Assembly: GCA_037042915.1 (NCBI GenBank)
Contig: CM073197.1
Coordinates: forward strand, 1,922,001 to 1,986,000
Length of the DNA: 64,000 nt
Reading direction: 5' to 3'
From: Auricularia sp. M13
Taxonomy: Eukaryota; Basidiomycota; Agaricomycetes; Auriculariales; Auriculariaceae
In this document: piece after piece, positions 1-64,000 of the stretch
Layout of the letters: each line of letters begins with the position of its first letter
Numbering within the stretch: the first letter of the stretch is position 1
Made by a program: the position numbers and the translations under genes
Notes under the pieces: generated by a model
The model's database searches: none
Told to the model about the DNA's origin: nothing
Seen by the model: the letters and a program-made list of their open reading frames with translations, nothing else

Positions 1-40
1 TGCTACTTTTCCGCGGACACAGACTGATTGACTGCTCTAG

Positions 41-2149
41 GAATGCTGAGCGTCGACTACAAGTTACAGTAAGTCATCCTCAGACTGTTCTACGTCCCCC
101 TTCCGTTCTCACCTCTTCTTCCAGAGGGAGCATCATTTGCTTGAGACCGAGTATGATCAAGTTCACCGACCTCAATTCGCGAGAGCTTGAGATCGCCCGT
201 GCATTCGACACACCTGCGCGAATGTATCTCAACCGACCTCTCATCGTCTTGCTCGAGGGTCTTGGGATCAAACCACAGGTTTTCCTCGATCTACAGCGGT
301 CTGCTCTTGAGGACATTCATAAGGCGGCAGGCTCTCTGGAGACTGCTGCGAGGATGCTCGAATCCCACGGTCTTGGTACCGCCTATCGCATTCCTTCTCT
401 ATTCGGGAGTCTGCATAAATTGCGGGACAGAGACCCAGCGATAGAGCAGTTGCTGGAGACGGACGATTTTTTCGGCGAGTCATCGACTTTTCCATCAACC
501 ATATTCGACGGGAATTGAAGTACAAAGCCCGTATCCCCGTTCCGAAAAGCTGGACGTTGGTGGGTGTGGTGGACGTACACGGTTATCTTGAAGAGGGGCA
601 GATTTTCGGTGAGACTACAAGTTCGTTTATCGATCCGGTATTTACTTCATTGGAACCAGCTGCTGTGAAGCCAAGAGACTCAAAGAAGATGTTGTATCTG
701 GAAGGACCAATGCTTATCACGAGGTCTCCCGTAATTCATCCTGGGGACGTCCAAATGGTACATGCCATTGGCAGGCCCCCGTTGGGCAGTCCCTTCAATT
801 ACGAAGCGCTTCCAAATTGCGTCGTATTCTCGATCAAAGGTCTGTGATATCGGGTTTTTACTTGAACCTCCAGTCTGAGATTAATTGTAGGGCAACGGTC
901 CTTGGGCTCTTGTCTGGGTGGCGGAGACTATGACGGTATGCTGCAATCAATTACTGCTGCTCTGCTACTTACAATGTCTAATAGGCGACATCTATAACGT
1001 CTGCCCTTTGAAACAATTGCATCCGCAGAGATGTTATGGCGCAGCAGAGTACGCCCGGGGCAGAGGAAGATTCTTGACCGTCCATGTGACATCGACGACA
1101 TAGCGGACTTCGTCACAGAGTGGGTAGAACCCTTGTCATCAGCCTCTACAAATGCTGACGAAGTATTATTCAGGTACATCAACTCTGATCTCCTTGGCCA
1201 TATCGCCACCAATTGGCTCCTGATTGCGGACGCGAGTGAACGAGGAATTTTCCACCCAAACTGCTTGAAACTGGCGCAGTTGCACTCCGGTGAAGATTTC
1301 AAGCTCTGGGATAACTAGACGTAACAAGCTAATACCAGATTGTACAGATGCGGTTGATTATCCCAGTACGAAATATGTTCGACGCCCTACGAACCGTGGA
1401 TAACTGATTGATGATGACCAGAGACCGGCATGCCCGTGCCTCACAAAGGCATCCCGCAACCTGAACCTGGTGTTCGACCGGATTGGCATGCAAGCGAGCT
1501 TAAAGAGCACGACAAGGACCACTATGTCAGTCACAAGGCTCTCGGCCAGCTCTTTCGCGCCATCGATCTACCCGCCCTGCCCGAGGCAGATATCGAAGCA
1601 CGAGCTCAGCGTCAGCAGAACATGGGCCGTACAGAGCTAACCGCAGAGGTTGCTCTTGCTGCACTGTCCTCTAAAGATCAGGGGAAATTGGTCAACACGC
1701 CACTCCTCTGGGTCATTCGCAGACTCGTTCGCGAACGGATCCCTCTGCGTTTCAACCAGAGAATCGTGGCAGGCATGATCCTGCTCTACAACCAGTATTG
1801 CTCCAACCTTTTGATCATATGCCAGAGCAACACAATGTCTTATGCCAAGAACGCGCAGTTGACAGAGGAGGAAGTAGTCGCTGGAACGATTGTGGCTAAA
1901 ACTCATGTTGCTCGACGACGCAAAGAAGCGATCGCCACCACCAGGGAGCAGGCAACGCGGCTTGTTCACGGTGTACGTGTTGAGATTGCTGGCGACGATA
2001 CTCGGGAGCTCGATGAGTGGCTACGGCGCGCATGGACCGCTTGGGAGCTTTCGCTCATCGAGGACAAATTTGGGAGTCGAAGCTGGGGATGGGTATGTCT
2101 TACGTCGTTGTTCGAGGTGCTCAAAGAGATGGAAGACGGAGATGTATGA
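41..2149 (+). CDS. RNA-dependent RNA polymerase (quelling type), C-terminal half, 5' end outside window
   Basis: Makes double-stranded RNA from aberrant transcripts in fungal RNA silencing (family knowledge). The window starts in an intron; the first exon begins at 41. Visible landmarks in order are a LRPSMIKF block (about 141), the ARIPVPKSWTLVGVVDVHGYL block, HPGD, the catalytic GGGDYDGD loop, DIADF, AVDYPKTG and a long C-terminal exon 1430-2149. DYDGD is the aspartate signature that binds catalytic metal. An intron at 936-984 cuts inside it, between D-Y-D-G and the last D. Two single-base frame breaks appear, at a T run 467-472 and a C/G run 1054-1060; each reads as one missing base in conserved sequence, so consensus error is likelier than decay. 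Family identity is certain; whether the gene is intact is not. Confidence 0.9.
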
Positions 2150-2284
2150 ACACGAAGATGTATCGCTCATTTGTATTCTGTGCAGGAGGTGTAACACGAG
2201 AATGCTGGTCTTGGGTTGGTCGGATCGTGCGTCGGGGGCTGTGCCGGCGTCAATGCAACTAGCCCTTTTCCTGCTCACCGTTTC

Positions 2285-4290
2285 ATGAGTGCTATTCTTC
2301 ATGTTCGACTTGTCAACAAGATGAAGGCTTTGCGCGAGATTTCGCGCCGAAGATTCTTCCAGATAATCGCCTTTGCTGTCATCATCGCTGTCCTGTTACA
2401 CCTACTCTCCGCCAATGCAAATTTGCAAGCTCGAACGACGAGACCACCGGCGCGACTCGACGTCCCATACCCATTCCAAACGTCAGGACCCATACAACCT
2501 AGCTACGAAGACCTTAGTATCGACGAAATACGCGCCATAGCATCGAAGACCAAGGGCTTCTACGCCCGTGACTACTCGCTGAATTTGGGATGGAATAATG
2601 TGCGTCGAGATGGCAATTCGTCACCGCGGTGTATCTAATCCAACGCAGATGAAATATATTCTTGAGGCTGCTATTATACAGGCAGACCTGCTTAACCGCA
2701 CGCTTGTCCTGCCGTCTTTCCTGTACGCGCGGGATTGCGAGCTTCACAAGTGAGCTACCTGTGCGCTACTGCGCACCCGATTTTAGATTAACGTAGCATA
2801 TAGCGAGGCGTGTGCTGCGTTTTTACCCATGGTTAATCGCGGGGACGCACTCCGTTCGGATGAGTGGCGTGAGTTGCCCTTGGAGGAACAAATGGCTTGG
2901 AAAGTACCTTTCGGGGTGCGCAATACCTGCTCATGCATTTAGCGTCATATTGACATCCTAGATGCAGCTCATGATTGACCTGACTCAACTGCGCAAACAT
3001 CACAGTGTGCTGCTTGTGTCTGAGTATCTTCGACTGCATGATCTGGACCCGTCGCTGGAGGCTTCGACTGGGCGGTGGCTTCGAGACGCTTACCACCAGG
3101 GACCCGACGCGCCATCTCTATTCGTTATCAAGAACACAGAGATTGATCCCACCAATATCGTTCTTGTCGATACCTTCCCTGACACGTTCAACATGCCATC
3201 GTCAAGAACACCTCTTAGCGAAAGACTGGAGGCGACAGCCGAAGATCGAATTATCCTTGATTGGATGACAGTTCGCCGCATCGTAGGTGGGAGCAAGACG
3301 GACGAGGAAGTCGAACTGGAACTCGTGGCCAGCGGATGGCAGTCCGTCTATACTTTCCATTCAATGTGTGCCAAGAATCTGCGCACAACACGTTGGTTCT
3401 GACACGCTCCTAGGGTAGCCCAGGAGCTTTTCAAAGCGCCCGTGTATCCTATCCGCCAGGCTGCGCCTCGCGCTCGGATGCGTGGCTTTTCCGAGTATTA
3501 CGCTAGCAAGGACGAGGACGTCATCCTCCTCGAGGGAGAGACGCACCTGTACCGCAAACCGGGAGGGTTGCGATTCACGTCCGTAGCGGCGCGCGACAAC
3601 TTTGCGCGGCTTGTGCTGCGCGACATGCGCTATCGCGATCAGGTTGCAGAGCTAGCCGCTGTGCTCGAGCGCAGGATGCGCGACATTGTAGGCGGGCGCA
3701 TGTTCCTCGCAGGACATATGCGCCGAGGCGATTGTGCGTGAATCACGACACGCTATGAGCACCGCTGACCTCTAGCTGTGCAGTTGCACGTTTGAAGTGG
3801 GCGATGGGATCGAGCATCGAGCAACACCTCAAAGTATTGAAGAAAAAATTCGACTCAGCGCACAGAATCTTGCGCAATTTCAACAATGGGAAGTTGACGA
3901 CGTACGTAGTTCCCGATGTTGTACTGGATACTAGTATCCGCGAGCGCGAACCGCCGTTACGAAACGACCCGTACGTAGCCGTTGTTTCTCTGAGTACTCG
4001 GGCTAAATTGTCATAGATTCTTTCTCATGACGGACGAGCGATCAGAAGAGGGAATGAAATATTTGCGGGAACATGGCGCTATACTCGTACAGGATCTCAT
4101 TCGGTTGGAGGATAGACAGCAGTTTGGATGGCCGATCATCTTTACTGATATTCTGGCCCTTGTTGAGCAGGCTCTGGCTGCGCGCAGCGACTTTTTCGTT
4201 GGGCAGGCCTTCAGCTCGGTTACCGGAACTGTCATTGAGTTACGAGCTGCTCGAGGTGCGGATCCGCAGACCGGGATGTTGGTATTATAG
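2285..4290 (+). CDS. O-fucosyltransferase-like type II membrane protein, tandem copy 1
   Basis: Predicted GDP-sugar-dependent glycosyltransferase of the O-fucosyltransferase superfamily, probably in the ER or Golgi. The N-terminus has a short basic stretch and one hydrophobic anchor (about residues 25-45), then a luminal domain. Motifs seen: LGWNN, LNRTLVLPSF, MVNRGDAL, DTFPDTF, LEGETHLYRKPG, HMRRGD and FFLMTDER. HxRRGD is the nucleotide-sugar loop of this superfamily; FLxTDER is its second conserved block. Short introns split the gene; donors such as those after LGWNN and HMRRGD join in frame. The start at 2285 is the first ATG of the open frame; an in-frame ATG at 2321 is also possible. A diverged paralogue follows at 5230. 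The acceptor protein is unknown. Confidence 0.75.
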
Positions 4291-4652
4291 TTGGGTTTGT
4301 ACAGTATCTCTAGACGCCTATGGTAGGCATGTACGTGAAGCAAATGGATTGTCGTTGACAAGGTGCATGGCTAGATTTTGGGTAACGACGGCGTACTGAG
4401 TGCCTTGCTGCAAGCAGTGCTCTGGAAGGAGCGGCGCAGCAGTTTCGGCACACCTAACGAAGACATGGGCAGAAACAGCTGGGAGACAGACAAGCAGCAG
4501 GAAGGACGACCTTCAAACGGAGCTAACATAGGGTTCTACCATCGCACAAACGTTTCCCAGAGTTCTGCATCTCGGGGAGTAAGATGAATTGTCTCGACAA
4601 TGGGGCCCACACAATCGAAGTGCCGAGTTCTGGAAAACGGCGAAACTCGAAG

Positions 4653-5073
4653 TCAGCGGGCGAGTCTGACAGGCACCGCCGCTGAAACTGCGCACAAACC
4701 CCACGTGGGGGACCGAAAACACATTTCCGTGCAGCTGCGCTGCTCGATAGCAGGCCTATGATCCGTGTGTTGACAGCCTTCGACTTTGGAAAACAGAAAT
4801 GACACGTTGTCGTTGAGCCCTACGGTGAGTCCAGGTAGCTCCGTGATTTTTCCAGACGTTTCCGGGTAGAGAGCAGATAGATCCAATGGCATGGTGGTGC
4901 AGAAGATCCCCGTGGACGAGCAGACGCTCAGGAGTGCAAAGAAAACAGCAAACTTTGGGTTATGATGAGCAACTGCGGTCGCTCAAGAGATTGGCCGTTG
5001 CTGCTGCCGCGCAGCATAGCACATTCAATCGTAGTAGGACACTGGGAGGATATGGCACCGGAAAAATGAGCAT
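4653..5073 (-). CDS. possible small secreted or membrane protein
   Basis: No family recognised. A two-exon model joins an ATG at 5073 (MLIFPVPYPPSVLLRLN) through a GT-AG intron of about 70 nt with a CATAAC-like branch site to an exon starting FAVFFALLSVCSSTGIF and ending at 4653. The product would be about 100 residues with a strongly hydrophobic N-terminus like a signal peptide, then a cysteine-containing region. A further 3' exon (about 4515-4640) may exist instead of the stop at 4653. It sits between the two tandem glycosyltransferase genes, on the opposite strand. The evidence is only an open frame and plausible splice sites. Confidence 0.3.
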
Positions 5074-5229
5074 CAGGCCTCCGGTCGCGTGAGCACGGTG
5101 GACGGGAGAGCGGAAAGTGACGAAGTCTCGGATTCGGAGTTCGGGATCGACTCGCGTTTAGCTTTCCCCGGCTCGCCCCAACTGCGCGTTTCTCTCCTTC
5201 GCTCTCCCATCCCAGCGCTCGCGGGCCTA

Positions 5230-7325
5230 ATGTCGTCCAGGGCGCGCGTAGTCCAGCTCCTCGCTGCCGCTGCCGTCTTCGGCGTCTGCCTCCACTTCTT
5301 TTACTTCTCCGTAGCGCCCGGCTCGACCCCCACCGCCCCGCTGCAGGTCGTGGACCACAACGAGCTCAAGCTCGACACGAGACCACCGCCTCCACCGCCA
5401 GAATGCACGCAGCCTCCTGAACGCAAGATTGATCTGCTGCGGCCTCCGTTCGACTCGCATGTCGAAACGGAGGACCATCTTGAATTTGTTCGCAAGATGG
5501 TTGCACGCACCAAGGGCTACTACGTCCGCGATTGGAGTCTCGGCCTGGGCTGGAACAACGTGCGCCGACCGTAGCCCGGCACGGTCTACGCCTGAGCTCA
5601 TCGTGCCCTTCACAACAGATGCGGTACATCATCGAGGCGTCTCTGATGCACGCAACCGTCCTCAATCGCACCCTCGTTCTCCCGTCATTCGTCTACGCTC
5701 GCGCGTGCGAGCACCATATGTTCGTGATAAATTCCCTCGCACTCTTCCTCTCGTTCTCACGCACGGATTAGCTCTGTTTGCGCTCAGTACGCCTACATGG
5801 TTAATCGCGGCGACGCCATCGGTTGTGCGTCAATTTGTCCCGCGTTTTGCCTCCTCGCTCACTGCACGTGCAGGGAACGACTGGAGGGACTTGCCCATCG
5901 AAGAACAGATGGGTTGGCGCATCCCTATCGAGGTGAGCCTGGACAAGAGTCCGCTGCGGTCCCGCCTCCTGCACCGCTGACACCGCACCCTTCCAGTACA
6001 TGCTAAACATACCGCACATGCAATCCAAGTACAACGTTATCACCGTTCCTCGACTATCTCGACTTGCACAACCTCCCGCGCCAGATCGAATGGGGCAGCG
6101 GCGCATGGGACCGCAACGGCTATCACGCAGGAGGTATCTCCCTGTTCGTCATCCCCAACGAGAAGTACGACCCGAGCGACGTTATCCGCGCGGATACCTA
6201 CCCGGACACTGGCAAGGAGCTCGTCGTCGATCGCCCGGATTATGCGGAGCGCTTGCGTCTTGCCATGGGTGACAAAAACATCCTGGACTGGGACAAGGCA
6301 AAACAGACCCTGGGCCAGAACGACGACGAGGTCGTCTCGCGCATGATCAAGGAGGCTGGATGGGTCGAATTGCACACCTTCGCTCCCTTGTGAGTCAATC
6401 CAGTGATGATTTGAGTGTGTGCTCCTGACCTGTCGTGCACAGCTTGAACATGGAGTTTGTGAAGAGCCCTGTGTGGCCAACGCGGCAGGTTGCTCCTCAT
6501 GAGTCTGTGCGTGGGCTTAAGGAGGACTACGCTGATCAGGACGAGGAAGTCATGCTCCTCGCTGGTGAGACGCATCTGAACCGGAAACCGGGGTCGCTGC
6601 GTTTCTTGACGCGCGCTGGCTTGGACGACTACATGCGGCTCTGCTTATATGATCTGCGGTACATCGAAAAGTTGCAAATTGTGGCCAAGCGCGTTGGCCA
6701 ACGCATGGCCGACCGAGTTGAGGGTAGGATGTGGATGGCTGCTCAAATGCGCCGTGGAGATTGTGAGTTATGCCCACGACTCGTCACGACTTTCGCTTAC
6801 TGGGTATATAGTTGCTAAGCTCGGCTGGGCGATGGAGAAGACGATAGAAGGTCACTTCCAGCGTATCCAGGCGCGTCTGCGTAAGGGCAGGGAGCTCTTG
6901 GCCGAGCTTCACAAGACGGACAAAATCATTCCATTCGACATTCCGGATGTCGTGCCCGCTACGCGCTTCTTCTCTTTGGAACCTCCTCGCGAAGGCGACC
7001 CGTAAGTCTACGTATTCTTGCTCCATTGACTGTCTATCGCTCACGCCCCTCAAGCTTCTACCTGGCCACAGATGAGCGCAATCCTGACGGCTTGCAATAC
7101 GCAAGACAGAACGGGGCCATCTTCATCCACGATTTGCTTACGTTTGAAGACCGACAATTCGTCGGATGGCCGCTGCTCGTGACGGACGTGCTTGCTCTCC
7201 TGGAGCAGCTCGTCATGGCACAGAGCGAATACTTCTACGGCCACGCCATGAGTTCCGTGGCCGGTGGCGTCGTCAACATGCGTGCAGCGCGGGGTGTAGA
7301 CTCTCGGACATACCTAATTGACTGA
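5230..7325 (+). CDS. O-fucosyltransferase-like type II membrane protein, tandem copy 2
   Basis: Paralogue of the gene at 2285, sharing exon layout and nearly all blocks: LGWNN, LNRTLVLPSFVYAR, MVNRGDAI, RADTYPDTG, LAGETHLNRKPG, MRRGD and FYLATDER. A hydrophobic anchor (LLAAAAVFGVCLHFFYF) follows the first ATG at 5230; the frame is open further upstream but has no earlier ATG. A proline run follows the anchor. The loop reads AAQMRRGD where copy 1 reads AGHMRRGD, so the usual histidine is glutamine. Around 6050 the frame slips between NVITV and YLDLHNL, where copy 1 reads straight through VSEYLRLHDL. That is an indel or sequence error. Confidence 0.75.
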
Positions 7326-7587
7326 GGACGATTCTCGTTGCTTTCCCAACCTGTTCAGATCCTACCTTCATCCCATGTTCTTTCATCGTTATTACACTCC
7401 AACGTCCCCTGTCTACACTCAACCTCGCACATCCTGCATTGTATCCTATTAGTTAGTCATGTTATACCATCACTAGACACCTCTGCCATTGCCTTACCTT
7501 TGCCTGCGGCAAAAAAAGGTTCGATTCCGGAGCATACGTGATTTCTGCGGCACGTGAACGCGGGAACGGCTTAGCGCCCGAGCAGCA

Positions 7588-9514
7588 ATGTTGTCTCTGG
7601 CCAGACTCGGCGCGCGAACAGGTCTTCGTACAGCTCGCCATGGGCTACGACGATCAATGGCCAGCAATGTCTGTGAGTAGTCAAGACAAGCACATCTCAT
7701 TATACACCTGATTCTTGCACCAGCCGCATTCGACTGGGAGGTTTGCGCCAGACGTTCTTGTTGTCGAAATGCTGAAGCGACGTCGATTAGGATCCCTTAA
7801 ATTTGATTCTTTACTGACTGAAGAGGAGAGAGCTATCCGGTGTGTGACGTTGTCGAGCCCACGATGCCGTTAAAGCTGACGAGCGGGCATACCACAGCGA
7901 CACCGCGCATTCCTACTGTCAGGTTAATGCAACCTTGATGGCTCAGTTTGATATACTAACGCAGGCCGTGCTTCCAGGAGAAGCTTTTCCCACGAATTCT
8001 CGATGCATACAGGACAGAAGGCATGTAATGAAGGCGGCGTGGGTGCGTGCGACACTCATTGACGGTTCATTATAGCATTCGACCGGAGCATCCTCACAGA
8101 GATGGGCGAACTCGGTCTACTTGGGCCTACAATTCAAGGCTACGGCTGTGCCGGCGTTAGCAGCGTCGCGTACGGCCTCATTGCGCGCGAGGTCGAACGG
8201 TAAGTGTATGCTTCAGCTCCCTCGAGTCGACAGCTGAACAAAATATCGTTGAAGGGTCGATTCCGGTTACCGCTCGACTATGTCCGTGCAGTCTTCGCTG
8301 GTGATGCACCCCATAAACGAGTTCGGCACGGACGCGCAGAAGGAGAAGTTCCTTCCACGACTCGGTATGGCTTTGTCTTCGTCCTGTGACACAACTTGAC
8401 TTTTGATTGCAGCGAAGGGCGAGATTATTGGCTGCTTCGGTCTTACGGAGCCCAATCATGGCTCAGACCCTGCGGGTAACTGAGGAGTATGTTTTCTAGC
8501 CTGAAAGTCCCTCATATGTATTGCAGGTATGGAAACGACGGCAGACACGACGGATGGCGGCTATGTCATTAACGGCAGCAAGACCTGGATATCGAATGCG
8601 CCTGTTGCGTGAGTTATCTACAGACCGTAGAGAGACCCTCCTCAACTGCTTGCAGTGATCTTTTTGTCGTATGGGCACGCTGCAAGTGGGACAATCGCGT
8701 TCGAGGATTTCTCCTGGAGAAGGTAGGCCAACCGTATGGTTTACGAACTCTTTCGATTCACGCATTTGGATAGGGCGCGAAGGGTCTTGATGCGCCAGCC
8801 ATTAAGAACAAGCTGGCTCTGCGCGCCTCGTTGACTGGGTCTATCTTCATGGACCACGTCAAGATCTCCGAGGATGCGCTCCTCCCGGGCGGGGTCGGTC
8901 TTTCCGCACCGTTCTCTTGTCTGAACAGCGCCAGGCGAGTAAAGAGGTACCTGCACATCTACCATGATCTTACACATTTTCGCAGATTCGGCATCTCGTG
9001 GGGTGTGATGGGCGCACTGCAAGACTGCATCGATCGCGCGCGAGCCCACGCGCTGGAGCGAACGCAGTTCAAGCGCCCACTTGCGTCTTTCCAGCTGGTT
9101 CAAAAGAAGCTCGTCGACGCTCAGACAGAGGTGGCGCTTGGTCTGCTAGCCTCATTGCAGGTCGGCAGGCTGAAGGACTCTGGCGCCTGGGCGCCGGAAA
9201 TGGTCAGCATGGTGAAGAGGAACAACTGTGGCAAAGCGTTACAACATGCACGCATCGTGCTCGATATCCTGGGAGGAAATGCGTGCAGCGATGAGTCCGT
9301 ACACGCTCTCTCCTTCAGAGCTTCTGAACTCACTCTCGGGTTGAAGATATCACATCGGTAGGCATGTTGCCAATCTGCAGGTCACAAACACCTACGAAGG
9401 TATGTCCTGGTTCGTTTTTCGATACGCAGCGGCTTATTCCTGGCAGGTACACACGACATTCACTCGCTCATCCTTGGCAAAGCCATGACGGGCATTCAGG
9501 CATTCGCTAACTAA
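7588..9514 (+). CDS. glutaryl-CoA dehydrogenase, mitochondrial
   Basis: FAD enzyme that oxidises and decarboxylates glutaryl-CoA to crotonyl-CoA in lysine, hydroxylysine and tryptophan breakdown. The N-terminus from the ATG at 7588 is Arg/Leu-rich, as expected of a mitochondrial presequence. Family blocks in order: [112 protein letters not shown]-type helix, and [16 protein letters not shown] with the catalytic Glu in YEG. The gene is in more than ten short exons. The intron at 8021-8075 fits only as GC-AG (donor AG/GCATGT). A single-base break at 7794-7798 separates DP from LKFDSLL, reading as one missing base. It converges on the oxidoreductase gene, with 76 bp between the stop codons. Confidence 0.93.
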
Positions 9515-9590
9515 TCCTTGTATACCTATCAAATACAACTATTCTACACAGCACCCGTGTATGCCCCCACTCCCACGTTGCTACTAATGA

Positions 9591-11152
9591 TCAATGCAAG
9601 GTATCCCAAAGGCTGTTGAGTGCCTCTCCGAGCGTCGGATGCGACCATATGGCGTCTCTTAGGACGTGATACTTGAGGCAGCCCAAGATGGATGCTTGGA
9701 CTGTATTCATCAGTTCTGCTCCTGGTAGCCAGTCAGGAGCTGGACAAGTTGTAGAGGATGAGATGGGAGGACATGCCTTCCACACCCAGACATGTGAAGC
9801 CAATGATGCGGTCCGTATCAGCATCGACGATGGCCTTGATAAAACCGCGCGGCTCTCCAGTCTCGACGGCGCGAGCGACACTTGACATGGGCATTTTGGC
9901 AACGCGGATGGCTAAGCCTACTTGTCTGGCCGTTTTCTCGTGCAGACCCTGCACACCGCATGCAGTCATGAGGCACTGCGTCGAACGAAGGTAGAGGAAG
10001 TACTGACAACATGCGCCAGCTGGGGATCCATAAACAACGTGTATGGGATGAGTCGTCCAAAACGCGATTTGGGGACTTCATCGGGATGGAGTACGTTGTG
10101 AGACACGATGCGGTAGTCATCAAAGCTGGCGTGGGTGAAGGACGCCGTCGGTTGGCCCGCGACGTCCCCAAGCGCCCAGATCCCCGGCACGGACGTCTCG
10201 CAGAATTCGTTGACGTGGATATGGCCAGAGCGCGTGCACGACACGCCAACGCCGCGTAACTTCAGGATGTCCGCATTCGGCGTGCGGCCCGTCGCGACGA
10301 GCAGGTTTGAGCCGGAAAGGATGCGTTCTGCACCCCCTTCGGAACGGATGTGGAGCACTACGCGTCCGCGTCGTGGGGAGTGGACTGAGGTAGCTGTTGC
10401 AGAGAGTAGGATGTCCACGCCGTCGTCGCCCAGTATGTTGGCGACGGCAGCTGCGATGTCCTCGTCCTCGTGTACCATGAGCTGGTTTGGACGCTGAACG
10501 ATCGTGACGCGCGCTCCGAGCCTGCGCATGAGCTGGGCAAACTCGACACCGACATACCCTCCCCGAGGATGATGAGATGGTCTGGGACAGTGCGCAAGTC
10601 CATGATGCTCGAGCTGCTCACAAGCTCCGGCTCTTGCAACAATTCGATGCCGTCGAGCAAGGGCATCGACGGTCGCGCTCCCGTGTTAATGAAGATATTC
10701 GACGCCTGCAGCTGAAGCTCGCCTCCATTCAAGAGTCGTACAATGACTGTCGTTGGCGCTGCCGCTGCAAAGGACGCCTCGCCGAGCAGCACGTCCACAC
10801 CAGCTTCGACAAGCCCGCTGTTGGTAGCAGACTGAATGGCGTTCACGATATTTCGTTTGCGAAGTTGCATAGCACGCAAGTCAATGCTGAGTGCGCCGTG
10901 GCGTGTCCCGAGGCCGGTACTAACACCATGCTCGTGTGCGTGCCGTACGACGTGAGCTACTTTGGCGCTGGCGATCATGGTCTTGGAAGGTGCGCTGCCT
11001 TCGTTGACGCTGCATCCGCCTAGGTGCTCGCGCTCAACCAGTACCGTCCGCTTCCCTGCTTTGGCGAGTGCAATAGCCAGCGGATTACCCGCCTGGCCTG
11101 AACCGAGAATGATTGCGTCGTAGATCTGTGGCTTTGGAATGGGAGAGGCCAT
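9591..11152 (-). CDS. FAD-dependent pyridine nucleotide-disulfide oxidoreductase-like protein with altered active site
   Basis: Class I pyridine nucleotide oxidoreductase fold (mercuric or glutathione reductase-like). FAD-binding GSGQAGNPLAIALAKAGK lies near the N-terminus; an ATGRTPNADIL block and FAD loop GIWALGDVAGQP follow, then a dimerisation domain ending in HPTLGEAL with the His-Glu pair. The expected redox centre GGTCVNxGCxPxK reads GGCSVNEGSAPSK, so both active-site cysteines are serine and one Cys is displaced. It may be a flavin oxidoreductase without disulfide chemistry. A frame break at a C run (10561-10564) sits in the NADPH loop LGGGYVGVEFAQ and reads as one missing base. The intron at 9722-9776 is GC-AG. 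The frame stays open to an ATG at 11260; 11152 (MASPIPKPQ) is preferred because it sits just before the FAD domain. Confidence 0.82.
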
Positions 11153-11356
11153 CGTTGTGGCAGAAAGCAGGAGGAGAACCGACCGTTCTAATAGAACGGC
11201 TGTGATGGGGCGCACATCCCTGTACAAAGGCTGGGCTCGAACTGTGGAGGATTGAGTCAACGACAGAAGAGAAGGGGTGGCGCGGAAGCATTTGGTGGGA
11301 CACGCGCCAGATCCGTCTATTATGCCCGCGTCTATTGGCTACAAGTACAGCGATCT

Positions 11357-12325
<969 letters not shown>

Positions 12326-12392
12326 TCACGCACCGACTTGCTTGCAGGGCACGCCTGATTCCACCCGCCACGCAGCTTCGCAGTGGCATCAT

Positions 12393-12808
12393 CAGACGCT
12401 CAGCCTGTGCACACCGGGAGGCAGGGAGAAAGGGCTACTAGGGATCGACCGGCAAGCGCCCGTCGCGCTCCTTTTCCTGCCGCACCGCTCGCACGGTCAA
12501 TCCCTCTTCTCACTGCCCACAATTGTGGCACCATTTCGCTCCTTCGCCATCGTCCCCGAGCCTGTCGGCAGAGTGATAACCGCAGTGCGATTCATGTATA
12601 GCCAGTCAAGCGCTGGGCCGACTACTGCTCGAAAGCTATGGAGTCCAACAAATGGTACAACATGATAAAAGAGATAAAAACGCGGAGCGAATGCAACGAC
12701 GAGCACGATAAAATGGTATGCGATTGACTATGCCGACGGGTGATGCGAGAGAGAAAAGAAAGAGTGCTACTGTATGCCAGGATTGAAAGACAAAAACAAA
12801 TGCAGATG
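12393..12808. other. intergenic 416 bp between the Sec7-PH gene and IDI1
   Basis: This stretch should hold the 3' UTR of the Sec7-PH gene and the IDI1 promoter, both on the minus strand. I found no conserved coding sequence, repeat or RNA gene in it. Confidence 0.5.
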
Positions 12809-15800
12809 CTAATGCGACGACGACGAAGAGCGCATGTGGGCCTCAGCGCGGGGAGTGACGGAGCGGGCCAGCGCGTCGGACTGATCCCCACCAGGCCCGT
12901 CGGATATGTGGCGCGTATGTTGGCTGAAGATGACGGCGAGCGTGTCTGCAGGTAAGCGCACGAGCGAGACGCGCTTGGCAGCCCGCGTCCGGTCCCATTC
13001 CTCTGCCTCCTCAGGGGACTCGGTGGCAGTGAAGAACTTGTCGTGGTGCGGGCTAGGACTGGTTAGCGAGCTGCTACTCCGGTCCGCCACTGAAGCAACA
13101 GAGCTGGAGCTCGCTCCTGATAAGCTGCTCGCGAAAAGCCCTCCAGCAGACGACAAGGAGGACGACAACGGTCCCAACGAATCGACGTGTTCTTGCTCAA
13201 CGTCGGACTGCCCAAGCGACGAAAAGTGACTATCCACGCTTCCGGAGGGAGTTGAAGGCGTCACAAACGTTGCGCTCGGATCGTTGGGACTGAGGTGACC
13301 TGGATCGGGCGAGCCTACCCCATTATGCCGCAATGCCGCAGCAGATATTCTCAAGCCAGGCGAGCGCGGCGACCGGGGTGACTGCGGCTGGCTCCCGTCG
13401 GGCAGCGACACGCGCGGCAGCACCGCAGCTTTGCTGTTGTTCAGTGCCGAGACTGCAATCTGCAGCGCCTGATTCCGCGTGCGGACCCACTGCCTGCGCT
13501 CCTCCGCAATATCCGCGGCAAGCGTGTCGCGGTGCGCCCGCATCTTGGCCAGGTCCATCCGCAGGTACGCGACCCTCCGCGCCAGCTGTCCCAGCACCAC
13601 GACGATGCGGTCGCGCGTCGTCTGCCTGAACGGCGTCAGCACCGACAGCTGGTTGGCAAATCGCAGCTCCGCCTCTAGAACAGGCGCCTCGGTGGCAATG
13701 CGCGAGTCAAGGTCGCGTATCTTGCTATTAATGAGCTCTGCGCGCGACGCGATGGTCGGCGGCAATGGTCTGCCCTCCTCTGCAGCAGGCGCGGGTGCAG
13801 TCGACGGCCGCCGTCGTCGCCTTACGCCCCCTGCGTGGCCCGCAATTGCGTTGTTAGATGCGAGCTCGGCTTTGACTTCGTCAAAGGTCATTTTGAACTG
13901 TTCCGACATGTCGAACTCCGGTAACAGGGCATCCATGATGTCCAATCCATCCGTTCCCCCGCTCCACGACGCTCGCGGCCGTGGTCGCTGCGAATGCGAT
14001 GGACTCTGGCGCGCTGAAAGAGGTAGCGTTGCGGACGACTGCCGATAGGAGGATAACGCGAGCGATGGCCGGCTGCTTCCTGAGTCGCGTTGGTGCTCGC
14101 CGCTTGTCTTCCCCTGACCAGACCCCCAAGATCGCGCGGGCTTGCTCGAGCTAGACGAGGGTGATGTGTTCCCTGATGCACGTTGCTGCAGGTCGCGCAG
14201 ATGAAAGCGTGCGGCGGCCATCCCTGCCCCCTCGATCTCCTTCCATGATAGACCAAGTGGGCGCATGCGCACGCCGGCTGTCTTGAATGCACTGGCGTAA
14301 TTGATGAGTGCCAGCCATGCTATGAGCTCGGCCTCGTTCGTTGCACGCAGGAGCAGTTGTCGCCCCTTGGGCATGCTGAATCTGAACGCATGCGGGTATT
14401 TGTCGTATGTTGCGTCACACAGCGCGACTGAGTCTTCCACAGAAAGGATTTCGTCTGGCCGCAGGATTTCGATCTCAGGGACAAGAAATTGGGCTTTGGC
14501 CGTTGTCGTGCCGGCTCTGACATCGTCCTTTGGCGACTCGAACGAAGATGGTATGAGCCCCGTTGCGACCGATGGGTCGCGGAAGAACAACAGCTGGGAG
14601 CCCGTAAGGACGACGCTCCATTCCCGCCACTTGCGACTCGAAGCGCGCCGGCCGCCCTCAGCAAGCTCATCTGCGAACAACATCAACAACAGTCACTGTC
14701 AGAAGTTGACGATTCACGTACCTTTCCGCCACAGTACGCCAACCTTGGTCACACGCAATGTGAGAATCTCACCGGGCCACGGATCGTCCAGTGTCAAGTC
14801 GCCGGGATACGCAATCGCCGGCATGACACTGGGCACGGTGGTGAGCGTGGCCGGAAAGGCACCTATCATGACGCTCTTCCGGCGGTCGACGGTATCCTTG
14901 TCCTCAAGCTCGACAAGCGGCGCGGACGCAAACACGCGCTGCAGGTCGCGCGCGTCCCACGCGCCGTATACGTGCGAGTCACCGCCATGCACACTATACG
15001 GGTCTGTTTGCGATATGACCCCGTGTACGTCCACCCGCAATGGCCCCAGCAAGTCCTGTGCTATGAGGTAGTATGGATCTACACGGTTCGAGCGGCCCAG
15101 CAGCGACGGCGTGCTGAGCGCCGAGCCGTTACTGGTCGATAGAAGCCGCGAGCCGTTGACGTCCAGCGGATCCTCGATGAAGATGAACGGTGCGAAGGTG
15201 ATCTGGTCCCAGAAGTACTTCATTTGTTTGCCCTAATCAGATCCCACACTCGCCAATCAAAGCGTATTTGCACACCTCGAGCAGCTCAGGCTGGACACCC
15301 GGCAGACGCGTATTCTTCACATAGTCGGCCTTTGTCATCTTGCGCTTGTTGCTCTTGTTGAAGGCGTCGGTGTGGAGCATCATCAAGCTGAAGGCAAGCA
15401 CGTAGGGTGTGTCCGAGCTCGCAAATAGACCGGGGTTGCACGTCGAGTAGCGCGTTGCAAAGGCCTCCATAACGCGGTCGATCTGCTGCGTTTCCCGGGG
15501 AGCGCCATGTGCATGAGCAGCTTTCGCAGCGCGACGTCGAGAGGGTCGCCGTCGAACGCGAAACGGCCCATGTACGCCTGCAATGCGCGTACGTGAAATT
15601 CGTCATTGCTGCCGCGAATCAGCCCACCAAATCCAAGGACAAAGAATATGGCAATATGCGCACCTCGCGGCAAGCACGTTGGCCACCTCGGCCTTCGTGA
15701 CAACCTCAGTCAGACGTTGCACGTACGCCTCTGGGCTCTCTCCCTGCGGCATTGGAGGCGGCGCGGGCTTTGGCGGCGGAGGTTGCGGCTGTGGAATGTC

Positions 15801-17111
15801 CTCGACGGGCGGTGGGGGCGTGGAAGGAGTCGCGAAAAAGGAGATGCGACGGAAGAGCGTGGGATTCGTCATGGCGCGCTGACGCGGAGCGAGCTTTGGC
15901 TCTGGAGTCGTCGAAGGCGATTGCGATTCTATGGGCGTGGACACGGGCGACTCGTGAAGATGCAGCGGGTCGGACGACGCGGGCCGCGAGAGGGAGGGTT
16001 GGAGGAACGACACGCGTGGACTGCTGCTGGCGGTGCTGGTACGCGATGCCGGTGGCGGCGCAGGCGCGGGCGCGGGAGCGACGGCGAATTCCAGCGAGAG
16101 ATTGGGCGACCGCTCGCCGGCAGACGAGATGGTCGAGCGACGACGGACAGCAGCGGAGCCAGGGGCCGTGGGAAGATTGTTTGCAGGGGAGTCGGGAATG
16201 ATGAAACTAGTACTGCTGATACTGTACTGTTGAATAGGCTGCAAGGGCTGCGGCTTAGCAGGCGAGCGCGGATTATCTATGGTGAGAGGTGTGAAGGGCT
16301 GCATAGAGGGCAGGGATGGCGTCTTTTCCGACTCGGACGGCTGCGGTGGTGGCTGCGGCTGCTGGGTGTCGACCTGCAGCGTCGTGGCGCGCTTGCGGGC
16401 CCAGAACGAGGACTTGCGCGCGAGGTTAGCAGGGGGCGGGCTGGGCGGCAGGTCGGCGGCGGCGACGGCCTGGGCGCGGAACGGCGCGAGCAGCGACGCG
16501 CCAAACGACAGCCGACGCGTGCGCTTTTCTTGGAACGCGCTGCTGGACGCCACGGCCGTCGGGGCCCTTTCCGGCGACGGCGGCACGGGCGGCCTGGGCG
16601 GCACCGGGGGCACAGGCTCGGGCTGCGGGGCAGGCTCTCGCTGCGCAGGCTCGTGGCTGAACGACCTGCTCTTTCGCAGCACCGGATTCGACGCGACACG
16701 GGGGCGCGGGCGCTGGGCGTCGACTGTGAGATGGCCGCTCTGGTGCGACGGCGACGGCGGTGGCGCGTGCAGGCCGAGCCCGAGGCTGGCCTGGGCAAGC
16801 GCAGCAAGCGGTCGGTCTGCTGCGAACGGCGACGAGGAGCGCGAGGAGCCTGGCTCGGCTTTGGCGGATGACGGCGTGGCTGGCAGGTCCTTGTCGAGGT
16901 CGACAGCGCGGTCATGGTGCCAGAGCGTGAGCGGAATGAACGTCGTCGTCGTCTGCGTGATCGTTGTCGTCGTCGTCTGCGCGACAAAGCCGGAGCGCGC
17001 GGCGGCGGCATGCTCGTACGGCGGCGGGGCGGGTCTGTCGGCGTCGTGCGACGGCTTGAGCGGCAGCGACGGCGTCGACGCCCATCCGCCGCCAAAGCGC
17101 AGATACGGCAT
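12809..17111 (-). CDS. Sec7-PH domain ARF guanine nucleotide exchange factor (fungal SYT1-like)
   Basis: Activates ARF GTPases by GDP/GTP exchange during Golgi or endosomal vesicle traffic. The long N-terminal region (about 460 residues) is Ser/Pro-rich and low complexity. The Sec7 domain follows: ALQAYMGRFAFDGDPLDVAL, LPRETQQIDRVMEAFATRY with the glutamic finger in PRET, and MLHTDAFNKSNKRKMTKADY. Then come YFWDQITFAPFIFIEDP and a PH domain (KWREWSVVLTGSQLLFFRD to ELIAWLALINYASAF). The C-terminal third has a helical segment and a long Ser-rich tail. A break at 15497-15500 between LLMHMALP and RETQQID reads as one missing C. The start is MPYLRFGGGW at 17111. The gene shares a 443-bp divergent region with the gene at 17555. 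Confidence 0.9.
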
Positions 17112-17554
17112 GGCCCGGGCGCGGGAGGCTCGCGGCGGGGGCGGGCGACGGCGGCGACGGGGACCGTGTCGGCGGCGACGGAGGCAAGTGTTTGCGCGGG
17201 CCAAACAGAAACCCGCCCTCCCATGCACCGCCGCCGCCGCCCAGCCAACGCAGCATGGTCCTGGGCAGCCTCGTCGCGTTTGTCTCCGGCGAGCTCAAAG
17301 ACTTTGTCAACGCTGCCACAGGCTCTACAGTCCGTCGTTGCCGCCCTGTGCCCGTTTTTCTGCTCACGGTTGCTCAAAGTCAAATGATCCCGCCCCGCCG
17401 CCCGTGCCAACTCGTCGCAAGTCGCGCCAGCGGGCCGCAGCGCGTCCAGAACCCCCGGAGCACAGTGCGCATACAAACTCAGTCGCGTTGGTCGTCTGAC
17501 TGACCAGCTGCAGAGCACCGAGTACAAGAACCATTACCGCCGCCCTCGCGAGCC
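17112..17554. promoter_or_regulatory. divergent promoter region, Sec7-PH gene / Pro-rich protein
   Basis: A 443-bp gap separates two start codons pointing away from each other, so both promoters must lie here. The sequence is GC-rich. No TATA box or other motif stood out. Confidence 0.5.
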
Positions 17555-19442
17555 ATGCCGGGCACCCTTTTCTCTCGCTCGCCCTCGCCTCCAGAGGACG
17601 ATAACGAATCCCGTCACGTGCGCTTCGCCTCCGACGTTGTCAGTCCGCCCGTGCGCAAGCCCGTCCCCAAGTACCCCGTTTTGCACGACGAGCACTACGA
17701 GGACGAACTCGAGCTTGAACCAGAGCTCGACGACTACTCGCACGATGACTACGAGCAAGAAGACTACGATCAACAGGACTATGATGACGACGAAGAAGAC
17801 GATGACGAAGACGAACGGGCAGGCTACCACTCAGAGGAAGCCAGCCCTCGCCGCCGGCCATCCGAGACATCGCGTCCCACAGACACATCCCGCCGTCACA
17901 ACACACATTCCCATCCACAGCCTCAGGCTGGACCCTCGCGAGTTCGTGCTGTCGCACAGGCATTCCGTGCAGACCCAGAGGAAGACGTGTCGTTGATGCT
18001 GCCCAAGAGCACCGTCCTGCCCAGTAGTGTTGGCAAGGGCAAGGGCAAGGCACGCGACTTGGATCCGTCACCTACCCGTCACACGTTTCCTGCATCTTCC
18101 AGCGAGCTCAGGCGATCAGGCTCGTCGGCGAGCCTGAATCAACGAGATCGCGATAGGGAACACGAACGTCGTCGAACGCTCAGTGGTGCGGAGCATGAGC
18201 TTCGCATTGAGCGTGAACGGGCGGAGAAGCGCGAGCGCGACGCTGTCCAGCAGTCCGAGAGCGCCTGGCGCGACAAAGTCCGCATCCGCATGCTGGAGGA
18301 GGAGTCGAGCATCTCAAAGCCGAACTTGCACGTCGCTCGCATGCCCCCGAGTTCGACGCGCGTGCCGCACCGCCCCCGCCTCCGCCGCCTCCGCCTCCGC
18401 CCCCACCGGGTGGTGGGCTCACGCGTGCCCCAACGTCAAGGGCAGAGGAACTATATCTTGGTGTGCGAGCGACGTTAAAGTCGCCGCCCAAGCCGAAGAA
18501 AACGCTCCGCCCGACGGTAGCCGCAGAACATATGGCACAATTTTGAACGAGCTGAAGACCGTCCGTCTACGCAAGACGACCGACCCTGCGCCGCAGATCG
18601 AGCGGCGGCGTGAGTGGCCCGCCGTTGAAACGAACTTTGGCCTCAAGCGCAAGCGCGAGCCAGGCGATCCCGCACCATCCAGCGCGACCAGTGCGGTTCG
18701 ACGCCGGGTTGGAGAACCGTCATCGTCGGCGCAGAAGCAGACTCTGCTGCGGCCCAATACCAGCTTGAATCGGTCGTCTTCGTCCCTGCGCCTGCCAGCT
18801 ATGGCGGACACGCCTTCGCTATGTTCTGACCGCGATGTGTCAGTTGACGACCCCGTCCCGGAGACGCCGCCGTTTACGGGTCCCACAGCGTCGACATCAC
18901 AGTTACGCCAGTCGACCCCGCCGCCTCCCCGTGCGCGGCCTGCTGCCCGCGTCGCGAATGCCTTCCTAGACTCCGAACGTCGCGCACCGAGTAGTCCGAT
19001 GATGCTTTCCACGCCTCATCGCCCGCGTCCCCCCGGCCGCGTTGGCCCTCAGCGAGTGCTCGTTGAGCCCCCGCCGCCAGAGCTTTTGACGCCGGACCCT
19101 CTTGCTCTGCGCTCGCCGCCGTTGCCAGAGCTGCCCTCGCCACCTCCCTCGCAGAGCGAGGCAGAACCCCAGGGCAGACGCACACGCCGACAGACGCTCG
19201 ATGAGGAGATGCGGCAGGCACACGCTCCTCATGTGCAGATCGTGCGGGATGACGACATGGGCGTCGGGGAGGTTGACGCTGATACGTATATGGGCGTCGG
19301 CACGCGCGAGAAGGATGGTGCATTCCTTGCCGGGGGTGGCGCTGGCGGTACCCCCGTGCACATGCCTGCTATTGAGCTTGATGAGCATCCGCCGCCTCCG
19401 CCGCCTCCGACCAAGCGTGTGACGCGGCGGAAGAAGCGGTAG
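17555..19442 (+). CDS. Pro/Ser-rich coiled-coil protein with poly-proline and WH2-like motif
   Basis: No confident family. It begins MPGTLFSRSPSPPEDD, followed by a strongly acidic Asp/Glu/Tyr-rich stretch (about residues 50-90), a Ser/Arg-rich region, a charged coiled coil of about 60 residues, and a run of about thirteen prolines ending GGG. After that comes MAQFLNELKTVRLRKT, which resembles the actin-binding WH2 pattern (hydrophobic helix, then LRKT). The C-terminus is proline-rich and ends in a basic KRVTRRKKR. Poly-Pro followed by WH2 is the WASP/verprolin arrangement, so an actin-regulatory role is a tentative inference. Two single-base breaks, at 18301-18305 and 18541-18544, interrupt the coiled coil and the WH2-like motif; each reads as one missing base. 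Confidence 0.6.
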
Positions 19443-19871
19443 CAGGCCAAGATTGGTGATGTATTTCTTGCGTTTAGCTTGGGGTTTACGTTGGTTGCTT
19501 ATCTTACAGTCCTCCCTCCTGATGCTGTCGTGCTTTGTGTCGTCTTTTCTGTCTCTGTCTCTATCTCGTGCTTGTCTTGTTGTCCGCTCTGCCGATGTAG
19601 TCATGGCACGTCTTTCTCTTGTATGTCGGTGTATCATAGCCTCGTACAAATTTCATTGCAATTCATCGAAGCTGGCTCCCTGCAGTTAGTTGACAGCTTC
19701 AGGTTCTCGCCTGTACCATTCATGCGAACATGCCAAGGCCGTTTCGTCGAGCGATTATGATGATCGTCGGGTTGCGGGCAAGACGACCATTTGTAGATGA
19801 GCAGACTGACGACAACAGAGTGAAGGTATATAAAGTACAGGATATGCAAAGCGAGGGGCGACAACGCGTGC
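19443..19871. other. convergent 3' intergenic region, 429 bp
   Basis: This lies between the stop codons of the Pro-rich gene (+) and pescadillo (-) and should contain both 3' UTRs. The + strand is T-rich just after 19460. No coding signal, repeat or RNA gene was recognised. Confidence 0.5.
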
Positions 19872-21928
19872 TCAGGCTTTTTGCCGCTCCTTTTTCGCGA
19901 GTTGTTTCCGCTTGTGCTCGAGTTTGGCATTCTGCACCAGAGGTCAGTAGAGATTAACATGCGGTAGGAACAGCTTGCCTCCTCGGTCCGCTTGCGCTCT
20001 CCGTACTTCATCTTCTCGTACAACTTGCGCTTCTTGTTGCTCATCATCATCTTGTTCATCTCCTCCTCGGTCGCCTCAGGCGCAGCTGGGCCAGCCTTGT
20101 GCGACTTCTTGCGGGCTGCCTTGCCGACCTGCTTCTCGAATGCATCAGGGTCAACGCCAGCAGCCTCTGCAGCCAGCTCTGCAGCGCGCAGCAGCGCCGG
20201 ATCTGCGGATTCGACAGCGTTGACGAGCGCATCCTCTTTCTCCGATACGTCTTCATCCATGGCCTCTTCGTCTTCTTCCTCAGACTCGGACTCGGCGGCA
20301 GCGGCAGCATCGACGTGTTGCATCTCCTCGGGGTTGTACGCGCCGCGTTCCTCGCCGAATGGGCTCAGATGCGGAGGAAGAATCTTGCCCTGGAGGTACG
20401 GCTCCTCGAGAAGGATGGTGTTCTTGTTGATGCAGTCCACGACCCACTGAGGCTGGACGTACTTGCGCGTCCGTCTCCGTGCCTTCTCCTCGGCGGTTTC
20501 GTTGGGCCGTTCGACGATGGGGCGGTCGATGATGACATGAGTAATGCTCTCGTCGCTTTCGTCGAAGGGCGAGCCACTGCCCACAGACGCCGGCCAGCCA
20601 ACACGGCCACCGAACGCGCGGATGATGAACTCGAGGATGGACCGCGGGGATTCGCGCGAGAGGAAGAATACGTAGGGCGCAAAGAGTTTCGTGTGCGTCG
20701 ACGGCGCAAGCGTGCTGATGGTCCGTAGCGTGGGTAGCTCAGCCACTTCAGACGGATTGGAGGTCGACGGGTAAGCTACGAAATCGTCTGTTGCATCCAT
20801 GTCTGTCGAGGTGGCCGGCTCGTGGGCCTTGGTGATTTCGTCGTCGGCATCGGCCTGGGAGCTTGCTGCCAGGCTCTTGATCGTGGCGCGAACATCCTTG
20901 CCCGTGATCTTCTTACCGCCGACTTCAACGGTGGCAGGCTTCGATGCTGGTACCTCAGCGGCGGCTTTCTTGGCTTCCTGAAGGCTGAATGCGCCGACGC
21001 CGGCTGCAGCATCGTCTTTGGACGCATCCATTGGCGGAGGATACGCAAGGCCTGCGTCTGCGTAAAGCTTGAAGAAGACAAACCCGAGCAACGTCTGGTA
21101 GAGCTCCAGGAACGTCAGCATGACACGGGCGTCAACGTCCGGTGGAATCTGTCCACCGTGAGCGGCATTACTCTCGTAGCTGATATCTTGTACACACCTG
21201 CTGAGAAAACTGATATGGCACAAGCCAAGTAATAGTTTGGCCCATCACCTCTGCCTGATAGTAGACTCCCTTAATGGACAAGAAGACTTTTCTCAAGGCG
21301 CGGGTGTGCATGACATAGAGCTGCCACTCGGCAGTTAAGCGAGCGCAGTTTTGTGTCAAGGACGACGGTATGCGTTCGTTAGCAGGCAAAGTCGCAAAGA
21401 GAGCCACGAGACAGAGCGCGTCATCGATGTCACGGACAGCGTCAATGAACGTCGGATAGCTATAAAGCATATGAGCGAGCACTACAAAATAGAGACTAGA
21501 ATGGATCGCACCGTTCTTTTATGATATGGTCCAGCGTGTATACCGGCTTGTTGTCCTCCAGACTCTTTGCGCTGCTCCACTCGGAACGTCCGAGAGCACG
21601 GGCAAGCTTTTTCGCAAAAGCCTTGTGCTCGCGCAGCTTTTTGAGCACAGGCTCGTGGGCGAGGTACGCGATGTCCTTTGCATAGTAGAAGGTCGTAGGC
21701 ACACTCGAGCCCTTGTTGGCCTTCTTTTTGTTGCGCGGTTCGCGAGGGAAAATGCCTAAACCCGGTGCTCAGTGCGTACAGTGAATGCCAAAAAGGCAGG
21801 CACGCACCCTTGAGAATGCATAGTCTTCGGAAGTCTGCCAGTGATATCTGCAGCTTCTTAACCGCGTGTGTCCTCGTCACGTATGCTTTCGCGGCGCCTG
21901 CCTTGCCCTTCTGCTTAATCCGGCCCAT
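19872..21928 (-). CDS. pescadillo homologue, ribosome biogenesis (NOP7)
   Basis: Nucleolar subunit of the PeBoW complex (Nop7-Erb1-Ytm1) needed for 27S pre-rRNA processing and 60S assembly. Starts [19 protein letters not shown] at 21928, followed by FRRLCILKG and [15 protein letters not shown], the N-terminal Pes domain. A BRCT domain follows ([20 protein letters not shown] to [12 protein letters not shown]), then an acidic Glu/Asp/Ser-rich segment and a Lys-rich coiled-coil tail ([20 protein letters not shown]). The last intron, 19932-19978, fits only as GC-AG (donor AG/GCAAGC) and joins KRTEE to [15 protein letters not shown]. Its start codon is 103 bp from that of SmD2 on the other strand. 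Confidence 0.95.
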
Positions 21929-22031
21929 ACTTGCAGGTTTGAATGTGGCTGAGCGGACGACGGAGAGCAGAATCGGACTTCGCCGCCCACGCGTTTTGCC
22001 TCCAACGCCAACCTAAGCCCCGCGTCAAGCA
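21929..22031. promoter_or_regulatory. divergent promoter, pescadillo / SmD2
   Basis: Only 103 bp separates the two start codons. An ACGCGT hexamer lies at 21989-21994; this is the MCB-type site bound by MBF-like factors in yeasts. Whether it is used here is unknown. Confidence 0.5.
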
Positions 22032-22625
22032 ATGAGGTTCGTCATTTCTACGCTTGGTAAACACTCATCGGCTGAGTCCCTGTCTACAGTCAGTTTGCGC
22101 ATCTCCCCAGGTCCGAACTCGATGAGGCGCAGTTGCGCCAGTTGGAAGAGCACGAGATCTCGCAGGGCCCACTCTCCGTGTTGCAGCAGGCGGTGCGCAA
22201 CCACACGCAGGTTCTCATCTCGCTGCGCAACAACAAAAAGCTGCTGGCACGCGTAAAAGCGTTCGACAGACATACCAACATGGTGCGCCCAAAGTTGCGC
22301 GTACTTTCTCTCAGTCTACTCACTTAGCATTCTCATTCAGGTTCTCGAAAACGTCAAGGAGGCAAGTCATTCGCGTTTGTCGCGACGTCACACATTAATG
22401 TGACGGTGCAGATGTGGACAGAAGTGCCCAAGGGTAAGAACAAGAAGCCCGTGAACAAAGACCGGTTCATCAGCAAGATGTTCCTGCGGTGCGTATTGAG
22501 TTACAAGGTCCCTTTGCGCGCGCTGAATTCAGTACAGCGGTGATTCTGTTGTCTTAGGCAAGTGCGGTCAACAATATAGCATCCATAATACTGACCCCAT
22601 TCCAGTTTTGCGAAACACTGCTTGA
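22032..22625 (+). CDS. small nuclear ribonucleoprotein Sm D2
   Basis: Subunit of the heptameric Sm ring on spliceosomal U snRNAs. Exons join as [18 protein letters not shown], then [37 protein letters not shown] (Sm1 motif), [33 protein letters not shown] (Sm2), GDSVVLVLRNTA. The product is of normal length, about 110 residues. The first exon has only five coding bases. Two introns, 22362-22411 (AG/GCAAGT) and 22558-22605 (AG/GCAAGT), fit only GC-AG borders, so a spliceosome core gene itself depends on non-canonical donors. Confidence 0.95.
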
Positions 22626-22789
22626 TCCGTTTATTTCTGCTCTCGACTCCGAATATGTTCATAGCTGCAACATGCTGAAATAAAGGTTGAAACTCATGTA
22701 CCATAAGCCGAACATCTGCGAACAGTTCAACAATGTGTGTGTGCAGTCTATTATAAATAGTGTACAAGACGCTGCACTAGCGAGACGAC

Positions 22790-25788
22790 TCAATCGCGCT
22801 CTGCTGCAACTTGGCGCAGCTCCGCCAGACGCGCCTTCATCTTGGGCACTTCAAGCAGCTTCGCCTCCAACGCCTGCTTCTCTTCTTGCAGGGCCAGGCG
22901 CTTCTCTGCATCGAGCTTGGTGCTGGAAGAAAGAGTTGGTGAGCTCAATCGATACCAGTCACAGATAAGGTTGACGTACAAGACGTAGCCGCCATGACCG
23001 TCATATTGCAGGATGAGGCTGTGATACTTCCACAACGATGGACGATGCGACACCGTCAGAAGCGTGATACCCAAACCTACATATCGCATGTTAGTGGTTA
23101 AAAGCCTGCGTTTGAAGATCGCTCACCGGTGGCATGCTCCATCATAACCTGCTCCAGCTCAGGCGAAACACCGCTTGTGCTTTCGTCAAGGATGGCGTAT
23201 TTCGGCGCGTGGTAATACAACCGAGCCCACGCGATGCGCTGCTTGTCGCCGCCGCTGAGGGTGGTAGCCCACTCGCGCGACACGTCCCACCCGCCCTCGC
23301 GCTCTACAATGTGATCCATCTGAACCACCGCCAGGATCTTGAGCAAATCGTAGTCAGTCACCCCACCTGAGGCATCGGTTGTGAGAGGCTTATTCGAACA
23401 CGAAGGTCGATACATACGAGACTCCATCTCCTGTTTAGAGTGTGGGTAGATGACCTGATCACGAAGTGTGCCCAGAGAGAGGTACGGTCGCTGAGGGATA
23501 AGAATGAAATCGCTCGCCGGGGGCGTGTGCACAACGCCGCCTGCGTCAAGATGAGCTTAGCTACTTTGTCTCCAGTTGTCCGGAAAATACCCGTACCATA
23601 TACAGGCCATAATCCGCCAAGGATGCGGAAGAGCGACGACTTGCCGCAGCCTGCAAAAGGGTAAGCATCCTGGTAGGAACATTTGCAGGGGCATACCGTT
23701 GGGTCCCACAATAAGCAGATGTTGCTACGCGAACGATTAGCACCACAGCAAGGTATGACCAATGTACTGACTCCAGGCTTGACATGGAAACTCAAGCTTC
23801 GAACAAGCACATCGCCGTTGGGGGTAATTATGGGCACTTCATCGAAAATGATTTCGTCCGAGATCACCAGCTTGCCGCGGTTCTTGAGAACTTCCTGATA
23901 TGAGGGACCGTGAAGTTATCAGATTCAATGAGACACTCACGCTTAGCATTCTCCTCGGACTGTGCACTGCTGACGAGTGCTTTCTCAAACTTGCCCTTCT
24001 TCACGTCTTCAATGGTATCAAAGAATTGCGAAACGCGCGCGGTATATCCGGCGAGCTCAGCAAGCTCTGCACACACGCTATCAGCCAAGGACAGTGCGTG
24101 CAAGTCCACTTTTGCCAGTACCTTTGTAAGAATACATGACCTGTTGACGACGTCAGTTGCGTCGGCTCTCATAGGCTGCAATACGCACACGACCAAAGGC
24201 ATCACTCGAGGACAAGAGTAGTCTTCGATTCGTAACAAAGCCCTCTGTACGACTCCCATGATCTCCGGCGTCGAGTCCGGGCAGCTTCGCAAACACCGGG
24301 ATGGCGCAAATGCACAAGCCAAACGCTCCCCAGAGCCATTTGATGATGCCCTCCTCGACGATACCATGCCACACGCGGATGCGGAGCACGCGATTTATGT
24401 GCTTGACGAGCGCAAAATAGTCGCGCTCAAGGAGAAGCTTCTCAGCCTGCTCGCCGCCGTAGAAGGCTACTTCCTCAGAGGCCTCGACGAGACGCGAATG
24501 CGAATGGCGTAAGGAACCTGTCAGTGCCGCTTCTTCCGCTGTGTACTTGCCAAATGGAGGAGTCATGGCGCGCACTGCGAAACTGGGTCAGAGTGAGACT
24601 ATTTTTCTCAGTATCAACCTACAGAGATTGGCAGATGCTTGAACTGCTAATGTCAAAATGACAAGTCCCTCGGCACCGACATTCTGTGAGAGTTGGTAGT
24701 TCTGCGCCGATGGTAAGACTGGAGTATCATTGAGCATATAACAGAGACGAACATAGAGCACAACGTCCAAGATGGGCTTCGCGAGATTGCTGTCCAGAGT
24801 TCAGGGCCAGCCAGAAATTGCACAAGTCCACGAACCTGTAGATTGCAGCCAATGCGCTAGAGAACCGCTGGATGTCCACAGTAATCATCCTAATATAAAC
24901 TCAGTCTTAAAACTTCACGCAGGAAGAGTGCATACTGGTCAGGGTTCTTGATGCGGTCGTCGAGATTGGCTGAGCAGTACTCGTGAGCCATCTGCAAGGT
25001 GGCCTGCTGCACGACGCACAGAGCTTGTAGTATATCTTCTGCTTCGTTTCGCCATCCTCTCCGAGGTACGCTTCGAGGGCGGCTTCCGTGAGGCGCGTGC
25101 GGAACGCGATGGCCAGCTTGTTTTGGATGTACGTCAACCAGCTATTCGTCCATGTGGCTGGGATGGCGACGAGGAGCCAACGCAGGATATTCCATAGGAA
25201 CGGCAGCATCTGCGCCCGCACGATAGAGGCCACAATCCTATTGTATCGTTTCAGTGGTCCGCTACGCCAACAAGGTCGGGTGATACGTACTTGCCGTCGA
25301 GCACTGCAACATAGAGCGAAATTGCCGTCCTGAATATGAGCAGAGCTGAGTACAGCACAAGCATTCGAGCCTCGCGCGACCGTAATCCTGGGATCACGAT
25401 TCGGAGCAGTCGACTAAGCCTCTGGTAGAACACGCTGTCGACCTGCAATAATCGCCATAGTGAGTGCTTAGAGTTCGTTCACGCTGCTGGGACGCACCGC
25501 AACGCGTGCCGGCCGGGCATTCTGGGTGTCGTCCTTCTTACTGCGCTTGCCAGAGCGTGAGGGACGGTCGGATGTCCGGGCGCGCGCTATGCCGCCCACG
25601 GTTACGGCGAGGAAGTAGCTGATGAAACTGACAGTCAAGACGCGCTGGACGCCCTTTCTGTGCTGGCCATAGAACTTGTAGAATCGCACCGCCCGTTCGC
25701 GCGACGGGCGGAGGGTGCTGAGGACCGTCATAGGCACAGGCAAGAGTATCAACACACGTGATAACGCGGCGATGACAGTGTTCTGCAA
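22790..25788 (-). CDS. peroxisomal ABC half-transporter, ABCD/PXA type
   Basis: Imports very-long-chain or long-chain acyl-CoA into peroxisomes for beta-oxidation. Layout is TMD then NBD, as in ABCD half-transporters. The N-terminus has hydrophobic and basic segments, followed by [39 protein letters not shown] and [23 protein letters not shown] motifs: Walker A GPNGCGKSS (split by an intron), [19 protein letters not shown], signature [15 protein letters not shown], Walker B YAILDEST, and the switch histidine in [14 protein letters not shown]. The C-terminus is a charged coiled coil ([20 protein letters not shown]). There are many short exons. The start at 25788 is the first ATG of the open exon; an earlier first exon cannot be excluded. 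Confidence 0.92.
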
Positions 25789-25959
25789 GCAAGTATATGC
25801 TCCCGACTCTCAAGAATTACAGATGGCTCAGAACACTGGAGTCTGTTATTTTGGCGGGTTGCTACGGATTTACAGCAAGAAATATACATCTGGGACCGGG
25901 ACGGCGACAGTGAGGTTTTGGCCTGGCGCGTGCATGCCCAGGGTTTGACCAGCGTACGG

Positions 25960-26484
25960 CTACTTCATCTGCTGTATTAACGTTATCGCATCGCCCTTGA
26001 GCAGAATGCGGCCTTTGCGTCGTCAGTGAGAATGCTCCATAGCAGAAAGATGAAACTCACCGAGCAGTCGCCGCTCCTTGGTCTTGTCCGTATAGACTTC
26101 CGTCGCATCGTCAATAACGACGTTCATGAATTCGTCGAAGCCCTTTTCAATCAAGTCAGAGATGGTCGGTTAAGGGAAAGCGGTTCAAAGCGTACGATAA
26201 TGCGCCCCTCGATGCGCATGTCCACGTTGTCGTAAAGCCAGATACTAATCGGCGTCCTCTGTAACGCGACTGTTAATACGCGATAAAGAAAGCGCTGCTA
26301 GCATAGACACACTTGTTGCAGGTTCTTGAATATGACATTCTGTAGTATCTAGTCAGTTGCTGGGTACAGGTGGTGAGCTAAATGATACTCGCAATGGGTT
26401 GGACCAGAACTTTCTAGGAACAAAGAGTGCATATATCAGTACTTTTAAATGGGAGGATAGAAGGAAGGTACCTTGGACGACATG
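25960..26484 (-). CDS. small nuclear ribonucleoprotein Sm E
   Basis: Sm-ring subunit, partner of SmF and SmG. Exons join as MSSK/KVLVQPI/NVIFKNLQQ/RTPISIWLYDNVDMRIEGRI, then GFDEFMNVVIDDATEVY, KERRLLGRILLKGDAITLIQ and QMK. The Sm1 (MRIEGRIIGFDEFMN) and Sm2 (GRILLKGD) motifs are intact and the length is about 90 residues, normal for SmE. The intron at 26340-26392 fits only as GC-AG (TT/GCGAGT). The start codon lies 106 bp from the dynein start on the other strand. Confidence 0.95.
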
Positions 26485-26590
26485 GTGGCGTAGAGTCGCG
26501 AGCGAAAGCTGAACACGGAGCCGCGGTCAACTAAACTCCGCCAAGTCTCCTCTGGTTCGTCGCAACGCGTCCAACGCGCGTACCGCCAGC
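26485..26590. promoter_or_regulatory. divergent promoter, SmE / dynein motor heavy chain
   Basis: A 106-bp gap between opposite start codons. It contains one ACGCGT (26565-26570), the same hexamer as in the other Sm-gene promoter in this window. Its small size leaves no room for a dynein tail upstream. Confidence 0.55.
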
Positions 26591-29500
26591 ATGGAGGTGC
26601 GTTCCACGCCACCGCCGTGGATTTCCACTGTAATAACACGCTCCAGCTTCTCGCTCCGAACAATTCGTCGACCGCAGCGGCGGTCACTTTCATTACATTC
26701 GTGCAAGACCTCAAGAAGAAGACCAAGACATGGGGCCCCATGATTGAGCTCTGCGCCAGCGGCGAGAAGACGCTCGAACGCTTCAGATACCAGTTTCCAG
26801 ACGACTGGCTGTACAGCGACCAGTTGCAGGGCGAATGGAGCGCTTTCAATGAGATTTTGAAGCGCAAGAACGATAGCATCCAGGAGCAGCTTGGTGCGTG
26901 TCTTCGGAGCCATTACACCCGGACCATGACTTGACTGCCCCGCAGCTGGACTGCAGCTCAAGATAGTCGCTGAGGACAAAATTGTCGAGAACAAGATCAC
27001 CGACCTGTTGAACGAGTGGGAACAGACGCGTCCCGTTCAGGGCAACATGCGCGCAGACACTGCTATGAACGCCATCAACGTCTTCGAGGGCAAGCTCAGC
27101 CGCGTGCAAGAGGAGTACGACCTTGTCTGCCGTGCCAAAGAAGCACTCGATCTTGAGCTCGTGCGCCACACGCGCCTTGAACCTGTTGTCGAGGAACTCC
27201 GCGACCTCAAGGCCGTATGGACCGCCCTCAGTGGTATCTGGAACCAAGTGGGCGAGCTTCGCGACCAGTCGTGGGCGACTGTACAACCTAGGAAGCTCAG
27301 GCAGAGCTTGGACGCCCTGCTCACAAGTACAAGGGACATGCCGACGCGTATGCGCCAATATGCTGCCTTCGAATATGTCCAGGACATGCTTCGTGGCCTG
27401 CTCAAAGCGAACACCGTTGTCAGCGAGCTGAAGAGCGATGCGCTCAAAGAGCGTCACTGGAAGCAACTCTTCAAGGTTCTACGCCTGCCGTCGCAGCTTA
27501 ACTTGACACAGTGCGTACCTCGTTTGCACACTGCGCACTATACTGATTCTCCTCACAGCTTGACGCTGGGACAAGTGTACGACCTTGACCTCAAGAAGAA
27601 CGAATCCTTGATCAAGGATGTTATCATCCAAGCCCAGGGAGAGGTAGGCGACTATATCGCATGTATCTAATTTTCCACTCACAGTACCCTAGATGGCGCT
27701 CGAAGAGTACATCAAGCAAGTCAAAGAGGTCTGGACCAACTATACTCTCGAGTTGGTCAATTACCAGAACAAATGTCGTCTTATCCGGTACGCCAAATTC
27801 TGAACCTACCATATTTGGCTCATCCGTATCTGTAGCGGGTGGGACGACCTGTTCACTAAGTGCCAGGAGAACCTTAATTCTCTTACCGCCATGAGGCTTT
27901 CGCCATACTACAAGGGTCAGCGCAGTTCGGACATGAGTCCGCAATGCTGACAATGCGTGCCCAGTGTTCGAAGAGGAGGCTAGCTCGTGGGAAGAGAAGC
28001 TCAACCGCATCCACGTTCTATTCGGTATGCGTCCTGTGAACGGGGTCTATCTCTAGTTGCTGACAGACTTGACAGATATTTGGTACGATGTTCAGCGCCA
28101 ATGGGTCTACCTTGAAGGCATTTTCTCCGGCAGCGCCGATATCAAGCATCTCCTGCCTGTTGAGTCGAAGCGCTTCGACAACATCAACGCAGAATTCCAC
28201 ACCGTCATGAAGAAGGTGTACAAGTCGCCATTCGTCATTGACGTGATGAACATTCAAGGCGTCCAGAAGAGCCTCGAGCGTCTGAAGGACATGCTTCAAA
28301 AAATCCAGAAGGCCCTCGGAGAGTACCTCGAGCGCGAGCGCTCGTCGTTCCCGCGTTTCTACTTCGTTGGTGACGAGGACTTGCTCGAGATCATTGGCAA
28401 CAGCAAGGATATTCTGCGCATCATGAAACATCTGAAGAAGATGTTCGCTGGCCTGTCGACGCTCTTGCTCGACGAAGACCTCACCCAGATCCAGGGTATG
28501 GCCTCTCGCGAAGGCGAGGAGGTCCGCTTCAGCTCGCCGATTCTCCTCAAGGAGTTTCCGAAGATCAACGACTGGTTGACCAAGCTCGAGGCGGAGATGC
28601 GGCTCAACCTCGCAATCCTCCTGACCGAGGCTGTCGCGGAGCTTCAGACTTTCTATGGCACTGGCGCACCAGTGACTCAGGCCCAGCTTTTGGCCTGGAT
28701 CGAGAAATATCCTGCCCAGCTCGTCTCCCTCGCCATTCAGGTCGTCTGGACCGCATCTGTGGAGACGGCCCTTGAAGGCTCTCAAGGCTTGGACTCTCCC
28801 TTGGAGACTGTCAAACAGGGCTTGGATCTCCTGGCCGATATCGTTTTGACTGACCTCACCGCCACCACCCGGCGCAAATGCGAGCACCTCATCACGGAGC
28901 TGGTGCACCAGCGAGATGTCATTCGCTCGCTCATCCAGCAAGAGGTCAAGGACAACCGCGCTTTCCCATGGCTCTACCAGATGCGCTTCTACCTGGACCG
29001 CAACCTCGACAACCCATTGGACCGATTGGATATCCGCGTTGCGAATGCTTCGTTCCCGTACGGCTGGGAGTACCTCGGCGTTCCCGATCGTCTTGTCCAG
29101 ACTCCCTTGACGGATCGCTGCTACCTGACGCTCACGCAGGCGCTGGACACGCAACTTGGCGGGTCGCCGTTCGGGCCCGCTGGCACCGGCAAGACCGAGT
29201 CCGTCAAGGCGCTCGGTGTGCAGCTAGGCCGTTTCGTGCTTGTTTTCTGCTGCGACGAGACGTTCGACTTCAAGGCCATGGGCCGTATCTTCGTTGGTCT
29301 GTGCCAGGTCGGCGCGTGGGGCTGCTTCGACGAGTTTAACCGACTCGAGGAGAGAATTCTATCCGCCGTCTCGCAACAAGTGCAGACCATCCAGCAGGGT
29401 CTTGCAATGCTTGTGAAGAATCCTGGCACAGAGATCGAGTTGGTAGGAAAGAACGTCAAGCTCAACAAGAACATGGGTATGTCGATACTCCCCTCTAGTC

Positions 29501-32500
29501 CTACTCAGCCATGCTCACGAGTATAGGTATCTTCATCACGACGAACCCTGGGTACTCTGGCCGTTCGACCCTCCCACCGAACCTGACGAAGCTATTCAGA
29601 CCGTGAGTACTGCACCATACGCGAGCTACGGCAACTGATATGATGCTGCAGGATGGCCATGACGCGTCCCGACCGAGAGCTCATCGCGCAGGTCATGCTG
29701 TTCTCGCAGGGCTTCCGCACTGCCGAGAGCTTAGCCTCCAAGATCGTTCCCTTCTTCAATCTGTGCGCAGAGCAGCTGTCGCCTCAGCCGCACTACGATT
29801 TCGGTCTCCGTGCCCTCAAGGCCGTACTTGCCAGCGCCGGTATCCTTAAGCGCGAGCGTTTGCAGTCCGCCCGCGACGCTGACGAGGACTCGGACAGCGT
29901 CGGACTTTCCGACGCCACGTCGGAACAGGTCATTCTCATCCAGAGTGTGACCGAGACCATCGTGCCGAAACTTGTCGCGGACGACGTGCCGCTACTTACG
30001 AGTCTCCTGGCCGACGTGTTCCCTGGAACCGACTACGTGCCTGTCGACCTCGACGCTTTGCGTGAACAGATCATCAATGTCTGCAAGGAGAAACGTCTCG
30101 TTCCCGGTGACAAGTGGATTGCAAAGATACTGCAGCTCTACCAGATCCAGAAAATCCAACATGGTCTCATGATGGTCGGCCCGTCGGGCACCGGAAAGAC
30201 GAACGCCTGGCAAGTCTTGCTCAAGGCGCTGCACCGGCTCGATGGCGTGGAGGGCGTGTCGTATGTCATCGATCCAAAGGCCATGCACAAGGATCAACTG
30301 TACGGCACCCTCGATCCAACGACGCGCGAATGGAACGATGGTCTCTTCACGCACATTCTGCGCAAGATTGTGGACGACGTTCGTGGCGAAAGTGGCAAGC
30401 GTCATTGGATCATTTTCGATGGCGATGTCGATCCGGAGTGGGTCGAGAACTTGAACAGGTTCGTCTGTCTACCACGGACTGGGCTGGATCACTAATGCGT
30501 TCCAGTGTGCTCGACGACAACAAACTGCTTACTTTGCCAAATGGCGAGCGTCTTAATCTTCCTCCCAATGTTCGCATTATGTTCGAGGTGGAGCACTTAC
30601 GCTATGCCACACTGGCGACGGTCAGCCGGTGTGGTATGATCTGGTTCAGCGAAGACGTTGTCGAGCCCCAGATGGTCTACCGCAACTACTTGGACACTTT
30701 GGCCAACCAAGCCATCGATGCGGAAGGCGACGACACCGTTATAACTCGCCGCGATGCACTCGGCGGTGACAGCTCCGAGTCTGGACCCCTTGTGACGCAG
30801 AAAGCCATTGCTTCCATTCTCGAGCCATTCTTTGCGGAGGACGGGCTAGTCTCTGCTGCGCTTGAGTACGCGGAAGGGCTTGAGCATATCATGGACTTCA
30901 CGGTCGCGCGAGCGCTCAACACACTCTTCTCGCTCATCAACAAGTCCGTTCGGAATGTCCTCGAGTACAATAACCAGCATACCGATTTCCCTCTGGCGGC
31001 AGAGCGCGTCGAACAATACGTTCAAAAGCGCATGCTCATCAGTCTCATTTGGGCTTTCTCTGGAGACGCGAAACTCGACTTGCGAGCCGAAATGGGCGAG
31101 TTCCTTCGCAAGGGTACCGCTATAGACTTGCCACCATTGCCGCCTGGCAGCTCTTTGCTCGATTACGACGTACAGGTTGCCAGCGGTGATTGGATTTCCT
31201 GGCAGACCCGCGTTCCGGTCATCGATATCGAGTCGCATGCAGTCACGGCATCCGATGTCGTCGTTCCAACCATTGACACAGTCCGGCACGAGGAGGTTCT
31301 CTACTCCTGGCTCTCCGAGCACAAACCATTGATGTTGTGTGGCCCGCCAGGCTCGGGCAAGACCATGACATTGTTCAGTGCATTGCGCAAGCTGCCTGAC
31401 ATGGAGGTCGTTGGCCTCAACTTTTCCAGCGCGACGACTCCAGAGCTGATCTTGAAGACTTTCGATCAGTACTGCGAGTATCGAAAGAGTTCAGACGGTG
31501 TCATCCTCGCCCCGGTTCAGATTGGCCGTTGGATTGTCGTCTTCTGCGACGAAATCAATCTGCCAGCAACGGACAAGTACGGCACTCAGCGTGTGATCTC
31601 GTTTCTCCGACAGCTTGTCGAAAGCGGCGGCTTCTATCGCACCTCGGACAAGTCTTGGGTCAGACTCGAGCGCATACAGTTCGTTGGCGCCTGCAACCCT
31701 CCTACAGATCCCGGGCGAGTGCCGCTCAGCCATCGCTTCCTTCGCCATGCGCCTTTGGTCATGGTCGATTATCCGGGCGAGATCTCGCTCAAGCAGATCT
31801 ACGGCACCTACAACCGCGCCCTGCTCAAAGTCGTTCCGAACCTGCGACCGTATGCGGAGCCGCTCACGGACGCGATGGTTGGATTCTACCTGGCTTCCCA
31901 GCGACGCTTCACTAGCGACATTCAGGCTCACTATGTCTACAGTCCCAGAGAGCTGACGCGCTGGGTTCGCGGCATCTACGAGGCCGTCAAGCCTCTCGAA
32001 GTTCTCTCTGTGGAGGGTCTTGTCCGCGTGTGGGCCCACGAAGCATTGCGCCTGTTCCAGGACCGATTGGTGTCGGAAGAAGAGAGAAGCTGGACTGACG
32101 AACACATCGACATGTTCGCGATGGAGCACTTCCCAACGATTAACAAGGACGAAGCTCTCAACCGCCCCATCCTCTTCTCCAACTGGACGTCGAAGCACTA
32201 CATTCCAGTGGAACGCGAAGCTCTTCGCGACTACATCAAGGCCCGTTTGCGCGTATTCCATGAAGAAGAGCTCGATGTCCAACTCGTGCTGTTCAATGAC
32301 GTGCTTGATCACGTCCTCCGCATCGACCGAGTCTTCCGGCAGATTCAGGGACATTTGCTTCTTATCGGTGTCAGCGGTGGCGGCAAGGCAGGTGACTTCC
32401 TCGTCCTTGCAATTCACGACTAAACATGATTATCAGACGACTCTGTCCCGCTTCGTTGCATGGATGAATGGCCTCAGTGTCTTCCAGATTAAGGTCTCCA

Positions 32501-35500
32501 ACAAGTACACCGGCGAGGATTTCGACGAAGATCTGCGTACAGTCTTACGCCGGGCTGGCTGCAAGGGCGAAAAGATTTGCTTCATCATGGACGAGTCGAA
32601 CGTCCTGGATTCAGGTTTCCTCGAACGCATGAACACGTTGTTGGCAAACGCGGAGGTTCCTGGTCTCTTCGAGGGCGACGAACACGCTGCACTCATGACT
32701 GCCTGTAAAGAGGGCTCCCAGAGAGATGGACTCATGCTCGATTCTCACGAGGAGTTATACAAATGGTTCACCGGACAGGTCGCCAAGAACCTCCACGTCG
32801 TGTTTACCATGAACCCTCCGGAGAATGGTCTTGCTTCGCGCGCTGCGACGTCGCCTGCACTATTCAATCGATGTGTCCTTGACTGGTTCGGAGATTGGCC
32901 AGACCAAGCTCTCTATCAGGTCGGCATGGAGTTCACCCAAACGCTGGACCTCGATCTGCCGTCTTATAATCCGCCGCTCAATTTCCCCATCGCCTACCGC
33001 CAGCTTTCGATGCCTCCAGTACACAGGACGGCAGTCATTAACGCTCTCGTCTTCGTCCATCAGTCCCTTCACGAGATCAACCGCCGCCTCAGTCGCAGGC
33101 AAGGTCGATACAACTATGTTACCCCTCGGCATTATCTCGACTTGTGAGTCTCATGCTATTTATCTCCGACCGCGCACTTACTCCTTACGACAGTTTGCAT
33201 CAGTATGTCAAGCTGTACAACGAGAAGCGCGACGAGCTCGAAGAGCAGCAGCGCCACCTACACGTTGGTCTTGACAAGCTACGCGACACGGTCACTCAGG
33301 TCGAAGAGTTGCGCAAGAGTCTTGCGATCAAGCGTCAACAACTTGAAACCAAGTCGGCTGAGGCCAACGAGAAGCTGAAGCAAATGGTCGCTGATCAGCA
33401 GGAGGCGGAACAGAAGAAAGCAGCGTCTATCGAAATCCAGGCCGCCCTCGTCGAACAAGACAAGAACATCGAGCAACGCAAGGCCGTTGTCATGGCAGAC
33501 TTGGCTGACGCAGAGCCAGCGGTTCTCGATGCTCAAGCTGCAGTCAGCAACATCAAGCGACAGCACTTACAGGAGGTGCGAGCCATGGCCAATCCGCCAG
33601 AATTGGTGAAATCGGCCATGGAGTGCGTCTGCACCGTGCTTGGCCACAAGATCGACAGCTGGAAGACCGTTCAAGGCATCATCCGTCGCGACGACTTCAT
33701 CCAGCGCATCGTCAACTTCGATACGAATAAGCAGATGACGGAGCCTCTTCGTAACTTGCTGAGGCGAGAGTTCCTTTCGCGACCACGGTTCAACTTCGAG
33801 GACGTCAACCGCGCCAGCAAAGCGTGTGGTCCTCTCGTCAAGTGGGTTCACGCTCAGGTCAAATTCTCGGACATACTTGACCGCGTCGAGCCGCTTCGCA
33901 ATGAAGTGCAGTCTCTCGAAGAACAGGCGGAGAATACGAAGAAGCAAGCCGAGACGATAATTGCCATGATCGCGGAGCTCGAGGCCAGCATTGCTCGCTA
34001 CAAGGACGAATACGCTCTGCTTATCAGCGAGACGCAATCGATCAAGGGAGAAATGGAGCGCGTCCAGAGCAAAGTCGATCGCAGCATGACTCTCCTTGGC
34101 AGCTTGTCGTCGGAGAAGGTCCGCTGGGAGTCGAGTAGTCGCACCTTCGATACGGAGATGAGCACCATTGTGGGCGACGTCCTGCTGTCTGCCGCGTTCC
34201 TCGCGTATGGTGGATTCTTCGACCAGCAGTACCGCGAGATGATGTGGCAGGAATGGGCGAGCCATATGTCCGATGCCAACATCAAGTTCAAGCCCGAGCT
34301 ATCGTTCCCCGACTATCTCTCAACCGCAGACGATCGTCTCAGCTGGCAATCCAAGTCACTTCCCGCCGACAATCTCTGCACCGAGAACGCTATCATGCTC
34401 AAGCGCTTTAGTCGCTATCCGCTTATCATCGACCCGACCGGTCAGGCCACCACCTTCCTCATGAACGAGTTCAAGGATCGAAAGATGACGGTGACGAGCT
34501 TCTTGGACGAAGCTTTCCTCAAGGTCTTGGAGAGTGCTCTCAGATTCGGCACCCCGCTTCTGATTCAAGATGTCGAACATCTTGACCCGATTCTCAACGC
34601 TGTTCTCAACAAAGAAATCCGGCGTACGGGCGGTCGTGTGCTGATTCGTCTGGGTAGTCAAGACATCGATTTTTCGCCTGCCTTTACGATGTTCCTCACC
34701 ACCAGGGACCCGTCTGTCGAGTTCTCACCCGACATCTGCAGTCGTGTGACCTTTGTCAATTTCACCATGACCAGGAGCAGCCTGCAAAGTCAATCTCTCG
34801 ACCAGGTCCTCAAGATAGAACGTCCGGACACGGAACGTAAACGAACGGACCTCATGAAGGTCCAAGGCGAATTCCGTTTACGATTGCGAACGCTCGAGAA
34901 ATTGCTACTCCAAGCTCTTAACGAATCCACTGGCAATATTCTTGACGATGACAAGGTCATTGACACTCTGGAGACCCTGAAGCGCGAGGCGGCCGAGATC
35001 ACGCGGAAAGTGGAGGAGACGGACGTTGTTATGAAGGAGGTGGAGCAAGTCACGGCCGAATATCTCACCCTGGCGCAGGCTTGCAGCGCTATATTCTTCA
35101 TCCTCGAGCAGCTCAATCTCGTCAACCATTTCTATCAGTTCTCCCTGCGCTTCTTCCTGGATATATTCGACCACGTCCTTCTTCAGAACCCACATCTGAA
35201 AGGCGTCACCGACTACCAGCAACGTCGTGACATCCTGCTGAACGATTTGCTGCTCACTGTCTATCAACGGACCTCTCGAGCACTTTTCCATCGGGATCAC
35301 GTCGTCCTCGCAGTATTGCTTGCTCAAGTCAAATTACGAGGTGTCGAAGACGTCGCTGATGAACTGGAGGCCTTACTCGAGACTGGTGGCGCCGTCGCGT
35401 CGTCATCTATCGACGGACTGCCCTCGAATTTACTCAGCCCCGACATGCGCCAACGTGTTGCGCATGCAGCTCGCAATCCCTTGTTCAAGCCTGTCATTGA

Positions 35501-37796
35501 CCACCTCAAGGAGCACGAGGCAGAATGGTCGACATTTTTAGAGTCCAGCGTGCCGGAGTCGTGCATTCCTGCGCCCTGGGATCCTAGCTCACGTAAGCTT
35601 TTTTGTCGCTGCATCGGGCTGTACTGACGTATGGTATGTATCAGCTGCTGTCTCGTCGGCTCGTTCGATGCTTCTTGTCAAGGTCTTCCGGCCAGATCGA
35701 CTGCTCGAAGCCTTGGCGCACTTTGTCGGCGTTGTCTTCCAAGCTGATATATCTGCTGAGTCTGGCCCTGATCTGTCTGCCATGGTTGCCAACGAGGTAC
35801 CACCCGCAACACCAGTGGCTCTCGTTTCCGTCATTGGCCACGATGCCAGCTACCGTGTCGAAAACCTCGTCAAGACCACTGGCTCCAAGCTCAGTTCGGT
35901 CGCCATGGGCTCTGAGGAGGGCTTCAGCCTTGCCGAACAGGCCATATCACTTGCTGCTCGACAGGGCTCTTGGGTTTTACTGAAGAATGTCCATCTTGCA
36001 CCAGCCTGGCTTGGGCAGCTGGAGAAACGCCTGCAGAACCTCAATCCGTCTCGTAACTTCCGACTGTTCCTGACGATGGAGGCCAATCCGGTTATCCCGG
36101 TCAATATTCTACGGCAGTCTCGCATCGTCGTTGAGGAGCCACCGCCAGGAATCAAGGCAAACCTGCGCGATTCACTCAAAAGCATTGCTCCTTCGCGCCT
36201 CTCCCAGGGTCCAGCCGAGAAGTCCCGCCTTTACTTCCTGCTGGCCTGGTTCCACGCTGTTGTGCAAGAACGTCTTCGTTATGTGCCTCTTGGCTGGAGC
36301 AAAACATACGACTTCAACGATTCGGACATGGCTTCTGCCTTCGAAACCATCGACGCCTGGCTGAACGCCGTAGCAAAGGGTCGCGCCAATGTCGATCCCG
36401 TCGCCATTCCTTGGGATGCTCTTCGCACACTCATTAAGCAATCGGTTTACGGCGGCCGCGTCGACAGTGACTTCGACCAGCGTGTGCTGGACTCATTCGT
36501 TGATGCACTGTTCACGCCGCACGCTTACAACAACGACTTCGAGTTGGTCCCCCAGGATGGTACCGTGAAGAAAGTCTTGGTCCCTGAAGGAACGAAGATG
36601 GACCAGTTCATGGCTTGGGTCGATCGTTTGCCTGACCGCGAACCCCCGGTCTGGCTATCGCTCCCTGCCAACGCGGAACGTGTCATCGCTGTCAAGAAGG
36701 GTGCGCTTGGGTTGTAGCATTCCCGGCTTCACAAGTTGACCACGTCTAGGTGATGAGGTGCTAAGCAAATTGCGCAAGATGAGGGCTCTGGCGGATGAGG
36801 AGGAAGGAGATACCGCAGCCTCTGGACCAAAGGGCGCGTCCTCCTCCACTCAGCCGGCTTGGATGCGTGCGCTCCAGCAGCATTGCAAGGGATGGCTCGC
36901 CGCATTACCGGAGGCACGTGACCTCTCCGATCTCGTCTATTAGTTGCACTTACAGGTCTTACAGCGCCTGAACACCCTTCCAAAGCCAGCGGCGGATAAC
37001 CAGGATCCTTTGCATCGATTCTTCGCGCGCGAGGGTAATCTAGGACGCAGGTTGTTATCGACAGTGCGAAAAGACCTCTCCGACGTCGTCAAAGTATGCG
37101 AAGGTGCTCTCAAGCAGACGAACCACTTGAGGACCCTCATGAGCGAACTCACGAAAGGTCTGTCTGATTGCTTCCGTTTCGCCGCGGGCTGACCTGTGTC
37201 TAGAAACGATTCCCAGTCACTGGCGCAAGTACAAAGTTCGCCGCGTGATGGCCGTATCGGAGTGGATCCCCAATTTTGCAAGAAGATTGACGCAACTAGA
37301 GGGCATCTCGCAGCTGCAGAATTTCTCCGGAATCGAGATCTGGCTTGGAGACTTATTTTTCCCAGAGGCATATGTCACCGCAACGCGTCAGGCAGTTGCT
37401 CATCGCATGAGCTGGTCGCTCGAAACCTTGCAACTCCGCTTGGACGTCGAGCAGACCGGTGATAATGGGGCCTTCATCGTCGAAGGTGAGTTCGGCACAG
37501 GTGTTCGATGTTACACGGTTTATAATCGTTCCTATTTAGGAGTAACACTGGAAGGAGCGACATGGTCTTCAGACCGCCTCGTTCTAAACGACGGCGACGC
37601 CGTTCGCCTTGGTGCCTCACAATTACGTTGGGTGCAGGATAACGATGCCAACGCCAGCCAGCTGAAGCGCGTGAATCTTCCCGTATATCTCAATGCGGAC
37701 CGCAGCGATGTCCTATTCACAGTGGACCTTCCCTTCGAAGGCGCTTCTTCTAGCTTGGCCGCGATGCGCGCTATTTGCCTGACTGCTGGAGCGTGA
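26591..37796 (+). CDS. dhc2: cytoplasmic dynein heavy chain, motor half only (Dhc2-like split gene)
   Basis: ATP-driven minus-end microtubule motor, about 3,400 residues in about 20 exons. It begins [20 protein letters not shown]; homology starts at the FVTFVQ block, about residue 1,150-1,200 of a full-length heavy chain, so the tail with dimerisation and intermediate-chain sites is absent. Then follow the linker ([27 protein letters not shown]), AAA1 P-loop [12 protein letters not shown] (29173) with Walker [12 protein letters not shown]2 GPSGTGKT (30178), AAA3 [10 protein letters not shown] (31341) with [11 protein letters not shown]4 GVSGGGK/TT (32367), stalk and microtubule-binding region (about 33.2-34.2 kb), AAA5, AAA6 and a C-terminal domain ending AICLTAGA. 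The frame is clean throughout. Introns 32388-32436 and 36914-36955 fit only GC-AG. The tail must come from a separate gene. Confidence 0.95.
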
Positions 37797-37928
37797 TGTT
37801 CCGAGGCGCACCTTTCGCTCACGATTTTTGCACGACTTCACGATTAGTACTGCTTTGCATATCGCAACGACTCTAGACCACATGCATGTAGATGTCTTAC
37901 AATAGGGTTCTGTTCGCTCATTGGAAAT

Positions 37929-38387
37929 TTATACCATCATTTCGTCGAACTGTCCGGTGTTGGTACCGACTGTTGCTGCTGCAAAACTGGCCAGCTGGCT
38001 CCTACAGCATCTCAAATTAAGTGTGATTGCAGACAGCATGTAGAAAACGGTATAAAGCACACCGTTTGTGATCTCGTAATCTCTCCAACAGAATGATGAG
38101 CGCATCTTGCTGGTCAATGGTCATGTCGCCTCCAGGAAGTGATTGTGCTATCTCTTTTGCTTTGGCCAGGCGATCTTTGAGCTTTCGTGTCTATGGGAAT
38201 CTAAATCCCGGGATCGCGACATGCGGTCTGAGGCGCGACTTACAGCTTGAACGAGGGCAAGCCTCTTCTGTTGACTCTGTCCCATCTCTTGTTGGCTGAG
38301 CTGAACGACATCAACGACAGCAGGAAGAATTTGCTCGAAGGCTTCCGTAGGAAGAGCGTTACTTTCTGCTGCGTTGCGGTCAGACAT
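37929..38387 (-). CDS. Mediator complex subunit 9-like protein
   Basis: Small three-exon gene of about 130 residues. Exon 1 reads MSDRNAAESNALPTEAFEQ, ILPAVVDVVQLSQQEMGQSQ and KRLALVQA; exon 2 TRKLKDRLAKAKEIAQSLPG, GDMTIDQQ and LLERLRDHKR; exon 3 ends GTNTGQFDEMMV. A hydrophobic helix, then an L-K-x-R-L-x-K-A helix, a LPGG turn and a second helix match my recollection of Med9, which sits in the Mediator middle module. The assignment is by pattern only; other small helical proteins are possible. Head-to-head with homoserine kinase, 101 bp apart. Confidence 0.55.
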
Positions 38388-38488
38388 GGGTGGCAAGCAA
38401 ACCTCAAAAGTCCGGAAACAATTATTTTGCACGGTTCTCTTCGGCGATAATCGTCACACCACGTCCGACAGTTCTGCGCCAGCGACTC

Positions 38489-39648
38489 ATGGTCCATACA
38501 TTCAAGATACGCGTTCCTGCGACCAGTGCGAATATCGGTCCTGGGTTTGACGTCGTCGGCCTCTCGCTTTCGCTTCACCTGACTCTCGATGTCTCTACCG
38601 CGGACAGCGATCACTACACCCCACCAAAAATAACATATTCGGGCGAAGGCGCAGACGAGGTTCCCCTCGACCCGTACAAGAATCTTACGACGCGTGTCGC
38701 ACTCTATGTTCTGCGATGCCATGGCAAAAACAGGTTTCCCAACAACTTGGTGATCCACGCTCACAACGAAATTCCATTCGGTCGTGGCCTTGGCTCCTCG
38801 GGGGCCGCAGTCGTTGCTGGTGTGTTACTTGGGAACGAACTTGGCAACCTTCGCCTGGCGAACGCGCGCATGCTCGACTTCGCGCTCATGGTCGAGCGTC
38901 ACCCGGATAATGTAACAGCTGCTCTCATCGGTGGCTTTGTTGGGTCGTATCTCCGCGAGCTAGACCATGCTGCGACTGAAGCAGCATCTGTACCTCTGTC
39001 TGAAGTCCTCCCTGAATATCCCGAAGACGCCGGCGAGGACTGGGGCATGAACCCCCCTATGCCGCCGCAAGGCATCGGCCATTGGGTACGCTTTCCGTGG
39101 AACCCGGTGATCAAGGCCATTGCCATTATACCTCGCTTTGAATTGAGCACCGCTACGGCTCGCAGTGTGTTGCCGCAAGAGTATTCGCGAAAAGACCTGG
39201 TTCGAGCACACGCCATTGCATTGCGTATGAAGGCTAAATATCCGTGCAGATTTTCAATCTGCAACGCCTTGCAGTGCTCACGACGGCGCTGGGGCACTCG
39301 CCGCCCGATCCTGACCTCATATACGAGGCCATGAAGGATCGGGTCCATCAACCATACCGCAAACATTTGGTAGGCACCTTATTCTGTTATCTAGAGAAAG
39401 CGCTCAAATTTTTGACCAAGATACCCGGGCTTCCGGACGTGCTTTCATCTGTAACCCCTTCCACTCATCCCGGCCTTCTGGGAATCTGCCTGTCCGGCGC
39501 AGGTCCCACAATTTTAGCGCTTGCCGTAGATGGATTCGAGCACATAGCTCAGTCAGCAGAGGCAGTATTCAAAACTTACTCGGTGGACGTCGATTGGAAG
39601 GTCCTTGAAGTATCCAGCGCATGCGAGGTATTGCGGCAGGCTCAATGA
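38489..39648 (+). CDS. THR1: homoserine kinase
   Basis: Phosphorylates L-homoserine for threonine synthesis. GHMP-kinase family: VHTFKIRVPATSANIGPGFD at the N-terminus, ATP loop EIPFGRGLGSSGAAVVAG, VERHPDNVTAALIGGFVGS, then IFNLQRLAVLTTALG and C-terminal LGICLSGAGPTILALA. Two introns (about 39199-39246 and 39368-39420) join KDL to IFNLQ and YRKHL to IPGLPDV in frame. Length is about 350 residues, normal for fungal enzymes. The start is the ATG at 38489, just before the conserved N-terminus. Confidence 0.94.
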
Positions 39649-40412
39649 TCGTCCCTTCGACTTGTCTCTTGGTTGCTTTATCCTATATACATTCCCAGCT
39701 CGCGCTCGTTCTCACATCGCCTGTCGTATTGTCGGAGACATTTCAGGTATACTGTATCGGTCCAGCTACTTGTGGGGGCATAGTAGATACCGAAAGCCTG
39801 CTCGTGAATCGTTATCCTGAGCTTTGATATTGTAGCATGCTGCGGAGAGAGATCATGCGCGCTGCTGGGGCCGAAGCGAATAGAAGCCCGCGCAAGCGAT
39901 CGTCTCATGCTCTCAGTGCTGCTGAATTTTACGTGCGACCGCCTTCACGCGCCTAACACATTCACCGTGCTCGACCTCATTGGTACGACAGCCTGAGAGA
40001 GCTCGCCTCGATTTCGGTCGTTGCTCGGATATGTCCCCTTTGGGCCCTCCGAGGCCAACATGAGGCTAGCACGTGCCTTTCCCCGTATTATGCGTACCTT
40101 GGGATTGCACTAATAGCAGCGTCGCGTTCCGTGACCTTGACGATTCAAAAATTAGCGTAATTGTCTCCGTTGACGTCGGTTGCGCCTCATCCAACCGTTG
40201 GCCTGACGCTGCGTAGGGCAACGCCCACGAATAATGGGGGTGCGTAGGTCCGTCGCATGGTCGGACCAGTATGGCGAGATCCTCGCTGGATGCCGCGGAA
40301 CCGAATAGCGTCCAATGTGGCATGCGACTTATAAATGCCACCGCCCATCCTCGACGGGCGGATTATCCAGTGTTTTTAAACGTTCGAGAGGCGATCCACA
40401 CTGTCACCAGAC
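39649..40412. other. intergenic 764 bp upstream of the HAD gene
   Basis: No coding sequence or repeat recognised. It must carry the homoserine kinase 3' UTR and the promoter of the gene at 40413, including the TATA-like box at about 40329. Confidence 0.5.
40329..40336 (+). promoter_or_regulatory. TATA-like box of the HAD gene
   Basis: TTATAAAT lies about 80 bp before the ATG at 40413, at a plausible distance for a short 5' UTR. Based on sequence match only. Confidence 0.4.
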
Positions 40413-41464
40413 ATGGATACCCCAGGTCTCCTCATCGCCATTGACCTTGACGATGTACTGGCGCAGACGAACGCAGCGGCCGCACGATGTATGCACTTGC
40501 GTTGATCCATACCCTCCCTAACCTCCTACTGATGATGCATACAATGGTAGGGCACAATGAGACCTACGGAACCCAGATGGATCTCTCCACATTTTACTGC
40601 AAGTAGAGGTCAATTCTCCTCCCCCTATAACGCTGACTTCAGAATGTAAACGACAATGTAGACTATCACTGGTGGAAGGCAAGCAAACCTAGTCCCATGA
40701 GAGGCTCAGCGTCTTCTCATGGATCCGTCTCCCAGAATCCCTATTGGGGCTCGCCGAGGGAGTGTCTGGCCAAGGCCACGTCTTTCTACGAATCCCCTTT
40801 CTATGCGCACGCCGCTCCGGTGAGAGACGCGCCGCAAGCCATCCGCACGCTGCGTTCTCTCGGAGTCCGCCTCACGATCGTCACCGCGCGTGATCGTGAC
40901 CACCACCCGCAGACGGTGGCCTGGGTGAACGAGCATTTTCCAGGTCTGTCCTGGCCCGACTGGCCTCCGGAGTCCGCGATCTCCCCTGTTTGCTGAGCGC
41001 TGCCGGCATCATTCAGGCTGCTTTGAAGGCATACACTACACGGGCGAGATAAAGAGCCTAAGAGACAAGTGGGGGAAGACGACCGCTCACAAGGTGGACA
41101 AGGCTGAGGTATGGAACGATCGTTTTGCCTCGACGCGGAGGTCCGCGTTCCCATCCAGACTGACCCCGTTCTGCAGCTCTGCCGATCGCTAGGGGCGAGC
41201 CTGCTCGTAGACGACTCGGTCGACAATGCTCTGGCCTGTGCCACGGACTCACAACCCATACGAGTTCTCCTGTTCGGCGACTACATGTGGGGCCGCCGCC
41301 TGTCGCCTGTCGCCTCGGAGCTTGACAAGATGAGCTTCGCAGCGCGGCGGGCCGTCGATCCCACCAACTGGTGGGAGAGGGACGTCGTCCGGCTTCCCGA
41401 GGGGGTGCATAGAGTGCGCGATTGGTCGGAGACGGTGATGTGGATACGTAACAACATGCTCTGA
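40413..41464 (+). CDS. HAD-superfamily 5'-nucleotidase-like hydrolase
   Basis: Phosphohydrolase of the HAD fold. MDTPGLLIAIDLDDVLAQTN carries the D-x-D nucleophile motif. Later exons give WHNETYGTQMDLSTFYC, NPYWGSPRECLAKATSFYES, LRSLGVRLTIVTARDRDH (motif II Thr), IHYTGEIKSLRDKWGKTTAH and K (motif III Lys) and LLVDDSVDNALACA (motif IV Asp pair). The end is DWSETVMWIRNNML. Closest to the cytosolic deoxynucleotidase-like group found in fungi; substrate unknown. The intron at 40679-40735 fits only as GC-AG (AG/GCAAGC). Confidence 0.75.
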
Positions 41465-42133
41465 GGACACCGCAGGACCCTCTTTCGCTGTCGATTGCTT
41501 TCCGTATGGGTGTGAAATAATACTCGTAATTTTAGTGAGCCTCGAACCAGGCCGTATCGCCGTGCGGGGAATCGAAGGCTGAGACGGACGGCAGCGCTTC
41601 TGCTGCCGCAAATGCGGTGTTTCGGACGAAACTGCCAGAGGTGCCACACTGGCGGAACTTCGCCGCCACTCGTCCTCCCCGCCCGTTCACCTGCGAATTT
41701 TGGGTGAGAAATTGGACGAATATAATCACAAAGCGTGACACTGCACTCCGGGAATGGCCTGCGCACAGCTCTGCACGTTCGCATAGATGTCTCGGAGATC
41801 TGCGTTAAACTTTTGCTTGAACGCGGCCGCTGAAGGCACGCCCCCGCACGTCGCTCGCGTGGAAAGATTCCCGGGGTGCAAGGGCGCGACATTTAGTATA
41901 TCGTTCAATGGGGCTTTTGAGCGGCCTGACTGGACGTGGATGTGCGGCATGTCGGCACGAAGATGCTCGTTTGAAAATTCTCCCACAGGTTCTGCTTCGT
42001 CCGATTAAATATGTGATGCCGTGCGCCGCCTTGCTCAACGTATAGGAACTGTGAAACCTAAGTGAATAATAAATGCCATTAATCCGCAAAAATACACGAA
42101 AAGTTCGCCTCTGCATCAAAGTCCTCGCGGACT
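41465..42133. other. convergent intergenic region, 669 bp
   Basis: Lies between the stop codons of the HAD gene and PEX10. Open frames here are short and show no conserved motif. No repeat or RNA gene recognised. Confidence 0.45.
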
Positions 42134-43407
42134 CTACAGGTTTGCAATGGGTTGTAGGCGCGCGAGATCGATGCTCTGGCGACAAAGCGGGCACTCCGGC
42201 TATGCGATAGGGTGAGCAAAAAGAGCGGTGGCAACGGTATACAGACCTTCTCCCTCCCCCATCCCACGATGCATGTCCAACAGAACAAATGTCCGCATTC
42301 GGTCGCACAACTGGCAGTGCGCTCCTCCAGGCACAGCACGCATCGTCTGCCGGAGCGTTGCTCGTCCGGCACGGCGCGGAGGTCGAGGACTGTATATGGG
42401 TCTGCCTCCGCATCGTGTTCCGCTGCCTCGGACTGGGCGTCGAGCAGGGACGTCGCGCGCCGGCCGTCGATCAAGAGAATATCTTCGTCATGTTCGCGCT
42501 GCTTCTCTGCCGCTCGGCTGGAGAGTTTATCGCTCTCTTTCTCTCTGCGACGAGAACGCACGACGGAGACCAATCGATATAGCAGCCTTACGGAGAGAAG
42601 AACACCGAGGAGCGCGTAAGACGGCGGGCGCGCGGCCTTGTCTTCGGGCATTGACGAAATCTGTGCACGGTCACCCACGATCAGGTTCACGACGCTGAGC
42701 GAGGTGATGGACAGACATGTTGGATTCCGAGGAGCCGTTTGGCCAGCGTATAGTACGTTCCGGAGAAATAGAACAGCGCGAGGTTGACCTCGGTCAGGAC
42801 GTCGAGAGCTGCAAGCGCCTTCTTCCAATTTGCGTGCTGCTGACTCAGACGCGACGCAGCGTAATGCGGGAGTGTATAAAGCGCGATCAAGGTCCACCGC
42901 AGCTGGCGGAATGGACGTTGCGGTTAACCGGCTGGCGATTGCATGAACGGCGCGGACGCACTGCAGCGGAGGGCGGCCGGCGCGTGCGGGCCATGCGCTG
43001 CCAGATGTCGACGTATTCCTCGCCGAGCGTTTGTAGCGCTGCAAGATGGCGCCGGAATTAGCAGGGAGCTGTATACGGCGACGAGCAGATGAGTGCGCAC
43101 CGACGCCGGTTGTCAGTCCCAGGTAGGCGAGGCGCGAAAGCAGGTCGACTTCCTTCTCCCAGCGCAGCATCCACCGCGTCCCTGAAGCTATGTTGGAATT
43201 TTCTGATGATTATCCTCTGTTGAAGCGCACCGAGCGTGGCGCGAAGCACCGAGTCGGCCATGTCGCGCAGCTGCGCGATGCCCATGAGGTCGCGCTGATT
43301 TGCGCGGACTGCAGCATAGGTTGTCTTAGCATAATTCAACAGTCTGGTAGGAGAGCTGGACGCGCACTGAGCTGCGCTTGCGTTGCGCTCGGGAACGAAT
43401 GCGGCAT
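42134..43407 (-). CDS. PEX10: peroxin 10, RING E3 of the peroxisomal import machinery
   Basis: Ubiquitin ligase that, with Pex2 and Pex12, ubiquitinates and recycles the import receptor Pex5. Starts MPHSFPSATQAQ and joins through an intron to LIRANQRDLMGIAQLRDMAD; then SGTRWMLRWEKEVDLLSRLA, LTTG and LQTLGEEYVDIWQRMAR. Middle hydrophobic segments (TLIALYTLPHYAA, LTEVNLALFYFSGTYYTLAK, YALLGVLLSVRLLYRLV) are membrane helices. The C-terminal C3HC4 RING reads CVLCLEERTASCATECGHLF, CWTCIVGW and ECPLCRQ, split by an intron before the last Cys pair. All eight zinc ligands are present. Several introns; some mid-gene joins are not fully resolved. Confidence 0.92.
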
Positions 43408-43861
43408 GAGATACTGAATGCGCGAGAGATGTTGCCTTTGTTGTGCATTGTGTGGTCGATATATGCATCCGGTCGACAATCACATGCAGGACAAGTCTAT
43501 GATGACTGGGATTGAGAATCGAGTACTGCTAGCGAACCTACAAAAGGATCGAGATATTGTCGTTGTATCTGAATGTACTGTGTGGACCGGATTGACACAG
43601 TAATTCAGTGAACATGAACGCGCCCGAGCGGTGTCGACGCTCAACTATGTTCGCTGCCCGTGTCTGAGACGCATGGTCGCGGCGTACTTTATGATCAGCC
43701 TTACTCTTCCGAAACAACGCGGCTGCTGGTCAGACTGAGAACCGGATGACATCATTGCCGTGTCCATCGCAGGTGACGCGCAGGAGTGGAGCTCAGACGA
43801 TATATAACGGCTGTCGCGGCCGCTGCAGTCATCCGCCCACTTACATTCACGAACTCTAACG
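43408..43861. promoter_or_regulatory. divergent promoter region, PEX10 / LEA-like protein
   Basis: A 454-bp gap between opposite start codons. A TATA-like TATATAA sits at about 43800-43806, some 60 bp before the ATG at 43862 on the + side. Nothing similar was seen on the PEX10 side. Confidence 0.5.
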
Positions 43862-44363
43862 ATGTTGCGCACCACAATCACGCAGACCGCCCGCACCGCC
43901 ATCCGGACTGTCGAGAGCGGCGGCGCTACGCGGTCGTTCACGACGACGTCCGTCATGCAGAAGACGGTGACGGAGAAGGTCGCGGAGACGGCAGACAAGG
44001 TGCGTTGCCGTCTGCTCGCGGTTGGCACGGGTCTGACAGAGATGCTGGACCTGGCAGGTCAACAAGGGCGTCGGTTCTGGCCTGGCGGACGCGATCGAGG
44101 TCGGCGAGACTGCGACCGAGAAGGTCAAGGAGACGCTCGGCGTCGGCGCGGAGAAGACGAAGCAGGCCGCCAACACTGCGAGCGCCGCTGCGCAGGACGC
44201 GGGCAGCGACATCAAGGCCAAGTCTGAGCAGACGGCGGAGGCCACGAAGCAGAAGGCGAACGAGCTGAACGCCAAGGGCAAGGCAAAGGCCGACGAGGTC
44301 TGTCGGCGCGCCACCGAGCATGTCATTCGTCCTGACAACCTGTTGCAGCACGCGTCGACATAG
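43862..44363 (+). CDS. LEA-like mitochondrial protein
   Basis: Small protein of about 125 residues. The N-terminus MLRTTITQTARTAIR is Arg/Thr-rich without acidic residues, and a RSFTTTSVMQ stretch resembles a mitochondrial cleavage region. The rest is Ala/Lys/Glu/Thr-rich amphipathic helix (EKVKETLGVGAEKTKQAANT, QTAEATKQKANELNAKGKAK), as in group 3/4 LEA proteins that protect membranes in stress. Introns follow ETADK and KADE, leaving a four-residue last exon (HAST). A TATA box lies about 60 bp upstream. Function is inferred from composition only. Confidence 0.65.
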
Positions 44364-44502
44364 ACTCAGAGTAACCAAGCTCGTTGAACATTTGAACATG
44401 TACATCGTAATTCTTTGTATTAATTGCGTGCATGCCGGAGGAACGGCTGCGGCAGTGCCCGTCACAATCTCGTTGTCGGATCCCGTCCCGTCTGGTGCTG
44501 CA

Positions 44503-46761
44503 ATGCGACGGCAAAACGTCCTCGTCGCTGTCGTTCTCGTGCTCGTCGTGCTCGTTCTTTACTCGTCGTCGTCGCCTGGCGGCCTCCAGGCGTACACGTC
44601 CCTGTCCTTCGACCTGCGCTCGGATGCATGCCCGAATCCTCTTGTACCGTTGCGGTTAGAGAGCGTGCGCAAACCCGTATGCAGGTCAGCCTCCGTCCTG
44701 TCCTTCTCGCCACCGCGTCCGTTGAGAGCAACCAGTTCGCTGCCAACCCATGCATCCCTCAACGAGCCTTTGCGCGTCGACCTCTGCCTCTCCAGCACCG
44801 TGCCCAATCATGGCTGGTTCCAGATAGAGCGCACAGACAAGGCGGCATGCTCGCAGACAGACTCCATACTCACCTCCCACGATGTACGTCGCGTTGCTTT
44901 CGTGGCCCCTTTCCGTCGCCCGCCCCGGCTAACACTTGGCTGGGCTTAGCCTGCGATCGACGCCATGCTGCGTGCAAATGGCCCCGACTTTTTCCACATT
45001 CAGATAGACGGCGAGCAGCGTTGGGCGAGCGAGGTCGACGTCAAGGTGCGCTGCATCTTGCCCGACGTGGCTACCGGCTAATGGCGATAGTACCTCGGCC
45101 GCTGCACGTACCGCTACCCTTTCAGATTGGCTACCGCCGCGCCATTCAATGTGTCCATATGGTGGCCGTTCCAGGTCCGCCCTGCATGCCGTTGGCCTGT
45201 CAAGCGCGTCTGACATTCCGCCTAGAACTACCGCGCGGCGATAGAGACGTCCGAGCTCGCTCTCCAATACGACCGCGCGCTGCCCGTGCTCGACGGCATC
45301 TACCAGATGGTGTATCCGTACCCGCCCAAGGCCCAGACGTGCCCGCCGGTCGCTGCAGTGGCGAGCAACCGGCTGTGGCGCAGCCCCGCGCTGGATGCAT
45401 ACCTCAATTCGCTGCCGGAATGCTGCTCCTTCACTCCCACCAACGGTGCGCCCGCTATAGAGTCGATCCTTCTGCCCACTAACGCGCGTCGTCAGGCGTG
45501 TACCTGAAGGCGCACCACTCTGAGCCAGCGGACGCCACCTTCCAGAAGTACATTTTCCAGCCAGTGGGATGCAGATGGTCGCACCGTGCGCACTTCATTT
45601 GCGCTGTCCGCGTCTGCTGAACGATCGTCGTGTTTGATTCCAGCTCTGCAGTACGGCGCGCCGCCTGAGCAGACTCAGCGTAGTTTCAAGCCACGGAGTA
45701 TGCTCTTCATCGGCGACTCGCATGCGCGCTACGTGTATGATCTCCTGGTGCGTCTTTCCGCCGGAATTTCCAACGTATTCGAGCTGACCGGCGCCCGAAG
45801 GTGTATGCATACAGTGGAGACTGGACGAACTTCATGAAAGCCGTATGCGTGTGCCCGACCGAAGCTTCTGTCGAGCTGACGAGCCCTTTAGCCCGCGATG
45901 AAGAAGTTGGAAAAGAGCGACGTGTTCGGGCCTGTCAAACTCGATTGTGCGTCCGCGTCCTCCGCTGGGCATTTTAGCTCGGCCGCTAACTCGTAACCAT
46001 TCACGTAGTCGTCTGGGAGGCCGTCCTGCTCGAGCTGCGCATAAAACTCAACTGCACGACCGCTGCGAAATATGATACCATTGTATGTACCGTGGGCAGC
46101 GTGTCTGCGGCCAGCCTGACGGGAAGCAGGTGCTCGGCGCAGGTCAGCACAACGCAGTTCGGATACCCTCGGAGAAGGACCACGCGAAGCAATGGAGCAT
46201 GAAGGACTGGTCCGACCTCACGGCCGGCATCGCGCGCAGGCTTGCGCCCGATGCGTGCCCTGGACAGAAGATGCCCAAGGTGGTGTGGATGGGCAACCCC
46301 GCGCGCATTATGCGCGTCGAGCCCGCCAAGGAGAGTCAATGTGCGTGCTTTCTTCGTTCAGGGGTGGATGACGGCTGACTTGTTTACGTGCGCAGGGGTC
46401 GACGCCAGGTCCAGCTGGAGGATTAAACTGTACGACGAACTTGCATGGCGAAATTTTGAGAAGATCGGCGCAGCCCGTGTGGATATGTTTTCTATAAGGT
46501 CTGCATCGCTGTCTTCTGTTGTTTGTGGTTGCTCATGAGCCAACAGCCAGCCTTTCGTAAATGATTTCAAGGACACGCTGCATATGCGACACACCGATTC
46601 CTTGGTATGTCGTCGTTGTACCTATTGTGCGACCCATGCGTTAAATGTGCCACGATAATTTCCAGACGGCCCTCATACAGGAGGTGCACCAGAAGATACA
46701 ACCTACTGAACCTGCATACGCACATCTAGAGCATCGGGACAAGCACAAGCATCACCGCTAG
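44503..46761 (+). CDS. membrane-anchored SGNH (NXPE/PC-esterase-like) protein
   Basis: Starts MRRQNVLVAVVLVLVVLVLY, a signal-anchor, so the rest is probably luminal or extracellular. A filamin-like N-terminal domain is suggested by PNHGWFQIER, FFHIQIDGEQRW and FNVSIWWPFQ. The C-terminal part has the SGNH block I MLFIGDSHARYVYDLL, a middle block WSMKDWSDLTAGIARRL and KVVWMGNPA, and the last block RHTDSL followed by ALIQEVHQKI, where block V Asp/His are expected. This order (Ig-like then GDSH) is that of NXPE and related PC-esterases, which acylate or deacylate glycans. The substrate is unknown. It ends in a His/Lys-rich tail. There are many small exons; some borders are uncertain. Confidence 0.6.
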
Positions 46762-46893
46762 CATGACGGACTCGTTTCTTGGGTGGTTTCTAGCTCTCGC
46801 ACACTGACATACTGTATCCCTCCCTCTGACTTCCACCACGTATTGATCAGGATCCTGCGTAATTTTGGGTTATATTTAATGCAATGCTCGGCT

Positions 46894-47516
46894 TTACAGG
46901 CACGATGAGCAATAGAAGACAGTCAAGTTGAAGCATTTAGGGCTTCTTTCGTATTCTTCCCGCCAGCGTGCTCGCATGGCAAGCGCTGCACCCTGTCGTT
47001 GTGCAACAAGCGGAGGAAGGAAATGGTTGTGTGCCGCTTGGAGGTGCGCGGGAACGAGATGCCCGTCCTCTGTGCGGATGACCTGCGCACGCGAGCCTGT
47101 CAGAGGTCCTGTTTGCTCGAAAGTGCGGCATGCGTACGGAGCCGATGGCGAGGAAGAACGAAAAGGTGGCGGCGCTGGTGAGCATGTACTGGGAAAGCGT
47201 CGCGAGGAAGCCGCGCGGGCCTGCGCCTGCGCTGAGTACCGCATGCCGTCGTGAGCAGCCTGCGCGCGAAGGGCACAATTGCAGCCCACCGGATGATGGA
47301 GTAGGAGCCGAATATGAAGCCTATGGTGAGCCCCACGCCGCCGCCCAGCATGGCACCCATTCTGCCAGTGTCAACCGTGCTGCGACGCCGGCGCTGTGAG
47401 AGCTTACTTCACTGTCGAAAGCCGTGAGATACGCTGTAAGCGGCCATTTACGCGCTCGACGCACTTTTTTGCCAGACGGTCGGCCCTTCCTGTCGTTGCG
47501 GGGGTCGGGCTGCCAT
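46894..47516 (-). CDS. MGR2/ROMO1 family subunit of the TIM23 translocase
   Basis: Inner-membrane protein that couples TIM23 and gates lateral sorting of preproteins. Two hydrophobic hairpin segments are diagnostic: GRMGAMLGGGVGLTIGFIFG followed by SYSIIR, then AGAGPRGFLATLSQYMLTSA with ATFSFFLAIGS. The intron between them joins RA in frame. A third exon gives VIRTEDGHLVPAHLQ and runs on to 46894, about 50 residues beyond the usual end of the family, so an unrecognised intron or a real extension is possible. The first exon (MAARPPQRQEGPTVWQK, from 47516) ends in an A6 run; its join to exon 2 is off by one base. Confidence 0.8.
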
Positions 47517-47608
47517 CGCGGAGGATGCTGGAGTCTGGAGTGAACGCAACGGAAATTTCCAGCTGGACGGTCGCTCTGAGCCACACCGCTTGCTAAGCTC
47601 GACCGACC
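47517..47608. promoter_or_regulatory. divergent promoter, MGR2 / TTC27
   Basis: A 92-bp gap between opposite start codons, the shortest of the divergent promoters here. No TATA box and no ACGCGT. Confidence 0.45.
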
Positions 47609-50528
47609 ATGGCGCCGCTCCGACATCCGCCCCATTCAACGCGTCGTTGCGCGCGGCCGAGTGGGCCCTGATATCGGGCTTCTGGGACGATTCGATCGAC
47701 GAGACGTCCTCGGTCGTACAGCTCGCGCATGACGCTGTGCGCGGCGAGTATGCTCGCGTTCTCACAGCACTGTCTGTAGCTGCCTTGCTTCGCCCCTCGC
47801 TCGATCCTGCTGGACTCGCATCGCTGGATGATCTCATACAACTCCCAGACGTTGCTGGCTTGGACGTTGCTGAGCAGGAGCTGTTGCGCTTGGTCACTGT
47901 CGCTGCTTCGCTGCATGCATTTCTCCAGGTCAACTGGACTGGTCCTAATCTCACCATCACTCCCCTCGAGGTTCTTGGGCTTACAGACGCGTCTGTCTCT
48001 GCCGACGATCTCAACCACAAAGCTATTGCAGAGCTATCTTATCGAGGCGAACCCGCATACCATCTCGCACGCGACGTCGCTTTTTTGCGGATCGCCCAAA
48101 TTCTCCTGTCTCATCGACAGTACACCCACTCGCAAACTGTACCTTGGTGGCAGCTGCGCGTCTGGACCGTCCATCTGTACATGCTGGACGAACCCGTCGC
48201 GTTGCATACAGATCTAACAGACTCGTTTGAAGCGTTCCGGAAGACTGTGCTGGAGGGCTCTGATCGCTCAGAGCGCTTTCTCGGTCGGTTCTTCCTCGAG
48301 CAAGGAATTCTGGAGCACCACTTGAGGCAAGATAAGGCGGCCGCGCTGCGGTTTGTCGAGGCCGCACGCGCGACCGGCTTGCAATTCGAGCTTACTGGTG
48401 CTCTGGGGAAGCGGACGAAGTTCCAGCAGAACGAACTCAGTCAACTGGTCCTGCTCGCGCAAAGCAAGTCGGTTGACTCAAACGCTACGGACCCCTCGAA
48501 CCCCACTGTTGCACCTTCTGCACCACCGATGCCCACAACGCTCGATCTGAATGATGACACACTTCTCGAGCGCACGGAATTCACATCGTCGTCGACAACA
48601 GCATCTAGTTCGCTCGCGCACCTTGACCCAGGTTCGCAACCGGCACTCGATCCGCTTGACCAGTGTATACTCCTCGCGATGTGCCTCAACGTGCGCAATA
48701 CGTCGCCCGTGCACGGACTTACGAACGAGCAAATGGCGCCGTATGTCTCGCGCGTCATCGAGCATCCGCGGAACTGGTCGGTGCACACCATGGCGCTCCT
48801 CCTGCGCTCACGACTCGAAGCGGGCCGGACTCGCACAGTCGAACGCTCGACGCTACAGCTCCAGGCGCTTATTGACCAAATGCCGACGGCGGACTCGACC
48901 GCGGCAGAGCGGCTCCTCTATATCCACGACATTCCATTGCCGAGCAAATGGCAGCTCGAACGCGAACTGGCGGACAGGATGCTCAGCCTTGGTGTCGTCA
49001 AGAGCGCGCTGGACATCTACACGCGGCTCGAGATGTGGGAAGAGGCCGTCCGCTGCCATGCCGTACTGGAACATCCCGAGGCTGGAGTGAAGATCGTTTG
49101 CGACCTGCTCGCTGGGGAGCGAACGGAAGCAGACGAGGTGACAGCCCGCGGTCGAAGCGCGCTGGAGAAGAAGCGACCCGTGCTGAACCGGGCGCGCGAG
49201 GCTAAGCTCTGGTGCCTGCTGGGTGATCTCGAGCCCGAAAATGCCGAGAATCATTACCTGAGAGCTTGGTCCATTAGCCAGGAAACGTCTGGGCGTGCTG
49301 CCCGGGCGCTCGGCTCTCTTTATTTCTCCAAGGGCGACTACGAAAAGGCAGTTCCCTTCCTGGAGCATGGCGCGCGCATCAACCCTCTGCAAGCTCGCAC
49401 TTGGTTCCTTCTTGGATGCGCCGGAGATGCGCCGAGAAAACTGGGACGGCGCTCGTGATGCTTTCGCGATGTGTGTCCAGATCGACGAGGAGGACGGCGA
49501 GAGCTGGAATAACCTGGCCAGTGTTTATCTTCAGATGGGCTCCACAGTTGCCCTTTCAGATGACGACCCAGCAACAGACGCAGTGAGTTTTCGAACGCCG
49601 TTCCATCCCCTCTCTGCGCATTGCTGTTTCTGGTGGTCGGTCGTCGCTTCACATGTCGCAAATGTGACTGCTCAATCACAAAGCGACTACCACTCGTTCA
49701 GAGCGCGATGTAGCTCCAGCCTTGAAGTACTAATTCGCTGTCGTTCAGGATGCCGAGGACGAGCACGGTCGCGTCAAGCTTTCGCCGCAAGAGCGCCGAT
49801 ATGCATACAAGCTCGCTGCATTCCGTGCGCTGCGCGAGGGGCTCAAGTATGGCTACGATAACTGGCGGATGTGGTCGAACTTCATGTTCGTTGCATTCGA
49901 TATTGGGGAGCTGCACGAAGTGGTGCGGGCAATGACCCGCATTGTCGAGGAACGCGCGGAAAAGGATGGCGCAGCTTGCGTAGACCAGGAGGTTCTTGAT
50001 AAACTCGTGGACGCCGCGACTCGTCCTTCAGAACCGACAAGCAACTCGACCGCATCCGCCGACCCATCGGCACCGCTGGGCTCTATCCCAGAGGATCAGG
50101 AACCAGGCCCCCAGGCAGCTACGGTTTCCGCCAACAGCATGCCAGGCTCTCTTCGAGCCCGTGTCACTGACCTCTTTGAACGCACCATTTTTCCACGCGT
50201 ATCATCTCCCCAGATCTACAAGGCTTACGCAAGGCTCAAGATCGCAGACGGCGCGTGGTCGGATGCCCTCAAGGCTCGTCTGGACGCATACCGCGCCAAT
50301 ACAATCACGCATGGCCCGTGGGAGAGCATCGAGCGATGGAGGGAGGCCGTTCTAGAGGTCAAAGCGACTGTCGACGCGCTCCGTGACTTAGGTTCGCGTG
50401 CGGAAGGGCAAGGCGGTGATAAATGGCGCCTCCAGGCACGTGGTCTTGTGCGGGCTTTTGCTGCGAGATCGAAGGACTTTGTAGACGAGCCAGAGTGGGC
50501 GCAGGTGGAGGCCTCCAGGAAGAATTAA
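47609..50528 (+). CDS. TPR protein of the TTC27/Emw1 family
   Basis: Essential TPR protein linked in yeast to cell-wall integrity and in other eukaryotes to RNA-related roles; the molecular role is unsettled. About 900 residues. The N-terminal half is helical (RAAEWALISGFWDD, FLRIAQILLSH, WWQLRVWTVHLYMLDEPVAL). TPR-like repeats follow: ALGSLYFSKGDYEKAVPFLE, NWDGARDAFAMCVQIDEEDG, ESWNNLASVYLQMG and YGYDNWRMWSNFMFVAFDIG, with C-terminal WRLQARGLVRAFAARSKDF. The ATG at 47609 has an excellent context (ACCATGG), but the reading frame slips by one after ATGGCGCC (47615-47616). A second one-base slip lies at 49423. Both read as one missing base. One intron, about 49583-49748. Confidence 0.87.
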
Positions 50529-51302
50529 AGAAGCAGACTGAGTGAGACCGCTTGTTACTATGCGTCTGAGCAATGGACCAGACTCGGTCCATCCGAGTAA
50601 TGCCTGTCTTCCAGCTATGTTCAAAAGTAGACCCCACGGCCGATTTCTGCGTTTTGGCGGTCTTCAGACGAGCAATCCAATCGTTGGGGATCCGAGAAGA
50701 AGGGTCATCGATGAACATAAACGAGAATCGTTGAGGACCAAATGTTCAAACAGTCAAACGAATCGATATTGGTTGGTTGTACCGTAGGGTCGTTGCATTT
50801 GACGCCGACCTCGATTGATTTAAAGTTCCGGCAATCAGCTCCACCTCGTCCAAAAGGGGAATACCCCTGCATGCTTGACAGTTTGACCACGATGGCTGTA
50901 CGATAAGATAGCGCGCGCCTATGCAGCTCCCGAAGATCATCTCTCGTGTGATTTCCAGCGAATTCACGTTGCATCGCGCTGGAAATTGTGCTGGGAAGAC
51001 TCGGTACCGAGCTAGCTGAGTCACCAGTCTGCACAGCCACCGAGAATATGTATATAAGCAGCGCATTTTTCAGCTACTTGCCCGCCTACAAATACCGCAA
51101 CTTGTACCTGATCCACAACCTACCCAACCAACTCTATCAATTCTATACCAACACGAATACAAATATCATCGACTGTCTGTTCCACTTCATCTAGTATCAC
51201 AGATAGTTTGTATCTACAGTGTATTCTCCCACCACTTGTTCCCAACCCTTGAAATTTCTCTTACATACCCTTGTCACCATCAAACCCAGATAACCAACCG
51301 TA
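50529..51302. other. intergenic 774 bp upstream of the zinc-finger gene
   Basis: No coding sequence or repeat recognised. Contains the TATA box at 51051, followed by a CT/A-rich leader before the ATG at 51303. Confidence 0.5.
51051..51058 (+). promoter_or_regulatory. TATA box of the zinc-finger gene
   Basis: TATATAAG lies 252 bp before the ATG at 51303, so the 5' UTR would be about 220 nt. One of the clearest TATA matches in the window. Confidence 0.5.
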
Positions 51303-52107
51303 ATGGATTATGGCAGTGTATATGTGTATGCCAGACTCTCGGCGAAGTGGCCTTGCATGGTCTGCCCACGGCGTTTCGACACCGACAAAGAGCGCAAAGC
51401 GCATCGCGAGGAACAACACGCGTTCTGCGTGGCATGCAAACAGCATCTCCTGGACGGCGAGCGCGGAATCATGACGCACAACCAGCGCACGCACCCGTTG
51501 TGCACCGCATGCAACCAATTCTTCGATAACACCCAGGAGCTTGACGACCATTGCAGTCAATATCACGCCGATGCATACTGCAACGACTGCAGCAAGGTCT
51601 TCAATTCGCCGCATAATCTACAGCAGCACCTCAGCTCGGGCATACATCAACCGCGCACCGTGCTCTGCAAGGGCGGCTGCGGGCAGCTCGTTTATCTCGC
51701 ATTCCCACATGTTGCTGCATCTCGAGCAGGGCGTATGTCCCTCGGGAATCAGTCGCGCAGATATCAACGCGCGTGCCGTGGAATACGACACCGGCAAGAT
51801 AATTGTCAAGCCTGGTGTCCGGCTGATAGAGGAACGATGGATCGTGTCGGACGACATGTTCGACGCCCGCACGCAGCTGTGGCATTGCTATCTTTGCAAC
51901 AAGACGACACGTACGCGCGCGCAGATGCAGGCGCACCTCGATAGCCCTGCCCACGACGCGAAGTTATTCAATTGTCCTGGCCGATGCGGCAAGGAGACGA
52001 GCATGTTGAGTGGGATGATGCAGCACATCGAGAGTAGGAAGTGTCATGCATATGCATTCATAAAGCAAATACTTCCTGGGCGTATGCGGCGCTTGCTCGT
52101 TGCGTGA
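51303..52107 (+). CDS. C2H2-type zinc-finger protein with variant fingers
   Basis: About 265 residues made almost wholly of finger-like units: CMVCPRRFDTDKERKAHREE then QH, CVACKQHLL with HNQRTH, CTACNQFFDNTQELDDHCSQ with YH, CNDCSKVFNSPHNLQQHLSS with H, a unit SFISHSHMLLHLEQGVC, CYLCNKTTRTRAQMQAHLDS with PAH, and a last CCHC-like CPGRCG with HIESRKC. The linkers lack the TGEKP type, so the role may be RNA or protein binding rather than sequence-specific DNA binding. A one-base break at 51681-51683 (G run) precedes SSFISHSH and reads as a missing G. No introns needed. Confidence 0.75.
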
Positions 52108-52598
52108 GCGAAGACTCGGCCGAGAGGGAGAGAACGAGGATGGGTGACCGGCCTGCACCGAGGCTGGCAGCCTACAAAGTCCTGAAATTTCTTTCGAATT
52201 CACGAAATGTAGCTCTTCAGTGTAGATTCTGTGAATGTCAAACCTATATGAAATATGATACATGATTTGGTTCTGGTTCTATACATATTCAACAAGCATC
52301 GAGCATCGCCGCAGGCTGGGCAGATGTCGTCAATATCTGCCGTTTTTCTGGCATCCTGCACCAGGGCATCTATAGATAGGCAGGCAAACCGGTGCCAACG
52401 CCTAGCGAAGTCGCTACAGATATAGTCACGTCGGACGCGCACCGCCGCGACCAGAACAGGGCCCCCGTTGGATCTCGGGCAGAAAGCTTCACGAAGCGAA
52501 ATGAATGGCACGGTTGGGACCGCCTCGTTCAAAGCACGTCAGTCAAGCTGACTTGCTCCAGTTGTAGCATGCGGACACGGTTGTCGATAGTCTCGTAA

Positions 52599-52651
52599 CC
52601 AGACGTTCGTTGCGTCGGAGTTGGAAACTCCGTTCGGCAACGAACGTCTGG
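52599..52651. repeat. perfect nested inverted repeat (hairpin)
   Basis: Arms CCAGACGTTCGTTGC (52599-52613) and its exact reverse complement (52637-52651) flank an inner perfect 7-bp stem, CGGAGTT (52616-52622) with AACTCCG (52626-52632), and a 3-nt loop. The two stems are separated by a small asymmetric bulge. It is not followed by a T run. Its role is unknown; it could be a hairpin end of a transposon or a factor-binding palindrome. Confidence 0.75.
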
Positions 52652-52745
52652 GAAGCACCGTCGCGGTTTAGATAGGTGAAATGAATGTGAAAAAAGACTT
52701 ACGGTTGGGAAAATGTTCTCTCACAGCCATAATAGAAAGTCGGTA

Positions 52746-52801
52746 TTATTGCATTTGGAAGCGATTTAACATAAGAAATTTTAGACCACCGGAAAATACA
52801 C
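52746..52801 (+). repeat. left terminal inverted repeat
   Basis: Pairs with 53180-53236 in inverted orientation; begins TTATTGC and ends GGAAAATACAC. Confidence 0.7.
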
Positions 52802-53179
52802 AGTAATTAGTACAGGCTATGTAAACCTCCAGACTTTGAAACACTGTCCTGGGCCATTCCAAACACTCTGATTGAGAATTGGAGGGTCGACGGTCTTGGG
52901 AGGGTACGGTCTGTTTGGCACCCTGGTGAGCCGACCAAATCCAGCCTCGAGGTCCCTCTGTTGAGCCGGTAGCTTGCACAAGAGCTGTCAAAACAGAATA
53001 AGGTATGCAGAGCTATATTCCATGCCTGCTCGGATAGTATAGTCCTGGTGACGGCCGCATCACCGTGACCGTCGACACCGACACCGCCTGAAGCCCGCAA
53101 ACACAGCTTTTACCCTCACAATAAGCCCTAGTATGGCCCTAGAGCATTAGAAATCCAAACCCTTCCCCGGTGCTCCAGT

Positions 53180-53236
53180 GTGTATTTTCCGGAGGTCAAA
53201 ATATTCATATGTCCAATCGCTTCCAAAAGCAATAAT
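53180..53236 (-). repeat. right terminal inverted repeat
   Basis: Reverse complement of the left repeat with about eight differences in 56; begins GTGTATTTTCC and ends GCAATAA on the + strand. Confidence 0.7.
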
Positions 53237-53640
53237 ATCAAATTGTCTTGAGGGACGAGTGGTGGGGGCCTCTTTTTTCACACGGCTATCTGGGATTTTG
53301 ACCTATTTAAAAGTCCCAGCCGCTACATGACGAAGAATTTGTCGGAGTTTGAATGTAACGACTAGGTTGTCGACGGCCGGTTGCCAGCAATAGTACTATT
53401 AGTGAGACGCGCTCGTAGAATCCGACAATGATTGTCGATGCATTGCCTAGAAAGAGCAATGAATCTCGATTGTAACACAGAGAGTAGGTAGACGCCCGTC
53501 CGACGTCATGAGCTCAGGGAGGAGGTGCGGAAGCAAAACTCCGATCCTTGGACCCACCGGTTTGCCTTGCTTCTTACACTGGTCGTCACAACACGGTACT
53601 CGCAGCCAGCCAGTCGCGCGCTGCGTTCTAGAGCGCCCAA

Positions 53641-56600
53641 ATGGACTATGAGACGAGGGGAGAAGCGACATACGCTGGCCTTCTCTCACAGGTGCGACAG
53701 TCGGCCCACTTGTGTCGTCGCGGTCCGCATGCTCACCTGCTCCCAGACGTATGCCAGTCTCGTAATCGCGGGAGCGTGCATGGTGCTCTTTGAGGGCCTT
53801 CGTCGCATCCCGCGAAGACGAGCAAAGGGTCCCGGAGGCGCGACCGCGGACCAGTCGTACCAGACCGGAATCGATAAATCGCTCGCCGCCAACCTCATCA
53901 CAGAGCAAGAAGCCGAGGCTCTTCAACGCCTGAAGAGCCGAGAAACCTGGGTTACTGGATAGTGAGCACAACACGCGCCTTGGCCAGCACTTGCACTGAC
54001 CAAGGGGGCAGCTTGTACCTCGGGCGCTGCTTCTGCGCACTGCCCTCGCCGCCCCACCCCAAGTGGCCTCTGGCATGGATAAGACAGGTTCTTAGGTACA
54101 ATGGCCATCACTTCCTTGCACTCGCGGGCGTCGATGCTGCAGTATATCTGCGCTTCCTCGAAGGATGCTGTGCGTCGGTCCATATGCATGTGTCCACGCC
54201 ACCGGTTCGCTGACCATACCTTGCAGTTTACTTCACCCTGCTTCATACTTGCACAGTGCGTCCGGAGCACCGCGTGGCTTCCACTGATACTAAATTTTGC
54301 GAATTGCGAAGACTCTAGTAGTAATTCTGCCCATCGTACGCTCATGCAGCCAAGGTGTTAGTTTGCGTCCTAACCATTTCCCGTAGCACTACATATTCTC
54401 TACGCCGGATTTGAAACGAAGCAACATAAATAGAGGTTCCATAGGCTCTATTCGAATCCGAACTCTCCCCCTAAGGCAGTACGCCTGCTATGGGTTCATA
54501 TGGCCATGGTGCGTCCGCGTTTTATAGCTCAATAATGAGGCATTGAACCATCTGTCAGCTATTTTGGATTACCCTGACGTGGATGGTTGTTCTTGCCTGG
54601 TTCTTGTCTGGCGTACTTCGCTATCGCGCCATTACGGCGCGTAATGCGCCTGCACCGGGAGTAGTGCGTCAGCCACGAGTCACTACCGAGCGCAAGGGCG
54701 ACGAGAAGAATGCCGCGCTATCTGGCGAAACTGCGAATAACGATGCTCCCACCGACTGCAGTCCCGACTACAGCTTGCGGAGCCGCACGGTGCTCATCAC
54801 GAATATCCCCCAGTACATGCGCAGTGAGGAAGAGATTAAAGAATATTTTCGTGCGCTTATTTTTATTCACTCTGTTCAAACATTGATTTCAGTCTGCAGA
54901 CGAGTTCCTTCCCCGTGTATCCTACGTCCGGAGTCAGAAAGCCTTCTTGGGCCGCATACTTCATGGCGGCAAATACACGTCAAATCATGGACCGCGACCA
55001 CCCAACTACGAACTTCACGCTAAGTCACCGACATCGGCGACCATGATAGATTCAAGTGCCAGCGACGACCTCATCGAAGAAGTCATCATTGTTCGAAAAC
55101 TTTCCGGGCTTGCCAAACTTGTGGCCGCTCGCGAAAAGGATTTGGAGGAGCTGGAACGCGCCCACATTCAGCTGGCTCACAACGTCATGCGCGCCGTTCG
55201 CCTGCGCTTGAAACAAGTGCGCCAGGCGAACCAGAAGGCGCAGCGGAAGGAGGATGGTACAGCACGCTGGTGGCAACTTCCTCTCTTGGGTCGCCTCATC
55301 GACAGCTCGAGCTCAGACGTCGGCCGCGACAATACCGCAGTCGACACGCTTGTGCAAGCTATGCAGCCATTTTTGGAGGTCGCGGACCGTCGCGAGGAGT
55401 ATTATAACGTTTATCGACGCATGCGACGTTGGTTCACGACCGTCCTTTTGATGCGGCCATCTCCTGAAGCACCACCGAGTTTCGACTTGTCCCAGAACGT
55501 ATGGGACGTTCTCCTTTCCTTGCCTCGCGACCTCTTGCAACCCTATCAACCTCAGACGCGTACAAGACACGCATCGGCGTGGCTCTTACCCTTCAATGCA
55601 CTCATCGACGTTGTGCTTGCGCTCGTAAGGCCGCGATCACGCCGTTGGATCGAGAGGCTGCCCACCATCGATCTGGTCTTCACTCGCCTGAATATGCACA
55701 CGGATAAGATCATCAAATTCCGCGAGCGCGACCTCAGGACGATCGCGCCAGCTAGCAGCGCCTTTGTGACCTTCAGACGATGGGAGGACGCACGGCGCGC
55801 TGTGCGCGGCCTTCCTCACCATCCCTGGCGACCATTAACATGCATCTGTCGACAAGCGCCGCAGTATGAGGATGTTGACTGGCGCCGGCTCGTCAAGGGC
55901 AAATTCACAGCACAGTATGTCTATAACTGGACTGGAATCTTTGAATCAATCCGATTGATATTCGGCAGGTTTTTGCGCGACTGGATTGTGGCCGCGTTGA
56001 TCTGGCTTTTCCAAATCTTTTGGCTGTTTCCCATACAGGTAGGTTTCATGTATTTTTGAGCGATAAATCATCTGAGCTTACGACGCGTTCGCACAGATCA
56101 TCGGTGAGCAGATGCAACATGCATGCTGTAATGGTAGGAATGCGAAATCTCAAACCATGCTGCAGTGACGCTCGTCAGCGTTAAGAGCTTGACCCTCATC
56201 TTTCCTCCATTGGTACGCAGCAGCAAATCTTGACATAACATTATTACTTACTCACCTGGATGCACAGGAGGATTTCTTTGCTAAGCACAAGAAGATTATG
56301 TCTCTCATTACGGGCTTGGTTTGTCGCAATGCTCCTACTAGAGCTTATAACATTTCCTAACGACTGCACAGCTCCCAACTGCCATTGTGGTTATCATCGG
56401 TATCTTGGTGCCCATCATGCTCTATGCAATTGGTAGGAAAGCGCAAACAGAGGTGACATGGAGTGGGTTGCACAACGGTTTGTTTTTTCCATGTGAGCTG
56501 GGACACCGGTGATAAATGCTTTCAGGAATATTGATTCGCTTTTACAAATGGTGTGTTTGGCTCCCATCTTTGCCAGTGGATCTTCTAAACCGTCCTTCAG

Positions 56601-59347
56601 GGCAATATTGAACGTCGTGTGCGTATTTTCCTGCAGAAGAATGCTAAACGCTCAACAACAATACGTAGCATTTTCTTTTGCATGTGCGTCACCGGATTTC
56701 CTTGCGATTCGATTCTGCTAACTGTGTCGTCCAGAGGGGCTACGGCATTCAACGCGTTTCTGCAACAGTTTAAACGACACATACCCGATCCATTTCTTGT
56801 TGTCGCACAGTCATTTCCGACTACTGCACCATTCTATGCTGGTTACTGTGCGTCAGTCTTCTTGAGGATTATCTTGACGACTCACCTGGGTTGCCACGCA
56901 GTCATTTTGCAGACGTCTGTGCAGGTTCGTCGCCGTCGCTTAGACGTGTAAACCATGACCAATCATGCACAGAGTGCCTTCCAATTCGCCCTTGTAGGGG
57001 TATGCGTCAGTCATATTGAGCTTGCCGGTGTCTCTGACCTTCAAAATCAGTTACCGTTATTGCAATATATTTTCAGCGTCCGGGGAGCAGACACTCCTCG
57101 GAAGAGGATGCGGTGCACAAGACCGCGCACAATTGATTACCACGTCAGTTTATAGTCGATGGGGGAGAACTCTACTGACATTACTTCGCTGCCAGTATTG
57201 GGCTCCCAACCACCTGCTCTCATTTCACGTTGTGGTATGTCATTCTATGCCCTGGAGATACCATATGATCTGAATCACTTTTATTTAGGTCATCTTCGCC
57301 GTATTGAACCCCTTGGTCATCCCAGTAGCTCTCATCTACTTCTCTTGTGCCAACGTCATTTTCCGGAACCAGTTCTTGCGCGTTTACGCTCGTCGTCTCT
57401 ACGAAGGTTCGCAGCCTTGTAATGTGCTGTCTGCATCTGATTCGATGCCTACTAGGTAACGGCAAAATGATTGCCATTCGCGTTCTGAGATTCTCGCTCG
57501 ATGGCCTCGGACTGGCTCAGGTGAGTTTCCTCATTTATATGGTCTATCGCTTCGTCTTACAGTTACAGATCGTCTTTCTTGCGTTCAGGTTGGTGAATCT
57601 AACATACAAGGAAGATGAGTTTTAAATCTCCATAGCTTGCTTCGATTCCAGCCTCCCCATGCGAAATCATCTCAGAGTGACAAAGTCCGCGCGGCCCTCA
57701 GTGGAACTCTGTTTGGCCTTACCATGATTGCAAAAGTGGCTGGCACGCGTTGGTTCCGCTCGCGTTATGCACGGTCAGCTCTACTTGCGCATGTTGCCGC
57801 TATATTATTGAACTCTGGTGCCAGTGTCGAGGACGCAGAATTCGCCCGTGTCTCAGGCCGAGATGAGCTCTTTCCGCCGATGCCCACGGAGAGGTGCGGG
57901 CAACTTGACCCGACGCGCCAGGAGATTGTTGCCGACTCTCCAACCGAAACCGCGTCGGAGCACACACATAGGCGACACTCCACCGAAGAGATCATGCATT
58001 TCCGTACACCGACCGATGCGCGCGCGCCCGTTGCAATTATCCCATGGCAGACATCCTTCGTCGCAGCCAAAAATCCGTTCGAGGTTCTCCGCCGGGAGCA
58101 GGCACGAATTAAACGACACCAACATCGCAACAGCGTCTCAGACTCTATGAATGCCTGCATTGTCGAGCAACCGGATGCAGAAGAGCTGAAGCCGGAACGT
58201 ATTGGTTCGACCGATAGCCAGGACGTTGTCGAGGTCAACACGTCGGAGCCAGGCCCCGTAGGCAGCAATGCACGCCGAGGACTGCTGCAGGCGCCTCTAC
58301 GTATCGCGGGCCGTTTTCTTCCCTCGAGAGTAACGGCTAGTGAACACACAGCGGAGCCTGGGCATGACTTCGTTGGGGACTCGGAGCCAGAGTCAGCAGT
58401 CAAATCTCACCCACCACTCAAGCCTTGGGATGATAGCCCCAATAACAGGCACGAAATCTCCGTTACTCAATTCAATGCATTTCTAACGCATTTGTACAGT
58501 AAACCTTATGACAACCCCTATTATGGAGAGCTGCAGGACTTCCTCTGGCTACCGAGAGATCCATTCACTGTTGTCGACCTGGACGACACGGTCGAACTAC
58601 GCCGTGTTATTGTGTCCACCCTTCCAGACGACGATGACGATGACGAATGGAGAAGAGGCAGAGGCATTCAGCGCGACCCGAGAGATTCTGGCAGCAGTTC
58701 CTGAGGTTACTTCACCGCCGCCCGCAGTAATATCTCCAATATCGTCGGGGGATGCTACAGAAATGATGCCACTCTCGCAGTCGCCTCGGGCCATGTCGGT
58801 AGCATCATCTCAGAGCGAAGGCGATTCAGGATCCCTCTCGTCTCAGACAGGACAGCCCGTGCTGGCACACCAGCGCTCAGCCTCGTCCGACCTGCTTCGC
58901 GGTCCTCCGCGACGGCCGTCCATCGCCAATGTTCTACAATCACAATCCACGCCTAGTCGCTCTCGCATACCCAGTGGCGATCGGGTTCCGGGCAGTTCAG
59001 ACACCCAACCGTCGCCTCAACTGCTCGGTGTTGTGTCTAATGTGTACGGAGCGCCGTGGCAGCACCCTCGTCACGCTGACTCGATTAGCATGGCCACAAC
59101 ATCCCAATTTTCTCGGCGAAGCTCGGGCAACAGTGGTCGGACGCAGAGCCGGTTACGACCTTCCTGGCAAACGCGGAATGCCATCGAAGCTCGCGTGCGC
59201 GAGGAGAGCGAACGCGAGGACATGTCACGCCGAAACGACGAACGCAACGAAGAGCTGGAGGATGCGAATGCGGAGCGGGGTGCGACGAGCACCGCAGGCT
59301 GGAAGACATTACGACGATTAGTTCTTTCTTCACGTCCACGCGATTGA
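53641..59347 (+). CDS. CSC1/OSCA-like calcium-permeable mechanosensitive channel
   Basis: Ten- to eleven-helix channel gated by osmotic or mechanical stress (DUF221/RSN1_7TM family), at the plasma or vacuolar membrane. Starts MDYETRGEATYAGLLSQ and splices to TYASLVIAGACMVLFEGLRR (helix 1). Then PPHPKWPLAWIRQVL, AGVDAAVYLRFLEGC, LFWITLTWMVVLAWFLSGVL, the cytosolic loop with RTVLITNIPQYMRSEEEIKE, SSAFVTFRRWEDARRA, YEDVDWRRLVKGKF, and later helices LPTAIVVIIGILVPIMLYAI and NPLVIPVALIYFSCANVIF. The C-terminal tail of about 500 residues is Ser/Pro-rich with LWLPRDPFTVVDLDDTVELR. At about 58610-58660 the frame changes, by a very short intron or an indel. Exon borders between 56.0 and 57.6 kb are only partly resolved. 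Confidence 0.85.
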
Positions 59348-59591
59348 TATTCATGACCAAGTTTGCGCACAGGACGAATTTAGTTAGGAATTGCATTGCA
59401 TAGAGTCCTGTCCTTGCATTTTTGTCGGTTGACTCCAGTGTATTTGTACCAACACGCATATTCTTCTGGGTTTACTATTTCATTGAATGGCGGAGGGAGA
59501 TCGCGGTGACGTAACCTACTCCATTGCCATATAATGCCGTCGACGCGATGATCCCTCGCCCACACCTCCACGCAGGCTAGACTTCACTATC

Positions 59592-60488
59592 ATGGCCGCC
59601 GCATTCGCTAGATATTATAACGCGTCTTTTGACCGGAGCCCGTATACAACACTTGCGTTCGCAAACTGTGGCCTCAGCGTGTTGGGCGACGCGATCGCCC
59701 AAGTGACGCAGATTCAGGCAAGTCATGTCCTCGAGGGCACCACATACTTGGGTTCTAAACCTTTCGATAGAGTGCACGCGATGGCGAAGTAGTACGATTC
59801 GACTTCGCTCGCAGCGCGCGCTTTGCTGCGTTTGGGATCATCATGGGTGCGGTGCTCGATGTTGCAGTCGACGAGCAAGCAGCCTAATCTTGTGCAGGTC
59901 CCTTCATTGGACGATGGGTCAAGTTTCTCGAACAACAGTTCCCCATGCACCCTTCAAAGAGCAGGAATCGCAATTTTGTTCAGCTTGTCAAGCGAGTAGC
60001 AAGTGATCAACTCGTTATGTACGCATCGTGTTACCCACGCATCTATGTTGTGTATTGACCCTTTTCAGGGCCCCAATCGGTGTACGTGTCCTGCGTTATT
60101 CTACAATCCGTTGCTCAAGGACTATGGCCAGCTCACCGTCTTTCTTGGCTCCATGGGCATTATGGAAGGGCGCAGCAGCAGCGAGATAACACAGAAATAC
60201 AGAGATCTCCTCTGGCCAGTTCTCTTCACCAACTGGAAGGTTTGGCCAGCCGTACAGGTTCGTACTTACTACGCATGTGACATTCTCGATCTGAATGTCT
60301 TTCCGTGCGCAGTTTGTCAATTTCAAGTTCGTCCCTCTGGCGTTCCGAGTACCCTTTCAGTCCACGTGCGGTTGCTTCTGGACGCTGTATCTCTCTATGG
60401 TCAATTCTTCGTGCGTCTTCCTGTTCTTGTGTCTGTCTGCCACTGACCCGAGTTTCTCAGCGACAACAAGCAGCAATCCTCTCAGTAG
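59592..60488 (+). CDS. Mpv17/PMP22 family inner-membrane protein (SYM1-like)
   Basis: Four-helix protein of the mitochondrial inner or peroxisomal membrane; Sym1 in yeast acts in stress metabolism at high temperature. Starts MAAAFARYYNASFDRSPYTT, then LGDAIAQVTQIQ, VRFDFARSARFAAFGIIMG, GPFIGRWVKFLEQQFP, VASDQLVM/APIG, LFFGSMGIMEGRSSSEITQK-like block, LLWPVLFTNWKVWPAVQFVN, FKFVPLAFRVPFQSTCGCFW and TLYLSMVNSSD. W-x-V-W-P-x-x-Q-F-x-N-F is the family signature. At least six short introns. Length is about 205 residues, normal for the family. Confidence 0.9.
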
Positions 60489-60912
60489 TTCGAGGACCAA
60501 GAAGTAATGGCGACTCGTCCTTGACGGACCTTACAGGGTATAGAATTAAACGATCTTGTATCAATTAGATGATCCCGTACAGTATCCTGTGAAATGCAAT
60601 CCTACATATGCATTTAATTGGTAACGCACGGAAACCTCGCGGCGCGTCTTGGGCCCATTGAACGACGGGGCGCCAAAGTGCCGGTCCTGATTAGCTTCGG
60701 ACGGTTCCCAAACCGCCTCTTCGTGTCCACTTTGCTTTCTTTTGCCCGCGAGTCACGTCTGCTCCATTATTTGCGACAACGCTCGCTTGATGCAGGCCCA
60801 TCGCGCTGCTGATATGTATCGTGCGCCTTGGAAACGTGTCCTTTGGGCGAGTTGGTGACCATACTTCACAGACTTTCCTCGAGAGTCGTCTCCATCCGGC
60901 CCCTCATTTACC
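60489..60912. other. intergenic 424 bp
   Basis: Lies between the Mpv17-like gene and the coiled-coil gene, both on the + strand. No coding signal, TATA box or repeat recognised. Confidence 0.45.
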
Positions 60913-62686
60913 ATGCCTCAAGACGCCTTCGCCGCCTTCGCAAACGGATTTAATGCTGCTATTGCTAGCGGTTACAACTTTGCGAGCACGTCGCGCGCTG
61001 CAGAGGCCTCCACTCGGCCGCCCCTCCCAAGCAACTGGCGCCGGCCAACCGCAAAATCCTTGCCAGCGCTCCCGAAACGCCCCGTCTTGTCTTATTTTGA
61101 GGATCTCCACGCGAAGACAGCTGGTATACGCAGGACCGAGGCCGCTGCCATCCGTGCTGAGCTTGCCTTGCTGCCCAAGAATATTTCGCGAGACACGGTT
61201 CGGCCGCGACGCTCGAACATATCAGCCGATACAGGCGTGCTGTCTGCTGCTGAGGACGGTGACTCAGACTACGCATTCTTGTCAGACCGAGACACGCGAC
61301 GTGCAGTCAAGCGGTGAAATATTCGCGCTCGCTTAACATCCACCGCGAAGTTTACAAATCCTGCAGAGGTAGAAACGGGCTGAGCGGACGTCTCACGGAG
61401 CTACGAAGGTGAAAAAAATCCTGGTTATCTGTCGGAATCTTTCTGAATCGCTTTTCGCAGTTGTGAGAATGCTCTCCAGCGCGAAATGGCAGAACTTCGC
61501 CGGTAACGGATGCGATTACTCCGTTCTCAGAAGGCTGATAAATGTGTGCAGATTGCAGCGAGAGTCTGAAGCAGACTATGAGAGATTGCGGATGTAAGCC
61601 CTCCCCTAAGCCGCAGCGCGCATCGGATATGATTAACATCATTTTAAGTCTGCAGCATAGTCTAAGAGTTGAGACCGACGAGCTCAAGAAGTACGTTATT
61701 TCCTGCAGCATGGTTAAATCACAGTACGAATGACATTGTCAGGAAGCAACAAGACCTCGAAAGTCAATGCACAGCTTTGGATCGGTAATGCCGTGTTGTT
61801 TCCGGTCCCATTTGTTTACTGAGTGATCCTGCATGCAGTGATCTGAAGGGCACACAAACGCTGAGGTCTAAGCTGCAAACTACGCATTACCGCTTGAAGC
61901 GGAATGTCGACCGCATCAAACAACAAGGTCTTGAGGCTCCCGAAATCCTTCACAGTGTCGCAGATGGCGGATTATTCGCGACTATCCGCCGGAAGAGGAA
62001 GCTGCAACATGCCCTCGATCAGCCTCTTTCCACGTTGCAGTCGTATGTTACGCCGAACCCAATGCATCACCGACTAATCAGTTGTAGGACCATTATGCAA
62101 CTGGAGAATGAGTCGCGCGACATGGAGCAGTGCGTCTATCTGATTCGATTCCACATCGCCGGGCTCAACGTTGCCACAGGAAGCTGGGGGTGCTGGACGC
62201 ACAGCTCACTCGTGAATATGCCGATGATCGTCGTGCTAGCAGGTAGACAAACTAGTTCAAAAATGAATTCGACCCATCTGACGGATTCCAAAGGTCGACT
62301 ATGGAGAGGAAACAGCGGATATCGCGCCAACTGTCAGAGTCGGGTGCACTCCCCAGCGATGTCGAAGATGATTTGGTCGCGGTCGCGATTCTTAAGTCCG
62401 AAGTCGAGCACTCTGTCAGGTGAGCATCGACGTCTGTATAATTGCGCGCTTCAGTCAATCTGGGATCCTAGGAGGGAAAACGATGTTCAGTCGCAGTTAT
62501 TAGCCCTGCGTACTCAACTTGCGCGCGCCCGCAGGACAGCGTCTGAGTCCGCTGCGGATGCCAGTACTCGTCTTGAACGTCTCAAGTCATCCGTGCGTGC
62601 CACTCTAGTCTCGCTAGCTCTCCTCTGACCGCGATCAGCGCACTGCCAACAAGCATAACGGACGGACTGCATCCAGTGCAGTATAA
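60913..62686 (+). CDS. coiled-coil protein of unknown function
   Basis: Not recognised. The first exon (60913-61310) reads MPQDAFAAFANGFNAAIASG and a Pro/Arg-rich region with SLPALPKRPVLSYFEDLHAK. I extend it past an in-frame stop at 61315 because a GT-AG intron joins RAVKR in phase to a chain of small exons with heptad-like sequence: GLSGRLTELRRSCENALQRE, LQRESEADYERLR, LQHSLRVETDELKK, KQQDLESQCTALDRDL, GTQTLRSKLQTTHYRLKRNV and ASESAADASTRLERLKSS. A final intron (gtgcgt donor) leads to RTANKHNGRTASSAV and a stop at 62684. All joins keep one frame up to the exon ending TLQS; later joins are less certain. Could be a cytoskeletal or spindle component; no specific evidence. Confidence 0.55.
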
Positions 62687-62870
62687 CGTGCCAGCCGTAT
62701 TTAGGACTCTTCCGTAAGCCTTGCCTATTGGGACAATGGCTTCTTCCTGTCATTGGAACTTTTGTGCACTCGGTTGTCGCTCGTCAGTCCTTACTCGTGT
62801 TACCGTAGTTGCTCATAATTCGTATCGTACACCACTCCCAGCAAAAGCGACGATATGCAGAACGTACAGT

Positions 62871-64000
62871 TCACACAACAATCTGGCCAGTCCAGGCTCG
62901 TTGTTGATAGGCACGAAGAAACGCAAACCCTTCCGCCGCGTCCTTGTCCGCAAGAATGTTTAAAGGAGGTTTAAGCACATCATCTGAGCTCAAGACGATT
63001 GCCAGTGTCTGCGAAGGCTTAAATGGATGCTGATAGGATGAGTGGCAGAACTGACCTTCGCCCGAGATATAGCAACATTCAGTCGCCGGCGTTGAAATAG
63101 GAAGCCTAGGTCCTGTAGAAGCGTAGCGCGGTGTGTGTGGGCAAAACAGCAAATGACTAGGTCGGCTTCTTGGCCTGATACTTGTCAGTCACAGTGGGTG
63201 GTGACGCGAACTGCGAATACCCATACCTTGTAATCGCTCAACGGTATCGACAGTAATTTCGCGCTGATCGCTGCCAGCTGCAGCTGTGGATGCATGTAGA
63301 TGCATGCGATTTAGAGCACTGGCCAGATCGCCCAGTTCAGATAAATCAGACCGTCGACCCAAGGCTTGCTTGACCGCGGTACGTTGTACACGATGCGGAC
63401 AAGCCACGAAGATGCTCGAGTTGGGAAATGCACATCCAAGGTGGCGAATCAGGCGTGCGGTCACATCCGCCTCGAGTCGAATGTGCGACTCGTAGCTGTG
63501 TCGGTCTGGGGCGTCTTTCACGGTGAGGCGCAGTAACGCAAGAGATGTCGACCGATGTTGAGCGTCCGAGATTTCATTTGCTGAACGGAAGGGTCGCTCG
63601 GGACCCTCGATTCTGCTATGCGCACGCGACTTAGCTGTCATCGCATTGCCAAGCTCAGCAAGCAGCAATGCAACGTCGTCCTTATCGTCCAAGCCACTCA
63701 ACGTGCGTAAGGCATCTCCTATGTGCTTTGTCTCGGATTTCATGGCCGTCATCCTGCGCTTGTATATCGTGGAGACGAAGTCCGATAAATCGGGATTGAG
63801 GCGGAAGTTCTCGGTGATTTGTACAACGGGCCCATGCTGACTAGACGAATTGGAGGAGATTGACGGTGGAGGTCCCCTGGAAGGGACAGCTCTGTCGTCG
63901 CCGGTGATGAGGTCGAGAATGGATCCAAACAATGGCGGCGTTGTGTCCGGATATTGTGCTGCCAGAATTGTTCCCAGTTGTAGGTGATCGCCAGCGAGCA
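62871..64000 (-). CDS. Upf1-like SF1 helicase (DNA2/NAM7 type), C-terminal part, 5' end outside window
   Basis: ATP-dependent nucleic-acid helicase, group SF1B. From the right edge inward: LAGDHLQLGTILAAQ (the GDxxQL block after the DEAD-like site), FGSILDLITGDD, VVQITENFRLNPDLSDFVST (motif IV region), FPNSSIFVACPHRVQRTAVK, VDTVERLQGQEADLVICCF (motif V, joined across an intron) and RRRLNVAISRAK (motif VI with the arginine finger). The C-terminus runs TLAIVLSSDDVLK to AYQQRAWTGQIVV, stop at 62871-62873. Walker A and the start lie beyond the window. It converges on the coiled-coil gene. Confidence 0.85.

Follow-up and report, generated by a model that had tools for sequence, protein, structure and literature searches.

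Two-gene dynein heavy chains have been described in several groups of fungi, and the closest described system is that of the Agaricomycetes and Dacrymycetes, for which Brunsch et al. 2015 (PMC4540427) report a heavy chain divided between the genes dhc1 and dhc2. In their account of Schizophyllum commune, dhc1 encodes 1,180 residues and dhc2 encodes 3,450, the two genes lie 413 kb apart and run in opposite directions, and no other heavy-chain sequence is reported; published pairs share a scaffold, at distances of up to 500 kb. Table 3 of that paper gives both junction ends for 11 Agaricomycetes, including Auricularia delicata, and places the junction at the same point in Schizophyllum and other Agaricomycetes. 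The same paper describes two further kinds of split, one in Ustilago maydis, where the break between Dyn1 and Dyn2 falls inside AAA4, and one in Wallemia, where it falls between AAA1 and AAA2. The Ustilago case is also mentioned in an eLife review (PMC7373426), and a later review treats two-part dynein as known (PMC8950801).

The window analysed here is a 64,000-nucleotide stretch of the Auricularia sp. M13 genome (C5:1922001-1986000, in an assembly of 52.1 Mb on 14 contigs), and its plus strand carries a dynein-1 motor gene at 26591-37796. The predicted spliced model has 18 exons and yields 3,456 aa with a single terminal stop, comprising the last part of the tail, the linker, the AAA ring, the stalk and the C-terminal domain of cytoplasmic dynein-1. 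The features of the gene and its upstream neighbour, in window coordinates, are these:

26591..37796, plus strand: dhc2-type dynein heavy chain gene (spliced model, domain scan and DYNC1H1 alignment)
26591..26596, plus strand: predicted two-codon first coding exon, ATGGAG, holding the only ATG in 26484-26700
26597..26646, plus strand: predicted first intron of 50 nt, GTGCGT...CTCCAG
32388..32436, plus strand: predicted GC-AG intron, removal of which restores the Walker A motif of AAA4, GVSGGGKT (from the frame)
36914..36955, plus strand: predicted GC-AG intron near the C-terminus (from the frame)
25901..26483, minus strand: SmE-like gene, upstream neighbour, 3′ boundary approximate (frame translations; LSM domain)
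26484..26590, no strand: interval of 107 bp between divergent start codons (both ATG positions)

A Pfam scan of the motor gene, which took in 7 of its 18 exons (3, 8 and 10-14), finds in order DHC_N2, AAA_6, AAA_7, AAA_8, the MT stalk, AAA_9, Dynein_heavy and AAA_lid_11, the DHC_N2 match corresponding to the linker. Together with alignment of the C-terminus, these matches place everything from AAA1 to the C-terminus in one gene, and intact Walker A motifs lie at four positions of the protein (residues 746, 1048, 1420 and 1762). The initial annotation, made from the sequence alone, had placed a motor gene at these coordinates, as the model and its domain order bear out, and had described it as lying in one clean frame; this is correct in that a single terminal stop remains after splicing, but 17 introns have to be removed to reach it, two of them GC-AG. 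Only with GC-AG boundaries is the dynein frame kept at 32388-32436 and 36914-36955, and the fourth Walker A motif is intact only if the first of these is spliced out. No tandem repeats were found in window positions 20000-40000.

Relatives of the gene were also sought. The protein encoded by exon 8 had no relative in a scan of viral contigs, and a scan of genome contigs turned up 16 dynein loci (best identity 55%) in GTDB records that bear the label of bacterial MAGs and are probably eukaryotic contigs wrongly binned.

By sequence comparison the window gene is closest to cytoplasmic dynein-1, and not to dynein-2 or the axonemal heavy chains. The first 320 residues of the motor protein score 353 bits against human DYNC1H1 and 60 against the best axonemal chain, and the last 383 score 297 bits against DYNC1H1 and 52 against dynein-2. 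These segments align to DYNC1H1 residues 1159-1475 and 4254-4625 respectively, in agreement with the original estimate that homology starts about 1,150-1,200 residues into a normal heavy chain. Most of the tail is accordingly absent from the motor gene, as had been stated, but to say that it has no tail is slightly too strong, because the alignment to the human motor construct 8dyu starts at residue 165 of the motor protein, leaving ~160 residues ahead of it.

The missing part is encoded elsewhere. Searches of the genome with the Pfam models PF08385 (DHC_N1), PF08393 (DHC_N2) and PF12777 (stalk), at E <= 0.001 and with six frames read exon by exon, gave three exon matches to DHC_N1, all in one gene (C5:2287230-2289094, minus strand), for which the following model was predicted:

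C5:2285811-2289980, minus strand: dhc1 tail gene, outside the window, 14-exon predicted model of ~1,140 aa

Some introns of this model are uncertain and its length in residues is approximate. The tail protein aligns to DYNC1H1 29-1159, its last 260 residues to 885-1159, so that the two halves are complementary and meet at a single human residue, 1159. The tail gene carries its own stop codon and the motor gene its own start; they lie 326,014 bp apart on one contig in convergent orientation. A separate tail gene of this kind is what the initial annotation had suggested searching for, and its ending where the motor begins supports the proposal of a split cytoplasmic dynein. Two outcomes had been named that would overturn the proposal. 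One was a full-length heavy chain elsewhere: matches to DHC_N2 and the stalk are confined to the window gene, and with the three models matching only dhc1 and dhc2 no second or full-length heavy chain was found in the 52.1 Mb; a partial duplicate of a full-length chain is rejected on the same searches. The other was a spliced transcript joining tail exons to the motor gene, against which speak the tail's own stop codon and its distant, convergent position. Dynactin is also matched in the genome, as is a light intermediate chain (best E 1e-4).

Tail exons immediately upstream of dhc2 are likewise ruled out, since that place is occupied by an LSM-domain gene. The SmE-like protein, assembled manually from the translated frames, matches the Pfam LSM model with E 3.9e-12, and its ATG begins at 26483 on the strand opposite dhc2. 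The presence of SmE there, and the conclusion that the tail cannot adjoin the motor gene, had both been recognised from the start; the gap had been given as 106 bp and is actually 107 bases (26484-26590), which leaves the tail no space directly upstream. This interval is likely to be a promoter region shared by the two genes.

Comparison with the ends printed in Table 3 of Brunsch et al. (PMC4540427) shows where the break lies. The Dhc1 end found here, ...SIEGLVGAPRRF, is identical to that of A. delicata at 19 of 19 positions and to those of nine other species at 15-18 of 19; it matches the C. cinerea entry, apparently a model built in another way, at 0 of 19. The Dhc2 start is identical at 21 of 22 positions to those of A. 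delicata, D. squalens and Ganoderma, which tie. As both ends match the tabulated species, the split point is by sequence that of Schizophyllum and is not new. The statement in the initial annotation on dhc1 and dhc2 in Schizophyllum and on a different split in Ustilago is confirmed by that paper, its hint that the break here might differ from that in Schizophyllum is contradicted by Table 3, and the novelty it implied does not stand, the split having been published for Agaricomycetes and Dacrymycetes. The conserved junction ends also argue against misassembly. A Ustilago-type split is ruled out by the Pfam matches, AAA4 lying in one gene with its neighbours, as is a Wallemia-type split, AAA_6 and the later AAA domains being in one gene.

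Both halves carry short added ends at the break, Dhc1 finishing ...LVGAPRRF and Dhc2 beginning MELLAPNN.... In Table 3 of PMC4540427, 10 of the 11 Dhc1 ends finish in RRF, and the added ends are missing from five unsplit or differently split fungal sequences. The Dhc2 starts of F. mediterranea and C. cinerea are given in the same paper as MEVR. Exon 2 of dhc2 begins at 26647, and if the first intron were left in place here the protein would start MEVRS; the agreement between the two suggests, without proving it, that these species share the two-codon first exon and that the intron was retained in their published models. An AlphaFold model of exon 2 alone (mean pLDDT 56.2, low confidence) has residues 1-7 as coil and a helix from residue 8, which would agree, weakly, with a break at the start of a helix.

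We consider it very likely that the window gene supplies the dhc2 half of the two-gene dynein-1 heavy chain of Agaricomycetes and that the Dhc1 and Dhc2 polypeptides repack into one chain. The two genes complement one another and have separate starts and stops; they would be transcribed and translated independently. Dhc1, predicted to be the dimerising tail, would pack against Dhc2 at the junction between tail helices (human residue ~1159) to form one heavy chain, with contacts between the helical bundles of the tail taking the place of the absent peptide bond, and with the Dhc1 part binding the accessory chains. For the Agaricomycetes, the case for such reassembly rests on a potential co-localisation of the two proteins in S. 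commune, which its authors term preliminary; for Ustilago, Brunsch et al. cite Straube et al. 2001 for the two halves sharing one complex (PMC4540427). These authors see no sequence at the break that is dedicated to an interaction, and raise an unknown interaction as a possibility. A docking role for the added ends is possible because both are conserved in the published species, and they might be an evolved pair that rejoins the two polypeptides, its motor side encoded by way of the conserved two-codon first exon, an idea suggested by the junction sequences that we nevertheless regard as rather doubtful. Among the matches listed in the literature on split dynein, none reports a test of docking at the break.

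One set of observations counts against joint action of the two chains as the whole explanation. Strains of S. commune deleted for dhc2 are unable to accept nuclei, and mating is normal in the dhc1 deletion strain (PMC4540427), a difference that is unexpected if the two proteins act only together. Dhc2 might therefore also act without Dhc1, for example in nuclear migration, with some other protein replacing the tail, and Brunsch et al. do propose another complex; we judge this quite unlikely as a reading of the present locus, since the dhc1 side of the S. commune evidence comes from a single deletion strain and the search of the Auricularia genome found no second DHC_N1 gene, although a replacement need not be homologous. 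It is very improbable that the halves are joined covalently, by trans-splicing of transcripts or by protein splicing, to give a full-length chain. Such joining would suit halves that meet at one DYNC1H1 residue and have short added ends, but the junction is marked by a stop codon in one gene and a start codon in the other, the published species conserve the added ends as coding sequence, and the domain scans (7 of the 18 exons in the case of the motor gene) show dynein domains only. There is next to no chance that a normal full-length chain exists elsewhere and that dhc2 is a truncated duplicate or assembly artefact, given the single tail gene, the single matches to the linker and to the stalk domain, the intact reading frame with its four Walker A motifs, and the conservation of both junction ends with published species.

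The reading of dhc2 as one half of a two-gene heavy chain also invites a comparison of its surroundings, since according to Brunsch et al. all dhc2 homologues are linked to the mating-type locus matA (PMC4540427). Neither of two homeodomain models (with one and five matches across the genome) nor Peptidase_M3 (with 20) has a match on C5. A head-to-head gene pair lies instead on contig C6 at ~2.7684-2.7727 Mb (about 2768422-2772668), in which the minus-strand gene has a homeodomain match of E 1.2e-4 and the plus-strand gene one of E 0.0044, below the curated cut-off. A regular-expression search for the canonical homeodomain motif at eight C6, C9 and C10 loci did not find it in the C6 pair and gave one chance-looking match elsewhere. 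These weak matches make the C6 pair a probable mating-type A HD pair. An M3 peptidase, which we take to be the mitochondrial intermediate peptidase, is encoded on C6 at about 2872.5-2874.9 kb, ~100 kb from the HD-like pair. In two strains of A. heimuer, the reported distances between mip and MAT-A are 59.5 and 67.6 kb (PMC7151073). Two other M3 peptidase genes, C9:270047-271599 and C12:888471-890023, score almost equally and share an exon pattern, and are perhaps a recent duplicate. With dhc2 at 1.95 of 4.41 Mb on C5 and the HD-like pair at 2.77 of 4.34 Mb on C6, the distance between them would probably be ~3.5 Mb or more even with C5 and C6 placed end to end. The published linkage is thus not seen here; linkage to matA is a reported correlate of the split and does not belong to its definition.

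Set beside the known systems, the Auricularia locus is one more instance of a published phenomenon. It shares its split point with the Agaricomycete and Dacrymycete Dhc1/Dhc2 pairs, and resembles them in its near-identical ends, in that no further heavy chain was found, in a motor of similar size (3,456 aa, against 3,450 in S. commune; the tail model has ~1,140 residues against 1,180) and in the placement of both genes on one contig within 500 kb; it differs from all the species of Brunsch et al. in the probable position of matA on another contig. Ustilago Dyn1/Dyn2 likewise devotes two genes to one cytoplasmic dynein heavy chain, but is broken inside AAA4, whereas here AAA_8 (AAA4), the stalk and the later AAA domains share a gene with AAA1-3. 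Human DYNC1H1 is homologous across 29-1159 (dhc1) and across 1159-1475 and 4254-4625 (dhc2, for which the two ends were searched), but is one polypeptide where Auricularia has two, with short added ends at the break. The split is thereby confirmed in one more genome, with halves that are complementary at a single human residue, and how the two chains are held together is a mechanical question for the whole group and not one specific to this window.
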